NCBI GenBank assembly: GCA_014650475.1
Contig: BMVA01000002.1
Location: 1 to 64,000, forward strand
Reading direction: 5' to 3'
DNA: 64,000 bases
From: Streptomyces albogriseolus
Lineage (GTDB): Bacteria > Actinomycetota > Actinomycetes > Streptomycetales > Streptomycetaceae
This document shows, one piece after another, positions 1 to 64,000 of the stretch (the stretch's first letter is position 1; every line of letters begins with the position of its first letter). The position numbers and the translations under genes are program-made. Under the pieces are notes generated by a model, which saw only the letters and a list, made by a program, of their open reading frames with translations, was not told the origin of the DNA and made no database searches.

Positions 1-289
1 CCCGGTCCTCGGTGGTGTTGATCCGCTCCCCGCGGAACATCGCGTCCCGCAACCCGAACACGTCCGTCGCCGCCGCCAGTTCACGCAACAGCCGCAGCGT
101 CTCGTCGGTGACCAGATGCTTGGAGTAGTCGACGTACAGGTCACCGACCCGGAGGGTGTAGCCGGTGCCGCGGTCCGGGTCGGCCTCGAACAGCTCGCGC
201 AGCCGCACCTCGCCGAGCTCCTCACGGTGCTTGGCCAGTGCGGTCCACTCGGGCGTCTGGTTGAGCCTGCTACGGCCCTCTGCGTTCAT
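1..289 (-). CDS. pgi: Glucose-6-phosphate isomerase, N-terminal part (runs off window)
   Basis: Reading leftward from an ATG at 287-289, about 96 residues are present before the window edge. The translation begins MNAEGRSRLNQTPEWTAL and reaches FRGERINTTEDR, the conserved phosphoglucose isomerase segment around the phosphate-binding region. The enzyme interconverts glucose-6-phosphate and fructose-6-phosphate in the cytoplasm. A purine-rich stretch (AAGGAAGAAGG) lies about a dozen bases upstream of the start. Its position beside the tpiA-pgk-gap block fits central carbon metabolism. The C-terminal four fifths lie outside the window, so integrity cannot be judged. Confidence 0.9.
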   Translation of the reverse strand, partial: MNAEGRSRLNQTPEWTALAKHREELGEVRLRELFEADPDRGTGYTLRVGDLYVDYSKHLVTDETLRLLRELAAATDVFGLRDAMFRGERINTTEDR

Positions 290-431
290 CTCGGACTTCA
301 GCCTTCTTCCTTGGATGTCCCCGCTGTGCCGACTGATCCCAACCTAATTGATCAGTCGTACGGAGGACGGAAGAGTCCGGAGAGCGAACCGGCGGGACGG
401 CAGGCGAAGGGCGCCCGGTGTGCGCCAGGGG

Positions 432-767
432 TCAGATCTCGCCCCGCAGCTTGGCGAGCGCCTCGGCGAGGATCGCCTCGCCGTCCGCGTCGCTGCGCCG
501 CTCACGCACATAGGCGAGGTGCGTCTTGTAGGGCTCGGTGCGCGGCGGGTCCGGCGGGTTGTCACGGTCCTGCCCGGCCGGGAATCCGCAGCGGGGGCAG
601 TCCCAGGTGTCGGGCACCTGCGCGTCGCTCGCGAAGCTCGGCTGTGTCTCGTGCCCGTTGGAGCACCAGAAGGAGATGCGCAGCCGCGGCGCGGACTCGC
701 CGCGCTCGGCCTCGCCCATCGGCCCCGCCCCGACCCGGCTTCCCCGGATCGCGTTGCCACTTGCCAC
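432..767 (-). CDS. rbpA: RbpA-family RNA polymerase-binding protein
   Basis: This 111-residue protein has the RbpA architecture: an N-terminal tail containing IRGSRVGA, a small zinc-binding core and a C-terminal helix-rich segment (YKTHLAYVRERRSDADGEAILAEALAKL) matching the sigma-interacting domain. Putative zinc ligands are Cys35, His39, Cys57 and Cys60. RbpA binds RNA polymerase and the principal sigma factor and stabilises the open complex in actinobacteria. The sequence departs from the better-known Streptomyces RbpA, which begins MSERALRGTRL, so this is probably a paralogue rather than the principal copy. It lies downstream of secG on the same strand with a 212-base gap, so it may have its own promoter. 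Confidence 0.75.
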   Translation of the reverse strand: MASGNAIRGSRVGAGPMGEAERGESAPRLRISFWCSNGHETQPSFASDAQVPDTWDCPRCGFPAGQDRDNPPDPPRTEPYKTHLAYVRERRSDADGEAILAEALAKLRGEI

Positions 768-979
768 GGTCGTAACTCCCTGCGTAATGGTGCCGCGAAG
801 CGAGTCGGCGTACCGCTTCGCTGCGAGCGCCTCAGTCTACGTAAGGCCCAACGCGCGTCCAGTGATAGGAGTTACCTGTCTCCGCATCCAGACGCAAGCC
901 CCATGATAGGCCGCGCTCAGCTGCGCGTACCGAACATGGGGCGTTACGTGGGGAATACGGGCGGATCGCGCCGCGTGGG

Positions 980-1216
980 TCAGTTGTTCATCTTCATCGT
1001 GATGCCGAGCACCACGATGCACGCGAACCAGAGCAGACCGACCACGACCGTGATCCGGTCGAGGTTGCGCTCGGCGACCGAGGAGCCGCCGACGGACGAC
1101 TGCATGCCACCACCGAACATGTCGGAGAGGCCGCCGCCCTTCCCCTTGTGCATCAGCACCAGCAGCATCAGCAGCAGGCTGAAGACGATCAGGGCGATGG
1201 AGAACCCCAGAACCAC
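980..1216 (-). CDS. secG: Preprotein translocase subunit SecG
   Basis: The 78-residue protein has two hydrophobic segments (residues about 3-20 and 56-74) joined by a short loop with HKGKGGGLSDMFGGGMQSS, the SecG signature. SecG is the small auxiliary subunit of the SecYEG channel in the cytoplasmic membrane. I chose the GTG at 1214-1216 because GAGGAAG lies about 11 bases upstream and the protein then starts right at the first membrane helix. The longer frame to 1282 adds a non-conserved extension. The association of secG with tpiA-pgk-gap is normal for actinobacteria. Confidence 0.93.
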   Translation of the reverse strand: MVLGFSIALIVFSLLLMLLVLMHKGKGGGLSDMFGGGMQSSVGGSSVAERNLDRITVVVGLLWFACIVVLGITMKMNN

Positions 1217-1318
1217 GGCTGGACCAACTTCCTCGGAAACGGATGGACGACACGGGGTCCAGCACGGGACTGGACCCCGCAAGAGTACGACGGATCAGCC
1301 CTGCGGCCTACTCCCGCT

Positions 1319-1352
1319 CCGGGGGTGCGCCCGCGGGCGGGCGCACCCCCGG
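1319..1352 (-). terminator. Intrinsic terminator downstream of tpiA
   Basis: A 14-bp perfect stem (1319-1332 pairs with 1339-1352) encloses a 6-base loop, just past the tpiA stop codon. No strong U tract follows, as is usual in Streptomyces. It separates tpiA from the secG transcription unit. Confidence 0.8.
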
Positions 1353-1356
1353 CCGC

Positions 1357-2133
<777 letters not shown>

Positions 2134-2139
2134 TGAGGG

Positions 2140-3351
2140 TCAGTCCTCCAGTGCTGCGAGGCCGGGGAGCGTCTTGCCCTCGAGGTATTCGAGGGAGGCG
2201 CCGCCGCCGGTCGAGATGTGGCCGAATGCCTGCTCGTCGAAGCCCAGGGTACGGACCGCGGCGGCGGAGTCCCCGCCGCCGACCACGGTGAAGCCCGGGG
2301 AGTCGAGGAGGGCCTGGGCGACCGCCTTGGTGCCCTCGGCGTAGTCGGGGTGCTCGAAGACGCCCATGGGGCCGTTCCAGAAGACGGTGGCGGCGTCGGC
2401 GAGCTTCGAGGCGTAGAGCTTGCGGGTCTCCGGACCGATGTCCAGGCCCATCTTCCCGGCCGGCATGGCGTCCGCGGCGACGGTGTCGGGGTTGCCCGGC
2501 GCCTTGGCCTTCATGTCGGGGAACTCGCCGGCGACCAGGGTGTCGACCGGCAGCACCAGCTCGACGCCGCTCTTCTCGGCGCGCTCCAGGTACTCCTGGA
2601 CGGCCGGGATCTGGTCCTCCTGGAGCAGGGACGAGCCGACCTCGTACCCCTTGGCCTTGAGGAAGGTGTACGCCATGCCGCCGCCGATGAGGATGCGGTC
2701 GGCCTTGCCGAGCAGCTGGTCGATGACGGCCAGCTTGTCGGAGACCTTGGCGCCGCCGAGGGCGACCACGTAGGGGCGCTTGACGTCGTCGGTGAGCTTC
2801 TTCAGCACGCCGACCTCGGTGGCGATGAGGTACCCGGCGTAGTGCGGCAGGCGGGCCGGGAGGTCGAAGACCGAGGCGTGCTTACGGTGCACCGCGCCGA
2901 AGCCGTCGCCGACGTAGACGTCGGCGAGGGCGGCCAGCCGGTCGGCGAAGGCGCCGCGCTCGGCGTCGTCCTTGCTGGTCTCGCCCGCGTTGAAGCGCAG
3001 GTTCTCGACGACCGCGACCTGGCCGTCGGCAAGGCCCGCGACGGTCGAGGAGGCGGACTCGCCGACCGTGTCGGTGGCGAACGCGACGTCCGCGCCGAGG
3101 AGTTCACCGAGGCGCGCGGCGGCGGGGCCGAGCGAGAAGGCGGGGTCCGGGGCGCCCTTGGGGCGGCCCAGGTGCGAGGCGACGACCACCCGCGCGCCCG
3201 CGGCGGCGAGCGCCTTGACGGTGGGCAGCACGGCGCGGATGCGGCCGTCGTCGGTGATGGCGGTGCCGTCCAGCGGCACGTTGAGGTCGGCGCGGACGAA
3301 GACCCGCTTGCCCGCGACGCCTTCGGAGAGGAGTTCGTCGATCGTCTTCAT
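2140..3351 (-). CDS. pgk: Phosphoglycerate kinase
   Basis: The 403-residue protein transfers phosphate from 1,3-bisphosphoglycerate to ADP. The N-terminal substrate domain carries VRADLNVPL and SHLGRPKG. The C-terminal nucleotide domain carries the GGAKVSDK and GGGDSAAAV motifs. The start is an ATG with GGGAG six bases upstream. A strong terminator lies between it and gap, so pgk-tpiA probably starts from its own promoter within 3352-3442. Confidence 0.97.
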
Positions 3352-3442
3352 AGGGGGCTCCCTGTCAGAGCAACGTGTTCAGCGACCTGTTCGCTCATGA
3401 TCGCTCGTGATCGAAAGAGGGCGACCGTTCCGATACGTGCGT

Positions 3443-3482
3443 CAGGGCTCGGACGGCGCGTCGCCGCGCCGTCCGAGCCCTG
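3443..3482 (-). terminator. Strong intrinsic terminator downstream of gap
   Basis: An 18-bp perfect stem (3443-3460 with 3465-3482) closes on a TCGC tetraloop, 29 bases past the gap stop codon. Its strength implies that gap mRNA largely ends before pgk-tpiA. Confidence 0.9.
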
Positions 3483-3510
3483 CACTCATATCAGGCCGTC
3501 CGCTCCACGA

Positions 3511-4695
<1,185 letters not shown>

Positions 4696-4743
4696 TCAGT
4701 CACCCCTTTTCGCCGTCCGTGACCGGTTTCGCCGGCGCCGGTG

Positions 4744-7698
4744 TCACCCGCGGACGGCGGCCAGCGCCTTCCTCAGCAGAGCCGCCCGGTCGGCCGCCGA
4801 GGCGAGGTGCTCCAGGCCGAAGCCCAGCAGCACGGTGTCCTCCGTGGTGACCGCCGCGTACGTCCGGAACAGCTCCCCGGTGCGGGTCCAGTCCTTCAGC
4901 ACGGCCGGGCTGCCCGGGGGCGGTCCGGAGGCCCGCCAGGCGCCCAGGGACTCCTCGAAGCCCTCGGTCTCGGTCACGGTCCCTCCCACGACCAGCGAGG
5001 CCTCGTCGGCGAGGACGCCCCGGCCGCCGCTGCCCGGGTCGGTGACGTAGGCGACCGACACCTCGGCCGTCCGGCCCGCGTAGGCGCTCAGGTCGAACTC
5101 CACCTGCTGCCAGCCGCCGGAGGACCCGGTGAGGCTGTTCCAGGCGCCGGTGGTGCCGGTGGCCGCGCAGCCGTCGCCGCCGAGGGTCAGGTAGTGCTCC
5201 AGCCAGGGGTGCCCGGCGAGGTAGAACCCGGCCGCGCACTCGGACGGCACGGTGGTGCGGGTGGCGCCGCCCGCCTCGGGCAGCGTCGTCCAGTCGTCGC
5301 CGCCGGCCGTGCGCGCCTCGACGATCACGTTGTCGTAGCCCGGCTCGGTGTCCCACAGCAGACGGGTGCGCAGCGTGGGCCGCTCGGCGGCGGTGACACC
5401 GGTGAGGTCGACGGTGCGGGTGAGGCGCTTGTAGCCGTCGTCGGTGTGCACGGCGGCCGCCGTGAAGGAACCCGCGTAGGGCCCGTACGGGTTGACCGTG
5501 CCGGTGAACGACCCGGCGCCGGCGCTCGCGAACTGCGGGTACGTGGCGGGCGGCAGCTCGTCGGAGGTCAGGGCGTAGCTGCCGGGCCGGTCGAGCGGGT
5601 TCCCGGGCGCGTCGCCGAGCGGCCCGCCGGTGCCGGAGAGGCGTCCGGCGCCGGTGAACGCGGTGGCGCCGGAGGTGGCGGTGCGGGAGTAGGCGCCCAG
5701 GTAGTACTGGCTGAAGTCGTCGGACAGGACGCCGTCGCCGAGGTCGACGCTGCCACCGGCCTGCTCGCCCGCCTCGATCAGCCGGCCGCCCTCGTTGAGG
5801 TGGGCCCGCAGCTGGAGCTGGGTGGCGACGCCCGGGACGGCCGCCCCGGTGTGGTGGACGACGGTGCGGAAGTGGCTCAGCACGCCGAGCGCGTCCGGCG
5901 CGCCCTTCTCGGCCACGTCCCAGACGGCGGCGCTGCGGCCGTTCGCCCGGAGCGCGTCGAGGTAGGTCTTCGTGCCCGTGGCCTTCGCGCCCTCCTCGGA
6001 CACGAGGAGGACGTCCGCGCGGGGCCGCTCGGCCACGGTGTAGGCGAAGGGCTTGCTCGACGCCTTCTTGCCGCCGCGGGCCTTGCCGGTGAACCACACC
6101 TCGACCCGGTCGCCGGGCTCCCCGTGCCGGACCTTGGCGCGGTACTCGTCGAAGTAGAGGTCGTCCTCGCCGCCGTAGCGCTCGCCGCCCCGCCAGGGCC
6201 GGAGGTCCGCGCTGTGGGTGCGGCCGCCGTTGACCCGGTACCGCAGCTCCTTGTCGCGCACCGCCTTGCGGGCCACGACGGAGACCTCCTGGTCCTCACC
6301 GCGCGCGTAGGACGTCGTGAAGGCCGCAGGGGTGAAGTCCGCGGCCTCCAGGCCGACCGCGGAGGACGGCCGGTCGGGGTGCGCGGCGCTCTCGGCGACG
6401 GAGAGCGCGAACGGGACGTTCTTGGCGAACTCCTGCTGGATCAGCTTCTCGTCGTCCGGGAAGGTGAAGATCGAACGGCAGTCGCCGGGCTCCCAGGCGT
6501 CGTCGGGGTCGTACGCGGAGGCGGTCTGACAGGTCGACATCTCCGGGGTGAACATCGCCATGCCGTTGACGTTGGCCGCGTGCCCGTCGGCCTCGCCGTT
6601 GGTGGTGTACAGCTCGGAGGAGAGCTGCGGGTGGTAGCCGGGGATCGCCGAGTTGTCCGGCGTGCCCGCGAGCGCCTTGTACAGCACGTCGTCGGGGGTC
6701 GGCGTGGCCACCTGCCAGCCGACCCCGTAGAGGAGCAGCTCGGCCGCGGAGTGGTAGTTGATGCCGTAGGTGAAGCCGATGCGCCTCTGGAAGGCGTCGA
6801 TCGCCTTGGTCTCGGGCTCGGAGCCCGGGGAGGCGCCCCGGTAGGTCTGGCTGGAGGGGCTGGGCGAGGAGCCCTCGTCGTCGTAGCCCCACTTGTAGGG
6901 GAAGTTCCGGTTGAGGTCGACACCGTCGCCGGAGCCGATCTTCCCGTCGCCGTTGACGTCCCGCAGGTTCTTGCGCCACAGGCGGTTCGCGTCGTCGGCG
7001 AACGTGTAGTCGTATCCGTCGGGGTTGGCGGAGAGGACGAACCACAGCTCGGTGGTGTCGACGATCCGCTTGATCCGCCTGTCGGTCCGGTAGCGGTCCA
7101 GGTAGTGGTGCATCAGCCGGCGGGTCATCTCCGGCGTGATCCACTCACGGGCGTGCTGGTTGGCCATGTAGAGGACGGCCGGCCGGGAGCCGTCCTTGCT
7201 GGTGCGGGCGTGCTTGGTGAGCTTCAGGGCGAGGATGTCCTTGCCCTGGATCGTCTTCCCGATGGAGACGACCTTGGTGAGGGAGGGGTTGCGCTGCGCG
7301 GTGCGCAGGATCTCCTCCTTGAGGCCGCCCGTGCCGCTGTACGGCCGGAACACGCCCTCGGCGGCGTCCGCCACGCGCTTCTCGGCCCGGGCGGGAAGCG
7401 TGTGCTCGGTGAGGTCGACGCCCTGTTGCTCCAGCTTCCGGGCCTGGCCCTCGGTGAGGTACACCTCGACGGCGGCCGTGCCCCGCTCGGGCACCCGCTC
7501 GCCGAGTTCGTGACCGTCCTGCCCCGCCGCCAGCAGCAGGGGTACCTGCTGCCGTGTGACGTCGGCGCGGTAGACCTTGACCTCGCCGGGATCACCGGGC
7601 GAGGGCGGTGCGGGCTGTGCCTGGGCGACAGGTGCGAAGCCGGCTCCGCCGAGCAGGAGCGTGCCGACAGCGAGGATCGATCTCGCTCTTCGTCTCAT
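4744..7698 (-). CDS. Secreted zinc carboxypeptidase, M14 family, multidomain
   Basis: The 984-residue protein has a signal peptide (MRRRARSILAVGTLLLGGAGFAPVAQAQ), a propeptide-like region and an M14 carboxypeptidase domain at about residues 125-430. Visible zinc motifs are NQHAREWITPE with the HxxE ligand pair and the downstream NYHSAAELL histidine. The substrate-binding region has LSANPDGYDYTF and DLNRNFPYKWG. The catalytic glutamate is in FTPEMST. The remaining ~550 residues look like extracellular beta-sandwich and immune-inhibitor-like accessory domains. It would trim C-terminal residues of extracellular proteins. The ATG at 7696-7698 follows an AGGGGGG ribosome-binding site and places the signal peptide correctly; an upstream in-frame ATG does not. 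Confidence 0.9.
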   Translation of the reverse strand: MRRRARSILAVGTLLLGGAGFAPVAQAQPAPPSPGDPGEVKVYRADVTRQQVPLLLAAGQDGHELGERVPERGTAAVEVYLTEGQARKLEQQGVDLTEHTLPARAEKRVADAAEGVFRPYSGTGGLKEEILRTAQRNPSLTKVVSIGKTIQGKDILALKLTKHARTSKDGSRPAVLYMANQHAREWITPEMTRRLMHHYLDRYRTDRRIKRIVDTTELWFVLSANPDGYDYTFADDANRLWRKNLRDVNGDGKIGSGDGVDLNRNFPYKWGYDDEGSSPSPSSQTYRGASPGSEPETKAIDAFQRRIGFTYGINYHSAAELLLYGVGWQVATPTPDDVLYKALAGTPDNSAIPGYHPQLSSELYTTNGEADGHAANVNGMAMFTPEMSTCQTASAYDPDDAWEPGDCRSIFTFPDDEKLIQQEFAKNVPFALSVAESAAHPDRPSSAVGLEAADFTPAAFTTSYARGEDQEVSVVARKAVRDKELRYRVNGGRTHSADLRPWRGGERYGGEDDLYFDEYRAKVRHGEPGDRVEVWFTGKARGGKKASSKPFAYTVAERPRADVLLVSEEGAKATGTKTYLDALRANGRSAAVWDVAEKGAPDALGVLSHFRTVVHHTGAAVPGVATQLQLRAHLNEGGRLIEAGEQAGGSVDLGDGVLSDDFSQYYLGAYSRTATSGATAFTGAGRLSGTGGPLGDAPGNPLDRPGSYALTSDELPPATYPQFASAGAGSFTGTVNPYGPYAGSFTAAAVHTDDGYKRLTRTVDLTGVTAAERPTLRTRLLWDTEPGYDNVIVEARTAGGDDWTTLPEAGGATRTTVPSECAAGFYLAGHPWLEHYLTLGGDGCAATGTTGAWNSLTGSSGGWQQVEFDLSAYAGRTAEVSVAYVTDPGSGGRGVLADEASLVVGGTVTETEGFEESLGAWRASGPPPGSPAVLKDWTRTGELFRTYAAVTTEDTVLLGFGLEHLASAADRAALLRKALAAVRG

Positions 7699-7793
7699 GA
7701 GCCCCCCCTGAAAGAGGTCCGCCACGGCGGCGAACAGATGCCAGGCTCATGACACAACATGATCGAGTCAAGGGCGCCGCCACGACACAAGAA

Positions 7794-7830
7794 ACCGGCG
7801 CCGGTCACCCAAGTGGGCGGCGGCGCCGGT
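7794..7830 (-). terminator. Intrinsic terminator downstream of whiA
   Basis: A 10-bp stem, ACCGGCGCCG at 7794-7803 pairing with 7821-7830, lies 39-75 bases after the whiA stop codon and ends the uvrC-rapZ-yvcK-whiA operon. Confidence 0.65.
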
Positions 7831-7868
7831 GTTCTGATCGGGTGTCGGTGGACGGTCGCCCGGCCGGG

Positions 7869-8858
7869 TCAGACGCCGATCTTGTCGTCCAGTTCCTCGC
7901 TGAGGTTGGCCTCCGTGCCCGGGATGCCGAGGTCCTGGGCGCGCTTGTCGGCCATGGCCAGCAGCCGGCGGATGCGTCCGGCCACCGCGTCCTTGGTGAG
8001 CGGCGGGTCGGCGAGCGCGCCCAGCTCCTCCAGGGAGGCCTGCTTGTGCTCCATGCGCAGCCGGCCGGCCGCGGCGAGGTGCTCGGGCACGTCGTCGCCG
8101 AGGATCTCCAGCGCGCGCTGCACCCTGGCGCCGGCCGCGACGGCGGCGCGGGCGGAACGGCGCAGGTTGGCGTCGTCGAAGTTGGCCAGCCGGTTCGCCG
8201 TGGCGCGCACCTCCCGGCGCATCCGGCGTTCCTCCCAGGCCAGCACCGACTCGTGCGCGCCCAGCCGGGTGAGCAGCGCGCCGATCGCGTCGCCGTCCCG
8301 GACGACCACACGGTCCACGCCGCGCACCTCGCGCGCCTTGGCGGCGATGTGCAGCCGGCGGGCGGCGCCGACCAGGGCGAGCGCGGCCTCAGGACCCGGG
8401 CAGGTCACCTCGAGGGAGGAGGAGCGGCCGGGCTCGGTGAGGGAGCCGTGCGCGAGGAACGCGCCCCGCCAGGCGGCCTCGGCGTCGCAGGTGGCCCCCG
8501 AGACCACCTGCGGGGGCAGGCCGCGGATCGGACGGCCCCGGCCGTCCACCAGACCGGTCTGACGGGCGAGCTGGTCACCGCCCGCGACCACGCGCACCAC
8601 ATAGCGCGAGCCGCGGCGCAGTCCGCCCGGCGCCATCACGATCAGTTCGGAGCTGTGGCCGAAGATCTCCAGGATGTCCCGCTTGAGCCGCCGGGCGGCC
8701 ATGGCGGTGTCCAGCTCCGCCTCGATCACAATGCGCCCGCTGACCAGGTGGAGGCCGCCGGCGAACCGCAGAATGGCGGAGACCTCCGCCTTCCTGCAGC
8801 AGGTACGGGTGACGGGGAGCCGGCTGATCTCGTCCTTCACCGCTGCCGTCATCGCCAT
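7869..8858 (-). CDS. whiA: Sporulation transcription regulator WhiA
   Basis: The 329-residue protein has the WhiA layout: an N-terminal LAGLIDADG-endonuclease-like scaffold ([35 protein letters not shown]) and a C-terminal helix-turn-helix region ([34 protein letters not shown]). WhiA acts with WhiB to stop aerial growth and start sporulation septation in Streptomyces, and has a second role in other Gram-positives. It is the last gene of the uvrC operon and overlaps yvcK by 10 bases. An AAGGA ribosome-binding site precedes the ATG. The length equals that known for S. coelicolor. Confidence 0.97.
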
Positions 8859-9916
8859 GGGCCGATCCTTCCATGCATCCGAAAAATACGGTCGTACGCG
8901 GCGGCCAACAGCTCCGGGTCGTGCCGGGGGCTTCCGTCGGGCCGGGCCACGGGGGCCAGCTCGACCGCGGCGCCGAACCGCTTGGCGGCATCGGTCAGCA
9001 AGTCGCGGTCGGGCACGGCGGCCTCGTCGGCCAGCACCACGTCCAGGGCGAGTTTAGGGGCGTGTCGCCCCAAAACCTCCAAATGACGCTGCGGGGAGAA
9101 GCCCTCGGTTTCTCCCGGCTGCGGGGCGAGGTTCAGCGAGAGTACCCGGCGCGCCTTCGTCTCGACGAGGGCGTCCAGCAGCTCCGGGACCAGCAGGTGC
9201 GGGATCACCGAGGAGAACCAGGAGCCGGGTCCCAGCACCACCCAGTCGGCGTCGAGCACCGCCGCGACCGCCTCGGGCACGGCCGGCGGGTCGTTCGGCA
9301 CGAGGTGCACCGACTGCACCTCGCCGGGGGTGAGCGCCACGGTGGCCTGGCCGCGGACGGTGTCGATGTCGTCGGGGCGCTCCGGGTCGTGCCCCTTGAC
9401 CAGCGCCTGGAGCTCCAGCGGCACGGCGGACATGGGCAGCACCCGGCCGTGCGCGCCGAGCAGCCGCCCCACCAGGTCCAGCGCCTTGACGTGGTCGCCC
9501 AGCTGCTCCCAGAGGGCGACGATCAGCAGATTGCCGACCGCGTGCTCGTGCAGGTCGCCCTTGGACTGGAAGCGGTGCTGGATGACGCGCGCCCAGGTCT
9601 GACCCCAGTCGTCGTCCCCGCACAGCGCGGCGAGCGCTTTGCGCAGGTCGCCGGGGGGCAGCACGCCCAGTTCGTCACGCAGACGGCCGCTGGAGCCGCC
9701 GTCGTCGGCGACGGTGACCACGGCCGTGAGGTCGCCGGTGATCCGGCGCAGGGCGGCGAGCGAGGCGGACAGGCCCATGCCGCCGCCGAGGGCGACGACC
9801 TTGGGCTGGGCACCCCTGCGGCGCGGGCGCGCGCCACGCGTCTCGGCCGGCCGGCCGGCGCGGCCCTCGGGGACCGCTCTGCGCAGCCGGCTCAGCCGCG
9901 GAGTACGTCGTGTCAT
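8849..9916 (-). CDS. yvcK: YvcK/CofD-like family protein (gluconeogenesis factor)
   Basis: The 355-residue protein has a Rossmann-type [14 protein letters not shown] motif at about residues 43-56, followed by [17 protein letters not shown] and GDLRKAL, diagnostic of the YvcK/CofD superfamily. YvcK binds UDP-sugars and is needed for growth on gluconeogenic substrates and for cell-wall homeostasis in other bacteria. The first ~35 residues are an Arg/Pro-rich extension. It overlaps rapZ by 4 bases (ATGA) and whiA by 10, so translation is coupled through the operon. Confidence 0.92.
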
Positions 9917-10908
9917 TCCCGTCCCATGTCCCGGTGGACGACCACCGTCTCCACACCCTCCGCGGCGAGCCGGGCGGCGAGCTTCTCCGACATGGCGACC
10001 GAGCGGTGCTTGCCGCCCGTGCAGCCGACCGCGATGGTCACGTAGCGCTTGCCCTCACGGCGGTAGCCCGCGGCGACCAGGCGCAGCAGCTCGGCGTACC
10101 GGTCGAGGAACTCCTTGGCGCCGGGCTGGTTGAAGACGTACGACGCCACCTCCTCGTTGAGGCCGGTGTAGGGGCGCAGCTCCGGGATCCAGTGCGGGTT
10201 GGGCAGGAACCGCATGTCCACGACCAGGTCGGCGTCGACCGGCAGGCCGTACTTGAAGCCGAAGGACATCACGGTGGCCCGCAGCTCGGGCTCCTCCTCG
10301 CCGGCGAACTGCGCGTGCATCTTCGCGCGCAGCTCGTGCACGTTGAGCCCGGAGGTGTCGATCACCAGGTCGGCGTCGCCGCGCAGCTCGCGCAGCAGCT
10401 CCCGCTCGGCGGCGATGCCGTCGACGATCCGGCCGTCGCCCTGGAGCGGGTGCGGACGGCGCACCGACTCGAAGCGGCGCACCAGAGCCTCGTCGGAGGA
10501 CTCCAGGAAGACCGTGCGACGGGTGACCCCGCGCGCGTCGAGGTCGGCGAGGGACTCGCGCAGGTTGTCGAAGAAGCGCCGGCCGCGGACGTCGACGACG
10601 ACCGCGATCCGCGCCACGTTGCCCTGGGAGCGCGCGCCGAGCTCCACCATGGTGGGGATCAGCGCCGGCGGCAGGTTGTCGACGACGAACCAGCCGAGGT
10701 CCTCCAGACACTTCGCGGCCGTCGACCGGCCGGCCCCGGACATCCCGGAGATGATCACCAGCTCGGGGATGCCCACCTCGGGCACCCCGCCGTTGTCCTT
10801 GCCCGTCTTCACCTGTGCTCCGTTGTCCTGCCGGACGCCGGCGCGGGCCGTGGCCCCGCCTGCCTGCTGTGCCGCCCGGTCCCCGGGCCCTGTCTCGTGC
10901 TCGGTCAT
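9913..10908 (-). CDS. rapZ: RapZ/YvcJ-family nucleotide-binding protein
   Basis: The 331-residue protein has a ~45-residue disordered leader, a P-loop region GMSGAGRS at residues 55-62, a Walker-B-like segment around AVVVDVR, and the conserved C-terminal domain ending [15 protein letters not shown]. In enterobacteria RapZ is an RNA adaptor that controls amino-sugar synthesis. The actinobacterial role is not settled. The canonical P-loop lysine is replaced by Arg61. An AGGAG ribosome-binding site sits close to the ATG, inside the uvrC stop region, with ATGA overlaps at both ends. Confidence 0.93.
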
Positions 10909-13022
10909 CGCTCCTGCCCCCGTCGTTCGTCCGGGGCGCCCGTGGACACGGGCTCCCCCGGAGAACCCGTCTGCTGCCCGGGCTCTTCCGTGTCATCCAT
11001 GATCTCGCCCGTCGCCGTGTTCACGGCGGGGCCGCCGGGTGCGGCCTGGGCGAGAGCCGCGACGACCGTCTCGGCCGTCTTACGGCCTATGCCCGGAACG
11101 TCACAGATCTGATCGATTGTCGCCGACCGCAGCCGCTTCAACGAACCGAAGTGCTTGATCAGCGCCTGCTTCCGGGTCTCGCCGAGGCCGGGCACCTCGT
11201 CCAGAGGGCTGGAGCGGAAGCGCTTGGCGCGCTTGGCGCGCTGATAGGTGATCGCGAAGCGGTGCGCCTCGTCCCGGATGCGCTGCAGCAGGTACAGGCC
11301 CTCGCTCGTCCGGGGCAGCACCACCGGGTCGTCGTCCCCGGGCAGCCACACCTCCTCCAGCCGCTTGGCGAGACCGCACACCGCGATGTCGTCGATGCCC
11401 AGCTCGTCCAGCGCCCGCTGGGCCGCCGCGACCTGCGGCGCGCCGCCGTCCACCACGACGAGCTGCGGCGGGTACGCGAACCGCTTGGGGCGCCCGTCGT
11501 CCTCGGTGAGGGTGCTCGCGGGCGGCTCGCCGAGACCCTCGCCGTCCGTCCCCGCCTCCGGCACGGCGCCCGGCTCCGCCACGGCGCCCGGCTCCTCGCC
11601 GTCGGTCCACTCCCCCGTGCGCTCCTTCTCCGCCAGGTAGCGGCGGAAGCGGCGGGTGATCACCTCGTGCATGGACCGCACGTCGTCCTGGCCGGCGAAG
11701 CCCTTGATCTGGAAGCGCCGGTACTCGCTCTTGCGGGCCAGCCCGTCCTCGAAGACGACCATGGAGGCCACGACGTCGTCGCCCTGGAGGTGCGAGATGT
11801 CGTAGCACTCGATCCGCAGCGGTGCGCTGTCCAGGCCCAGGGCGTCGCTGATCTCCTCCAGCGCGCGCGAGCGCGTGGTGAGGTCGGAGGCGCGCTTGGT
11901 CTTGTGCAGCACGAGCGCCTGCTGGGCGTTGCGCTGGACCGTCTCCATCAGGGCCTTCTTGTCGCCGCGCTGCGGGACGCGCAGGGAGACGCTCGAACCG
12001 CGCCGCCCGGTGAGCCACTCCTGCACCGGCTCCACCGGGTCCGGCAGGGCGGGGACCAGCACCTCGCGCGGCACGGCGTCGCCGGTCTCCTCGCCGTAGA
12101 GCTGCTGCAGTGCGTGCTCCACCAGGGCGCCGGTGGTGATCTCCTCGACCTTGTCCGTGACCCAGCCGCGCTGGCCGCGCACGCGCCCGCCGCGCACGTG
12201 GAAGATCTGGACGGCGGCCTCCAGCTCGTCCTCGGCGACCGCGATCAGGTCCGCGTCGGTGGCGTCCGCCAGCACCACCGCGTTCTTCTCCATGGCCTTC
12301 TTCAGCGCGCCGATGTCGTCGCGCAGGCGCGCGGCCCGCTCGTACTCCATGTCCTCGGCCGCCTCCGCCATCTGCCGCTCCAGACGGCGCAGATAGGTGC
12401 CGGTGCGGCCGGCCATGAAGTCGCAGAACTCCTCGGCCAGCTCCCGGTGGTCCTCGGCGGAGATCCGCTCCACGCAGGGCGCCGAGCACTTGCCGATGTA
12501 ACCGAGCAGGCAGGGGCGGCCGGTGCGGGCGGCGTTCTTGAACACGCCCGCCGAGCACGTGCGCACCGGGAAGACGCGCAGCATCAGGTCCACGGTGTCG
12601 CGGATCGCCCACGCGTGCGCGTACGGGCCGAAGTAGCGCACGCCCTTCTTCTTGTGACCGCGCATCACCTGCACGCGCGGGTACTCCTCGTTCATCGTCA
12701 CCGCGAGGTACGGGTAGCTCTTGTCGTCGCGGTACTTGACGTTGAACCGGGGGTCGAACTCCTTGATCCAGGAGTACTCCAGCTGCAGCGCCTCGACCTC
12801 GGTCGAGACCACCGTCCACTCCACGGACGCGGCCGTGGTCACCATCGACCGGGTGCGCGGGTGCAGCCCGGCCAGGTCCTGGAAGTAGTTCGCCAGGCGC
12901 TGGCGCAGGCTCTTCGCCTTCCCGACGTAGATCACCCGGCGGTGCTCGTCGCGGAACCGGTAGACCCCCGGCGAGTCGGGGATCTCACCCGGTCTGGGGC
13001 GGTAGCTGGAGGGGTCGGCCAT
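10905..13022 (-). CDS. uvrC: Excinuclease ABC subunit C
   Basis: The 705-residue protein makes both incisions in nucleotide excision repair after UvrB has marked damage. The domains run in order: GIY-YIG nuclease ([23 protein letters not shown] as two motifs near residues 15-40), a cysteine-rich patch ([13 protein letters not shown]), the UVR motif (about 205-240), an RNase H-like C-terminal nuclease with [11 protein letters not shown] and VVDGG, and tandem HhH motifs ([28 protein letters not shown]). A Glu/Gly-rich insert occurs near residue 475. The start at 13022 is chosen because it begins just ahead of the conserved [16 protein letters not shown]; the longer frame lacks support. It heads the operon. 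Confidence 0.97.
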
Positions 13023-13340
13023 GCAACACACCCTACTGGCGGACACCGACAGCACGGCGGGGGCCGGGGACGGCGGAGGTGGGGGTCCGGGGTGGTCGCG
13101 GAGGGCGCGGGAGGCGGTCCCGTGCAGCCCGGGAGGCGGGTCCGTCGGGACTGATACGGGCCGGATGGGTTACGGCGGCCGGTAAGCGGGAAGGTGGGGG
13201 GTCCGTGCTTCGGGCGATCACCGGGGCCGGCGGACGGGCCGCAGCGGCGGTCCGCCCGGCGGTCCGCACCGGCATTCCGGCCGGTGGTCCGAGGCGGTCG
13301 TGACAGCGGGCACCCACGTGGCCGCGAGTCGGGAGGTCGT
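13023..13340. other. Intergenic region between uvrC and a small rightward ORF
   Basis: No gene is supported here. It must hold the uvrC operon promoter and the promoter of the small ORF at 13341. It is very GC-rich, with short GGTCCGC repeats around 13248-13275. Confidence 0.4.
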
Positions 13341-13517
13341 ATGCGACAGACGCGGATCGAGAAAGCACGACGGCCGGCCCGGTACCGCCGGTACACGGAC
13401 GAGACGGCCGCCTTCCCCGAGTCCCTCGACCCGCGCGACCCCGAGATCGTGCGCGCGAAGCGCCTCCGGGCCGCCGACTCGCGGCTCCGCGGCCGGAACC
13501 GCACCGACGGGGCCTGA
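13341..13517 (+). CDS. Small basic hypothetical protein (58 aa)
   Basis: The ATG has a GGGAGG ribosome-binding site five bases upstream. The 58 codons show the extreme third-position GC typical of real Streptomyces genes. The product is highly charged (MRQTRIEKARRPARYRRYTD, then an acidic-basic tail ending RGRNRTDGA) and has no membrane segment or signal peptide. No family is recognised. It is followed by a perfect terminator at 13624-13661, which supports it being a transcribed unit. Confidence 0.5.
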   Translation: MRQTRIEKARRPARYRRYTDETAAFPESLDPRDPEIVRAKRLRAADSRLRGRNRTDGA

Positions 13518-13623
13518 TCCCCCGGACGCGCCCACGTCGCGCCCCGGACGAAGAACCACGAAGACGACGAAGACCACGCACAACCACCAAGAACCACGAA
13601 GAAGAACATCCCGTACGCGTCCC

Positions 13624-13661
13624 AGGGGGCCGTACCGGCCGCACGGCCGGTACGGCCCCCT
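13624..13661 (+). terminator. Perfect 17-bp stem terminator
   Basis: Bases 13624-13640 pair perfectly with 13645-13661 around a GCAC tetraloop, downstream of the small ORF. The intervening 13540-13610 is a purine-rich low-complexity stretch built from repeated accacgaaga-like units. Confidence 0.8.
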
Positions 13662-13850
13662 CGCGTGTGCCGCTCTTGCCGCCAGACGGTTGTCGGGACT
13701 TGGTCAACACGCTTCAATGCGGAGGAACTCGGGGCGCTGAACGACGGCGTACGCATGTGAAGACCGCGCCGTGCCGACGGGGGCGGGCCCCCGGGATGCC
13801 CCTGCGAACGGTCTGACCAGCCGTTGTGACCTTCACAGAAAGGCCCCTGC

Positions 13851-14798
13851 ATGCCGCACGCCACACCGCACGCGGACGCCGCCACCGCAGAACTGGACTC
13901 GGTCCTGCGCGGCGGCCCGTTCCACGTCGCCCTGCGCGCCGCGATCGCCGCGCGGGGACTGCCGTTGCAGCGGGTGCAGCACCACCTGTCGCGCCACGGC
14001 GTGAGGGTGGGCGTCACCAGCCTGAGCTACTGGCAGCAGGGCGCCCGCCGCCCGCAGCGCCCGGAGTCGCTGCGCGCCGTACGAGCACTGGAGGAGATCC
14101 TTCAGCTGCCGGAGGAGTCACTGATCCGTCTGCTCGCCGAGACGGACGACCGGGCCGGGGACCGCCGCTCCGCCGGTCGCTCCTACCGCTCCCTCGTCGA
14201 GGCCTCGGGCGTCCTGGACAAGCTGCTGGCCGAGTTCGGCACCCCGCGCGACGGCGGGCTGCACACTCTGGGCCACCACGAGCGGGTGCGCATCGGCGCC
14301 CGCCGGGAACTGGCGCAGCGCGAGTCCCACCACATCGTGCGCGCGCACCGCGACGGCGTCGACCGCTACGTCGCCGTGCACCACGGCGGCCCGGGCGCCG
14401 ACCCGGAGCGCATGCACGTCCGCGCCCTGGAGAACTGCCGCATCGGCCGCGTACGCCGGCACCACGACACCGGCGTCCTCGCGGCCGAGCTGCTCTTCGA
14501 CCTCGGGCTGCGCGCCGGCGACACCTTCCTCTTCCGGTACACCGTGGAGGACGGCACGGCCGGCGTCTGCCGCGAGTACGTGCGGGGCGCGGACTCCCCC
14601 GGCGGCCAGTACGCGCTCCAGGTCTGCTTCGACACCGCCGCACTCCCGGTGCGGTGCCACCGCTTCACCCAGCACTCCGCCGCTGCCCCGCGCGGAGGCC
14701 GCCAGGAACTGCCCCTCAGCGCGCGGCACCGCTCGGTGCACCTGGTGGAACCGCGCCTGCGGGCGGGCTACGTGGGGATCGCCTGGGACTGGGAGTGA
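13851..14798 (+). CDS. Helix-turn-helix-type regulatory protein of unknown target
   Basis: The 315-residue protein starts at an ATG with AAAGG seven bases upstream. Residues about 25-95 look like an XRE-type DNA-binding domain (ALRAAIAARGLPLQRVQHHL, then SLSYWQQGARRPQRPESLRAVRALEEIL), in which SYWQQGARRP resembles a recognition helix. The remaining ~200 residues form a beta-rich domain without cysteine clusters or membrane segments. No transport or enzyme motif is visible. The gene stands alone with its own upstream terminator. It is probably a cytoplasmic regulator; the target is unknown. Confidence 0.75.
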   Translation: MPHATPHADAATAELDSVLRGGPFHVALRAAIAARGLPLQRVQHHLSRHGVRVGVTSLSYWQQGARRPQRPESLRAVRALEEILQLPEESLIRLLAETDDRAGDRRSAGRSYRSLVEASGVLDKLLAEFGTPRDGGLHTLGHHERVRIGARRELAQRESHHIVRAHRDGVDRYVAVHHGGPGADPERMHVRALENCRIGRVRRHHDTGVLAAELLFDLGLRAGDTFLFRYTVEDGTAGVCREYVRGADSPGGQYALQVCFDTAALPVRCHRFTQHSAAAPRGGRQELPLSARHRSVHLVEPRLRAGYVGIAWDWE

Positions 14799-14830
14799 TC
14801 CGGCCGGAACCCCGGTGACCCGGCCGCGCG

Positions 14831-15253
14831 TCAGTCGCGGGGCCTGGCGACCAGGGTGCCGTTCCTCACCTCGACGGCCAGCGGCTTCAGGGGCGCCACG
14901 GCCGGCTCACGCAGCACCTTCCCCGTGGTGACGTCGAACTCGCTGCCGTGACACGGGCAGACCAGCCTGGTCCCGTCCAGCTTGTTGATGGGGCACCCCG
15001 CGTGCGTGCACACGGTGTTGTACGCGGTGAGGGAACCGTCCTCGCCCCGGCTGACGACCACGTTGTGGTCCCGGTAGAGCTTCGCGCCGCCCGCGGCCAC
15101 CTCGCTCTCCGGGCCCAGCTCGACGGGCCCGGCCAACGGGGCCGACCTGTCGTCGCCGCCGCCCCCGCACGCGGTGAGTCCCAGCCCTACGACGGGTGTG
15201 AGGGCCGCGCCTCGCAGGACGGTCCGGCGGGTCGCGGCGGGTCGGGCGGACAT
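14831..15253 (-). CDS. Tat-exported Rieske [2Fe-2S] lipoprotein
   Basis: The 140-residue protein has a twin-arginine signal (ATRRTVLRGAA, Arg9-Arg10) that ends in a lipobox LTAC with Cys29. It should therefore be exported folded and lipid-anchored outside the membrane. The Rieske motif is complete: CTHAGC gives ligands Cys82 and His84, and CPCHGSEFD gives Cys99 and His102, with Cys87 and Cys101 placed for the stabilising disulfide. It is a single-domain Rieske protein with no oxygenase or cytochrome bc partner nearby, so its electron partner is unknown. I chose the ATG at 15251-15253, after GGGAG, over an upstream GTG. Confidence 0.9.
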   Translation of the reverse strand: MSARPAATRRTVLRGAALTPVVGLGLTACGGGGDDRSAPLAGPVELGPESEVAAGGAKLYRDHNVVVSRGEDGSLTAYNTVCTHAGCPINKLDGTRLVCPCHGSEFDVTTGKVLREPAVAPLKPLAVEVRNGTLVARPRD

Positions 15254-15389
15254 GCGGGCTCCCACGGTTCGTACGCGGTGGACGACTGTTCACCGGGACG
15301 ATACCGGGGGCGGTGGGGCGGATCGCGGGTGGGTGGGGGTGTGCGCCGGGACGCGAAGGAGGTCCGCGTGGATCGCTGGCGGGAGCGTG

Positions 15390-15526
15390 TGAGTAAACGC
15401 TCGCGCAAGCGCTGACGTTAACGATTGCGCGAGGCGGTGACGTAAACGATTGCGCGAGGCGGTGCGCAAAGGCTTGCGTAAGCGTTCGCGCAAACGATCG
15501 CGTAAACGCTTACGCAAGCGTTTACG
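15390..15526. repeat. Array of LacI-type operator-like repeats
   Basis: About 140 bases upstream of the lacI-family gene are built from variants of GTAAACGNTTGCGC and its complement. At 15413-15439 and 15438-15464 a 27-bp block recurs with one mismatch at a period of 25 bases; its core ACGATTGCGCGAGGCGGTG is identical in both. The array ends in a long inverted repeat: 15501-15511 (CGTAAACGCTT) pairs with 15516-15526 (AAGCGTTTACG) around 4 bases. This TTTACG/CGTAAA palindrome is the normal form of a LacI/GalR operator, so several binding sites are stacked here. Confidence 0.8.
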
Positions 15527-15606
15527 ACCGCCACTCCCATGCGATACGGTCCCCACCCGAGCCCGCCCAGAGGCCCCGCACCCCGCACGAAGGAGAACGG
15601 ACGACG

Positions 15607-16641
15607 ATGGCGACCATGGCGGATGTGGCGCGCAGCGCCGGAGTCTCCATCGCGACCGTCTCGCATGTGCTGAACGGCACCCGCCCGGTGCTCCCCCACA
15701 CCCGCCAGGCCGTCCTGGACGCCGTGGAGAAGCTCGGTTACACCCCCAACACCCTGGCCCGCTCGCTGGTCACGGCCCGCACCCGGTCGATCGGGCTCGC
15801 GGTGTCGACGATCAGCAACCCGTACTTCACGGAGATCCTCCAGGGCGTGGAGGCGGCTGCCCTGGAACGCGGGTACAGCCTTCTCATCGCCGATCCGCAC
15901 GACGACCCGGCGCACGAGCGCAAGGTCGTCCAGCTGCTCCACGAGCGCCGGGTGGAGGGCATGATCGTGGCGCCCTCGCCCGAGCCCGGCGACCTCCTGG
16001 CCTACCTGAGGCGGCACCAGGTGCCGGCCGTGTTCCTGGACCGGCTGGTCGGCCCGCCCGCCGGGGACGAGCCACCCCTCTTCGACCAGGTCTGTGCCGA
16101 GAGCACCGAGCCGACCGCCGGCCTGGTCACCCATCTCGCCGGTCTGGGTCACCGCCGAATCGGCCTGGTGGCCGGACTGCCCGGGCTCAGCACGACCGCC
16201 GAGCGGATCACCGGTTACCGGCACGGGCTGGCGGCCGCGGGACTGCCGTTCGACGAGCGGATCCTGGTGCACGGCGACTCGGAGGCCGCGGGGGGCGAGC
16301 GCGCCACGGCCGAGCTGCTGCGCCTCGGTTCGCGCCCCACCGCGCTGATCACCGCCAACAACGCCATGACCATCGGCGCGCTGCGCGCCCTGCACACCCA
16401 CGGCCTGTCCGTGCCCGGGGACATCGCCCTGTGCTGCTTCGACGACTTCGCCTGGGCCGACCTCTTCTCGCCCCGCCTCACGGCCGTGTCCCAGCCGAGC
16501 CGCGACATCGGCGCGCGGGCCGTCCGGATGCTGCTGGACCGTCTCGCCGACCCGGACCGGCCGACCCGTACCGAACGCCTCCCGTGCACCTTCGTGCACC
16601 GCACCTCCTGCGGCTGCCGGGAAGAAAGGAACCCCTCGTGA
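15607..16641 (+). CDS. LacI-family transcriptional regulator
   Basis: The 344-residue protein has a classical LacI N-terminus (MADVARSAGVSIATVSHVLN, then LGYTPNTLARSLVTARTRSIGL), giving the helix-turn-helix and hinge helix, and a periplasmic-binding-protein-like effector domain from about residue 62. It probably represses its own operon through the repeat array just upstream. AAGGAGAACGG precedes the ATG. The stop codon overlaps the start of the sugar kinase (GTGA), so the two are translationally coupled and the effector is likely the kinase substrate or product. Confidence 0.93.
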   Translation: MATMADVARSAGVSIATVSHVLNGTRPVLPHTRQAVLDAVEKLGYTPNTLARSLVTARTRSIGLAVSTISNPYFTEILQGVEAAALERGYSLLIADPHDDPAHERKVVQLLHERRVEGMIVAPSPEPGDLLAYLRRHQVPAVFLDRLVGPPAGDEPPLFDQVCAESTEPTAGLVTHLAGLGHRRIGLVAGLPGLSTTAERITGYRHGLAAAGLPFDERILVHGDSEAAGGERATAELLRLGSRPTALITANNAMTIGALRALHTHGLSVPGDIALCCFDDFAWADLFSPRLTAVSQPSRDIGARAVRMLLDRLADPDRPTRTERLPCTFVHRTSCGCREERNPS

Positions 16642-17558
16642 TCGTCGTAGCCGGTGAGGCACTGATCGACCTGGTACCGCAGGGGACGGGTGCGCTCGCC
16701 GCGCTGACGCCCGCGCTCGGCGGCGGTCCCTTCAACACGGCGGTGGCCCTCGGCCGCCTCGGCTCCCCCACCGCGTTCTGCTCCCGGGTGTCACGGGACG
16801 CGTTCGGGGAGGCGCTGCTGGAGCGGCTGCGGGAGACCGGTGTGGACGTGGCGCCGGTGCAGCGGGGTGACGAGCCGACGACGCTCGCCGTCGCCACGCT
16901 CGGCGCCGACGGCTCGGCGGCCTACTCGTTCTACGTGGAGGGCACGGCGGACCGGCTGTTCGGCAAGCCCGAGGCGCTGCCCGCCGGCACCCGCGCGGTG
17001 TCCTTCGGGACCTGCTCCCTCGTGCTGGAGCCGGGCGCGAGCGCGTACGAGGCGCTGCTGCGCGAGGCGTCGGCGCGGGGCGTGTTCACGGCGCTCGACC
17101 CCAACATCCGGGCGGGGCTGATCGCGGACGCCGACGCCTACCGGGCCCGGTTCAGGAACTGGCTGCCGTCGGTGTCGCTGCTGAAGCTGTCCGCGGAGGA
17201 CGCCGAGTGGCTCGGCGGGTCGCCGCGGGAGTGGCTGGCGGCGGGTCCCGCGGCGGTCGTGGTCACCCGGGGCGGGGACGGGCTGACGGCGTACACCCGT
17301 GACGGCGCCGAGTACGCGGTGCCGGGTGAGCGTGTCGTGGTGGTGGACACCATCGGCGCGGGCGACACGGTGAACGCGGCCCTGCTGCACGGGCTGTCCG
17401 AGCGGGACGCGCTGAGCGACGAGGGCGTGGCGGCGCTCGGCGCCGAAGGCTGGGAGAGACTGCTGCGTTTCGCGGCGCGCGCGGCGGCGGTCACCTGCTC
17501 CCGCGCCGGTGCGGAGCCTCCGTACGCCCACGAGCTGGAGGCGTGGAAACCCGCCTGA
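16638..17558 (+). CDS. PfkB-family carbohydrate kinase (fructokinase-like)
   Basis: The 306-residue protein starts at GTG (16638-16640), overlapping the regulator stop codon. It has the two PfkB signatures: a glycine-rich substrate motif (GGGPFNTAVALGRLG) at residues 28-42 and the ATP/anion-hole motif DTIGAGDTVNAALL with catalytic Asp243. It should phosphorylate a sugar, most likely fructose or a related hexose, in the cytoplasm. No transporter lies beside it, so sugar entry must rely on genes elsewhere. A strong terminator follows. Confidence 0.88.
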   Translation: MIVVAGEALIDLVPQGTGALAALTPALGGGPFNTAVALGRLGSPTAFCSRVSRDAFGEALLERLRETGVDVAPVQRGDEPTTLAVATLGADGSAAYSFYVEGTADRLFGKPEALPAGTRAVSFGTCSLVLEPGASAYEALLREASARGVFTALDPNIRAGLIADADAYRARFRNWLPSVSLLKLSAEDAEWLGGSPREWLAAGPAAVVVTRGGDGLTAYTRDGAEYAVPGERVVVVDTIGAGDTVNAALLHGLSERDALSDEGVAALGAEGWERLLRFAARAAAVTCSRAGAEPPYAHELEAWKPA

Positions 17559-17562
17559 CGCA

Positions 17563-17606
17563 CGTGTGCCGTGCCGCGGAGGCTGTCCTCCGCGGCACGG
17601 CACACG
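17563..17606. terminator. Bidirectional terminator between the sugar kinase and uvrA
   Basis: A 20-bp perfect stem (17563-17582 with 17587-17606) with a CTGT loop lies between the convergent kinase and uvrA genes and can end transcription from both sides. Confidence 0.92.
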
Positions 17607-17624
17607 GGTGAGCGGGCGGGCCGG

Positions 17625-20633
<3,009 letters not shown>

Positions 20634-20820
20634 GCCGGTCCGCACCTTTCTTGAGGGAAGTGACAGGGGCGGGGCCCCCGTCCTTCTCAGACTAGGGGGA
20701 GCCACTGACAACGCCGGTTCGGATTCACGGATAGTCAACAAACCCCGGCTCTCCAGCATGCCCGACGCCGCGTCCGACCTTATAGCACGTGCATTCGATT
20801 TTGCCGACCGGTTCACCTCC

Positions 20821-20856
20821 TTCACCCGAAGGTGTGACGCGGCTAGGGTCGGCGGC
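20821..20856 (+). promoter_or_regulatory. Promoter with leaderless geometry
   Basis: TTCACC at 20821-20826 and TAGGGT at 20844-20849 are 17 bases apart. The start codon follows 7 bases after the -10 box and no ribosome-binding site is present, so transcription should begin at or next to the ATG. Confidence 0.65.
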
Positions 20857-21546
20857 ATGATTGATCACGCTGATGACCTGGCGTCTGTACACGCCGCTAC
20901 CGAGCGGCTGCTCCACGCGGTCGGCGCACTGGACAACGCGGCTGTGACCCAGTCGTCACGCCTGCCCGGCTGGACCCGCGGTCATGTGCTGACCCACCTG
21001 GCCCGCAACGCTGACGCCCTGGTGAACGTCTTCGAGGGCCGTCCCATGTACGCCTCCGCCGAGGCCCGGGACGCCGACATCGAGGCGGGCGCCGCGCGCC
21101 CCCTGGACGAGCAGATCGCGGACGTGCGGGAGAGCGCGGAGCGCTTCCGCGCGGCGGCCGCGGTCCCGGCGGACTGGTCCCGCACCGTCGAACTGCGCAA
21201 CGGCGTCACCGACCGCGCCGAGCGGGTGCCGTTCCGGCGTTGGATCGAGGTGGAGCTGCACCACGTCGACCTGGGGATCGGCTACGAGCTGGAGGACCTG
21301 CCGGCCGGCTTCACCGACCGGGAGATCGCGTTCCTCGCCGCGCGTTTCAGCGGCCACCCCGAGGTGCCCGCCACCACCCTGTCGGCCGCCGACGGCCGCA
21401 CCTGGACGACCGGCGGCGGGGCGGACGGCGGCCCGGTCAGGGTCGAGGGGACGCCCGCCGGTCTGCTCGGCTGGCTCGCCGGACGCCGGGACGGCGGCGC
21501 CCTGACGGTGAAGGGCGGGGACCTCCCGAAGCTCCCGCCCTTGTGA
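20857..21546 (+). CDS. Maleylpyruvate isomerase/DinB-fold mycothiol-dependent family protein
   Basis: The 229-residue protein matches the actinobacterial mycothiol-dependent maleylpyruvate isomerase family: a four-helix DinB-like domain with [22 protein letters not shown], later [16 protein letters not shown], and a C-terminal sterol-carrier-like segment. The histidines in HVLTHLARN and HHVDL are the expected metal ligands. The substrate is not known; members handle mycothiol-linked detoxification. The start is set by the promoter that ends 7 bases upstream. Confidence 0.85.
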
Positions 21547-21572
21547 GCACTGTCCGGCGCCGGTTCCGGCGC

Positions 21573-21578
21573 TAGGCT
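21573..21578 (+). promoter_or_regulatory. -10 box of a leaderless promoter
   Basis: TAGGCT lies exactly 7 bases before the ATG of the following hydrolase gene, and there is no ribosome-binding site. No convincing -35 box is seen. Confidence 0.5.
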
Positions 21579-21585
21579 GACGTTC

Positions 21586-22239
21586 ATGACGTACAGCGGG
21601 CGGGTGTCGGTCGGCGGGGCGGCCGACGTGCACGAACTCAAGGACCTGATGATCACCAAGGTCGCGGTCGGCCCCATGGAGAACAACGCGTACCTGCTGC
21701 GCTGCCGGGCCACCGACGAGCAACTGCTGATCGACGCGGCGAACGACGCCGGCACGCTGCTGGGCATGATCGGTGACGACGGCATCGCGTCCGTCGTCAC
21801 CACCCACCGGCACGCCGACCACTGGCAGGCGCTCGCGGAGGTCGTGGCCGCCACCGGCGCCCGCACCTACGCGGGCCGGTACGACGCCGAGGGCATCCCG
21901 GTGCCGACCGACACACCGGTCGACGACGGCGACGTCATCCGGGTCGGCCAGGTCGAGCTCACCGCCCGCCACCTCGTCGGCCACACCCCCGGCTCGATCG
22001 CCCTCGTCTACGACGACCCTCACGGGCATCCCCATGTGTTCACCGGGGACTGTCTGTTCCCAGGGGGTCCTGGTCGGACAACACGGCCGGAGGAGTTCAA
22101 CTCCTTGATGGACGGCCTGGAGACCAAGGTGTTCGACGCCCTGCCCGACGAGACCTGGGTCTACCCCGGCCACGGCAATGACACCACCCTCGGCACTGAG
22201 CGGCCCCACCTCGCGGAGTGGCGCCGACGAGGCTGGTAA
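21586..22239 (+). CDS. Metallo-beta-lactamase-fold hydrolase
   Basis: The 217-residue protein has the metal-binding motif THRHADH (about residues 65-71), a second-metal aspartate in FTGDCLFPGG and a C-terminal YPGHGNDTT histidine, as in glyoxalase II-type MBL hydrolases. The substrate is probably a thioester, perhaps a mycothiol conjugate given the neighbouring gene, but this is inference. The last ~24 codons recur in degenerate form at 26724-26801, next to aroQ. This suggests that the 3' end seen here was brought or rebuilt when the intervening DNA was inserted. Confidence 0.88.
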   Translation: MTYSGRVSVGGAADVHELKDLMITKVAVGPMENNAYLLRCRATDEQLLIDAANDAGTLLGMIGDDGIASVVTTHRHADHWQALAEVVAATGARTYAGRYDAEGIPVPTDTPVDDGDVIRVGQVELTARHLVGHTPGSIALVYDDPHGHPHVFTGDCLFPGGPGRTTRPEEFNSLMDGLETKVFDALPDETWVYPGHGNDTTLGTERPHLAEWRRRGW

Positions 22240-22583
22240 CCATGCGATGACCCCCGCCTCCGTTTCAGCACCGAAGCGAGGAGGCCGCTCTCGGATCGTC
22301 CGCGAGGCCGGCCAGGGCATGGCGCCGCCGAGGCGGACGGCGGGTGAGCCGGATCCGAGCGTCTCCGTGTCGAGCTTCGTGGTGCGGTCATCTGGGGCTG
22401 ATCGCGGCCGTCGGTCGGCTGTTGTGCAGAAGGAGACACGGCTCGGGGAGCCACGATTGCAGCGGGGCTCGGGACAGAAGGACTGGCTCCCCCGGATGGG
22501 ATCTCGGGCCGTGGTGTCATGATGCCGGGTGGTTGGGGGCCGTCATGCCTGGGCGGCCTCGACCTGCCGGTTCGAAGGACTGA
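22240..22583. other. Left edge of the accessory insertion, no gene seen
   Basis: This 344-base stretch has no open frame with Streptomyces codon use and no recognisable transposase or tRNA. A short imperfect repeat (CTGATC-CGGCCGT) near 22398 resembles the sequence over the stop codon of the leftward NACHT gene near 22577. Confidence 0.4.
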
Positions 22584-25500
22584 TCACGGCCGTTTGCCGC
22601 TGCTGACGACCCGGATGGTCAGTCCGGCGATCCTGCGCAGTGCGGACAGGTCGGGCGCGGTCCCGTCGAGGTGCTCGATGGTGAGCTCGGTGAGCGAGGG
22701 GAAGACCCGCGCGAGATCTTCGGTGGAGCCGCATCTGCGCACCCTCCTCAGGGTCAGACGGCGTATCCCCCGCAGAGTTTTGCGTTCCACGGGCTTGTCC
22801 GTGACGAGCAGCGGTTCGTCGAACTCCGGCAGGCCGAACGGGACCGGGAGCCTCAGCGAGTCGATGGCCAGGTCGAGGCTGTTCAGAGCCGGGGCGCGCG
22901 AGGCCGCCAGGAGCACCGAGAGGGCGTCGCAGTCGTCCTGCACGACGAGCTCGCGCAGGGCGGGCCATTCCGACAGGTCGTTGATCACGGTGGTCTTCTG
23001 GCTCGCCACCGTGAGCCTCTCGACCGTCGGGTGCCCGGAGGGCAGGGGGATGTTGCTGTCGAGAAGGGGGCCCGTCACCGACAGGGAGGTCAGCCGGTCG
23101 AGTCGCCGCAGATGGGCCAGCTCGGACTTCTCGATCTCGAAGAGCTCCAGGTCGAGCGAGTCGAGCGGCAGTCCCTCGAGTGCGGACAGCTTCCTGACCC
23201 GCGGGCAGCCCGACAGCGACAGGGAGGACAGCCCGGACAGCTTGCGGACGAAGGAGAGATCGTGCAGCAGGGAGTTGCCCAACACCTTGAGCTGCCGAAT
23301 GCCGCTGTGCGGCAGAATCCTCGCGAGTTCGGCACTGCCGGCGTGCAGATCGAGGGCCACCAGGCCGGTGGGACCGCAGTGCCGCAACGCCGTCGCCATG
23401 GCGGTGGTGACCACGGTCACCATCTCGTTCTCCAGCGACATGTGCGCGAGGACCTCACGAGCGTAGTCCTCCTCCGGGTAGCGCGGCCACGCGTTGATCA
23501 GCAGGCGACGGACGGCGGGTGAGGGGTGCCGGGCGAACCGGCGCAGCAGTGGCAGAGAGGCCGCACCGCCGATGTCGCGGGCCAGCTGGACGACAGCCAT
23601 GGCCTCGGTGTCGTCCAATTCCTCCGGGCCGGGCGCCAGATCGAGGACGTAGGAGCCGAGTGAGGCGAGCTTGGCGGCCGCGGTGGCGTCGGAGGGCGGG
23701 AGCAGTGAACGGATACGGTGCGCGATCCGCTCCCGCACCTCCTCCTCCAGCACCACCGCGCTCAGCGCGCACCGGGCCGCCAGCACATGGATGTCGCCCC
23801 GCGTCCGCGGGTCCACGGCGGTGTCGCCCCTGTCGATCAGCCCCTCGATGAGCCTGCGGATCTCGCCGCGGTTGCAGTGGCCCACGGCCAGCAGGGTGAT
23901 GTCCTGCCATTCCTCCTTGTCCGCGTTCCGCAGCAGCTCGCCCAGGCCGTCGCTCTCCTGGATCTCCTTCGCCGCCAGATAGTCCTGAAAAGTGCGGTGG
24001 ATGAACTGCACGGCGCTCTCGCTGCGTTCTTGGAGCAGCCCGCTGCGGTTGAGCAGATGAGTCAGTACGGCCTCCGGGGAGCCCTGCTTGCGTACCCGCG
24101 GCATGCCGCGCATGGCGAGTTCGATCTGGTGCAGTGCCTGGGCGGGGCTGAACTCGGCGTATCCGCCTCGGGCCAGCCAGGCCGCGATCCGCTGGAGCAG
24201 TTGCTGGTGCTCCTCGACCCCAAGGACGATGCCCTCCGGTGCGCCGACCCTGCGCAGCGTGTCGCGGCTGCCCAGCAGCATGGTGAGCGAGGCGTTGTAG
24301 AGCGACCAGCGGGTCTCCGGCAGGAAGCCCCTCCGGCGCCGGTGCAGCGCGCAGACGACGGCTGCCAGCAGGGGGCTGCGGGAGAGGTGGAGCAGGGTCG
24401 GATTCTGGGCTAGCTCCTGTTCCAGACCGCGTTCCAGGTCGCGGAGGTTCTGGTCCTCCGTGGCGGCCCGGTGGGTGTCGCGGAAACCGGCGCACTCGAG
24501 GCGGGCGGCGGCATGCCAGGCACGGGAGAAGGCCAGGACGTCCTCGTCGCGCATGGGCAGCAGCCGCAGTTCCTCGAAGTTCTCGGCGCTGAGCCAGTCG
24601 GCGGCCACCGCGAGAGGGCGCACGGTGACCAGGCAGCGGTTGTGCGGGTACATCACCAGCAGGTCGGTCAGGCGGCGCCGGGCCTCCTCCCGGTCGGCCG
24701 GCGGAACCTCGTCCATGCCGTCGACGAGGAGAAGGGCCCGGCCCGCCTCCAGGACGCGACGGGCCCACCCTTCGGGGACCCCGTCGATCTGCAGCTCCGC
24801 GACCGTGGCGAGTTCATGGGGCTTGGGGAAGGCCATGCCCCGGGCCGGCAGGCTGCGCATGGGGACGACGAAGGGCACCAGGTGGTTCAGTTCGGCGAGC
24901 TCGTGACCGAGCGCACCGCAGGCGGCGTGCGAAGCGAGCCACCACACCAAGGTGGTCTTGCCGGCGCCGGCCTCGCCGCGCAGCACGGTCCGCGGGCGAT
25001 CGGCGAGGAGTTCGTTGATCCGGCGCGGCGCGGCGACCGATCGGTTCACGGCGGCGTTCTCGCGTGCCCCCGGCGCGGAGATCGCCTCCAGGCTCAGATA
25101 CGCCGTGTCGAGGTCCCAGTTGGTCTCCGTGGTGCCCAGTTCGTCGATGCCGAAGATCTCGATCTTGCGGTAGCGGGCGCGCAGGGCGTGTGCGTAATGA
25201 CGTTCGAATTGCTCGTCGCGGCTGTGGTCGCCGGGTGTCACCGACTCCACGACCGGCGGGATGTGGCCCGGTTCGGCTCCCGCCACATGGTGAGGGAAGC
25301 CCGCTGCCCGGAGCACCTGCTCCACCGGGACCGCCTCGACGCGTCGGTGGCCGCGTCCCCGCGGTATCTGGGTGACCACTCCGATCAGCACCGCGCCGGC
25401 GAACACGGGCGCACCGGACAGCCCGGCCAGGGGTGACTCGCCGGGCGCGGGGTCGGCCACCGGCGCCCGGTCGAACTCGACGACGAGTGTGGATCTGATC

Positions 25501-25829
25501 CGTCCCGCCATGGGCAGCACGGTGCCCGTGAGCTGGTCGTACTCGAGATGACCGGTGGGGCCGAACCGCTGCACGGCGGGAAAGCCGACGACCTGGCAGC
25601 CCGGCAGCGGGTCGGGCGCGCCGAGGGCGCCCCAACGCAGCCTGGGCAGCTCCCACCGCTCGGGGTCCACCAGTTCCTCACCGGTCAGCAGCAGGGCCAC
25701 GTCGCTGTCGTCGTCCCGCCACACGGTGCGCGCGGGCAAGGGCTGTTCGCTCTGCGGATGGACGGCGCGGATCCACTCCTGGCCCCACAGCACATGCGCA
25801 CTGGTCAGGACGAGCCGGGGCGTCAGCAT
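22584..25829 (-). CDS. Trypsin-like/NACHT/LRR conflict-system protein (N-terminus frameshifted)
   Basis: The open frame of 1081 residues holds a trypsin-like serine protease domain (His12 in LTSAHVL, Asp43 in DDSDVALL, Ser138 in GLSGAPV), then a NACHT/STAND NTPase (Walker A GEAGAGKTT at 285-293, Walker B LLLVDGMDE at 367-375), a helical region with HEAT-like units, and a leucine-rich repeat region from about residue 790 to the end. Such proteins sense an intruder through the repeats, oligomerise with NTP and unleash the effector. The natural start is very probably the ATG at 25909-25911, coupled by ATGA overlap to the Trypco2 gene. A 19-bp duplication at 25815-25852 breaks that frame, leaving the ATG at 25827-25829 as the first in-frame start. 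Confidence 0.85.
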   Translation of the reverse strand: MLTPRLVLTSAHVLWGQEWIRAVHPQSEQPLPARTVWRDDDSDVALLLTGEELVDPERWELPRLRWGALGAPDPLPGCQVVGFPAVQRFGPTGHLEYDQLTGTVLPMAGRIRSTLVVEFDRAPVADPAPGESPLAGLSGAPVFAGAVLIGVVTQIPRGRGHRRVEAVPVEQVLRAAGFPHHVAGAEPGHIPPVVESVTPGDHSRDEQFERHYAHALRARYRKIEIFGIDELGTTETNWDLDTAYLSLEAISAPGARENAAVNRSVAAPRRINELLADRPRTVLRGEAGAGKTTLVWWLASHAACGALGHELAELNHLVPFVVPMRSLPARGMAFPKPHELATVAELQIDGVPEGWARRVLEAGRALLLVDGMDEVPPADREEARRRLTDLLVMYPHNRCLVTVRPLAVAADWLSAENFEELRLLPMRDEDVLAFSRAWHAAARLECAGFRDTHRAATEDQNLRDLERGLEQELAQNPTLLHLSRSPLLAAVVCALHRRRRGFLPETRWSLYNASLTMLLGSRDTLRRVGAPEGIVLGVEEHQQLLQRIAAWLARGGYAEFSPAQALHQIELAMRGMPRVRKQGSPEAVLTHLLNRSGLLQERSESAVQFIHRTFQDYLAAKEIQESDGLGELLRNADKEEWQDITLLAVGHCNRGEIRRLIEGLIDRGDTAVDPRTRGDIHVLAARCALSAVVLEEEVRERIAHRIRSLLPPSDATAAAKLASLGSYVLDLAPGPEELDDTEAMAVVQLARDIGGAASLPLLRRFARHPSPAVRRLLINAWPRYPEEDYAREVLAHMSLENEMVTVVTTAMATALRHCGPTGLVALDLHAGSAELARILPHSGIRQLKVLGNSLLHDLSFVRKLSGLSSLSLSGCPRVRKLSALEGLPLDSLDLELFEIEKSELAHLRRLDRLTSLSVTGPLLDSNIPLPSGHPTVERLTVASQKTTVINDLSEWPALRELVVQDDCDALSVLLAASRAPALNSLDLAIDSLRLPVPFGLPEFDEPLLVTDKPVERKTLRGIRRLTLRRVRRCGSTEDLARVFPSLTELTIEHLDGTAPDLSALRRIAGLTIRVVSSGKRP

Positions 25830-25852
25830 GACGCCGGGGCGTCAGCATGACG
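25815..25852. repeat. 19-bp tandem duplication that shifts the reading frame
   Basis: The unit CCGGGGCGTCAGCATGACG occurs at 25815-25833 and again, identically, at 25834-25852, followed by a further CCGG. Because 19 is not a multiple of 3, one extra copy separates the natural start at 25911 from the protease frame. With one copy removed, the upstream frame (ending SQGTGVMLTPR) reads straight into LVLTSAHVLW. Confidence 0.9.
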
Positions 25853-25910
25853 CCGGTGCCCTGCGAGCCGGCCAGGATCGCGACGATCCGGTCAACCGCC
25901 GACCGCAGCA

Positions 25911-26264
25911 TCACGGCGCGGGACGGGTGCCACGGCCGAAGGTGTCGGCGCTGCCCTCTGTCTCGTTGCGGATCTTCAGCGGTGCGCCGCTGCGGGCGTC
26001 CTGCGCCCGCAGGGTGAAGGAGACTCTGTGGGTACGAGTGTTGCCGTACGCAGCGTCCGCAGCCGCGTCGACGACCCAGGCCCGGACCTTCGACCCGGCC
26101 TTGGCCTCCTTGCGGATCTCGACGGTGAACTCCATCTGGATGTCCCCCACTTCGAAGACAACGTCCTGCCCCGTGGAGCGCCGTGCCGCGGTCAGCAGCT
26201 CGTCGCGGATGCTCTGCACGGCGTCCGCGAGCTCGATGTGGGGGTCGTCGTTCGAAGTGCCCAT
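25911..26264 (-). CDS. Trypco2 (trypsin-co-occurring domain 2) protein
   Basis: The 117-residue protein has the Trypco2 pattern: an N-terminal helix (IELADAVQSIRDELLTAARR), then VVFEVGDIQMEFTVEIRKEA and a strand-rich segment ending in THRVSFTLRAQ. Domains of this kind were described as partners of trypsin-like proteases in predicted NTP-dependent conflict systems, as presumed regulatory or sensor modules. A GGGAGGG ribosome-binding site precedes the ATG. Its TGA overlaps the natural ATG of the protease-NACHT-LRR gene, so the pair forms a coupled two-gene operon. Confidence 0.85.
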   Translation of the reverse strand: MGTSNDDPHIELADAVQSIRDELLTAARRSTGQDVVFEVGDIQMEFTVEIRKEAKAGSKVRAWVVDAAADAAYGNTRTHRVSFTLRAQDARSGAPLKIRNETEGSADTFGRGTRPAP

Positions 26265-26723
26265 GAAGTTCCCTCCCGTAACGCGTCAAGGGGCCGGTCC
26301 CCGAAGGTACCGGCCCAACGGGAGACACGTCCGCCGTGTTGGCAGAGTTCTTACCGGCACCCCCAGTTCGTCCCCGACGCGCACCCGTACATCTCGCTCG
26401 GCCACAGGTCGTCACTCCTGCCCGAGCTGACCGGCTGTGACCCCGCAGTAGTCATGCGACCCGGTGCAGGTCGCCTTGGCTTCAGCTCAGGCGGTGGCCG
26501 ACGAGTGCGAGACCGGCAACCGCCGCACGGCGCTGTTGTCGGCCCGCACGTTCGGAGCGGGCGCGGCGCACGGCTTCCGAGAGGTGGCGGACGGCAGTGA
26601 CGTGCCTGCGCTCCCTGCGGTCGACGGTGCGAACGGCGTCCAGTGCGGTGACGTCGGTGAGGCTGGTGCGGTCAGCCGTCCGTCCTCTTCCGGGAGCGTC
26701 GGGACGCCGACGACGGCGGCGCC
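26265..26723. other. Right edge of the insertion, promoter of the conflict operon, no intact gene
   Basis: This stretch must contain the promoter of the leftward Trypco2 operon. An 8-bp inverted repeat (GGGCCGGT at 26291-26298 with 26309-26316) lies 27-52 bases upstream of the start. Rightward frames over 26464-26660 translate without a stop but match no family I recognise, and may be debris of a lost gene. Confidence 0.45.
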
Positions 26724-26801
26724 CACCCGGGCCATGGCCACGACACCACGCTCGGCGCCGAACGCCCCCACCTGCCGGAGTGGCGTGTCCGCGGCTGGTG
26801 A
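26724..26801 (+). pseudogene. Remnant of the 3' end of the metallo-beta-lactamase-fold gene
   Basis: Frame +3 of this segment reads HPGHGHDTTLGAERPHLPEWRVRGW and stops at 26799-26801. It aligns with the end of the intact hydrolase (YPGHGNDTTLGTERPHLAEWRRRGW, stop at 22239). No upstream part of the gene precedes it. It is probably the original chromosomal 3' end, now displaced 4.5 kb by the inserted DNA. Confidence 0.85.
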
Positions 26802-26820
26802 GCGGGCGGCAGGCCCTGCG

Positions 26821-27294
26821 TCACGCCTCGGCCAGGCCCGGGCCGGCCAGCGCCGCGATCCGCTCCACCGCGAACACGTACCCCTGGACGCCGCATCCCG
26901 CGATGACGCCGTCGGCGCGCAGGGAGACGTAGGAGTGGTGCCGGAAGCTCTCCCGCCGGTGGATGTTGGAGATGTGGACCTCCATCACGGGCATGCCGTC
27001 GCAGGCGTTGAGGGCGTCGAGGATCGCGACGGAGGTGTGCGAGTAGGCGCCCGGGTTGATGACGATGCCGCAGTGGTTCAGCCGCGCCTCGTGGATCCAG
27101 TCGACCAGCTCGCCCTCGTGGTTGGACTGGCGCAGGTCCACCGTGCCGTTGCGCGCCGCTGCCGCGCGGGCGCACATCGCCTCGACGTCGGCCAGCGTGT
27201 CACGCCCGTAGATCTCCGGCTGGCGCTGCCCGAGCAGGTTCAGGTTGGGGCCGTTGAGGATCATGATCGGGGCGTCGGCCAGGTTGCGGGGCAC
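26821..27294 (-). CDS. aroQ: Type II 3-dehydroquinate dehydratase
   Basis: The 157-residue protein dehydrates 3-dehydroquinate to 3-dehydroshikimate in the shikimate pathway, using the type II (trans) mechanism. Motifs: the lid loop [18 protein letters not shown] with catalytic Arg and Tyr, the [17 protein letters not shown] substrate site and the [18 protein letters not shown] catalytic histidine segment. The length is standard for this dodecameric enzyme. It stands alone at the right border of the accessory insertion. Confidence 0.96.
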
Positions 27295-27423
27295 GTTTCC
27301 TCCGGTCCTTCGGGGTGCGGCCCCTCGCCGGAACCGCTGGTCGCACCCGGTCTATCACGCCGTGGCGACGGCTCGTACGGCACTTCCGCCGCGGCCGCGG
27401 CACCCGCTCGTCCCGGCGAAGCT

Positions 27424-27457
27424 CCCGGGGCCGCCCGGAGGTGCGGGCGGCCCCGGG
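27424..27457 (-). terminator. Terminator downstream of the cation antiporter gene
   Basis: A 14-bp perfect stem (27424-27437 with 27444-27457) and a GAGGTG loop lie 9 bases past the antiporter stop codon. Confidence 0.85.
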
Positions 27458-27465
27458 GGCCGACG

Positions 27466-28569
27466 TCAGGGGTTGACCGCCAGTTCCAGATAGGCGGCGA
27501 GCAGCACCAGGTGCACGCCTCCCTGGAGCGGTGTGGCCCGGCCCGGGACCACCGTCAGGGCGCTGACCACCACGGTCAGGGCGAGCAGCACCATATGGGT
27601 GCTGCCGAGGCCCAGGACGAGCGCGCCGGGCAGCCAGAGCGACGCCAGCGCAACGGCGGGAATGGTCAGGCCGATGCTGGCCATCGCCGAGCCGAGGGCC
27701 AGGTTCATGCTGGTCTGCACATGGTTGCGGCGCGCGGCGCGCACGGCGGCGATGGTCTCGGGCAGCAGCACCAGCAGGGCGATGATCACACCGACCACAC
27801 CGTGGCCGAGACCGGCCGCCTCCACCCCCGACTCGATCGTCGGGGAGACGCCTTTGGCAAGCCCGACGACACCGACCAGGGCCAGGAGCAGCAGCCCGGC
27901 GCTGATCAGCGCGGTGCGCGTGGAGGGCGCCTCGGCGTGCTCCTCCTCCGGTTTTGACGGCTCGCCCTGCTTCGCGACGGGCAGGAAGTAGTCGCGGTGT
28001 CGCACGGTCTGGGTCGCGACGAACAAACCGTAGAGACTCAACGAGGCGACCGCCGCGAAGGTGAGCTGGACGGTGGAGAACTCCGGTCCCGGCTTGCTGG
28101 TGGTGAACGTCGGCAGCACGAGGCTGAGGGTCGCCAGCGTGGTCACGGTGGCGAGGGCGGCTCCGGTGCCCTCCGAGTTGAAGACCGCCGTCTTGTGGCG
28201 CAGCGAGCCGACGAGCAGGCTGATGCCGACGATGCCGTTGCAGGTGATCATCACGGCGGCGAACACGGTGTCCCGGGCGAGCGTCGCGCTCTTGTCCCCG
28301 CCGTCGAGCATCAGGGTCACGATCAGCGCGACCTCGATGACCGTGACGGCGACCGCCAGCACCAGGGAGCCGAACGGCTCACCGACCCGGTGGGCGACCA
28401 CCTCGGCATGATGTACGGCCGCCAGCACCGCTCCCGCCAGAACCAGGGTCACCACGACGACGATGCCGCCGGGCAGGTCCCTGCCCCAGGTCAGGACGAG
28501 CAGCACGACCGCGAGCACGGGAACGGCGACCGTCCATCGGGCCGCCATGGCCTTGATCCGGTCCGTCAT
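27466..28569 (-). CDS. CaCA-family cation/proton antiporter (ChaA-like)
   Basis: The 367-residue integral membrane protein has about ten or eleven hydrophobic segments in two homologous halves. Each half carries an alpha-repeat acidic motif: VTVIEVALIVTLML with NGIVGISLLVG in the first, and VLLPETIAAVRAARRNHVQTSMNLALGSAMASIGLTIP in the second. These are the ion-binding signatures of Ca2+/H+ (or Na+/H+) antiporters such as ChaA. A hydrophilic Glu-rich loop (PSKPEEEHAEAPSTR) divides the halves. The substrate ion cannot be fixed from sequence. It has its own terminator. Confidence 0.88.
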   Translation of the reverse strand: MTDRIKAMAARWTVAVPVLAVVLLVLTWGRDLPGGIVVVVTLVLAGAVLAAVHHAEVVAHRVGEPFGSLVLAVAVTVIEVALIVTLMLDGGDKSATLARDTVFAAVMITCNGIVGISLLVGSLRHKTAVFNSEGTGAALATVTTLATLSLVLPTFTTSKPGPEFSTVQLTFAAVASLSLYGLFVATQTVRHRDYFLPVAKQGEPSKPEEEHAEAPSTRTALISAGLLLLALVGVVGLAKGVSPTIESGVEAAGLGHGVVGVIIALLVLLPETIAAVRAARRNHVQTSMNLALGSAMASIGLTIPAVALASLWLPGALVLGLGSTHMVLLALTVVVSALTVVPGRATPLQGGVHLVLLAAYLELAVNP

Positions 28570-28788
28570 GCGGCGATCGTCCCCGGCATGCGGGGGTGCC
28601 GCATCTCAAGGACTGTCGACCACCGGGCGACCGTCGAGGGCATCGGAACTGCTGTCACCGCCGTGCGGCGACCCCTTCCGCTCCGCGATCCTGATCGTCT
28701 CGGGGTCATCATGGTCACGCATGCCCTCCTCGTACTGGTCGGTGGCAGTGGGCGCCGCCCGGGGGGCGGTGTGGTGGAACGTGCGGGT

Positions 28789-28829
28789 CCGGGAGCGGGG
28801 GCCGGCGATGCGCCGCCCCCCGCTCCCGG
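28789..28829 (-). terminator. Terminator downstream of terC
   Basis: A 13-bp outer stem (28789-28801 with 28817-28829) and a short inner GGCG/CGCC stem lie 27-67 bases past the terC stop codon. Confidence 0.75.
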
Positions 28830-28855
28830 TGCCCGTGTTCCTGGTGTCGACCGGG

Positions 28856-29857
28856 TCAGACGTCGATGTCGGTCTTCGCGGGGCTCTCGGCCGGCCCGGT
28901 GGCCGCCTCGGTCTGCGCCTGCTTACGGGACGCGCGGAGGCTGGTGATCGTGGTGACGATCAGCACCGAGCAGATCACGCCCAGGGAGACCGGAATGCTG
29001 ATCTCGGGGACGTGCACCCCGGACTCGTGCAGCGCGTGCAGCACCAGCTTCACACCGATGAAGCCCAGGATGATCGACAGGCCGTAGGACAGGTGGACCA
29101 GCTTCCTCAGCAGTCCGCCGATGAGGAAGTACAGCTGCCGCAGACCCATCAGCGCGAACGCGTTCGCCGTGAACACGATGTACGGGTCCTGGGTCAGGCC
29201 GAAGATCGCGGGGATCGAGTCCAGCGCGAACAGGATGTCGGTGGAACCGATCGCCAGCATCACGACGAGCATCGGGGTCATGACCCGCTTGCCGTTCTGC
29301 TGGATCCACAGCTTGGTGCCGTGGTAGCGGTCGGCCACGCCGAAGCGGCGCTCGGCCGCCTTGAGCAGCTTGTTCTCCTCGAACTCCTCGTCCTCCTGGT
29401 CGGCCCTGGCCTCCTGGATGAGCTTCCAGGCGGTCCAGATCAGGAAGGCGCCGAAGATGTAGAACACCCAGGAGAAGCTGGCGATGATGGCGGCGCCCGC
29501 GGCGATGAATATCGCGCGCAGCACCAGAGCGATGAGCACTCCGACAAGGAGCACCCGCTGCTGGTACTGGGAGGGCACGGCGAACTTCGCCATGATCAGG
29601 ACGAAGACGAAGAGGTTGTCGACGCTCAGCGACTTCTCGGTGATGTAGCCGGCGAAGAACTCGCCCGCCGGCTGGCCGCCTCCGAAGATCAGCAGACCGA
29701 GCCCGAAGAGCGCGGCCAGGACGATCCAGACGACCGTCCAGATCCCGGCCTCCTTGACGGACACGTCGTGCGGCTTGCGGCCGATGAAGAAATCGACGGC
29801 GATCAGGGCACACAGGCCCACGATCGTCAGGACCCATAGGGTCAGGGAAACATCCAC
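28856..29857 (-). CDS. terC: TerC-family membrane protein (metal export/homeostasis)
   Basis: The 333-residue membrane protein has about nine hydrophobic helices and the TerC signatures SVDNLFVFVLIMAKF and GSTDILFALDSIPAIFGLTQDPYIVFTANAFALMGLRQLYF, with buried acidic residues. TerC/Alx proteins export manganese, sometimes helping to metallate or fold exported enzymes; the historical name reflects tellurite resistance. A yybP-ykoY-type riboswitch immediately upstream supports Mn2+ as the signal. I chose the GTG at 29855-29857, with GGAGG four bases upstream, giving VDVSLTLWVL; the frame is open to 29887. Confidence 0.93.
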   Translation of the reverse strand: MDVSLTLWVLTIVGLCALIAVDFFIGRKPHDVSVKEAGIWTVVWIVLAALFGLGLLIFGGGQPAGEFFAGYITEKSLSVDNLFVFVLIMAKFAVPSQYQQRVLLVGVLIALVLRAIFIAAGAAIIASFSWVFYIFGAFLIWTAWKLIQEARADQEDEEFEENKLLKAAERRFGVADRYHGTKLWIQQNGKRVMTPMLVVMLAIGSTDILFALDSIPAIFGLTQDPYIVFTANAFALMGLRQLYFLIGGLLRKLVHLSYGLSIILGFIGVKLVLHALHESGVHVPEISIPVSLGVICSVLIVTTITSLRASRKQAQTEAATGPAESPAKTDIDV

Positions 29858-29899
29858 TGCGCCTCCGGCAGATACGTCACACGGCAAAAGTCAGCGTCG

Positions 29900-30035
29900 T
29901 CGCTGCCGGAGGTCTCTTCCACCCAGGCCTGGGGCGCGTGATGCGCCCGGACGGTCCTCGGGCCGACGCCCCGGGATCTGGCCTGATCCGTATTGACGGG
30001 GTCGCCGCACAGACAGGGAGTACTCCCCTCCGTGC
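29900..30035 (-). ncRNA. yybP-ykoY-type manganese riboswitch
   Basis: Read on the minus strand, the terC leader has the conserved 5' element GGGGAGTACT (30028 down to 30019) and, after paired arms, the conserved 3' element GAGACCTCC near 29910. Their joining by base-paired helices is the diagnostic layout of the yybP-ykoY class, which senses Mn2+ and typically precedes TerC and other metal exporters. Several GC-rich hairpins lie between the two elements. The terC ribosome-binding site (GGAGG) lies just beyond the 3' element, so control could be at translation. Confidence 0.75.
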
Positions 30036-30040
30036 CGCCA

Positions 30041-30069
30041 AGAGTACCCAACCACCAAGGATTGGTAAA
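30041..30069 (-). promoter_or_regulatory. Promoter of the riboswitch-terC transcript
   Basis: On the minus strand, TTTACC (30064-30069) and TACTCT (30041-30046) are 17 bases apart. Transcription would start about 7 bases later, right at the beginning of the riboswitch element. Confidence 0.6.
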
Positions 30070-30142
30070 GAGATCAGTAAAGAAAGGCACAAAGACCCAG
30101 GTGGAGGGGCTTTACACGTCCTTGGTCAAAGCGGCCGGGCGG

Positions 30143-32143
30143 TCACCTGTTCCATGTCCGGCGGGCCTCGGCGACCTGGGTGAGGACCTCGCGGAGCACC
30201 TCGCTGCCGTGCGGCACCGCCGGCGGTTCGTATGTCCAGGCGTGACCCACCCACGGGTCGGCGAGATGGTCGTCGGGCACCGGGGTCAGCCGCAGCAGCG
30301 CACGCCACAGCGGGTCGAGCAGCGGGCCGTAGCCCGCGGACTCCTCGCGGTCGGCGACCATCATCAGGTGGACGCCGACCGACGGCCCCTCGTCGACGAG
30401 GTAGCGCAACTGGTTCACGGCCCGGTCGTCGAAGCCGTGCGGGAAGTCGTTGACGATCAGCAGCTGCTGTGAGGTGTCGAAGCCGGGCGGCAGCGCGTCC
30501 GGCGCTCCGCCGCGCAGCGCCATCTGCACCAGGTCGACCCGCTGGGTGAGCCGGGCCAGCACCTCCGTCACCCCCGCGGCGCCCTGTGCGGGCGGGCCGG
30601 CGAGGACACCGGTCTGGGTGAGCGGGGCCAGGGCCTGCGCGCCGGACCCGGCCGGATCGACGACGTGCACGGTGAACTCGCCGGCCGGGTAGACGGCGAG
30701 CAGCCGCGCGGCGTGCGCCACCGCGGTGTCCATGGCCAGGCGCCGCATGTCGTGGGAGTCGGTGAAGGACCCGTCCAGGGAGTCGGTGCGTCCGCTGTCG
30801 ATCCACAGTCCGCGCTCCAGCGGCAGCCGGAGCAGCATCGGGATGCGGATCGACTCGGCCTCGGGCAGCCGGAGGTCGCCCAGACGCAGCGCCATGGGTA
30901 TCTCCATCGGCACCCGGTAGGCGTGCCAGCAGGGGTTGTCCCAGCGGGCGAACGCCGGGGGCAGGGCGGGCTCGACGACCTCGGACTCGGCGACGAGCTG
31001 GGCGACGTCCCGGTCGAGGGACGCCCGCGCCTGGTCGACGAGTTGCGTGTACCGCGCGCGGGCCGCCTCGCGGGCGGCGTCGCCCTGGCCGCCGATACGG
31101 CTGCGCGGGTCGGAGAGGGCCTGCTCCAGTTCCTTGTCCATACGCGACTCGGCGAAGTCGACGGCGCTGCGGTACGCGGCGGCGGTGCGGGCCAGGTCCT
31201 CGAACATGCCCCAGACCTGGTTGTAGAGCCGCTCCTCCATGGACCAGCCGGTGGCGTCGCCCGCCACGGGCCGCGTGGGCTGTCCGGGCTGGGCCGGGGG
31301 CGCCGCGGGCGGGGGCGGCGGCGGGGCGGAGGTCTGCCGCCGGGGGTGGCTGTAGTCGACCGGGCCGCCGCCGGCGGAGGCGTGGGGGCCGGTCGCGCCG
31401 CCGTAGGCGGGCTGCGGTCCGCCCTGTCCCTGGCCGCCGGCCGGCTGCCCGCCGTACGCCGGCGGCACGGGGCCGGGGGCGCCCTGCGGCGCGGCGCCAT
31501 GGTCGGGGCCGACCGCGGGAGCCGCGGCCTGGCGGGAGCGGTCGCCCTCGGACGTGCGGGGCGGGGGCGCCTGGACGGAGCGGGCGAGGCCACGGGCGAC
31601 GGCCTCGTCGATGCCGGCCGCGAGCTGCGCGGCCTCGGACAGTCCCTGGTCGGCGAAGAGTTCGGCCAGTCCGCCCGCGTAGCCCTGGCCGACGGCGCGC
31701 ACCTTCCAGGCGCCCTGCCGTCGGTACAGCTCCAGCGCGACGACGGCCGACTCCAGGTCCAGGCCGGTGATGGTGTAGCTGGCGACCTCGGTGCCGTCCA
31801 GACCGGTGACGGCGACGAAGGGGGCGGCCACGGCTCCGAAGCGTGCGGGGCCCGCGCCGCCGTTCGCGGCGGGCAGGGCGAGCAGCACGCTGACGCGGTG
31901 GACGGCTTCGGTCACGGCGTCCAGGTCCACCGCGAGACGGTGGTCGGCGGCCGGCTGGCGCGACACCTCCAGGCCGGGCTGCACGGGGGCGCCCGGGTGG
32001 GCCACCCACTCCGTGCCGTGGATCCGTCCGTTCTCGTCGCTCAGTGCGGCGGCGGCCGCGACCGGCGTGCCGGCCGAGATCCGGATCTCCAGACGGGACT
32101 GGGACAGCGGGTGGTTCTGCCCCCGCACCAGCTCGGCCGTCAT
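30143..32143 (-). CDS. TerD-domain protein fused to a P-loop-less FtsK-like region
   Basis: The 666-residue protein begins with a TerD fold (about residues 1-185: calcium-binding-like beta sandwich with TGLDLESAVVALELYRRQGAWKVRAVGQGYAGGL). A long Pro/Gly/Gln-rich linker (about 190-300) follows, then a C-terminal region of ~350 residues. That region contains QQLLIVNDFPHGFDD, similar to a Walker B strand, and GPSVGVHLMMVADREE, reminiscent of FtsK/HerA ATPases, but no Walker A lysine is visible. Streptomyces TerD-type proteins are linked to stress and envelope processes. It precedes terD and terC in a ter gene group but reads as a separate protein. Confidence 0.8.
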   Translation of the reverse strand: MTAELVRGQNHPLSQSRLEIRISAGTPVAAAAALSDENGRIHGTEWVAHPGAPVQPGLEVSRQPAADHRLAVDLDAVTEAVHRVSVLLALPAANGGAGPARFGAVAAPFVAVTGLDGTEVASYTITGLDLESAVVALELYRRQGAWKVRAVGQGYAGGLAELFADQGLSEAAQLAAGIDEAVARGLARSVQAPPPRTSEGDRSRQAAAPAVGPDHGAAPQGAPGPVPPAYGGQPAGGQGQGGPQPAYGGATGPHASAGGGPVDYSHPRRQTSAPPPPPPAAPPAQPGQPTRPVAGDATGWSMEERLYNQVWGMFEDLARTAAAYRSAVDFAESRMDKELEQALSDPRSRIGGQGDAAREAARARYTQLVDQARASLDRDVAQLVAESEVVEPALPPAFARWDNPCWHAYRVPMEIPMALRLGDLRLPEAESIRIPMLLRLPLERGLWIDSGRTDSLDGSFTDSHDMRRLAMDTAVAHAARLLAVYPAGEFTVHVVDPAGSGAQALAPLTQTGVLAGPPAQGAAGVTEVLARLTQRVDLVQMALRGGAPDALPPGFDTSQQLLIVNDFPHGFDDRAVNQLRYLVDEGPSVGVHLMMVADREESAGYGPLLDPLWRALLRLTPVPDDHLADPWVGHAWTYEPPAVPHGSEVLREVLTQVAEARRTWNR

Positions 32144-32224
32144 CGCGTTGGTCCCCCTGTGTCGCGTCGGTGTGTCGGGTGCGCCGAACCGGCCCCGCGC
32201 GGGGGCCGGTTCACCGGCGGCTGC

Positions 32225-32803
32225 CTAGAGGACCGGCAGGATGGCCGGCATCAGGTCCTGGAAGGTGCGGCCGTTGGCCGGGTTGCCGATGGCCGTCATC
32301 GTCCAGCCCGAGCCGGAGCGGTGGACCTTGGCCATGATCTGAGCGGTGTAGGGGCCGCCGCCGGCCAGCGTGTAACGGGCGAGCTCCTGGCCGTTGGTCT
32401 CGTCGACCAGGCGGCAGAAGGCGTTCTGCACTTCCTGGAACGTCTGGCCCGTGAAGGAGTTCACGGTGAAGACGATCTGGTCGATGTGGACCGGGACGCG
32501 CGAGAGGTCGACGAGGATGGCCTCGTCGTCACCGCCCTGGCCGACACCGCCGACGAGGTTGTCACCGGTGTGGCGCACGGAGCCGTCGTCGCTCACCAGG
32601 TGGCGGAAGAAGACGACGTCGACCGGCTGCTTGTCGGCGAAGAGGACGGCGGAGGCGTCCAGGTCGATCTCCCGGGTGCGGGTGCCGAACAGGCCACGCC
32701 GGGGGGCCGCCTGCCAGCCGAGACCCATGCGCACCGCGGTCAGGCTGCCGCCGTCGTTCTTCTGCAGACTGATGGCCTGACCCTTGGTCATGTTGACGGT
32801 CAC
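32225..32803 (-). CDS. terD: TerD-family protein
   Basis: The 192-residue single-domain TerD protein begins MTVNMTKGQAISLQKNDG and shows the calcium-site motifs DLDASAVLFADKQ and TGDNLVGGVGQGGDDEAILVDL. TerD proteins are calcium-binding cytoplasmic factors associated with tellurite and oxidative stress and, in Streptomyces, with differentiation. I chose the GTG at 32801-32803, about nine bases after GAGGGG. It lies 81 bases ahead of the larger TerD-fusion gene, so co-transcription is likely. Confidence 0.93.
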   Translation of the reverse strand: MTVNMTKGQAISLQKNDGGSLTAVRMGLGWQAAPRRGLFGTRTREIDLDASAVLFADKQPVDVVFFRHLVSDDGSVRHTGDNLVGGVGQGGDDEAILVDLSRVPVHIDQIVFTVNSFTGQTFQEVQNAFCRLVDETNGQELARYTLAGGGPYTAQIMAKVHRSGSGWTMTAIGNPANGRTFQDLMPAILPVL

Positions 32804-32939
32804 GCGCTGATTCCCCTCTCGGACGTCCCCTGTTGCCGCGAAGACCGCGGTTGACCAGAACCCTACGCAGGTGCACTGACAGCGACGTACCCCGGTCCAC
32901 ACTTTGTGTCGGTCTTGCAACACATTCCGTGTGCGGAGG

Positions 32940-35099
32940 TCAGGACAGGCCCGCCTCCTGCATCTGCCTCAGTTCCTTCTTCATCTCGGACACCTCGTCG
33001 CGCAGCCGTGCCGCGATCTCGAACTGCAGGTCGGCGGCGGCTGCGCGCATGCGCGCGGTGAGCTCCTCGATCTGCTCGGCGAGTTCGGCCGCGGGGCGAT
33101 CGGTGGGCACGGTCTCGGCGGCCTTGCCCTTGGCGCCCTTGGTGGTCTTGGCGCTCTTCGCACCCTTGGCGGCCCTGCCGCCGAGGGCGGGCACGGGCGT
33201 CCTGGTGCCGCCGCCGTCCTTCTTGGCCTGGCGGTAGCCCGAGCCGAGCAGCTGCTCGGTGTCGATGTCCTCGCGGGCGATCTGCGCGACGATGTCGTTG
33301 ATCTTCTTGCGCAGCGGCTGCGGGTCGATGCCGTTGGCCTGGTTGTACGCGACCTGCTTCTCGCGGCGGCGGTTGGTCTCCTCGATGGCCTTCTCCATCG
33401 CCGGCGTGATCTTGTCGGCGTACATGTGGACCTGGCCGGAGACGTTGCGCGCCGCGCGGCCGATGGTCTGGATCAGGGAGGTGCCCGACCGCAGGAAGCC
33501 CTCCTTGTCGGCGTCGAGGATCGCCACCAGGGAGACCTCGGGCAGGTCGAGGCCCTCACGCAGCAGGTTGATGCCGACCAGGACGTCGTACTCGCCGCTG
33601 CGCAGCTCCCGCAGCAGCTCCACCCGGCGCAGGGTGTCGACGTCGCTGTGCAGGTACCGCACCTGGATGCCGAGTTCGAGGAAGTAGTCCGTGAGGTCCT
33701 CGGCCATCTTCTTGGTGAGCGTGGTGACCAGGACGCGCTCGTCCTTCTCCACACGTGTGCGGATCTCGTGCACCAGGTCGTCGATCTGGCCCTCGGTGGG
33801 CTTGACGACGACCTCGGGGTCCACGAGTCCGGTCGGGCGGATGATCTGCTCGACGAAGCCGTCCGAGCGGGAGAGCTCGTACTGGCCGGGGGTGGCCGAC
33901 AGGTACACCGCCTGGCCGACGCGCTCCTGGAACTCCTCCCACTTCAGCGGGCGGTTGTCCAGGGCCGAGGGCAGCCGGAAGCCGTGGTCGACGAGGGTGC
34001 GCTTACGGGAGGCGTCGCCCTCGTACATGGCGCCGATCTGCGGCACGGTGACGTGCGACTCGTCGATGACGAGGAGGAAGTCGTCCGGGAAGTAGTCCAG
34101 CAGCGTGTTGGGCGGCGAGCCCGGCGTACGGCCGTCGAAGTGCATCGAGTAGTTCTCCACGCCGGAGCAGGTGCCGATCTGGCGGAGCATCTCGATGTCG
34201 TACGTGGTCCGCATGCGCAGCCGCTGGGCCTCCAGGAGCTTGCCCTGCTTCTCCAGCTCGGAGAGGCGCTCGCCGAGCTCCTTCTCGATGTCGTTGACCG
34301 CGCGCTCCAGCCGCTCGGGGCCGGCGACGTAGTGGGAGGCGGGGAAGACGTAGAGCTGCTGGTCGTCGCTGATGATCTCGCCGGTGAGCGGGTGCAGCGT
34401 GGACAGCGCCTCGATCTCGTCGCCGAACATCTCGATGCGGACGGCGAGCTCCTCGTAGACCGGGAAGATCTCGATGGTGTCGCCGCGGACGCGGAAGGTG
34501 CCGCGGGTGAAGGCCATGTCGTTGCGCGTGTACTGGATGTCCACGAAGCGGCGCAGCAGTTCGTCGCGGTCCATCTCGTCGCCGACGCGCAGGGGGACCA
34601 TGCGGTCCACGTACTCCTGCGGGGTGCCCAGGCCGTAGATGCAGGAGACGGAGGCGACCACGACGACGTCGCGGCGGGTGAGCAGCGAGTTGGTCGCCGA
34701 GTGGCGCAGCCGCTCGACCTCCTCGTTGATCGAGGAGTCCTTCTCGATGTAGGTGTCCGACTGCGGGACGTACGCCTCGGGCTGGTAGTAGTCGTAGTAC
34801 GAGACGAAGTACTCGACCGCGTTGTTCGGCAGGAGCTCGCGGAACTCGTTGGCCAGCTGGGCGGCCAGGGTCTTGTTCGGCGCCATGACCAGGGTGGGGC
34901 GCTGGAGCTTCTCGATCATCCACGCGGTGGTGGCGGACTTGCCGGTGCCGGTGGCGCCGAGCAGCACGACGTCCCGCTCACCGGCCTCGATGCGCCGGGC
35001 GAGCTCGGCGATGGCCGCGGGCTGGTCGCCGCTGGGCTGGTAGGGGCTGACGACCTCGAAGGGCGCCACCGTGCGTTCGATCTGGGAAACGGGCCGCAT
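32940..35099 (-). CDS. uvrB: Excinuclease ABC subunit B
   Basis: The 719-residue DNA-repair helicase-like protein has Walker [16 protein letters not shown]-type motif DESHVTVPQ, the beta-hairpin region with [12 protein letters not shown], helicase motifs V-VI ([21 protein letters not shown]) and a C-terminal UVR motif that docks UvrC. It receives damaged DNA from UvrA and recruits UvrC. The ATG at 35097-35099 gives the conserved [11 protein letters not shown] start; a GTG nine bases upstream has a better GGGGGG ribosome-binding site and cannot be excluded. Confidence 0.96.
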
Positions 35100-35139
35100 G
35101 TCATCCACGGTACGACCCCCCACTGACAACGGGTCCCGG

Positions 35140-36003
35140 TCAGCGGCGCTGGGGGGTGCGGGAGAGATGCTCGACGGGGCCGCGGGCGCGCAGCCGGGAG
35201 CGGACCGAGGGGTGGTGCGCCGGGGAGTGGGCGGGGATCCCGGGCAGGCGGTCGGCGGAGGGCGCCGGGGACCGGCCCATGACCACCAGCGGGTCGAAGA
35301 TCACCACGATGCCGGCGAGGACGAGGACGGCGAGCGGGCCGACCATCATGGGGCCGAGCAGAGCGGTCGCGGACTCCCCCGTGGCGGGCTCGGCCGTGCC
35401 GTGCACGTGCACTTCGACGGCGGCCATGCCGATGTAGTGCATCCCGGTGACCGCGAGACCCATGACCAGGCTCGCGCCCACGCTCCACAGGAAGCCTCTG
35501 GCCTGTCCCGCCGCCCACAGGGCGGCGCTGGCGGCGGCCATGGCGACGGCGACCGAGGCGGCGACGGCGACCGTGTTGTACTCGATCCGTCCGTCGAGAC
35601 TCATTCCGGCCATGCCGAGGTAGTGCATGGAGGCCATGCCGAGACCGGTGACGGTCCCCCCGGTGAACAGGGCCGTCCCGGTGGCGCCCCGGTAGCCGAC
35701 GATGAAGATGCCTATGCCCACCATGACGACGGCGACGGCGAGGCTCGCGAAGGTCATCCCGCGGTCGTAGTGGATCGGCGTCCCCTCGACGGTGAAGCCC
35801 ATCATCGCGATGAAGTGCATCGTCCAGACGCCGGCGCCGATGGCGGCCGCTCCGAGGGCGAGCCAGCCGGGGCGCCAGGAGCGGGGCCCCAGCCCGGCCC
35901 GGGTGGTGCAGCGCAGCCCGAGCGCACCCCCGAGACAGGCCATGAGATAGGCCACCAGAGGTGTTACCAGCCCGTAACTGAATCCGTCGACCGTGCCCTG
36001 CAT
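35140..36003 (-). CDS. MHYT-domain integral membrane sensor protein
   Basis: The 287-residue protein has seven predicted membrane helices and three MHYT-type motifs: [20 protein letters not shown] and [14 protein letters not shown] domains are thought to bind a metal such as copper and to sense oxygen, CO or NO. Unlike most members, it lacks any GGDEF, EAL or kinase output domain: only a ~45-residue Pro/Arg-rich cytoplasmic tail follows. The ATG at 36001-36003 starts right before the first helix; the open frame extends upstream without conservation. Confidence 0.9.
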
Positions 36004-36224
36004 GCGCGGCTGCCCTTCCGCCCTGTACGTCCCGCGTTGCCCCGTTGTGCGCCCCCTCCCAGGACCGCGTCGGCGGCCAGGGTTTCGCAGAGAGTATGAC
36101 CCCCACCGGAATGGTCGAACGACTATCCGGCAAAGAAACACGTCCTTGTCGCAGGTGTGTGGCACCGGTGTGCGGAGTTCAGGGGCCGGCGTTCAGTCCG
36201 TGGCCATCCCGCACCCGTCTCGCG

Positions 36225-36253
36225 TTGACCCTCTGCTGTCACAGTGGTTCTGA
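36225..36253 (+). promoter_or_regulatory. Possible promoter of the glycerophosphodiesterase gene
   Basis: TTGACC at 36225-36230 is followed 17 bases later by TTCTGA at 36248-36253. The -35 box is good and the -10 box weak; the leader would be about 20 bases. Confidence 0.35.
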
Positions 36254-36281
36254 CCGTGACCGATCGACGCGAGGAGTACAC

Positions 36282-37157
36282 ATGCACGTACGCGCTGTTG
36301 CCGCCTCGACCACCGCGCTTGCGGGAGCCGCCGTCCTCCTGCTCCCGCTCGCCCCGGCCCGGGCCGCCGAGGGCGCCGCGCCCGCACCCGTGGTCGTCGC
36401 GCACCGGGGCGCCTCCGGGTACGCGCCGGAGAACACGCTCGCGGCCGTCGACAAGGCGGCCGCCCTGGGCACCGAGTGGGTGGAGAACGACGTCCAGCGC
36501 ACCAAGGACGGCGAGCTCGTCGTCGTCCACGACGACAGCCTGCAGCGCACCACCGACGTCGAGGAGGTCTTCCCCGACCGTGCGCCGTGGAAGGTGAAGG
36601 ACTTCACCGCCGCCGAGATAGCCCGCCTGGACGCGGGCAGCTGGTTCGACCCCGAGTACGCGGGCGCGCGCGTGCCGACGCTGGAGCAGTTCGTGCACCG
36701 GATCGACCAGCACCGGCAGAAGCTGCTGCTGGAGATCAAGAACCCGCAGCTGTACCCCGGCATCGAGCGGGACATCCTCAAGGTTCTCGCCGACGAGGGC
36801 TGGCTCGACGCCGCGCATGTGCGGCAGCGGCTGATCGTGCAGAGCTTCGGCGCGGACAGCGTGCGCACGGTCCACCAGCTGGCCCCCGCGGTGAAGACCG
36901 GCTTCCTGGGAACGCCGCCGGTCGCGGACCTGCCGGCGTACGCGGCCTTCACCGATCAGATCAACCCCTCGCACTCCTCGCTGACCGCCGACTACGTGAC
37001 CGCGGTGCACGCCTTCAAGGGGGCGCACGGCAAGCGGCTGGAGACGTTCACCTGGACGGTGAACGACGCGGCCGCCGCCCGGCGGGTGGCCGGCTACGGG
37101 GTGGACGGGATCATCACCAACAACCCCGACGTGGTGCGTGACGCGGTGGGCGGCTGA
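36282..37157 (+). CDS. glpQ: Secreted glycerophosphodiester phosphodiesterase
   Basis: The 291-residue protein has a signal peptide (about residues 1-29, ending APARAAEG) and a GDPD TIM barrel. Catalytic residues visible are His41 and Arg42 in AHRGASGYAPENT, Glu50, the metal-binding Glu68 and Asp70 in EWVENDVQ, and His83 in VVHDDSL. It releases glycerol-3-phosphate from lipid headgroups or teichoic-acid-like polymers outside the cell, feeding phosphate and carbon uptake. GAGGAG lies six bases before the ATG. It probably corresponds to the glpQ2 paralogue of S. coelicolor (from memory). Confidence 0.93.
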   Translation: MHVRAVAASTTALAGAAVLLLPLAPARAAEGAAPAPVVVAHRGASGYAPENTLAAVDKAAALGTEWVENDVQRTKDGELVVVHDDSLQRTTDVEEVFPDRAPWKVKDFTAAEIARLDAGSWFDPEYAGARVPTLEQFVHRIDQHRQKLLLEIKNPQLYPGIERDILKVLADEGWLDAAHVRQRLIVQSFGADSVRTVHQLAPAVKTGFLGTPPVADLPAYAAFTDQINPSHSSLTADYVTAVHAFKGAHGKRLETFTWTVNDAAAARRVAGYGVDGIITNNPDVVRDAVGG

Positions 37158-37220
37158 TCTCTCGGCCGCAGCCGTCCGGCCCCCTCCGCCGTTCCGCCGG
37201 GTGTTGTCGGTGGCGGGCCG

Positions 37221-37226
37221 TACGGT
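37221..37226 (+). promoter_or_regulatory. -10 box of a leaderless promoter for ogt
   Basis: TACGGT ends 7 bases before the ogt ATG, where no ribosome-binding site is present. Confidence 0.5.
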
Positions 37227-37233
37227 GGGGCGC

Positions 37234-37788
37234 ATGGACAGCGATGGGCGGTACGAGCAGCGGGTCGTGTGGGCCGTCGTGGACACCGGCATCGGCCCGC
37301 TGCTGCTGGCCGCGACCAGGGAGGGCCTGGTCAACGTGGTGTTCCACGCCACCGATGAGGTGCGTGACAAGGCGCTGGAGCGGCTGGCGTCCCGGCTCGG
37401 CTCCGAGCCCGTGGAGGACCCCGGCTCTCCCCTGCTGGCCGAGGCGATACGCCAGTTCGACGCCTACTTCGCGGGTGAGCGGCACTCCTTCGAGCTGCCG
37501 CTTGACTGGTCGCTGATCTCGGGCTTCAACCGCGAGGTGCTGCGCGAACTGGCCACCACCGTGCCGTTCGGCACGGTGGTGGGGTACGGCGACCTGGCGG
37601 GCCGGGTCGGTCAGCCGGGCGCCGCGCAGGCCGTGGGCATGGCCATGGGCGCCAACCCGCTGCCGGTGGTCGTGCCCTGTCACCGGGTCGTGGAGAGCGG
37701 GGGCGGCATCGGCGGGTTCGGGGGCGGGCTGGAGACGAAGCGGCGGCTGCTCGCCCTGGAGGGTGTGCTGCCGGAGCCGCTGTTCTGA
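37234..37788 (+). CDS. ogt: Methylated-DNA-protein cysteine methyltransferase
   Basis: The 184-residue protein removes alkyl groups from O6-alkylguanine in a suicide reaction. The active-site motif PVVVPCHRVV holds acceptor Cys149. The DNA-binding helix-turn-helix (TVPFGTVVGYGDLAGRVGQPGAAQAVGMAMGANP) and the guanine-lid segment (GGFGGGLETKRRLLALEG) are intact. The start codon is set by the leaderless promoter; upstream frame has no conservation. Confidence 0.95.
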   Translation: MDSDGRYEQRVVWAVVDTGIGPLLLAATREGLVNVVFHATDEVRDKALERLASRLGSEPVEDPGSPLLAEAIRQFDAYFAGERHSFELPLDWSLISGFNREVLRELATTVPFGTVVGYGDLAGRVGQPGAAQAVGMAMGANPLPVVVPCHRVVESGGGIGGFGGGLETKRRLLALEGVLPEPLF

Positions 37789-37829
37789 CACCTCCGTTCC
37801 GTCACGACGGCAGGTGCGCCCACCGCCGT

Positions 37830-38258
37830 TCAGTCGTAGTGGCGCGCCTCGAAGAGGTTGCCGTCGGGGTCGCGGAAGTAGAAGCTTCGCTTGGCCGGGC
37901 CGCGTGCGCCGAAGGAGTCCTGGGCGATGTCCGACACCGGGACCAACTGCTCCTGAAGACGGTCGAGGAGGGCGTCGAAGGCGTCCGCGGACAGCGCCAG
38001 GCAGACGTGGTTGACGGGGTGGCCGGAGCTGTCGGCGGCCCCGGGAAGCATCGTCATGCGGTCCGCCTTGGAGCGCGGCATGAGGTCGAGGATCGTCTCT
38101 TCGCTGACGCGCACGGAGGGGAAGGGCGCCTCGCCGGCCGAGAACTCGGCGAGCCTCACCGGTTGCAGGCCGACGGCCTTCTCGTAGAAGTGCGCGGCGG
38201 CGATGGGGTCGCTCACCCAGAGGACGATGTGGTCGAGCCGGGTCGCGTGGTCTGTCAT
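37830..38258 (-). CDS. VOC-family (glyoxalase-like) protein
   Basis: The 142-residue protein has two beta-alpha-beta-beta-beta modules typical of vicinal-oxygen-chelate proteins. It begins LDHIVLWVSDPIAAAHFYEKAVGLQPVRL, with a second module around PVNHVCLALSADAFDALLDRL. Likely metal ligands are His10 in DHIVLWV, His in VNHVCL and the terminal FYFRDPDGNLFEAR glutamate. The substrate is unknown; relatives include fosfomycin-type and glyoxalase enzymes. GGAGG lies eight bases before the ATG. It converges with ogt. Confidence 0.88.
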   Translation of the reverse strand: MTDHATRLDHIVLWVSDPIAAAHFYEKAVGLQPVRLAEFSAGEAPFPSVRVSEETILDLMPRSKADRMTMLPGAADSSGHPVNHVCLALSADAFDALLDRLQEQLVPVSDIAQDSFGARGPAKRSFYFRDPDGNLFEARHYD

Positions 38259-38355
38259 GGCCCCAGCCTCCGTGAGCCGTGTGACGCACCGCAAGGGTTT
38301 GGCCCGGCGTGCCGCCCGCCAGAGATGGAGAGAGGCGGCAGACGGGAGGCAACGC

Positions 38356-39267
38356 GTGGTGCTCATGGTGTCGGAAGAGGTACGGGACGCGATCGCGGCG
38401 GGGCGGCCGGTGGTGGCCCTGGAGTCCACGATCATCGCCCACGGCCTGCCCCGGCCGCGCAATCTCCAGGTGGCACGCGAACTGGAGGCAGCGGTGCGGC
38501 GGGAGGGCGCGGTACCGGCGACGATCGCGGTGCTGGACGGCACGCCGCGGGTCGGCCTGGACAAGGAGCAGCTGGAGCGGGTCGCGAACGAAGGCGGCAT
38601 CCGCAAGCTGGGCCACCGTGACCTGCCGCTCGCGGTGGCCACGGGGGCGAGCGGCGCGACGACCGTCTCCGCGACCGCGCTGCTCGCGGCGCTCGCGGGC
38701 GTCCGGGTCTTCGCCACCGGCGGGCTCGGCGGTGTGCACCGCGAGTGGACCGTCACCCAGGACGAGTCGGCCGACCTGGGGCTGCTGGCGCGCACCCGGA
38801 TCACCGTGGTGTGCGCGGGGGTGAAGTCGATCCTGGACGTGCCGGCGACCCTGCAGCGGCTGGAGACGCTGGGCGTGGCGGTCGCCGGGTACGGCACGGA
38901 CCGCTTCCCCGGCTTCTACCTGTCGGACTCCGGGCATCCGGTGGACTGGCGGCTGGACACCCCGGAGGAGGTGGCCGGGGTGATGCGGGCGCAGGACGTG
39001 CTCGGCGGCCCGGACTCGGCGCTGATCGTCGCCAACCCGGTGCCGGAGGACGAGCAGCTGGATCCCGGGACGCACGCGCGGGTGCTCGACGAGGCGCTGC
39101 GGGCGTGCCGGGCGGCCGGGGTCACCGGTCAGGGCGTCACGCCGTTCCTGCTGGACCACCTGGTGAGGCACACCGACGGCGCCTCCCTCGAGGCCAATCT
39201 GGCGGCGGTGCGGGGCAACGTGGCGCTCGCGGCCCGGGTGGCGGCGGCCTGGGCCGCCGGGGAGTGA
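38356..39267 (+). CDS. psuG: Pseudouridine-5'-phosphate glycosidase
   Basis: The 303-residue protein cleaves the C-C glycosidic bond of pseudouridine-5'-phosphate to uracil and ribose-5-phosphate. Conserved segments include [55 protein letters not shown] and the Lys in CAGVKSILD. I chose the GTG at 38356-38358 because GGGAGG lies six bases upstream. Its stop codon overlaps the start of a PfkB kinase (GTGA), so the two form a pseudouridine salvage unit. Confidence 0.93.
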   Translation: MVLMVSEEVRDAIAAGRPVVALESTIIAHGLPRPRNLQVARELEAAVRREGAVPATIAVLDGTPRVGLDKEQLERVANEGGIRKLGHRDLPLAVATGASGATTVSATALLAALAGVRVFATGGLGGVHREWTVTQDESADLGLLARTRITVVCAGVKSILDVPATLQRLETLGVAVAGYGTDRFPGFYLSDSGHPVDWRLDTPEEVAGVMRAQDVLGGPDSALIVANPVPEDEQLDPGTHARVLDEALRACRAAGVTGQGVTPFLLDHLVRHTDGASLEANLAAVRGNVALAARVAAAWAAGE

Positions 39268-40175
39268 CCGGGCCGGGCGGGGCGCTGCTGGTCGTCGGCG
39301 ACGTGATCACGGACGTGGTCGCGCGCCATGCCGGCCCGCTCGCCCCGGGCACGGACACGGCGGCCGTGATCCGCACGGTGCCGGGCGGGGCGGGCGCGAA
39401 CGTCGCCTGCTGGGCGGCGCGCCGGGGCGGGTGCGAGGTGCGGCTGCTGGGGCGGGTGGGCGCGGACGCGGCGGTCTGGCACGAACGGGAGCTGGCCGCC
39501 TGCGGGGTGCGTCCGCGGCTGGTCGTGGACGCCGACGTGCCGACGGGGACGGTCGTGTGCCTGGTCGACGAGGGGGCGGCGGCCGAGCGGACCTTCCTCA
39601 CCGACAGCGGCGCGTCGCTGCGGCTCGGGCCCGAGGACTGGTCGGACGCCTTGCTGGACGGGGTGGGACGGCTGCATCTGTCGGGTTATCTGCTGTTCAG
39701 CGGGAGCAGCCGGGCCCTGGTGGCGGTGGCGTCGAAGGCGGCGGAGGCGCGGGGCGTGCCGGTGAGTGTGGACCCGGCGTCGGCCGGCTTCCTGGCCGAG
39801 CTGGGTCCGGACCGCTTCCTGTCGCTCGTCGAGCGGGTGGACGTGCTGCTGCCGAGCCGCGACGAGGCGTGCCTGCTGACGGGGTGTGCGGACGTGGCGG
39901 AGGCGGCGGCGTCGCTGAGCCGGCGGGTGCCGCTGGTGGTGGTCAAGCTCGGCGCGGAGGGTGCGCTGCTGGCGCGGTCCGGCGAGGTGTGCGCCCGTGT
40001 TCCCGCGCTGCCGGTGACGCCACGGGACACGACCGGCGCGGGCGACGCCTTCACCGGGGCCTTCCTCGCGGCCCTGCTGGCCGGTGCGGACCCCGGTCGG
40101 GCAGCGGAGGACGGGTGCCGGGCGGGGGCCGCGGCGGTGGAGCGGGTGGGTGCACGGCCGCCGGCGCGGGACTGA
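39264..40175 (+). CDS. psuK: PfkB-family kinase, probable pseudouridine kinase
   Basis: The 303-residue protein starts at GTG (39264-39266) overlapping the psuG stop. It has the PfkB signatures GGAGANVACWAARRG (about residues 41-55) and DTTGAGDAFTGAFLAAL with catalytic Asp261. Coupling to psuG suggests that it phosphorylates pseudouridine to the substrate of PsuG, completing pseudouridine breakdown. Adenosine- or ribokinase-like activity is the alternative. No uptake gene is adjacent. Confidence 0.85.
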   Translation: MTGPGGALLVVGDVITDVVARHAGPLAPGTDTAAVIRTVPGGAGANVACWAARRGGCEVRLLGRVGADAAVWHERELAACGVRPRLVVDADVPTGTVVCLVDEGAAAERTFLTDSGASLRLGPEDWSDALLDGVGRLHLSGYLLFSGSSRALVAVASKAAEARGVPVSVDPASAGFLAELGPDRFLSLVERVDVLLPSRDEACLLTGCADVAEAAASLSRRVPLVVVKLGAEGALLARSGEVCARVPALPVTPRDTTGAGDAFTGAFLAALLAGADPGRAAEDGCRAGAAAVERVGARPPARD

Positions 40176-40317
40176 GGGGCGCCTTCCTCCACAGGCGGGA
40201 ACCAAGCGGAACCCGGCGTTTCCACAGGCCCGCACGCGGTCGGCCGGTCGCTGGCAGACTGGCGCGGCAGGCCGACGAGATGGCGCGGCACGGGGGATCC
40301 ACGCGAGGGGGAGCCGA

Positions 40318-41436
40318 ATGTCCAGGGCAGTGAATCTGAGGAGGGTCACCGGTCTCGGCCGGGTGGGCAGGCTGCGCGGTCTGGCGCGACGGCGTCCCCG
40401 GGTGGATCTGAGCCACCCCGCCCGGTCCCCGCTGGGCTCGTCGGTGGTCAACTGCGTGACGTACCGGGACGGGCGGCGCCTCTCCGTGCCCGGGGACGCG
40501 GCCGACGCCGTGAAGCGGGTCCGCGAGAGCGGGGAGGGGTTCGTGTGGCTGGGGCTGCACGAGCCGACGAGCCGGGAGTTCGCCGGCGTCGCCGAGCTGT
40601 TCGACCTGCATCCGCTGGCCGTGGAGGACGCCGTCGAGGCGCACCAGCGGCCGAAGCTGGAGCGGTACGGGGAGACGCTGTTCGCGGTGTTGAAGACCGT
40701 CCGTTACGTCGAGCACGAGGAACTGACCGCGACCAGCGAGGTGGTGGACACCGGCGAGATCATGGTGTTCGTCGGCACGGACTTCGTGGTGACCGTGCGG
40801 CACGGCCGGCACGGGTCGCTCGGCCCGCTGCGCGAAGGGCTGGAGGCCGATCCCGCGCGGCTGGCGCAGGGCCCGTCCGCGGTGCTGCACGCCGTCGCGG
40901 ACCAGGTCGTCGACGACTATCTGCGGGTGGTCGACTCGGTCCAGGGAGACATGGACCGGGTCGAGACGGAGGTGTTCGCGGAGCACGGTGCCCGGGTCGA
41001 CCCGGGCCGCATCTACCAGCTCAAGCGTGAACTGCTGGAGCTGAAGCGGGCGGTGGTGCCGCTGGGCCGGCCGCTGGAGGAACTCGCCACCCGGCCGAGC
41101 CGGGTGGTCGCCCCCGAGATACAGGCGTACTTCCGTGACGTCGCCGACCATCTGCAGCGGGCGACGGAGCAGACAGCGGCGTTCGACGATCTGATCAATT
41201 CGATCCTCCAGGCCCATCTGGCGCGGGTCACGGTCGCCCAGAACGAGGACATGCGCAAGATCACCGCCTGGGCGGCGATCGTCGCGGTGCCGACCATGGT
41301 GTGCGGGATGTACGGCATGAACTTCGACCACATGCCGGAGCTGCACTGGCGGTACGGCTACGGCATGGTCGTCGGGGTGATATCGGTGGCGTGTCTGGTG
41401 CTGTACCGGGCGTTCCGGCGCAGCGGCTGGCTGTGA
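40318..41436 (+). CDS. corA: CorA-family magnesium/cobalt transporter
   Basis: The 372-residue protein has a long N-terminal cytoplasmic alpha/beta domain, coiled-coil helices that form the funnel, and two C-terminal membrane helices. The family-defining GMYGMNF motif sits at the end of the first helix (about residue 325). It forms a homopentameric Mg2+ channel in the cytoplasmic membrane. The C-terminus FRRSGWL keeps the basic sphincter. GAGGGGGAG precedes the ATG by four bases. The first ~35 residues are Arg-rich and variable. Confidence 0.94.
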   Translation: MSRAVNLRRVTGLGRVGRLRGLARRRPRVDLSHPARSPLGSSVVNCVTYRDGRRLSVPGDAADAVKRVRESGEGFVWLGLHEPTSREFAGVAELFDLHPLAVEDAVEAHQRPKLERYGETLFAVLKTVRYVEHEELTATSEVVDTGEIMVFVGTDFVVTVRHGRHGSLGPLREGLEADPARLAQGPSAVLHAVADQVVDDYLRVVDSVQGDMDRVETEVFAEHGARVDPGRIYQLKRELLELKRAVVPLGRPLEELATRPSRVVAPEIQAYFRDVADHLQRATEQTAAFDDLINSILQAHLARVTVAQNEDMRKITAWAAIVAVPTMVCGMYGMNFDHMPELHWRYGYGMVVGVISVACLVLYRAFRRSGWL

Positions 41437-41470
41437 CGCCCGTCCGACCCGCTGGTCGCGGGCGGCGGTG

Positions 41471-41899
41471 TCAGCCGGAGGCGGACCGGGCGTAGACGCT
41501 CTCGGCGAAGGCGGCGATCTGTTCGCCCGTCAGATGCCGGGCCAGATCGGCTTCGCTGATCATGCCGACGAGACGCTTGTCGTCGATGACGGGCAGCCGG
41601 CGGATCTGGTGGGTGCGCATCTCGGTGAGGACGTCGTCGACGTCGGCGTCGGACTCGATCCAGCGCGGTGTGCCCTTGGCCATGTCGCCCGCGGTGACCT
41701 CGGCGGGGTCGTGGCCCATGGCGACGCAGCCGACGACGATGTCGCGGTCGGTGAGGATGCCGCAGAGCCGTTCGTTCTCGTCGCTGATGGGCAGCGCGCC
41801 GACGTTCAGTTCGCGCATCAACTGTGCCGCTCGGTCGAGGGTTTCGTGCGCGGGAATCCACTGGGCGCCGCGGTGCATGATGTCTCCGGCGGTGGTCAT
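41471..41899 (-). CDS. Two-CBS-domain protein (Hrp1-like)
   Basis: The 142-residue protein consists of two tandem CBS domains: IMHRGAQWIPAHETLDRAAQLMRELNVGALPISDENERLCGILTDRDIV and the second with RRLPVIDDKRLVGMISEADLARHL. These stand-alone pairs bind adenine nucleotides; the relative Hrp1 of mycobacteria responds to hypoxia. No effector domain is fused. It converges on corA and is not obviously in an operon. Confidence 0.9.
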   Translation of the reverse strand: MTTAGDIMHRGAQWIPAHETLDRAAQLMRELNVGALPISDENERLCGILTDRDIVVGCVAMGHDPAEVTAGDMAKGTPRWIESDADVDDVLTEMRTHQIRRLPVIDDKRLVGMISEADLARHLTGEQIAAFAESVYARSASG

Positions 41900-42046
41900 G
41901 AGGTACCTCCCGGTGCCGGACGGCCGGCGCGGCGCGGGGCGCGCCGCGAGTCCCGACGCCCTTCATTGTCTCCGGACCGCCCGCGGACGGCACCCGCAGC
42001 GGACGACGCCGCGTCCTCGGCCCCGACCGGACTCTTCGCCGTGCTC

Positions 42047-42679
42047 TCAGCCGCGCCAGGCCGGGTGGCGGGGGTCGTCGGCCCGTACGAGCACGTCGGC
42101 GGTGCCGGCCGGGTCGGTCTCGCGCTCGTAGCGCTCGAAGGCGGGCAGGGTCCAGTGCTCGGCCTCGGGGGTGCGGCGGCGCAGCGCACCGGGTGAGAGG
42201 AGGACGTGGACGGTCAGATCGAAGGGGAACCAGTGGTGCAGGAGGAGCGGACCGTGCAGCAACAGCACGCCGCCGGGCGGCAGTTCGACATACGGGCTGC
42301 GGGTGGCGCGGTCGGTGACCGGGTCCCGGAGGTCGGGCAGCACCCGCCCGCTGCCGCCGGGGCCGAGCGGGTCGAACACCTCGCGCCACAGGGCGCCGGT
42401 GTCGTACCAGCCGCTGTAGTAGGACTCCAGGTCCTGGTGGCCGTACTCCAGCCGGACCGAGGCGGGGCGCAGGAAGCCGTCCGTGCCGATGACCAGGCTG
42501 GGGCGGCCGCGGACGCGCAGCGCCTCGGCGACCCGTTCGGCGAGCTCTCCCGGGCGGGCGGCCGGGGCGCCGTCGAGGGCGACGCGAGGCCAGGGGGCGC
42601 CGTCGGCCGTGCCGAGGTCCAGCAGGCGTTCGGCGAGCAGGTCGACGAGCCGGTCCCAGGTGATCGCTTCGAGTCGCAC
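42047..42679 (-). CDS. Uridine-kinase-like protein lacking a canonical P-loop
   Basis: The 210-residue protein resembles the actinobacterial uridine-kinase-like family: RLEAITWDRLVDLLAERLLDL, then RVALDGAPAARPGELAERVAEALR where the P-loop should be, PSLVIGTDGFLRPASVRLEYGHQDLESYY, and a LLLHGPLLLHHWFPFDLTVHVLLS strand. The expected GxxxxGK[ST] is replaced by GAPAARPGE, so ATP binding is doubtful. I favour GTG at 42677-42679 (VRLEAITW); a GTG at 42697 is the alternative. Neither has a clear ribosome-binding site. Confidence 0.75.
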   Translation of the reverse strand: MRLEAITWDRLVDLLAERLLDLGTADGAPWPRVALDGAPAARPGELAERVAEALRVRGRPSLVIGTDGFLRPASVRLEYGHQDLESYYSGWYDTGALWREVFDPLGPGGSGRVLPDLRDPVTDRATRSPYVELPPGGVLLLHGPLLLHHWFPFDLTVHVLLSPGALRRRTPEAEHWTLPAFERYERETDPAGTADVLVRADDPRHPAWRG

Positions 42680-42864
42680 ACGGCCATGATGCGGCACGTC
42701 CGGGGCGGTACCGGAGGCGCCGGGGAGGGCAGGGCGGTGGACGTTCGCGTATGGGTGCGCGCCGCTCGGGCATGGTCCGGCGCGGCGGGGGCGCGTTCAC
42801 TGGTGGTGCGGGCGGCCGGGGGAAGGGCCCGGGCCGGAAGGACGAGGGTGACGGGGGTGAGGAC

Positions 42865-43347
42865 ATGGGCGACGGGCCGTACGCCGTGCTGACGGCGCTG
42901 GGTGTGCTGGGGACCGGGCTGGTGGCGGGGGTGTTCTGCGCGTTCTCGACGTTCGTGATGAGAGGGCTGGCGGCGCTGCCGCCGGCGCGGGGCGTGGCCG
43001 CGATGCAGGCGGTCAACGTGGCGGCGGTGCGGCCGCCGTTCATGGCGGTGTTCCTCGGTACGACGGTGCTGAGCGCTGTGCTCACGGTGGTGACGCTCGT
43101 GATGTGGCCGGGCGAGGGGGCGGTCGCGTCGGTGGTGGGCGGCGTCCTGTACCTGGGCGGGTCGTTCGGGCCGACCGTGGCGGCGAACATACCCCGCAAC
43201 GAGCGGCTGGCCCGGCTCGACGCGGGCGGTGCCGAGGCGGCCGTGTACTGGCCGGAGTACGTGCGCGGGTGGACGCGGTGGAACCACGTCCGCGCCCTCG
43301 CCTCGGCCGGGGCCGCGTCGGTGTACCTGCTCGCCCTCACGGGCTGA
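42865..43347 (+). CDS. DUF1772-family membrane protein
   Basis: The 160-residue protein has four hydrophobic helices and the DUF1772 pattern: an N-terminal GLVAGVFCAFSTFVMRGLAALPPARGVAAMQAVN, a central FLGTTVLSAVLTVV helix, and the WTRWNHVRALASAGAASVYLLAL C-terminus. Function is unknown; members are often next to anthrone-oxygenase-like genes. GGTGAGG precedes the ATG at 42865. The frame is open upstream to 42751 but the extension is low-complexity. Confidence 0.85.
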   Translation: MGDGPYAVLTALGVLGTGLVAGVFCAFSTFVMRGLAALPPARGVAAMQAVNVAAVRPPFMAVFLGTTVLSAVLTVVTLVMWPGEGAVASVVGGVLYLGGSFGPTVAANIPRNERLARLDAGGAEAAVYWPEYVRGWTRWNHVRALASAGAASVYLLALTG

Positions 43348-43479
43348 GGCACCGCACGGAAGGCGCCGTACGGACGGTGTCCGGCACGCTGCGTGCCCGG
43401 GTGGGCGGACGTATCGTGTGCGCAGGAGTGCCGCCCGACGACGCACGGCCTGTCACCCGCGCACGCAAGGAAGACGGCC

Positions 43480-44970
43480 ATGGCAGATCCCAAGGGTTTC
43501 CTTACCACGCCCCGCCGGGAGTGGCCGCGCCGGCCTGTGGAGGAGCGGGTCCGCGACTGGGACGAGGTGTACGTCCCCGGGGGACTGCTGCCGATCATCA
43601 GTACGCAGGCCGACCGGTGCATGGACTGCGGTGTGCCGTTCTGCCACGAGGCCTGTCCGCTGGGCAACCTCATCCCGGAGTGGAACGACCTGGTCTCCCG
43701 GGAGGACTGGCGGGCGGCGGCGGAGCGGCTGCACGCCACGAACAACTTCCCCGAGTTCACGGGGAGGCTGTGTCCGGCGCCGTGCGAGGCGGGCTGCGTG
43801 CTCGCCATCAACCAGCCGGCTGTCACCATCAAGAACGTCGAGTGCGCCATCGCCGACAAGGCGTGGGAGGAGGGGTTCGCCCAGGCGGCCCCGCCGGACC
43901 GGCTGTCCGGGCGGACGGTCGCGGTCGTCGGCTCCGGCCCCACCGGGCTGGCAGCCGCGCAGCAGCTCACCCGGGCCGGGCACACGGTCGCCGTGTACGA
44001 GAGGGACGACCGGATCGGCGGGCTGATGCGGTACGGCATCCCCGAGTTCAAGATGGAGCGGCGCCATCTGGAGCGGCGCGTGGAGCAGATGCGGGCCGAG
44101 GGGACGAGGTTCCGCACGTCGACCACGGTCGGACGGGACGTGGACGCGGCGGAGCTGCGGACCCGTTACGACGCGGTGGTGATCGCCACGGGGGCGACGG
44201 CGTGGCGGGAGCTGCCGGTGCCGGGGCGTGAACTCGCGGGCATCCACCAGGCGATGGAGTACTTGCCGCTGGCCAACCATGTGTGCGAGGGCGACCTGGA
44301 GAGGTCGCCGTTGTCGGCGGAGGGGCGGCACGTGGTCATCGTCGGGGGCGGTGACACGGGCGCCGACTGTCTGGGGACGGCGGTGCGGGAGCGGGCCGCG
44401 TCCGTCACCCAGCTGGACATCTACCGCAGGCCGGGCGCCGAGCGCGACGAGGAGAACGAGCCCTGGCCGACGTATCCGAAGCTGTACCGGCTGTCGCCGG
44501 CGCACGAGGAGGCGGGCGCGCTGCGGACGGCGCCGGCGGCGGACGCCGACGCGCGGCTGTTCGCCGCGTCGACGCTGCGCTTCGAGGGGGACGAGGAAGG
44601 GCGTGTGCGGGGGCTGCACCTGGTCGAGGTGGACGCGGCGCGGAAGCCCGTGCCGGGGACGCGGCGGACCCTGCCCGCCGACATGGTGCTGCTCGCGCTC
44701 GGCTTCTCGGGGCCGGACCAGGGCGACGGGAGCATCGCGCAGCTCGGCCTCGAGCTGGAGCCGCGCGGCACGATCGCGCGCGGGCCGGACTTCGCGACGA
44801 ACGTCCCGGGTGTCTTCGCGGCGGGCGACGCCGCCCGGGGTCAGTCGCTGATCGTGTGGGCCATCGCGGAGGGGCGGGCGGTGGCGGCGGCCGTCGACCG
44901 CTTCCTGACGGGCCGCACGAGCCGTCTGCCGGCGCCGATCGGGCCGTACGACCGCCCTATGAGCGTCTGA
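43480..44970 (+). CDS. gltD: Glutamate synthase small-subunit-like flavoprotein (orphan GltD)
   Basis: The 496-residue protein carries the two N-terminal Cys clusters that hold [4Fe-4S] centres (CMDCGVPFCHEACPLGN, CPAPCEAGCVL). It then has an FAD site VVGSGPTGLAAAQQL, an NAD(P)H site VIVGGGDTGADCLGT and the C-terminal FAADAARGQSLIVWAI type motif (FAAGDAARGQS). In GOGAT it passes electrons from NADPH to the large subunit. No gltB lies nearby, so it may serve another oxidoreductase or pair with a distant large subunit. AAGGAAG precedes the ATG. Confidence 0.92.
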   Translation: MADPKGFLTTPRREWPRRPVEERVRDWDEVYVPGGLLPIISTQADRCMDCGVPFCHEACPLGNLIPEWNDLVSREDWRAAAERLHATNNFPEFTGRLCPAPCEAGCVLAINQPAVTIKNVECAIADKAWEEGFAQAAPPDRLSGRTVAVVGSGPTGLAAAQQLTRAGHTVAVYERDDRIGGLMRYGIPEFKMERRHLERRVEQMRAEGTRFRTSTTVGRDVDAAELRTRYDAVVIATGATAWRELPVPGRELAGIHQAMEYLPLANHVCEGDLERSPLSAEGRHVVIVGGGDTGADCLGTAVRERAASVTQLDIYRRPGAERDEENEPWPTYPKLYRLSPAHEEAGALRTAPAADADARLFAASTLRFEGDEEGRVRGLHLVEVDAARKPVPGTRRTLPADMVLLALGFSGPDQGDGSIAQLGLELEPRGTIARGPDFATNVPGVFAAGDAARGQSLIVWAIAEGRAVAAAVDRFLTGRTSRLPAPIGPYDRPMSV

Positions 44971-45088
44971 CCCGGCCCGCACCCGCCCCCGTGCGCCAGG
45001 CCCCCGCACGTCGGTCTGCCGTCCGGCGCCGTGGCCGGAATCCGGCCCCGTGTCCGGCGGACGCCGGCCCGGCCGGGCCCCGGCGCAC

Positions 45089-45130
45089 CGACGCCCCGGA
45101 CCCGGCATCAGCCGGGCGCCCGGGGCGTCG
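45089..45130. terminator. Bidirectional terminator between gltD and the methyltransferase gene
   Basis: An 11-bp outer stem (45089-45099 with 45120-45130) and a 6-bp inner stem (45101-45106 with 45111-45116) closing on ATCA lie between the two convergent genes. Confidence 0.8.
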
Positions 45131-45152
45131 AGGTCGGAACGCGGAACGGACC

Positions 45153-45956
45153 TCAAAGCTTGCGCGCCACCGCGCCGTAGCCGGGGATGACCCCGTCGTC
45201 CTGGCCCGGAACCGGGTCGCCCAGTTCGGGGCGCCACAGGTGCGGCACCTGGACGCCCGGTTCCACGAGGTCGAGGCCGTCGAAGAAGCGGGTGAACTCC
45301 TCGCGGCTGCGCAGCGCCAGCGTGACGCCCGCACCCCTGAGCTTCGCGGCGGCCTCCTCCGACTCCTCGGGAGTGAAGTCGGCCGTGGCGTGGCTGATGA
45401 CCAGGTGGCTGCCCGAGGGCAGGGCGTCCACCAGCCGCTCCACCAGCTCGTGCGCGCCGTCCTCGTCGGGGACGAAGTGGAGCAGCGCGATGAGCGACAG
45501 CGCGATCGGCTCGTCGAAGTCGAGGATCTTGCGCGCGCCCTCCAGGATGGTGTCCGGGTCCCGGACGTCGGCCTGGAGGTAGTCGGTGACACCCTCCTCC
45601 GTGCCGCGCAGCAGGGCCGCCGCGTGGGCCAGCACGATGGGGTCGTTGTCGCAGTACACGACGCGGGCGTCCGGCGCGATCCGCTGGGCGATCTGGTGCA
45701 GGTTCGGCTCGGTGGGGATGCCGGTGCCGATGTCGAGGAACTGGCGCACGCCCTGTCCGGCGAGCCAGCGCGTGGCGCGCTGCATGAACGCGCGGTTGAC
45801 GCGCGCCATGACCGGCACCCTCGGCTCCAGGGCGAGCATCTGCCGGCCCATGGCCTCGTCGACCGGGTAGTTGTCCTTGCCTCCGAGGTACCAGTCGTAC
45901 ATCCGCGCCGGATGCGGTCTGGTGGTGTCGATCTCCACGGGGTTCTGCCCGGTCAT
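45153..45956 (-). CDS. SAM-dependent methyltransferase, DUF574/PF04672 family
   Basis: The 267-residue protein has the actinobacterial PF04672 pattern: RPHPARMYDWYLGGKDNYPVDE near the N-terminus, the SAM-binding FLDIGTGIPTEPNLHQIA, and VVYCDNDPIVLAHAAALL. Many copies occur in Streptomyces, often beside XRE/DUF397 pairs as here; the substrate is unknown. I chose the ATG at 45954-45956 with GGAG seven bases upstream instead of an upstream TTG. An AAGTGT-type motif shared with neighbouring promoters lies about 20 bases upstream. Confidence 0.9.
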   Translation of the reverse strand: MTGQNPVEIDTTRPHPARMYDWYLGGKDNYPVDEAMGRQMLALEPRVPVMARVNRAFMQRATRWLAGQGVRQFLDIGTGIPTEPNLHQIAQRIAPDARVVYCDNDPIVLAHAAALLRGTEEGVTDYLQADVRDPDTILEGARKILDFDEPIALSLIALLHFVPDEDGAHELVERLVDALPSGSHLVISHATADFTPEESEEAAAKLRGAGVTLALRSREEFTRFFDGLDLVEPGVQVPHLWRPELGDPVPGQDDGVIPGYGAVARKL

Positions 45957-46037
45957 GACGGACTCCGTAACTGTCTGCAAGTGTTAGTGATCAATTCAGT
46001 GCCAAGGAAGAAGCAAAGGTAGTGCGGCAACCGGAGG

Positions 46038-46322
46038 TCAGGACAGCAGGAAATCCGCCTCTCCGGCCTTGGCCCCCTCGATGAAGGCCGTCATCTCGGC
46101 GGAGGTGTAGATGAGCGCCGGACCGTCCGGGTCGGTGGACTGGCGCACGGCGATCCGGCCGTCGTCCAGCTTCATCGCCTCCAGGCAGTTTCCGCCGTTG
46201 CCGCCGCTCCAGGGCTTGTGCCAGCCCTCGCTGCCCAGCTCCCGCGCGGGCATCCCGTTGTAGATCCTTCCGGCGTGCGCCCGCGCACGCGGCTGGGTCT
46301 TCGGGGGCTTGATGAGTTCCAT
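46038..46322 (-). CDS. DUF397-domain protein
   Basis: The 94-residue protein carries the DUF397 core (LGSEGWHKPWSGGNGGNCLEAMKLDDGRIAVRQSTDPDGPALIYTSAEMTAFIEGAKAGEADFLL). DUF397 proteins are small partners of XRE/DUF5753 regulators in Streptomyces, probably an antagonist or anti-regulator in developmental and antibiotic control (WhiJ-like systems). Its ATG follows the regulator's stop codon directly (TGAATG), with GGAG inside the regulator end, so the pair is translationally coupled. Confidence 0.93.
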   Translation of the reverse strand: MELIKPPKTQPRARAHAGRIYNGMPARELGSEGWHKPWSGGNGGNCLEAMKLDDGRIAVRQSTDPDGPALIYTSAEMTAFIEGAKAGEADFLLS

Positions 46323-47183
46323 TCACAGCTCCTTGCGGAGATCCCGGAGGATCTCCTTCGTGCGATGTGCCGTGGCGGCCTGCGCCGCCATGCGGTCCAT
46401 GACCTCGAGGTGGGTCGCCACCTCGGTGCGCGCGTCCAGGTAGACGGCGCCGGTCAGGTACTCGCTGTAGACCATGTCCGGCAGTTCGGGCATGGCAAAT
46501 CGGAACAGCACGAACGGCCCGTACGTGCCGGGATGGGGCCCGCTGTCGAAGGTGGCGATCTGCAGCGTCACATTGGGCAGCGCCGACGCCTCGAGCAGCT
46601 TGTCGATCTGCGCGCGCATCACCTCCGGGCCGCCGACCCGGCGGCGCAGCGCGGTCTCGTCCATCACGACCCACAGCCGGGGCGCGTCCTCGCGGGTGAG
46701 CAGCTCCTGCCGCCGCATGCGCAGGTCGACGTGGCGCTCTATGTCCTCGGGGCGGGTCTGCCCTATGGCTCCGGAGCGCAGCACGCCACGCGCGTAGTCC
46801 TCCGTCTGGAGCAGTCCGGGGACGAAGTGGGGCTCGTAGCTGCGGATGAGGGAGGCCGCGCCCTCCAGGCTGACGTACATGGAGAACCAGCCGGGCAGGA
46901 TGTCGTGGAAGCGCTGCCACCAGCCGGGCTTGTTGGCGTCCTCCGCGAGCTGGACGAAGGCCTCGGCCTCCTCGTCGGAGACGCCGTAGGCCTTCAGCAG
47001 CAGCTGGAGGTAGGGGATCTTGAGCGCCACCTCGGCCATCTCCATGCGGCGCACGGTGGCGGGGGCGACACGCAGGATCCGGGCGGCCTCCTCCCGCTTG
47101 AGACCCGCGCGCTCGCGCAGATCCAGCAGGCGGCGGCCGAGGACGACCTGCCCGACCGTCGGCGCGGACCGGGGTTCGCTCAC
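46323..47183 (-). CDS. XRE-family regulator with DUF5753 (WhiJ-like)
   Basis: The 286-residue protein has an N-terminal helix-turn-helix (VVLGRRLLDLRERAGLKREEAARILRVAPATVRRMEMAEV) and a C-terminal DUF5753 domain (SYEPHFVPGLLQTEDYARGVL ... GPFVLFRFAMPELPDMVYSEYLTGAVYLD). Such regulators pair with DUF397 proteins and with HATPase and small genes in clusters like whiJ, controlling morphological development. The start at 47183 is an ATG with GGGAGG upstream. The probable operator ACACTTG-C-CAAGTGT lies in the divergent promoter region to its right. Confidence 0.92.
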   Translation of the reverse strand: MSEPRSAPTVGQVVLGRRLLDLRERAGLKREEAARILRVAPATVRRMEMAEVALKIPYLQLLLKAYGVSDEEAEAFVQLAEDANKPGWWQRFHDILPGWFSMYVSLEGAASLIRSYEPHFVPGLLQTEDYARGVLRSGAIGQTRPEDIERHVDLRMRRQELLTREDAPRLWVVMDETALRRRVGGPEVMRAQIDKLLEASALPNVTLQIATFDSGPHPGTYGPFVLFRFAMPELPDMVYSEYLTGAVYLDARTEVATHLEVMDRMAAQAATAHRTKEILRDLRKEL

Positions 47184-47392
47184 GCTTCACCTCCCTCGAA
47201 CAAATTCTGACCTCGAACAAATCCTGACAGCCCGGCGGCGCCGTCCGGTGATCTGGCACGGAGATCCATTGACCCGAACACATATTCGAATCGATTTCCG
47301 GCCACCCCAACTGGCGCTGCGCGAGGTGCTGTTGCGAGCAGTGTGCCACGCCCGTCCAGACCGTCACACAGCACTCTGCAATTTTCAAAGTG

Positions 47393-47432
47393 ACACTTGC
47401 CAAGTGTTCACGGCGGGGCGATAGTGGCAAGC
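47393..47432 (+). promoter_or_regulatory. Leaderless promoter overlapped by a palindromic operator
   Basis: TTGCCA at 47397-47402 and GATAGT at 47420-47425 are 17 bases apart, and the GTG start follows 7 bases later with no ribosome-binding site. A 15-bp palindrome, ACACTTG-C-CAAGTGT at 47393-47407, overlaps the -35 box, so a bound regulator would block transcription. The neighbouring XRE protein is the obvious candidate. Confidence 0.7.
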
Positions 47433-48089
47433 GTGATTCCGTCCGCGCCCTTAGGAACAGACGCCGCCGCGGCTTCCGTCGGCCTCGGCGCCGCCCCGGC
47501 CACCGCCCCCTCGGGGGTCGCCGCCGAGCGCCGGTTCCGCTTCGAACTGGCCGCTCATCCTGGCTCCGCCGCGCAGGCGAGACGGCTGGCGCGGGCCCGG
47601 CTGACCGGCTGGTCGGTCTGCGAGGACACCTGCGACACGGCGGCCCTGGTCGTCTCCGAACTGGTCACCAACGCCATCGTGCACACCGCGAGCAGCCGTG
47701 TCGTCTGCGAGCTGCACGACGGCGACGACCTGCTGCGCATAGCCGTGCGGGACGAGGGCTGCGCGCCGGGCCGGCCACGGGCGAACACCCGGCAGCAGCC
47801 GGAGGAGGAGCACGGGAGGGGACTGCTCCTCGTCGACGCCCTGTGCCACGCGTGGGGCGCCCACGAACACGGTCCCGGCCTGCTGGTCTGGGCAGAACTC
47901 CCCCGCACCGCCGGCACCCCGGGCGACCCCGGCGAGCCCCGCGACGACCTCGGCTGGGGCGCCCGCCCCAAGCCCGGTCCGGCCGGCGGCTCCGAGGACG
48001 GCGCGGACGAGACCGGCGACGGGGACGCGGCCCACCCCGCCGAGCAGCGCCTGGGCACACCCGCCGGCCGGGACGGAGGACGGGCGTGA
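47433..48089 (+). CDS. ATP-binding (HATPase_c) regulator, anti-sigma/histidine-kinase type
   Basis: The 218-residue protein has a GHKL ATPase domain at about residues 30-150: N-box ALVVSELVTNAIVHTASS, G1 box VRDEGCAPG and a G2-type RGLLLVDALCHAWG. It has no dimerisation histidine domain, as in RsbW-like serine kinases that bind sigma or anti-sigma factors. The ~60-residue C-terminal tail is Gly/Asp-rich and disordered. The GTG start at 47433 is fixed by the leaderless promoter. It overlaps the next gene (GTGA). Confidence 0.9.
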   Translation: MIPSAPLGTDAAAASVGLGAAPATAPSGVAAERRFRFELAAHPGSAAQARRLARARLTGWSVCEDTCDTAALVVSELVTNAIVHTASSRVVCELHDGDDLLRIAVRDEGCAPGRPRANTRQQPEEEHGRGLLLVDALCHAWGAHEHGPGLLVWAELPRTAGTPGDPGEPRDDLGWGARPKPGPAGGSEDGADETGDGDAAHPAEQRLGTPAGRDGGRA

Positions 48090-48538
48090 CGGGCGCCGGC
48101 GGCACCCGCATGCTGAGCCTGGACTCGCTGGTCCGCATGCAGCGCGGACGGCAGACGCCGGACGCGCCGCGCAGGCTCCTCGTGCCGGACGGCATGACCG
48201 CCCCGATGGGCTGCGACGCGGTGGCCGTGCCGGCCCGCTTCGGCCCGCTGGTCCTGCCCCGGCTGCCCCGCGTGGGGTGCGTGTACGCCGATGACGCGCA
48301 CTGGTGGTGGCTGGTCCCGTCCGACTCGGACTACGCCCTGGAGTGGCCCGCCCCCGCGCACTACGCCGCCGGCGCGGTCCTCCCCGACGCCCCCGCCGAC
48401 GCGGGCGCCGCGGGCCTGCCGGGCCTCATCCACCGCCCCGACGGCACGCTCCCCTACACGCCGCCGATACCGCTCTACCTGGCCCTGTGCCGGCTCACCG
48501 GGACGACCCCCGTCTGGTCACGCCCCGTCACCGCCTGA
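48086..48538 (+). CDS. Hypothetical protein of the WhiJ-like cluster
   Basis: The 150-residue protein starts at GTG, overlapping the ATPase stop (GTGA), with GGAGG about seven bases upstream. It has a Trp-rich segment (YADDAHWWWLVPSDSDYALEWP) and no membrane helix, signal peptide or known motif. Its coupling to the ATPase suggests that it acts with it. It may be a cofactor of the same regulatory pathway; no family is recognised. Confidence 0.8.
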   Translation: MTGAGGTRMLSLDSLVRMQRGRQTPDAPRRLLVPDGMTAPMGCDAVAVPARFGPLVLPRLPRVGCVYADDAHWWWLVPSDSDYALEWPAPAHYAAGAVLPDAPADAGAAGLPGLIHRPDGTLPYTPPIPLYLALCRLTGTTPVWSRPVTA

Positions 48539-48567
48539 CGGCCGCGCAACGCGCCGCGCGGCCCGGG

Positions 48568-48753
48568 TCACGCCACCGCGTCACCACCCGCGCTCTCGCC
48601 GCGGACGATCACGAGGAACATGTCGGTGGCGAGATCCATGACGACCTCGGCGGGCAGGCCCTCCAGGCGCCGCGCGTGCGCGAACTCCTCCGCGGGCCAG
48701 GAGCCACGCGGTCCACCTGCGGGAAAGCGTTCGAGCACGGTTCGCCCGTTCAC
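48568..48753 (-). CDS. Small hypothetical protein (61 aa) of the WhiJ-like cluster
   Basis: The product (VNGRTVLERFPAGGPRGSWPAEEFAHARRLEGLPAEVVMDLATDMFLVIVRG...) is a small soluble protein. I chose the GTG at 48751-48753, which has GGAGG seven bases upstream; an in-frame ATG at 48798 would add 15 residues. An operator-like CTGCCAAGTGTGAG lies about 100 bases upstream, matching the motif at 47393, so it is likely under the same control. Confidence 0.7.
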   Translation of the reverse strand: MNGRTVLERFPAGGPRGSWPAEEFAHARRLEGLPAEVVMDLATDMFLVIVRGESAGGDAVA

Positions 48754-48855
48754 CCTGCCACCTCCATGTAGCGCTGTACTCGTAGAGTTAAACGCCAACC
48801 ATGGGGCGAACGCCTCGTCCGGTGACGGTACTGAGACGTAGTTGACACCCGTTCA

Positions 48856-48869
48856 CTGCCAAGTGTGAG
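48856..48869. promoter_or_regulatory. Operator-like AAGTGT motif upstream of the small gene
   Basis: CTGCCAAGTGTGAG shares the core GCCAAGTGT with the palindrome at 47393-47407. A related CTGCAAGTGTTAG lies near 45973-45986, upstream of the methyltransferase gene. Confidence 0.5.
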
Positions 48870-48963
48870 CGTGCTCTCAGCTTTCCGGAGTAATCCGTCA
48901 CCGTCCGTGTCAGTCGTCGCACTCGTCGTGGTGGCGGAGACCGCTCACGCGCGTTCGCGTCGT

Positions 48964-50328
48964 TCAGGTGCCGTACTCCTGGATGCGCCGGCCGTGGCCG
49001 CGGTCGACCAGGGCGGGCAGGCGTTCGTCCAGCTCGCGGACGACCTCGGGGACGTCGATGGTGAGCAGGCGCCGGTCGCGCATGAGGATCCGGCCGTCCA
49101 CGACGGTCGTGCGGACGTCGGCGGCGCGGGCGCTGTGCACCAGGGTCGCGGCGAGGTCGTGCACGGGCTGGGTGTGCGGGCCGGTCAGGTCGACCAGGAC
49201 GAGGTCGGCGCGGTGACCGGGCGCGATGCGGCCGACGCTCCCCTCCAGGCCGACCGCGCGGGCGCTCTGCAGGGTGGCGTGATGCAGGGCCTGACGTGAG
49301 GTCAGCCAGCGTGGGTCGCCCTCCGTGGACTTCTGGATCAGCGAGGTGAGCGCCATGGACTCCCACACGTCGAGGGAGTTGTTGGACGCGGCGCCGTCCG
49401 TGGCGAGCCCGACCGGGACGCCGATGTCCCGCAGCGCCCGTACGGGTGTGGTGGTGGGCCAGGCGAACTTCAGGTAGCCGCGGGGCGCGGTCGCCACCGC
49501 CGTCCGCCCCCGCGCGTGGGCGAGCAGCGGCAGGTCGCTCTCGACGATGCCGGTGCCGTGGGCGATGAGCACGTCGGTGTCCAGGATGCCGGTGCGGTGC
49601 AGCACCTCGACGGGGGTGACGCCGTGCCGGGCGAGGGACGCCTCGGTCTGGTCGCGGTTCTCGGCGGCGTGCAGATGGACGGGCAGGTCGTGCGCGCGGG
49701 CCAGGCCGGCGGTGGCGGCGAGGTCGGCGTCGTTCACCGTGTAGGGGGCGTGCGGGGCGAGCGCGGTGGTGATGCGCCCGCCGGCCGTGCCCCGGTGGCG
49801 CAGCGCGAACTCCAGGGACTTCTCCCGCCCCTGAGGGCCCTGGGAGGAGAAGTACGCCTCCCCCAGCAGGGCGCGCATGCCGCACGCGGCGACCACCTCG
49901 GCGACCGCGTCCATGGCGAAGTAGTGGTCGGCGAAGCAGGTGACGCCGGCCCGGATCATCTCCGCGCAGGCGAGCAGCGCGCCGAGGGTGACGTCCCGCT
50001 CGGTGAGGTTGGACTCCACCGGCCAGACGACGTCGTTGAACCACGCCTCGGTGGGCAGGTCCTCGGCGAGCCCGCGCAGGGCGGCCATCGGGGCGTGGGT
50101 GTGACAGTTGATCAGACCGGGCAGCACGACCTGCCCGCGGGCGTCGATCCACTCGTCGGCCGCACGCCCGGCGACGGCCCCGGCGTCGGTCACCTCCTCG
50201 ACGACCCCGTCGCGGACGACGACGGCGGCGTCCTCCAGGAAGACGGCCTCTTCTTGATCGTCGTGCGTGAGGACGGTGCATCCGGTGATGATGAGGCCGG
50301 CGGGACTCTCCACGGCAGAAGGCGTCAT
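48964..50328 (-). CDS. Amidohydrolase, cytosine/MTA/SAH deaminase-like
   Basis: The 454-residue metal-dependent hydrolase has the TIM-barrel motifs of the ATZ/TRZ-type deaminase group: NCHTHAPMAALRGLAEDLPTEAWF (HxH metal ligands), FADHYFAMDAVAE, PHAPYTV, HLHAAENRDQTE and GLATDGAASNNSLDVWE. It probably deaminates an adenosine derivative or guanine-like purine in the cytoplasm. TACGTT ends six bases before the ATG, so it may be leaderless; the frame is open to 50418 without conservation. Confidence 0.9.
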   Translation of the reverse strand: MTPSAVESPAGLIITGCTVLTHDDQEEAVFLEDAAVVVRDGVVEEVTDAGAVAGRAADEWIDARGQVVLPGLINCHTHAPMAALRGLAEDLPTEAWFNDVVWPVESNLTERDVTLGALLACAEMIRAGVTCFADHYFAMDAVAEVVAACGMRALLGEAYFSSQGPQGREKSLEFALRHRGTAGGRITTALAPHAPYTVNDADLAATAGLARAHDLPVHLHAAENRDQTEASLARHGVTPVEVLHRTGILDTDVLIAHGTGIVESDLPLLAHARGRTAVATAPRGYLKFAWPTTTPVRALRDIGVPVGLATDGAASNNSLDVWESMALTSLIQKSTEGDPRWLTSRQALHHATLQSARAVGLEGSVGRIAPGHRADLVLVDLTGPHTQPVHDLAATLVHSARAADVRTTVVDGRILMRDRRLLTIDVPEVVRELDERLPALVDRGHGRRIQEYGT

Positions 50329-50462
50329 CACGTCAACGTACGACGGGACTCCGACCCCGGGGGAGCCGGACCGCGACATCCCGTCGCGGCTCTGTCGCAC
50401 GGCGGGCCGGGCGCGCACCCTGGCCTCACCACGAGCCCGCCCACGGCTGAAAGGGGCCCGCC

Positions 50463-51413
50463 TTGCTCCTCGGCACCTGGAACCTGGAGAACCTGTACCG
50501 GCCCGGCGGCCCCTACGGGCCCGACGACGAGGCCGCGTACGCGTCGAAACTGGCCGCGCTCGCCGCGGTGATCACGGAACTGGATCCGGGGCTGCTCGGC
50601 GTGCAGGAGGTGGGCGACCCCGGCGCGCTGGAGGACCTGGCGGGGATGCTGGACGACGACTGGCACGTCGCGCTGTCCTCGCACGCCGACAGCCGGGGCA
50701 TCCGGGTGGGCTTCCTCTGCCGTACGGAGCTGACGGTGGTCGCCGACACGGCGGCGTTCCCGCCGCGGATGCTGCCGGTGCAGGCGGACGACACCGGTCT
50801 GACCGTCTCTCAGGCCGGGCGCGGTTTCCTCGCCGTGGAGGTGGCGGGCGAGCGGGGGCCGTTGCGGGTGGCGGTCTGCCATCTGAAGTCGAAGCTGCTG
50901 TCGTACCCGGACGGCCGCTTCCAGCCGCGCGACGAGGGCGAACGGGCCCGCTACGGCGCCTACGCGCTGTACCGGCGGGCGGCCGAGGCGGCGGCGCTGC
51001 GCGCGCTGGCGGACCGGCTGCTGGAGGGCGACGGACGGGAGCGGGACGTGGTGGTGCTCGGCGACCTCAACGACGAGGTGCAGGCGGCGACCACGCAGAT
51101 GCTGCTCGGGCCGCCCGGCTCGGAGATCGGCACGCCGGGCCACGACCGGCCGGACCGGGGTGACGCGGTCCGGCTGTGGGACGTGGCCCCGCTCATCCCG
51201 GCCGCCGAACGCTATTCGCGGGTGAACTCCGGCCGCCGGGAGCTGATCGACCATGTGCTGCTCAGCCACCGGCTGATGCGTCGGGTGACGTCGGCGGGGA
51301 CGGGGCTTCCGGATGACGGGCCGCCCCGTCTGCCGTCCGTGGGGACGGATCCCGGCGAGCGGCGTGGGGTGGCGGGGTCGGATCATGCGCCGGTGTGGGT
51401 GCGGGTGAGGTGA
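50463..51413 (+). CDS. Endonuclease/exonuclease/phosphatase-family protein
   Basis: The 316-residue protein starts at TTG with AAAGGGG upstream, which is uncommon but matches the conserved N-terminus LLGTWNLENL. EEP-fold motifs follow: TWNLENLYR, LGVQEVGDP with the metal-binding Glu, HLKSKLLSYP, VVLGDLNDE and SDHAPVWV with the catalytic Asp-His. The substrate could be DNA, RNA or a small phosphate ester. No signal peptide is present. Confidence 0.85.
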   Translation: MLLGTWNLENLYRPGGPYGPDDEAAYASKLAALAAVITELDPGLLGVQEVGDPGALEDLAGMLDDDWHVALSSHADSRGIRVGFLCRTELTVVADTAAFPPRMLPVQADDTGLTVSQAGRGFLAVEVAGERGPLRVAVCHLKSKLLSYPDGRFQPRDEGERARYGAYALYRRAAEAAALRALADRLLEGDGRERDVVVLGDLNDEVQAATTQMLLGPPGSEIGTPGHDRPDRGDAVRLWDVAPLIPAAERYSRVNSGRRELIDHVLLSHRLMRRVTSAGTGLPDDGPPRLPSVGTDPGERRGVAGSDHAPVWVRVR

Positions 51414-51517
51414 ACGCGGGGCGCGGTGCGGGGGGTCGGCCCTGCGCGGGCCGCCGGTGCGGGTGGGGCGGCCCTGGGGGCGGCTGGGTGCCGGTGGGCT
51501 GGGCGGGTCGGCGGGTG

Positions 51518-51573
51518 CCGGTTCGTCGTGGCCGGTCGCGCAGTTCCCCGCGCCCCCTCCGGGGCGCACAGCT
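51518..51573 (+). repeat. Streptomyces intergenic palindromic repeat
   Basis: The core CGCAGTTCCCCGCGCCCC (51539-51556) occurs again in inverted orientation at 63634-63651. A GCGCCCC-CTCC-GGGGCGC hairpin (51550-51567) lies between the convergent EEP and FUSC genes and could serve as a terminator. This family of repeats is widespread in Streptomyces intergenic DNA. Confidence 0.75.
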
Positions 51574-51590
51574 GACGTCGAATGGGGCGG

Positions 51591-53447
51591 TCACCGGTGG
51601 CAGGCGGCCGGGTGGCGGGCCGTCGGGACGGGGAGGTGGAGCTCGGCGCCGAGGTGGGTGAGGCGGTGGAGGTGGGCGGGGTCGAGGCTTCCGGTGTCGT
51701 CGAGGTGGACGGCGCAGGCGGTGGTGGTGTCGACGAGCCGTTCGAGGGTCGCGGCGATCTCGTCGGCGCCGTCCGCGTGCCGGGCGAGCGGCGGGAGTTC
51801 GGCGGAGGCGAGGGCGATGGCGGCGCGGGCCTCGGCGAGGGTGCGGTAGGCCTCACGGCGCAGCGCCCAGCGGGCCTCGCGGTCCTCGGACTCCCCGAGC
51901 ACGTGGGCGAGGTACTCGCGGGCGGCGCCGTTCGCCTCGGTGAGCCGGGCGCGGATGGCGTCGCCGCGCCGGCCGGGGGTGGGCAGGTGTCCGACGACCA
52001 GCACGATGGCGCAGGCCAGCAGGGTCTCGCCGATCCGGGCGAGGGATGCCTGGGGTTCGCCGCCGGCCATCACCAGGGCCAGGACGAGCACGGTGACGAC
52101 GGCGGTCTGCGCGGCGAAGTGCCGGGTGGCGAGCGGGATCAGCGCCCCGCAGACGGTCACGAGGACGACGAGCCCTTCCGGCCGGGGCAGCACCGCTGCG
52201 AACCCGGCGAACAGCAGGGCGCCAAGCACGGTTCCGGCGGCGCGGGACAGCACGCGGGACGCCAGCGGCCCGAGGTCGGGCTTGACGAGGAAGACGGCGG
52301 TGGCGGGCAGCCAGTACCAGTGCTCGTGCTGGCCGTACCAGCGGGCGTGGTGGAGGGCCTGGGCGACGGCGGCGCTCGCGCCGAAGCAGAGGGCGACCCG
52401 CATCCCGTACTCGCGGCCGCGGGCGCCGAGGACGGTCCGCAGGGCGGCGGTCCGGGTGCGTCTGCGGCCGTGCAGCCGCCTGCCGTCGGCCCGGTCGAAG
52501 GCCTCGGCGGCGTGCAGCAGGGCGTCGTCCAGGGCGCGCAGGCCGGGCGCGGAACGGGTGGGTGCGGGCAGCGGGCCGGTGGGGGCGCCGTCGCGCACGG
52601 CGGCGGCGAGGCGGCGGGGCGCCTCGGACGCGCGGGGCGGCACCGGCTCCCCCGCCCAGGCCAGCGCGGTCGCGGCTTCGGCGAGCGGGAGGGCCGCGGC
52701 GTACTGGGCGTGCAGCCGGCGTTCGGCCGCGGAGGAGGGGTGGCGGCGCAGCCGGGGTCCGGCGAGCGCGTCCTGCGCCTGGTCGAGGGCGGCGGTGAGC
52801 GCGGCCCGCCGTGCCGTGGCGCCGTCCGAGCCCACGGCGTCGAGCAGCGCGGCGATGGCGTCGTACACCCCGGCGACGGCGGCGCGCTCCCCGTCGAAGC
52901 GCAACGCGAACCGGCGGTCCCCGGCGAGGGTGTGGGAGGTGGGCAGCGCGAGCCGCAGCAGGAGCAGCCACGCGGCGCCCGCCACGAAGGCGACCGCCCG
53001 CAGCGGGCCCGGCTCGGGCAGCGGCATGCCCGCCCCGACGGCGGCCCCGACCAGCAGCTGCGTCCCGGCGGAGGACCCCACAGGACCCAGGGCGCTGATC
53101 CCTCCGGCGGCCAGGCCCATCACGGTCAGCAGCAGGGTGAGCAGCACGGCCGGCGCGTGGTCCCCGGCGGCGGTGCCCGTCAGCAGCCCGGCCGCGCCCG
53201 CGAGGGCGGGCGTCCCGATGCGGGCCACGGACGCGCGCCGGCTGCCGGGCCGGTCGTTGATCCCCGCGAACATGGCGCCGATCGCGGCGACCACCCCGAG
53301 GGTGGGCCGCCCGGCGAGCACGGCCGCGAGCAGCAGCGGCCCGCCGCCCAGCGCACCGCGCAGCACCGCACTCCAGGAGACGGGCCCCCGCTGGGACCGG
53401 AGGGCATGCGCGAGCCACGGGGGTACGGCGGGGGCGGTGCGGGTCAC
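51591..53447 (-). CDS. FUSC-family inner-membrane protein (aromatic-acid exporter-like)
   Basis: The 618-residue protein has two membrane bundles of about six helices each (about residues 30-165 and 350-495), separated and followed by soluble helical regions. The second bundle contains WYWLPATAVFLVKPDLGPLASRVLSRAAGTVLGA, the FUSC/YccS hallmark. It likely exports aromatic or other weak acids. I chose the GTG at 53445-53447 with AGGAG five bases upstream; an ATG at 53483 is possible but has no ribosome-binding site. Confidence 0.85.
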   Translation of the reverse strand: MTRTAPAVPPWLAHALRSQRGPVSWSAVLRGALGGGPLLLAAVLAGRPTLGVVAAIGAMFAGINDRPGSRRASVARIGTPALAGAAGLLTGTAAGDHAPAVLLTLLLTVMGLAAGGISALGPVGSSAGTQLLVGAAVGAGMPLPEPGPLRAVAFVAGAAWLLLLRLALPTSHTLAGDRRFALRFDGERAAVAGVYDAIAALLDAVGSDGATARRAALTAALDQAQDALAGPRLRRHPSSAAERRLHAQYAAALPLAEAATALAWAGEPVPPRASEAPRRLAAAVRDGAPTGPLPAPTRSAPGLRALDDALLHAAEAFDRADGRRLHGRRRTRTAALRTVLGARGREYGMRVALCFGASAAVAQALHHARWYGQHEHWYWLPATAVFLVKPDLGPLASRVLSRAAGTVLGALLFAGFAAVLPRPEGLVVLVTVCGALIPLATRHFAAQTAVVTVLVLALVMAGGEPQASLARIGETLLACAIVLVVGHLPTPGRRGDAIRARLTEANGAAREYLAHVLGESEDREARWALRREAYRTLAEARAAIALASAELPPLARHADGADEIAATLERLVDTTTACAVHLDDTGSLDPAHLHRLTHLGAELHLPVPTARHPAACHR

Positions 53448-53791
53448 GGGGCTCCTGTCGTCCGGTCGGTACGCCTGCTCCATCGGGCAACGCTGACCGG
53501 GGCGGAACTCATACCCCCACGGTAGGCGGACCTCACTGACGGCATGGAACGGGCGTGTTTCGGCGGCGTGACAGCCGGGCGGACAGCCCGCCCGTCCCCC
53601 GCGGACCCTGCGGTGACCCCGCCCCTCGCCCCGCGGAAAACACCGCAGTATTGGCCGTCCCCTCCCCCTTCGCTCACCGAATTGGGCCGTTGGTGGGAAA
53701 GACCGTTCTCCGCGCGCCCCGGATGGGCGGCGGACCTACGCTGCCGACATGGGGAGGCACAGTCCGCGCCATTTCCATTCGAGGAGAGCTG
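53448..53791. other. Divergent intergenic region upstream of glpF
   Basis: This 344-base stretch separates FUSC from glpF and must hold the glpFK promoter. No gene or convincing operator was recognised. A good GAGGAG ribosome-binding site ends it at the glpF start. Confidence 0.4.
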
Positions 53792-54694
53792 ATGGCTGAC
53801 CGCATTACAGCTCCGCGCCGACGCGGCTATCGCGAAGGCATCGGCGGCGAGATGCTCGCCGAATTCCTGGGGACGTTCGTCCTCATTCTGTTGGGTGTCG
53901 GATCCGTCGCCGTCGCCGTCGTGGGCCTGCCCGGTTCCGGGCGGCAGTTCGTGGACTTCGGACCGGCGAACTGGCTCATCATCGCCTGGGGCTGGGGTCT
54001 CGCCGTCGTCTTCGGCGTGTACGTGGCCGGCGGCATCAGCGGCGCCCACCTCAACCCGGCGGTGACCCTGGCCTTCACCGTGCGCAGGGACTTCCCCCTG
54101 AAGAAGGTGCCCGCTTACTGGCTGGCCCAGCTCTGCGGCGCCTTCGTCGCCGCCGCGCTCGTCTACGCCTGCTACCGCTGGGCGATCGACGCCGCCGACG
54201 CGAAGGCAGGGCTGGCCCGTGACGAATCACTGGCCACCTATTCCATCTTCGCGACCTTCCCCGCGGAATACTTCGGGGATTCCTGGTGGGGTCCGCTGCT
54301 CGACCAGATCGTGGGCACCGGAATTCTCCTGCTCCTGATCTGCGCGCTCATCGACCTGAAGAATGTCGCGCCCCTGTCGAACCTCCACCCGTTCCTCATC
54401 GGCCTGGTGGTCGTCGCCATCGGTCTGACCTTCGGCACGAATGCCGGATACGCGATCAATCCCGCGCGCGATTTCGGCCCCCGGCTGTTCACCTACTTCG
54501 AGGGCTGGGGCGACATCGCGCTCCCGGGCACGTTCGGGTGGTTCAGCGGCTACTGGTGGATTCCCATCGTCGGTCCGCTGATCGGCGGTGTCGTCGGCGT
54601 GCTGGTGTACGACGCGCTGATCAAGCCGAGCATCACCGCCAGGGCTCGGGCGATGGAGGCCCAGGAGGAAGGCCCGGCCACCGAGGAGGCCTAG
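53792..54694 (+). CDS. glpF: Glycerol facilitator (aquaglyceroporin)
   Basis: The 300-residue MIP protein has six membrane helices and the two NPA boxes (HLNPAVTLAF and AINPARDFGPRLF); the Asp after the second NPAR marks a glycerol-conducting channel. It allows passive glycerol entry, with trapping by GlpK encoded 39 bases downstream. GAGGAG precedes the ATG; the open frame extends upstream to 53555 without conservation. No glycerol regulator gene is adjacent. Confidence 0.93.
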   Translation: MADRITAPRRRGYREGIGGEMLAEFLGTFVLILLGVGSVAVAVVGLPGSGRQFVDFGPANWLIIAWGWGLAVVFGVYVAGGISGAHLNPAVTLAFTVRRDFPLKKVPAYWLAQLCGAFVAAALVYACYRWAIDAADAKAGLARDESLATYSIFATFPAEYFGDSWWGPLLDQIVGTGILLLLICALIDLKNVAPLSNLHPFLIGLVVVAIGLTFGTNAGYAINPARDFGPRLFTYFEGWGDIALPGTFGWFSGYWWIPIVGPLIGGVVGVLVYDALIKPSITARARAMEAQEEGPATEEA

Positions 54695-54733
54695 GCCCCC
54701 GGGAACCGCCGTCACTCAGGAAAGGTTGCAGCG

Positions 54734-56251
54734 ATGCCCGAATTCGTCGGCGCGGTGGACCAGGGGACCACCAGCACCCGATTCATGATCTTCGATCACG
54801 CCGGTAACGAGGTGGCGAAGCACCAGCTGGAGCACCAGCAGATCCTGCCCCGTTCCGGCTGGGTCGAGCACGACCCGGTGGAGATCTGGGAGCGTACCAA
54901 CACGGTGATCCAGAACGCCCTCCGCGAGGGCGGCCTGACGGCCTCCGACCTGCGGGCGATCGGCATCACCAACCAGCGTGAGACGACCGTCGTGTGGGAT
55001 CCGCGCACCGGCCGTCCGTACTACAACGCGATCGTCTGGCAGGACACGCGCACCGACAGCATCGCCGCCGCCCTGGAACGGGAGGGCCACGGCGACGTGA
55101 TCCGCCACAAGGCGGGGCTGCCGCCGGCCACCTACTTCTCCGGCGGCAAGATCAAGTGGCTGCTGGAGAACGTGGACGGGCTGCGCGAGGCGGCCGAGGC
55201 GGGCCACGCCGTGTTCGGCAACACGGACGCCTGGGTGCTGTGGAACCTCACCGGCGGTCCGAACGGTGGCATCCACGCCACGGACGTGACCAACGCCAGC
55301 CGCACCATGCTGATGAACCTGGAGACCCTCGACTGGGACGACGAGCTGCTCGGCCTCTTCGGCATCCCGCGCTCGATGCTCCCGGCCATCCACCCCTCCT
55401 CGGACCCCGAGGCGTTCGGCCAGGCCCGCACGTCCCGGCCGCTGGGCGCCGCCGTGCCGATCACCGGCGTCCTCGGCGACCAGCACGCGGCCACCGTGGG
55501 ACAGGTCTGCTTCTCCCCGGGCGAGGCCAAGAACACCTACGGCACCGGCAACTTCCTGGTGCTGAACACCGGCACCGAGCTGGTGCGCTCGCAGAACGGG
55601 CTGCTGACGACGGTGGCGTACCAGTTCGCCGGCAGCCCGGCGGTGTACGCGCTGGAGGGTTCCATCGCCGTGACCGGCGCGGCGGTGCAGTGGCTGCGCG
55701 ACCAGCTGAAGATCATCGGCAGCGCACCGGACAGCGAACAGCTGGCGCGGTCGGTGGAGGACAACGGCGGCATGTACTTCGTGCCGGCCTTCTCCGGCCT
55801 GTTCGCCCCCTACTGGCGTTCCGACGCCCGGGGCGCCATCGTCGGCCTGTCCCGGTACAACACCGGCGGCCACATCGCGCGGGCCGCCCTGGAGGCGATC
55901 TGCTACCAGAGCCGTGACGTGGTCGAGGCGATGGAGCAGGACTCCGGGGTGCACCTGGACGTGCTGAAGGTGGACGGCGGCGTCACCGCGAACGACCTGT
56001 GCATGCAGATCCAGGCGGATGTGCTCGGGGTGCCGGTCAGCCGGCCCGTGGTCGCGGAGACCACCGCGCTGGGCGCCGCGTACGCCGCGGGCCTCGCCAC
56101 GGGCTTCTGGAGCGACGAGAACGAGCTCCGCTCGCACTGGCAGGAGTCCAAGCGCTGGGAGCCGTCGTGGGACGAGGACCGGCGCCGCCAGGGCTACGAG
56201 GACTGGAAGCGGGCCGTCGAGCGCACCCTGGACTGGGTGAAGGTCGACTGA
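54734..56251 (+). CDS. glpK: Glycerol kinase
   Basis: The 505-residue FGGY kinase phosphorylates glycerol to sn-glycerol-3-phosphate. Signatures: the N-terminal [13 protein letters not shown] phosphate site, [28 protein letters not shown] and the [15 protein letters not shown] and [11 protein letters not shown]-terminal motifs. The length is normal. AGGAAAG lies upstream of the ATG. It follows glpF with a 39-base gap, forming a glycerol uptake operon. Confidence 0.97.
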
Positions 56252-56290
56252 GCCCGCGGTGGCCGGTCAGGGGCCGCCCGGCGCGGCGGT

Positions 56291-56482
56291 TCAGCGGTCG
56301 GCGATGTCCTCGCGGAGACCGTCGGAGAACTCCCACCAGCACAGCGGGAGCCAGTCGCCGTTGACGAACGCGTCGACGGTCGCGCCGCGGCCGCGGACGG
56401 TCACGGTCGTGCCCGGGGGGTATGTGGTGCCGGACAGCCCGGGCACGGCCACCAGCAGTGTTCCCAGCCTTTGAGCTGCCAT
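56291..56482 (-). CDS. Small hypothetical protein (63 aa)
   Basis: Translation from the ATG at 56480-56482 gives MAAQRLGTLLVAVPGLSGTT, followed by a compact beta-rich segment with DWLPLCWWEFSDGLRED. A GAAGGG ribosome-binding site lies upstream. No family is recognised, but similar small proteins occur in Streptomyces. It is convergent with glpK and divergent from the formaldehyde dehydrogenase gene. Confidence 0.6.
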   Translation of the reverse strand: MAAQRLGTLLVAVPGLSGTTYPPGTTVTVRGRGATVDAFVNGDWLPLCWWEFSDGLREDIADR

Positions 56483-56701
56483 TTTCCGCCCTTCCCCTCT
56501 CGTCGGGTGTCGTGTCGGGTGGCGTCCTGGTCGCCGGGTGCGGCGCCCCGAAGCGGGGCGGGCATCGCAGGATATTCGTCGGATGTTACCGGGCTTGCCC
56601 CGGCCGCAAGACCGGAGAATCATGAGATATCGGTCACGCGGGCCATCGGGAGGGGCGTCACTGCGCACCACGCAGAACACCAACCGAACGGAGATCGCAA
56701 C

Positions 56702-57838
56702 ATGAAGGCCGTCGTGTACAAGGGACCGTTCGAGGTCGCCGTCGAGGACGTCGAGAACCCGACGATCCAGCATCCGAACGACGTGATCGTGCGGGTCACC
56801 TCGACCGCGATCTGCGGATCCGACCTGCACATGTACGAGGGCCGCACGGCCGCCGAGCCGGGCATCACCTTCGGCCACGAGAACATGGGCATCATCGCCG
56901 AGGTCGGCCCGGGCGTCACCTCGCTCAAGGAGGGCGACCGCGTGGTCATGCCCTTCAACGTCGCCTGCGGCTTCTGCACCAACTGCGTCGAGGGCTTCAC
57001 CGGGTACTGTCTCACCGTCAACCCCGGCTTCCCGGGCGGCGCCTACGGCTATGTGGCCATGGGCCCCTGGAAGGGCGGACAGGCGGAGTACCTGCGCGTC
57101 CCCTACGCCGACTTCAACTGCCTGAAGCTGCCGGCGGGCAGCGAGCACGAGAAGGACTTCGTCCTCCTCGCGGACATCTTCCCCACCGGCTACCACGGCT
57201 GCGAACTCGCCCAGGTGCGCCCGGGCGACAGTGTCACCGTGTACGGCGCCGGACCGGTCGGCCTGATGGCCGCCTACTCGGCGCTGCTGCGCGGCGCGCG
57301 GAAGGTGTTCGTGGTCGACCGCGTCGCCGAGCGGCTGCAGAAGGCCCAGGAGATCGGCGCCGTCCCGATCAACTTCGCGGAGGGCGACCCGGTCGAGCAG
57401 ATCCACGACCAGACCGAGGGCATCGGCACCGACAAGGGCATCGACGCCGTCGGCTACCAGGCCTCGGCGGGCGGCGGCACCGACCGCGAGGAGCCGGCCA
57501 CCGTGCTGAACTCGCTGATCCGCACGGTCCGGGCCACCGGCATGCTCGGGATCCCCGGGCTGTACGTGCCGTCCGACCCGGGCGCCCCGGACGAGCAGTC
57601 CAAGCAGGGCATGCTGATGGTCGCGGTCGGCAAGCTCTTCGAGAAGGGCCTGAAGCTCGGCACCGGCCAGTGCAACGTCAAGCGCTACAACCGGCAGCTC
57701 CGCGACATGATCATCGAAGGCCGGGCCAAGCCCAGCTTCGTGGTCTCGCACGAACTGCCGCTGGACCAGGCGCCGTCGGCGTACGACAAGTTCGACAAGC
57801 GGATCGAGGGCTACACCAAGGTGGTGCTGCACCCGTAG
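56702..57838 (+). CDS. fdhA: Zinc-dependent formaldehyde dehydrogenase (glutathione-independent type)
   Basis: The 378-residue medium-chain dehydrogenase has catalytic zinc ligands Cys38 (ICGSDLH), His59 and Glu60 (GHENMG), a structural zinc cluster at Cys89, Cys92, Cys95 and Cys103 (ACGFCTNCVEGFTGYC), and the Rossmann motif GAGPVGLMAA near residue 182. The sequence matches the Pseudomonas-type formaldehyde dismutase/dehydrogenase rather than the mycothiol-dependent enzyme. It oxidises formaldehyde with a tightly bound NAD. GGAG is eight bases upstream of the ATG. Confidence 0.9.
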   Translation: MKAVVYKGPFEVAVEDVENPTIQHPNDVIVRVTSTAICGSDLHMYEGRTAAEPGITFGHENMGIIAEVGPGVTSLKEGDRVVMPFNVACGFCTNCVEGFTGYCLTVNPGFPGGAYGYVAMGPWKGGQAEYLRVPYADFNCLKLPAGSEHEKDFVLLADIFPTGYHGCELAQVRPGDSVTVYGAGPVGLMAAYSALLRGARKVFVVDRVAERLQKAQEIGAVPINFAEGDPVEQIHDQTEGIGTDKGIDAVGYQASAGGGTDREEPATVLNSLIRTVRATGMLGIPGLYVPSDPGAPDEQSKQGMLMVAVGKLFEKGLKLGTGQCNVKRYNRQLRDMIIEGRAKPSFVVSHELPLDQAPSAYDKFDKRIEGYTKVVLHP

Positions 57839-57858
57839 GCCCCGTAAGGGTCCGCTCG

Positions 57859-58827
57859 TCAGTCCGGGCGGCGTCGGGCGTACCGGTCCGTCGCCGCCAC
57901 CAGGGCGTCGTCCCCGACGGCGCCCGCGTCGTGCCCGGCGTCGTCGACGATCACCAGCTCGCTGCCCGGCCAGGCGTGGTGCAGCCGCCAGACGACGCCG
58001 AGGAGGTTGCCGAGGTCGAGGCTGCCCTGGACCAGGGTGCCGGGGATGTCCTTGAGGAGGTGGGCGTCGCGCAGCACGACGCCCTCCTCTCCCCCGTCGC
58101 CGAAGAAGTGGTCGTTCCCCCAGTAGTGGGTGACGGTGCGGGCGAAGCCCAGGCGGAACGCCGGGTCGCGGAACCGCTCGACGGAACCGGGCGGGGCGGG
58201 GATGATCGCCGTCTCCCAGTCGGTCCACGCCCGCGCGGCCCGCGCCCTGACCTCCGGGTCGGGCGATTCCAGCAGCCGGTTGTACGCGGCGGCCAGGTTG
58301 CCGTCGCGCTCGTCCTCGGGCAGTTCGGCGAGGAACCGCTCGTACGCCTCCGGGAAGATGCGGCCGAGTCCCCTGGTCAGCAGGTCGACCTCCGCGGGCG
58401 AGCCGGTGGCCACGCCGGTCAGCACCAGCTCGGACACCACGCCGGGGTGGGTCTGCGCGTACCGCAGGCCCAGGGCCGAGCCGAAGGACACGCCCCACAC
58501 CAGCCAGCGCCCGATGCCCAGATGGGCGCGGAGCCGCTCCAGGTCCGCCATGAGGTGCGGCGCCGTGTTGACGCTCATGTCGGTGGCGGGGTCGGCGGCG
58601 GACGGCCGCGACCGTCCCGCGCCGCGCTGGTCGAACAGGACGATGCGGTAGGCGGCGGGGTCGAAGTAGCGCCGCAGTCCGGCGCCGGCGCTCGAGCCGG
58701 GGCCTCCGTGCAGCACCACCGCGGGCTTGCCGTGCGGGTTCCCGCTGGTCTCCCAGTAGAGGTGGTTGCCGTCCCCGACGTCGAGCATGCCGTGGTCGTA
58801 CGGTTCGATCTCCGGATACCTGGCCAT
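57859..58827 (-). CDS. pip: Proline iminopeptidase (alpha/beta hydrolase)
   Basis: The 322-residue protein has HGGPGSSAGAGLRR (oxyanion and GG motif), the nucleophile elbow GVSFGSALGL, an acid residue in QGSLDLGNLL-type segment and the C-terminal catalytic histidine in VDDAGHDAG. It removes N-terminal proline from peptides. TACGGT ends six bases upstream of the ATG at 58825-58827, so the transcript may be leaderless. It converges with the formaldehyde dehydrogenase gene. Confidence 0.9.
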   Translation of the reverse strand: MARYPEIEPYDHGMLDVGDGNHLYWETSGNPHGKPAVVLHGGPGSSAGAGLRRYFDPAAYRIVLFDQRGAGRSRPSAADPATDMSVNTAPHLMADLERLRAHLGIGRWLVWGVSFGSALGLRYAQTHPGVVSELVLTGVATGSPAEVDLLTRGLGRIFPEAYERFLAELPEDERDGNLAAAYNRLLESPDPEVRARAARAWTDWETAIIPAPPGSVERFRDPAFRLGFARTVTHYWGNDHFFGDGGEEGVVLRDAHLLKDIPGTLVQGSLDLGNLLGVVWRLHHAWPGSELVIVDDAGHDAGAVGDDALVAATDRYARRRPD

Positions 58828-58864
58828 CCGGGCACCGTAGCGCCGCCGGGCGGGCCGCTCACCC

Positions 58865-59581
58865 CTATTTCGCCGGGCGCAGTCCGGCCGCCGTCGCCGC
58901 CGTGCGCAGGACGTCCCGGAGCATCTCGGGGGTGAGCTTGCCGGTGAAGGTGTTGCGCTGGCTGACATGGAAGCAGCCGTAGAGGCCGAGCGCCGGGCCG
59001 TCGGCGGCGTCCAGCTCGACATGGGCGCCGTGGCCGAAGGCGGGCCGGGGGCGGGGCACGGTCCAGCCGGCCTCGGCGAACGCGGGCAGCGCCGCCTGCC
59101 AGCCGAAGGCACCGAGGACGACGGCCGCCCGGACCGTCGGCCGCAGCAGCCGCAGTTCCTGCACCAGCCAGGGCCGGCAGGCGTCCCGTTCGGCCGGGGT
59201 GGGCTTGTTGGCGGGCGGGGCGCAGTGCACGGGCGCGGTGACGCGGACCCCGTGGAGCTCCAGGCCGTCGCCGGCGTGCACGGAGGTCGGCTGGGAGGCG
59301 AGGCCCACGTCGTACAGCGCCTGGTACAGCACATCGCCGGAGCGGTCCCCGGTGAACATCCGGCCGGTGCGGTTGCCGCCGTGCGCGGCGGGCGCGAGAC
59401 CGATGATCAGCAGCCGCGCGTCGGGCGGCCCGAACCCGGGCACCGGCCTGCCCCAGTACGTCCAGTCCGCGAACGCGGCCCGCCTGGTACGGGCGACCTC
59501 CTCGCGCCAGGCGACCAGGCGGGGGCAGGCCCGGCAGCCGGAGATGCGCCGGTCGAGCCGGTCGAGGCCTCGGGGATCCAT
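58865..59581 (-). CDS. Uracil-DNA glycosylase, family 5 (UdgB-like)
   Basis: The 238-residue protein has an N-terminal pair Cys16/Cys19 (CRAC) and a later pair Cys120/Cys135, the ligands of a [4Fe-4S] cluster. Active-site motifs are [23 protein letters not shown] and the C-terminal [14 protein letters not shown]. Family 5 enzymes remove uracil and other deaminated bases from DNA. The ATG at 59579-59581 follows a TACCGT box by six bases, again leaderless-like. Confidence 0.92.
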
Positions 59582-59665
59582 GGCTCCACGGTAGGCGTCC
59601 GGTGCGGCGCCCGGGCGCCGGTGGGTCCCGCCGATATCCGCATCCGGTCGGCGGGCCGGGCGGGC

Positions 59666-59671
59666 TAAGGT
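59666..59671 (+). promoter_or_regulatory. -10 box of a leaderless promoter
   Basis: TAAGGT ends 7 bases before the ATG of the S4-domain gene, which lacks a ribosome-binding site. Confidence 0.5.
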
Positions 59672-59678
59672 CGGGAGC

Positions 59679-60362
59679 ATGGTTGCGGAGGGTGCGCGGA
59701 ACGACAGGACGGCCGGGGCGGACGAGGGCGCCGAGGGTGCGGCGGCCACGCCCGGGCCCGCGGGGGCCACGCCCGAGCCGGTGGACCCGAAGGTCGCCGC
59801 GGCGGTGGCCGCCGCGGAGGCGGCGGGCCCGCAGAACGGCGAGACCGTCCGGGTCGACAGCTGGATCTGGTCGGTACGGCTGGTCAAGACGCGGTCCATG
59901 GGGGCCGCCGCCTGCCGGGGCGGGCACGTCCGCGTGAACGGCGAGCGGGTGAAGCCCTCGCACTCCGTGCGGGTGGGTGACGAGGTGCGGGTGCGGGTCG
60001 AGACGCGGGAGCGGGTCGTCGTCGTGAAGCGGCTGATCCGCAAGCGGGTGGGGGCGCCCGTCGCCGTCCAGTGCTACATCGACAACTCGCCGCCGCCCCC
60101 GCCGCGCGAGGCCGTCGCCCCGGCCGGGATCCGCGACCGTGGCGCGGGCCGCCCGACCAAGCGGGACCGGCGCGAGCTGGAACGGCTGCGCGGGCTGGGC
60201 GGCCCCGGCCCGCTCGGCGGCTTCGCGGGCCCGCCCGCCCTCGGCGACCCGGGCGCGGCGCCGGGCGGACGCAAGGGCGCGGGCGGCACGGGCGGCCGTG
60301 GGACAGGCGGCGGCGGGCGCCGGAGCCGGAACAAGGGCGCGGGGGGCACGCCCCGGCCCTGA
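59679..60362 (+). CDS. S4-domain RNA-binding protein (Hsp15-like)
   Basis: The 227-residue protein has an S4 domain at about residues 57-110 ([50 protein letters not shown]), similar to heat-shock protein 15, which binds blocked 50S ribosomal subunits. An N-terminal Ala/Pro/Glu-rich segment and a C-terminal basic Gly/Arg/Lys tail (about 150-227) flank it. It probably binds RNA or ribosomes under stress. The start is fixed by the -10 box. Confidence 0.88.
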
Positions 60363-60430
60363 GCAGCGGCGCGGTCCCACGCGCGTGAGGCGCCGGCACC
60401 CGCGTGTCGGTCACGGCGCAGGGGCCAGGG

Positions 60431-61111
60431 TCACGGCATGGGCACCGCACGCACCCAGATTCCGTCGTCCGTCAGGTACCGGTCCACCCTCAGCCCCTCC
60501 TGAGCGAGTGCCTCCTCGAACTGCTCCCGGGTCAGCGGACGGGATCGGAACGTCTGGGTCCAGACCGCGTCCGGGAACACGTACTCCGCGTGCACCGAGT
60601 CGACGCCGTCGCCGACCGGCTCCACGGACACGATCCGCACCGTGAAGCCCGCCGGGTCGACCCGCTCGCGCGGCACGTTCGAGTGGTAGTCCGCGCCCTC
60701 CCGCTGGATCAGCACGCACCCGCCCTGCGCGAGGTGCCGCACGCAGGTGCGCAGCATGCCCCGGCGCACCTCGACGTCCCCCGCGTGCACCAGGAACGAG
60801 GCCAGCAGCACCACGTCGAACGTCTCGCCGAGGTCGAGCCGCTCGATCGGGCCGCATATCGTCCGCGCCCCGCGCACCCGCTCCAGCATCTCGGCGGACT
60901 CGTCCACCGCCGTCACCTCGAAGCCGCGCTCCAGCAGCGCGTGGGTCATCCGCCCCACGCCGCAGCCCAGCTCCAGGATCCGCGCCCCCGCCGGCACCGC
61001 TGCCGCGATCACGTCCGGCTCGTCCCCCACGGGAAGCCGCGCGTACAGCTCCACCGCGCAGCCGTCCGGGGTGATCGCCCCGGGCCCCGTCCCCGCATAG
61101 CCCTCACGCAT
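60431..61111 (-). CDS. Class I SAM-dependent methyltransferase
   Basis: The 226-residue protein has a complete SAM-binding motif (ILELGCGVGRMTHALLERGFEVTAVDESAEML) and the downstream DVVLLASFLVHAGD. The substrate is unknown. I chose the ATG at 61109-61111 because GGAG lies six bases upstream; the ATG at 61123 would add four residues. It is a small-molecule or protein methyltransferase, and no neighbour hints at its target. Confidence 0.85.
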   Translation of the reverse strand: MREGYAGTGPGAITPDGCAVELYARLPVGDEPDVIAAAVPAGARILELGCGVGRMTHALLERGFEVTAVDESAEMLERVRGARTICGPIERLDLGETFDVVLLASFLVHAGDVEVRRGMLRTCVRHLAQGGCVLIQREGADYHSNVPRERVDPAGFTVRIVSVEPVGDGVDSVHAEYVFPDAVWTQTFRSRPLTREQFEEALAQEGLRVDRYLTDDGIWVRAVPMP

Positions 61112-61250
61112 CGTCTGCTCCATGCCCGTCGAACGGGCCGCGCCCGCACGTCCGTTCCCGTCCCCGCCGATGCCACCCGAACGAGTGACAGGGGGCCGGG
61201 CGGGCACTCGGAACACGAGAAGCTCGGACGCCACAAGGTGAGGTATCGCG

Positions 61251-61514
61251 ATGCGTACGGGCAGTGAACCGACGACCGCGCGGAGTCCCCTGCGCATGCG
61301 GTTCTGGCTGAGCGTGTGGGGCGTGGTCTGGACGGTGGCGGGAACGGTGGCGTTCACACTCACCGGGCATCCGGGCTGGGCGCTGGCCTGCGGGATCCTG
61401 TTCCTGGTCGTCGTGGCGGACCTGCTGTTCGTGGTCCGGCACATCCGCCAGGGCCCCCACTACCAGCCGGGCCGCGACGTCCCCCCGTACGAGCCGCCGG
61501 CGGACCGGCGCTAA
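61251..61514 (+). CDS. Small two-helix membrane protein (DUF6343-like)
   Basis: The 87-residue protein has a short basic N-terminus, two hydrophobic helices (about 17-37 and 43-63) and a Pro-rich cytoplasmic tail. An AAGGTGAGG ribosome-binding site precedes the ATG. It resembles small conserved actinobacterial membrane proteins (DUF6343); function unknown. Confidence 0.8.
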   Translation: MRTGSEPTTARSPLRMRFWLSVWGVVWTVAGTVAFTLTGHPGWALACGILFLVVVADLLFVVRHIRQGPHYQPGRDVPPYEPPADRR

Positions 61515-61536
61515 CCGCCCGTGGCCCCGCGCGGGC

Positions 61537-61917
61537 TCAGCCGTCGAAGCGCGCGGCCTTCAGATACTCCGGGTTCGGGTCCAGCGCGGCGGCCAGGCGG
61601 AAATGCCGCTTGGCCGGGTGGGGCCGGCCCTGCCGCTGATAGGTGCGGGCGAGGGCGTAGTGGGCGAAGGCGTTGTCCGGCTCCCGCTCCAGGACGAGCG
61701 AGAACTCCAGCTCGGCGGGGCGCAGCTGGGCGGCCGCGAAGAAGGCGCGCGCCCGGAGCAGCCGGGCGGCCGTGTTCTCGGGATGGACGTCGATCACGCC
61801 GTCGAGCAGCTTCACCGCGCCCCGCGGGTCGCGGGAGGCGAGCAGGTGCTCGGCGGCGCGGAAGTCGATGACATGCGTCTCCGGCGTACGTCCGGACGGA
61901 CCGTTGGTCTGGGGCAC
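61537..61917 (-). CDS. Tetratricopeptide-repeat protein
   Basis: The 126-residue protein consists mainly of TPR units (AAEHLLASRDPRGAVKLLDGVIDVHPENTAARLLRARAFFAAAQLRPAELEFSLVLEREPDNAFAHYALARTYQ). It probably mediates protein contacts in the cytoplasm. I chose the GTG at 61915-61917 after GGGAGGG. It sits 50 bases downstream of coaE and may be co-transcribed. Confidence 0.85.
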   Translation of the reverse strand: MPQTNGPSGRTPETHVIDFRAAEHLLASRDPRGAVKLLDGVIDVHPENTAARLLRARAFFAAAQLRPAELEFSLVLEREPDNAFAHYALARTYQRQGRPHPAKRHFRLAAALDPNPEYLKAARFDG

Positions 61918-61967
61918 GGCGGAATCCCTCCCTCGCTCGAAAGGATCAACGCCTCGCCCGGCGCCCC

Positions 61968-62579
61968 CTATTCCGGCCGGGGATCCCGCGCGCGGCGGAC
62001 CAGGTCGGCCCACACCTCCTCGACGCGGCGTTCCAGCGCGTCGAGGGGCACGTCGTTGTCGACGACGATGTCGGCGACGGCGCGGCGCTGCTCGCGGGTG
62101 GCCTGGGCGGCCATGCGGGCCCGTGCGTCCTCCTCGCTCATGCCGCGCAGCCGCACCAGCCGGTCGAGCTGGGTCCCGGGGCTCGCGTCGACGACGATCA
62201 CGACGTCGTAGAGGGGGGCGAGGCCGTTCTCGGTGAGGAGCGGAACGTCGTGGACGACGACGGCGTCCTCGGGCGCGGCCTCCTCCAGCTCGCGCGACCG
62301 GGCGCCCACCAGGGGGTGCACGATCGAGTTGAGCGTGGCCAGCTTCTCCGGGTCGCTGAAGACGAGGGCGCCGAGGCGGGGCCGGTCCAGGCTGCCGTCC
62401 TCGGCGAGGATCTCCTCGCCGAAGGCCTTCACGACGGCGGCGAGCCCGGGCGTGCCCGGTTCCACGACCTCACGTGCGATGCGGTCGGCGTCGATCAGCA
62501 CGGCTCCGTGCCGCACGAGCAGCCGTGACACCTCGCTCTTGCCGGCTCCGATACCGCCGGTCAGGCCCACTGTCAGCAT
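61968..62579 (-). CDS. coaE: Dephospho-CoA kinase
   Basis: The 203-residue protein carries the P-loop GGIGAGKS (residues 8-15), the [10 protein letters not shown] substrate motif, the [10 protein letters not shown] segment and the lid R-rich motif [20 protein letters not shown]. It performs the last step of CoA synthesis, adding phosphate to the 3'-OH of dephospho-CoA. The length fits the single-domain form rather than the fused actinobacterial versions. Confidence 0.97.
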
Positions 62580-62624
62580 GGGCAGCAGCCTAAGCGTCCG
62601 CTGTGACCGGCGGTCCGGCGGGCG

Positions 62625-63563
62625 TCAGCTGTCGCCCTCCCGTTCGGCGAGGAACTTCTCGAACTCGCGGCCGATCTCGTCCGCCGACGGGATGTCCACC
62701 GGCTCGGCGAGCATGTTGCCCCGGGTCGCGGCGCCCGCCGCGGCGTCGTACTGGTGCTCCAGACCCTGGACGAGGGCGGTGAGCTCGTCGTCGCCCTCGC
62801 GGATCTGGCGGTCGATCTCGGTCTGGGTGCGCTGGGCGTCGGTGCGCAGGGAGTGCGCGACGCCCGGCAGGACGAGCCCGGTGGCGGCCGTGACGGCCTC
62901 CAGCGCGGTCAGCGCCGCGTCCGGGTACGGCGAGCGGGCGATGTAGTGCGGCACGTGCGCCGCGACGCCCAGGACGTCGTGCCCGGCCTGCATCAGCCGG
63001 TACTCGATCAGGGCCTCGGCACTGCCCGGGACCTGCGCCTCGTCGAAGACGCTGGTGCTGACCGGGACGAGGTCGGTGCGGTTGCCGTGCGGGGTGAGGC
63101 CGACCGGGCGGGTGTGCGGGACGCCCATGGGGATGCCGTGGAAGTTCACCGACAGGCGCACCTGGAGACGCTCCACGATCTGCTGCACGGCCGCGGCGAA
63201 GCGCTCCCACTCCACGTCCGGCTCGGGCCCCGAGAGCAGCAGGAAGGGCGCTCCGGTGGCGTCCTGCACGAGCCGCACGGTGATGGCCGGCACCTCGTAG
63301 TCGGTCCACCGGTCGCGGGTGAAGGTGAGCAGGGGCCGGCGCGCGCGGTAGTCGACGAGCCGGTCGTGGTCGAACCGGGCGACGACCTGGTGGGGCAGAG
63401 AGTCGAGCAGCCGGTCGACGATCTGGTCCCCGGTCTCCCCCGCGTCGATGTATCCGTCGAAGTGGTAGAGCATGACAAGTCCGGCCGACTCCTGGGCCAG
63501 CGCCATGTCGACGACGCTCAGACCCTTCGGCTCCCAGGCGTACACATCCTGCGGATCAAGCAC
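62625..63563 (-). CDS. PAC2-family protein (proteasome-assembly-chaperone-like)
   Basis: The 312-residue protein has the PAC2 pattern: [49 protein letters not shown], then [27 protein letters not shown] and the [11 protein letters not shown] motif. Actinobacterial members resemble the archaeal and eukaryotic proteasome-assembly chaperones; bacterial function is uncertain. I chose the GTG at 63561-63563 with GAGGAGGAG upstream. Confidence 0.88.
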
Positions 63564-63633
63564 AGTGACCGCTCCTCCTCGTGTTTCACCCACCACAACG
63601 TGGCACGAAGCACAGGCATTCCCGCGTCCCGCA

Positions 63634-63651
63634 GGGGCGCGGGGAACTGCG
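63634..63651 (-). repeat. Inverted copy of the Streptomyces intergenic repeat
   Basis: GGGGCGCGGGGAACTGCG here is the exact complement of 51539-51556. The flanking GGCCGGCGACGAAC (63673-63686) also resembles the flank of the first copy. Confidence 0.75.
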
Positions 63652-63700
63652 GGGCGAACCCCCACCGGCCCGCGGCCGGCGACGAACCCACCGGGCACGC

Positions 63701-63736
63701 CTGAGGGGCCGCACCCCAAAAGGTGCGACCCCTCAG
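63701..63736 (-). terminator. Terminator downstream of rpsA
   Basis: A 15-position stem with one mismatch (63701-63715 against 63722-63736) and a CCAAAA loop lies 30 bases past the rpsA stop codon. Confidence 0.85.
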
Positions 63737-63765
63737 ATCAACCACTAACCCTCAGTGGAGAGCGT

Positions 63766-64000
63766 TCAGCTCTGGCCACCGGCCAGCTTCTCGCGAAGCG
63801 CGGCCAGCGCCTCGTCCGAAGCCAGGGCGCCGGACTGGTCGCCGCCCTCGGAGGAGTACGAACCGCCGCCGGACGCGGCCGGAGCGGCGGCCTCGCCACC
63901 CTCGGCAGCGGCCTTCTCGTCCGCCTCGCGGGACTTGATGACCTGCGCCTGGTGCTGCTCGAAGCGAGCCTGCGCCTCGGCGTACTGGCGCTCCCACTCC
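63766..64000 (-). CDS. rpsA: 30S ribosomal protein S1, C-terminal end (runs off window)
   Basis: About 77 residues are present: EWERQYAEAQARFEQHQAQV, a helical segment, then an acidic Ala/Gly-rich linker and the terminal SGALASDEALAALREKLAGGQS. This tail after the last S1 RNA-binding repeat is typical of Streptomyces RpsA. S1 binds mRNA on the small ribosomal subunit. The S1 repeats themselves lie outside the window. Confidence 0.9.
   Translation of the reverse strand, partial: EWERQYAEAQARFEQHQAQVIKSREADEKAAAEGGEAAAPAASGGGSYSSEGGDQSGALASDEALAALREKLAGGQS

Follow-up and report, generated by a model that had tools for sequence, protein, structure and literature searches.

A frame-disrupted Trypco2 and trypsin-NACHT-leucine-rich repeat gene pair in Streptomyces albogriseolus, a candidate bacterial NLR-type conflict cassette

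A 64,000-nucleotide stretch of Streptomyces albogriseolus DNA (hereafter the window) carries an inserted block of two genes, encoding a small Trypco2 protein and a large protein that combines a trypsin-like protease, a NACHT NTPase and leucine-rich repeats (LRRs). On balance, sequence comparison leads us to favour the reading that this block arrived by horizontal transfer and belongs to a kind of conflict cassette that is common in the genus, in which an NLR-like protein is accompanied by a Trypco2 partner. With its sensor repeats, ATP-driven switch, protein-cutting enzyme and small partner, the cassette resembles the immune receptors of animals and plants. The copy in the window is probably silent at present.

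Results

Domain composition of the two proteins

The classification of both proteins was supported by profile searches. A preliminary description of the window had proposed a 117-residue Trypco2 protein, and the match to PF19631 bore this out (E 6.5e-25, 87.6 bits against a curated cut-off of 24.2). The core of the protein is compact and conserved, with F46, E49, A62, W63 and T78 among the residues that are invariant in a 24-sequence alignment. Structure prediction from the single sequence gave a helix and four strands at a pLDDT of 44, and no convincing match to Trypco2 was found in the PDB. The NACHT domain of the large protein, at ORF residues 281-441, also exceeded its cut-off (75 bits against 26.7, E 8.2e-21). 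The trypsin and LRR assignments missed the single-sequence cut-offs and were recovered from the wider family. Trypsin_2 reached 19.3 bits for the window and 25.4 bits for a plasmid copy described below, against a cut-off of 27.6, while 12 of 13 aligned members gave a trypsin profile match at E ≤ 0.01 (best 4e-9); Pfam LRR matches of the window sequence alone were all below cut-off, while a family profile built from 13 members matched solved LRR structures with a best value of 8.3e-17.

Conservation of the catalytic residues was complete. The His-Asp-Ser triad and NACHT residues K291, T292, D370, D373 and E374 do not vary among the 58 aligned proteins, comprising the window ORF and 57 relatives; two more of the original 59 relatives, L016, which lies at a contig edge, and L111, whose frame is broken, had been dropped before alignment. 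Judged by its sequence, the protease is catalytically complete. Between NACHT and LRRs, the match to HEAT_2 was weak (E 0.0055, below cut-off), and the modelled helical region is all-helical with pLDDT mostly 60-85. The model of the large protein, built from two sequences and usable only over about residues 649-1107 of the S. lincolnensis orthologue (L038), shows repeated strand-helix units in the LRR part, in its C-terminal half. Foldseek searches with this model returned NLRC4 and plant NRC2 among the matches at low TM-scores, to which we give no weight.

An open copy of the large gene, 94% identical, lies on a plasmid of Streptomyces jietaisiensis. Median identity of relatives to the window protein was 64% for NACHT, 44% for trypsin and 27% for the LRRs, the last value covering 42 proteins with enough coverage, and dN/dS between the window and plasmid copies was 0.12 for residues 186-445 and 0.54 for the LRRs. 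The NLR-like layout put forward in the preliminary description, with LRRs as sensor, NTPase as switch and a protease, is supported by the profile matches, the invariant catalytic residues and the faster-evolving LRRs. The features that characterise bacterial NLRs, namely a NACHT domain with intact Walker motifs, C-terminal LRRs and an N-terminal effector with a complete catalytic site, are all found here by sequence.

Table 1. Coordinates of the features described, in positions of the window
Feature	Position	Strand	Basis or remark
Conserved MBL-fold hydrolase gene	21586..22239	+	Faces the cassette (convergent); identity switch at ~22000, with the 3' part beyond it of another type
Inserted block missing from relative G027	22242..26724		Synteny
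Open frame left, trypsin-NACHT-helical-LRR	22584..25829	-	1081 aa
Leucine-rich repeats, fastest-evolving part	22608..23369	-	Family profile, model and dN/dS
HEAT-like helical repeats between NACHT and LRR	23370..23909	-	HEAT_2 weak; all-helical in model
NACHT STAND NTPase	24495..25034	-	Walker A Lys291, Walker B DGMDE; profile and alignment
Trypsin-like domain	25275..25829	-	Triad His12, Asp43, Ser138 of ORF; profile matches and alignment
Perfect 19-bp tandem duplication	25814..25851		Units 25814-25832 and 25833-25851; shifts reading frame
Coupled start (GTGATG) and first ~28 codons of large gene	25830..25914	-	~21 codons precede the repeat
Trypco2 gene	25911..26264	-	117 aa; core domain residues 10-86 and C-terminal tail; 24-sequence alignment
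Hairpin-forming repeat before Trypco2	26290..26316	-	Close to where cassette homology ends on the outer side; alignment of the window with five relatives
Second copy of MBL-fold hydrolase 3' end	26725..26804	+	First copy 22162-22241

The block is a single insertion relative to G027

The only window stretch longer than 400 bp that is unmatched in relative G027 spans 22241-26725, a single insertion in 64 kb; the claim that this is the only accessory block in the window therefore holds against G027, the one relative compared. Its accessory nature is further supported by the near-identical plasmid copy. The cassette is flanked on both sides by copies of the 3' end of the MBL-fold hydrolase gene, which had a match at E ≤ 0.001 in all 121 genomes (in G079 only at 41% identity) and which in G027 adjoins aroQ, the cassette being absent. 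Against three relatives, homology of the cassette DNA stops at 26316-26322; against a fourth, it stops at 26250. An ORF survey of the insert (at least 90 aa, after a codon-composition filter) returned two genes only, with no dedicated integrase and no MoxR ATPase, vWA or VMAP gene among them; collinear shared sequence flanks the insert. We also considered a defence hotspot between the MBL-fold gene and aroQ and rejected it. Spacing of the two genes ranged from 28 bp to about 96 kb (aroQ match at least 76% identical, on the same contig), and four inserts held mixed cargo of transporters, an oxidoreductase, regulators, a reverse transcriptase and secreted proteins (labelled by eye), pointing to a general insertion spot.

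The reading frame of the window copy is broken

The preliminary description had the two genes coupled by an ATGA overlap. The junction actually reads GTGATG, in which either the GTG shares four nucleotides with the TGA stop of Trypco2 or the ATG shares one. The same description implied a break by referring to a repaired operon, and a break is indeed present, though it had been left undescribed: owing to the 19-bp duplication, the source genome does not contain the large gene as one intact frame. The frame from the coupled start terminates at 25678 and never enters the 1081-residue ORF, while the called ORF starts at an ATG within the repeat, without the conserved first stretch, whose residues are nearly invariant in the family alignment. 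All 57 aligned relatives keep an open frame ahead of the place that matches the duplication. Because the duplication separates the large gene from its coupled start, the window copy is probably not functional.

We see about an even chance that the window locus is a mere decaying remnant, with the frameshift fixed and nothing that matters made in this strain. The broken frame and the lost first residues fit such decay, as do the lack of a visually recognisable ribosome-binding site ahead of the internal ATG and a second Trypco2 match in the same genome that likewise contains a stop. However, the remaining frame aligns to the plasmid protein without a gap over 1074 residues, and codon changes on the window branch (23 silent, 12 replacement) show no relaxation compared with those on the plasmid branch (25 and 17), which argues for a lesion of recent date, one that may be reversible, or for an error in the assembly. 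Switching of the window copy would require slippage to collapse the duplication. A remnant at this locus is compatible with the explanation that we favour for the family.

Trypco2 is linked to trypsin-type NACHT genes

Two sets of homologues were chosen among the matches listed, plus two named relatives. Among these matches, Trypco2 lies directly upstream of 45 of the 59 trypsin-type NACHT genes versus 0 of the 20 trypsin-less NACHT-LRR homologues; 14 of the 59 have no Trypco2 directly upstream, one of them at a contig edge, and only 4 of the 12 most diverged homologues (<40% identity) have it. Coupling is tight where the pair occurs: in all 45 cases the nearest in-frame start falls between -5 and +6 nt of the Trypco2 stop, and in 39 the overlap is exactly 4 nt. 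The S. lincolnensis orthologue keeps the large gene and has no Trypco2 match in the 15 kb covered, so the partner is not obligatory in cis, and at 8 of the 30 best-scoring Trypco2 loci no trypsin-STAND match follows. Trypco2 is patchy (present in 64 of 101 genomes) and pairs with trypsin fused to differing STAND and repeat types; homologues of the large protein, trypsin-less ones included, occur in at least 231 of 295 genomes. A scan of genome contigs yielded one relative.

The Trypco2 tail co-varies with the protease

Distances between Trypco2 tails correlate with those of the trypsin domain (r 0.76), and the correlation between tail and NACHT falls from 0.63 to 0.06 after controlling for trypsin. 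The tail co-varies with trypsin more than with NACHT, and physical adjacency may lie behind part of this signal. The Trypco2 core has a partial correlation of 0.56 with residues 446-640 given trypsin. GPGD was present in 7 of 7 tails from six trypsin-nSTAND5-TPR plasmids versus 0 of 45 tails of the NACHT set. A clean split of tails by receptor type, which we also considered, fails among the 30 best-scoring loci: GPGD occurs in only two of the seven whose best match is of TPR type, and of the 15 NACHT-type loci, 4 lack both FG and any tail phenylalanine motif of this sort.

Catalogue searches

PADLOC returned weak matches only, the best at E 0.014 over 30 residues, and no NCBIfam match was near its cut-off (antiphage_EruA, 10.7 bits against 1000; MarP, 16.2 against 250). 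No relatives of either protein were found in viral contigs, and a search with Trypco2 found none in phages.

Discussion

In the mechanism we propose, the C-terminal LRRs and helical repeats would bind an invader signal, upon which the NACHT domain, as in other members of the STAND family, would exchange nucleotide and oligomerise, bringing the N-terminal trypsin domains into an active arrangement. Trypco2 would be a dedicated partner of the protease, as linkage and co-variation suggest. The weakest step is the last, in which trypsin would most likely bind or cut the C-terminal tail of Trypco2 and so release or steer a toxic output. The preliminary description cast the protease as the killer; this is one option, and a protease that cuts Trypco2 or is guided by it fits the family data at least as well, with a precedent in Avs1, discussed below.

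Several readings of the role of Trypco2 and of the large protein were weighed. It is possible, if somewhat unlikely, that Trypco2 is an adaptor or inhibitor, which holds trypsin inactive or assembles the complex, and that the activated protease kills by cutting host proteins. Trypco2 is termed an adapter domain in the available text of PMC10907252, its conserved core follows the partner protein more widely than its tail, and it is paired with trypsin fused to various STAND and repeat types. An obligatory inhibitor is nevertheless hard to fit with genomes that have the protease gene without an upstream Trypco2, and the tail, which differs between lineages and tracks trypsin, suggests a role beyond that of a scaffold. 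Unlikely, and offered tentatively, is the proposal that Trypco2 is a pro-effector: after LRR sensing and NACHT oligomerisation, trypsin would cut the tail and free the core as a toxic or signalling unit, the same core would serve NACHT-LRR and STAND-TPR receptors, and the window copy would be silenced, perhaps in a phase-variable manner. If true, this would represent a two-protein proteolytic cascade under the control of a bacterial NLR. It is improbable that the large protein is a STAND protease that serves regulation, development or the stress response and plays no part in defence. Its homologues are indeed very common in the genus, and AfsR, a Streptomyces antibiotic regulator, likewise combines a nucleotide-binding oligomerisation domain with TPRs, as noted in the accessible part of PMC10936776; however, the patchiness of Trypco2, carriage on a plasmid, the recent-looking insertion and the fast-changing LRRs fit conflict better than housekeeping.

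The favoured conflict cassette can be compared with known systems. Bacterial NLRs (bNACHT) share the tripartite layout of N-terminal effector, NACHT module and LRRs, but the effectors named in the available portion of PMC12169576 are a DNase or not discernible, whereas the window protein is predicted to have a trypsin-like protease as effector and has a coupled Trypco2. In AVAST type 1, the MBL nuclease Avs1a is combined with Avs1b, a protease on a STAND protein, and the trypsin of Avs1 cleaves the partner encoded upstream, according to the sections of PMC12799240 available. The window pair similarly has an N-terminal trypsin on a STAND protein and a partner immediately upstream, but that partner is a Trypco2 of ~115 aa rather than an MBL-fold pro-nuclease, and NACHT is joined to LRRs. 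That the adjoining MBL-fold gene itself forms an Avs1-type pro-nuclease/protease pair with the trypsin-STAND gene, as their adjacency and the use of an MBL-fold nuclease by Avs1 might suggest, is extremely improbable and contradicted by synteny and orientation, since the gene is conserved across the sampled genus, lies on the opposite strand, to the 3' side of the cassette and not ahead of it in an operon, and stands by aroQ without the cassette in G027. The pair seems close to the trypsin-STAND part of Avs1 with another partner, a variant of a known NLR-type design. The VMAP and MoxR-vWA ternary systems treated in part of PMC7159879 also encode Trypco2 beside a trypsin-like peptidase, and Trypco1 and Trypco2 both occur there, but the window trypsin is fused directly to NACHT-LRR. 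On Streptomyces and Kitasatospora plasmids, Trypco2 likewise lies upstream of a trypsin-nSTAND5-TPR gene (trypsin seen in five of six), with nSTAND5 and TPR in place of NACHT and LRR and another Trypco2 tail.

The name Trypco2, derived from gene neighbourhoods, has been in use since 2020 and serves as a product name in the plasmid annotation; in the portions of the literature searched, it is seldom mentioned and its treatment is comparative. The co-variation of its tail predicts that the tail is a ligand or substrate of the protease. With the frame of the window copy disrupted, natural copies that are open are the ones suited to experiments. The coupled Trypco2 and trypsin-NACHT-LRR genes, which occur in many genomes of this genus and on a plasmid, may offer a compact system for studying proteolytic signalling by bacterial NLRs and the role of Trypco2.

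Composition and coupling of the gene pair

The Trypco2 and trypsin-NACHT-LRR genes are a genuine NLR-like protease pair, acquired horizontally and frame-disrupted in the window genome. Profile searches confirmed the Trypco2 and NACHT domains of the preliminary description directly, while its trypsin and LRR regions fell under Pfam cut-offs when the window protein was searched as a single sequence. These two assignments are nevertheless secure because they recur at the family level: Trypsin_2 matched 12 of 13 aligned members at E≤0.01 (best E 4e-9), and a profile of the 13 members, searched against solved structures, matched LRR proteins, internalin among them (best 8.3e-17). With two sequences as input, AlphaFold produced a usable model only for approximately residues 649-1107 of the S. 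lincolnensis orthologue, in which helical repeats give way to a series of strand-helix units.

Features of the cassette and its borders
Feature	Position	Strand	Remark
Trypco2 gene	26264-25911	minus	Pfam, E 6.5e-25
Trypsin-NACHT-LRR gene	downstream of Trypco2, end at 22584	minus	NACHT, Pfam E 8.2e-21
Perfect 19-bp direct repeat	25814-25832 and 25833-25851		
MBL 3' end, copy 1	22162-22241		
MBL 3' end, copy 2	26725-26804		far side of insert
Hairpin-forming repeat, TTCG-type loop	26290-26316		before Trypco2, near outer cassette edge; kept in five aligned relatives

The large protein was matched (E≤0.001) in 231 of 295 sampled same-genus genomes, trypsin-less relatives included, and Trypco2 in 64 of 101 genomes. 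We compared 59 trypsin-type homologues (listed matches starting near query residue 1, plus the S. lincolnensis L4 orthologue and the S. jietaisiensis plasmid copy) with a control of 20 trypsin-less homologues from the matches listed. Among these, Trypco2 lay immediately upstream in 45/59 versus 0/20; 8 of the 14 exceptions belonged to the 12 most diverged homologues, and the others included a locus at a contig edge and the S. lincolnensis orthologue. Relative to the Trypco2 stop, the nearest in-frame start codon of the 45 listed pairs lay between -5 and +6 nt and, since start codons were picked as nearest, the telling part is the exact 4-nt overlap in 39 of them. The catalytic residues are complete, with triad and Walker residues identical in 58/58 proteins among the matches listed (a contig-edge row, L016, and a frame-broken row, L111, were left out as unusable). 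The LRR region evolves faster, as measured on 42 listed proteins because several alignment rows were cut at locus edges. At one locus of genome G044 (L107), a trypsin-type NACHT gene without upstream Trypco2 is accompanied by a Trypco2 match ~400 bp past its matched end (G044:C1:716311).

Conversely, in a set of the 30 best-scoring Trypco2 loci with a single locus per genome (hence not random and partly overlapping the 59 homologues), the next ORF matched a trypsin-STAND reference in 22 (BLAST, E≤1e-3; several weakly). One of the eight without such a match neighbors the frame-broken L111. Trypco2 also precedes nSTAND5-TPR proteins at six plasmid loci; trypsin motifs were visible by eye in five of these proteins, whereas the sixth, annotated as a shorter protein, had no match to trypsin. 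An S. aurantiacus plasmid carries two Trypco2 and TPR-protein pairs ~5.7 kb apart (L144 6022-6351, 11763-12092).

Trypco2 has a common core and a C-terminal tail that differs by lineage. Among the matches listed, the upstream Trypco2 tails of the NACHT set contained FG in 40/45, phenylalanine in 45/45 by eye and GPGD in 0/45, versus GPGD in 7/7 TPR-type tails from six plasmids. The 30-locus set was less clean, with GPGD in just 2/7 loci having a TPR-type best match and other tails in 4/15 having a NACHT-type best match, all four remote. Across 45 gene pairs (the window and 44 relatives among the matches listed), tail distance correlated with trypsin (r 0.76) and NACHT (0.63); the tail-NACHT correlation given trypsin was 0.06, and tail-trypsin given NACHT 0.55. 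The core followed every part of the large protein about equally, LRR excepted. Because DNA adjacency can give rise to part of the signal, the tail-trypsin co-variation is a lead, not proof.

Frame disruption and insertion

The coupled start of the large gene in the window reads GTGATG, not the ATGA described previously, with GTG overlapping the Trypco2 stop by 4 bases or ATG by 1. The frame is broken: from this start it runs ~21 codons, meets the direct repeat and stops at 25678, and a 1081-residue ORF starts at an ATG within the repeat. The stretch lost holds nearly invariant family residues. Substitutions on the window branch do not look relaxed, so the 19-bp lesion would be of recent origin, reversible or an artifact of assembly. 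The window genome has a second Trypco2 match, which (contig 13, 241268-241492; loci L002, L078; 50.9 bits) is interrupted by a TGA.

The cassette is also carried on a plasmid: S. jietaisiensis NZ_CP108340.1 has a 94.3%-identical stretch covering window positions 22607-26317, annotated as NACHT and trypco2 proteins, and its large gene is open from its own coupled start (1102 aa). Orthologues with 75-77% protein identity occur, among the matches listed, in three sampled genomes and S. lincolnensis L4. In the latter the trypsin-NACHT-LRR gene is open (L038 5935-9261), and no Trypco2 match was found in the 15 kb of sequence searched there.

By aroQ, G027 is the closest (96%) of 121 sampled genomes. 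It is collinear with the 64-kb window at 88-93%, and 22241-26725 is the window's sole stretch >400 bp without a match in it. The cassette is an insertion; G027 has 28 bp between the end of its MBL-fold gene match and that of its aroQ match. G027 is the better match to the window MBL gene up to ~21985, and the type found in genomes G108, G013 and G003 from there to 22281. This identity switch, with the second MBL 3' end, is consistent with the cassette having entered through recombination inside the MBL gene at one border and illegitimate joining at the other. Similar second MBL 3' fragments in G108 and G013 (loci L070, L071) flank unrelated cargo, so the MBL-aroQ junction seems to be a site of repeated insertion. 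The hairpin-forming repeat could be a cassette terminator or leader.

Relation to known systems

Our title and abstract search found no description of the pair; supplements and most subscription papers, outside its scope, may hold listings. In two papers, Trypco2 is described as a neighbor of trypsin-VMAP systems and of DGR loci (PMC7159879, PMC10907252). PMC8195603 names trypsin among the effectors of NACHT-clade systems, and the word Trypco is absent from it. In Avs1, the partner is likewise encoded upstream of the trypsin-STAND protein, whose N-terminal trypsin cuts it upon infection (PMC12799240). By analogy with NLRs and Avs1, we infer that the LRR would do the sensing, after which the NACHT domain would oligomerize and the protease become activated, acting by cleavage through or on Trypco2 with presumably toxic outcome.
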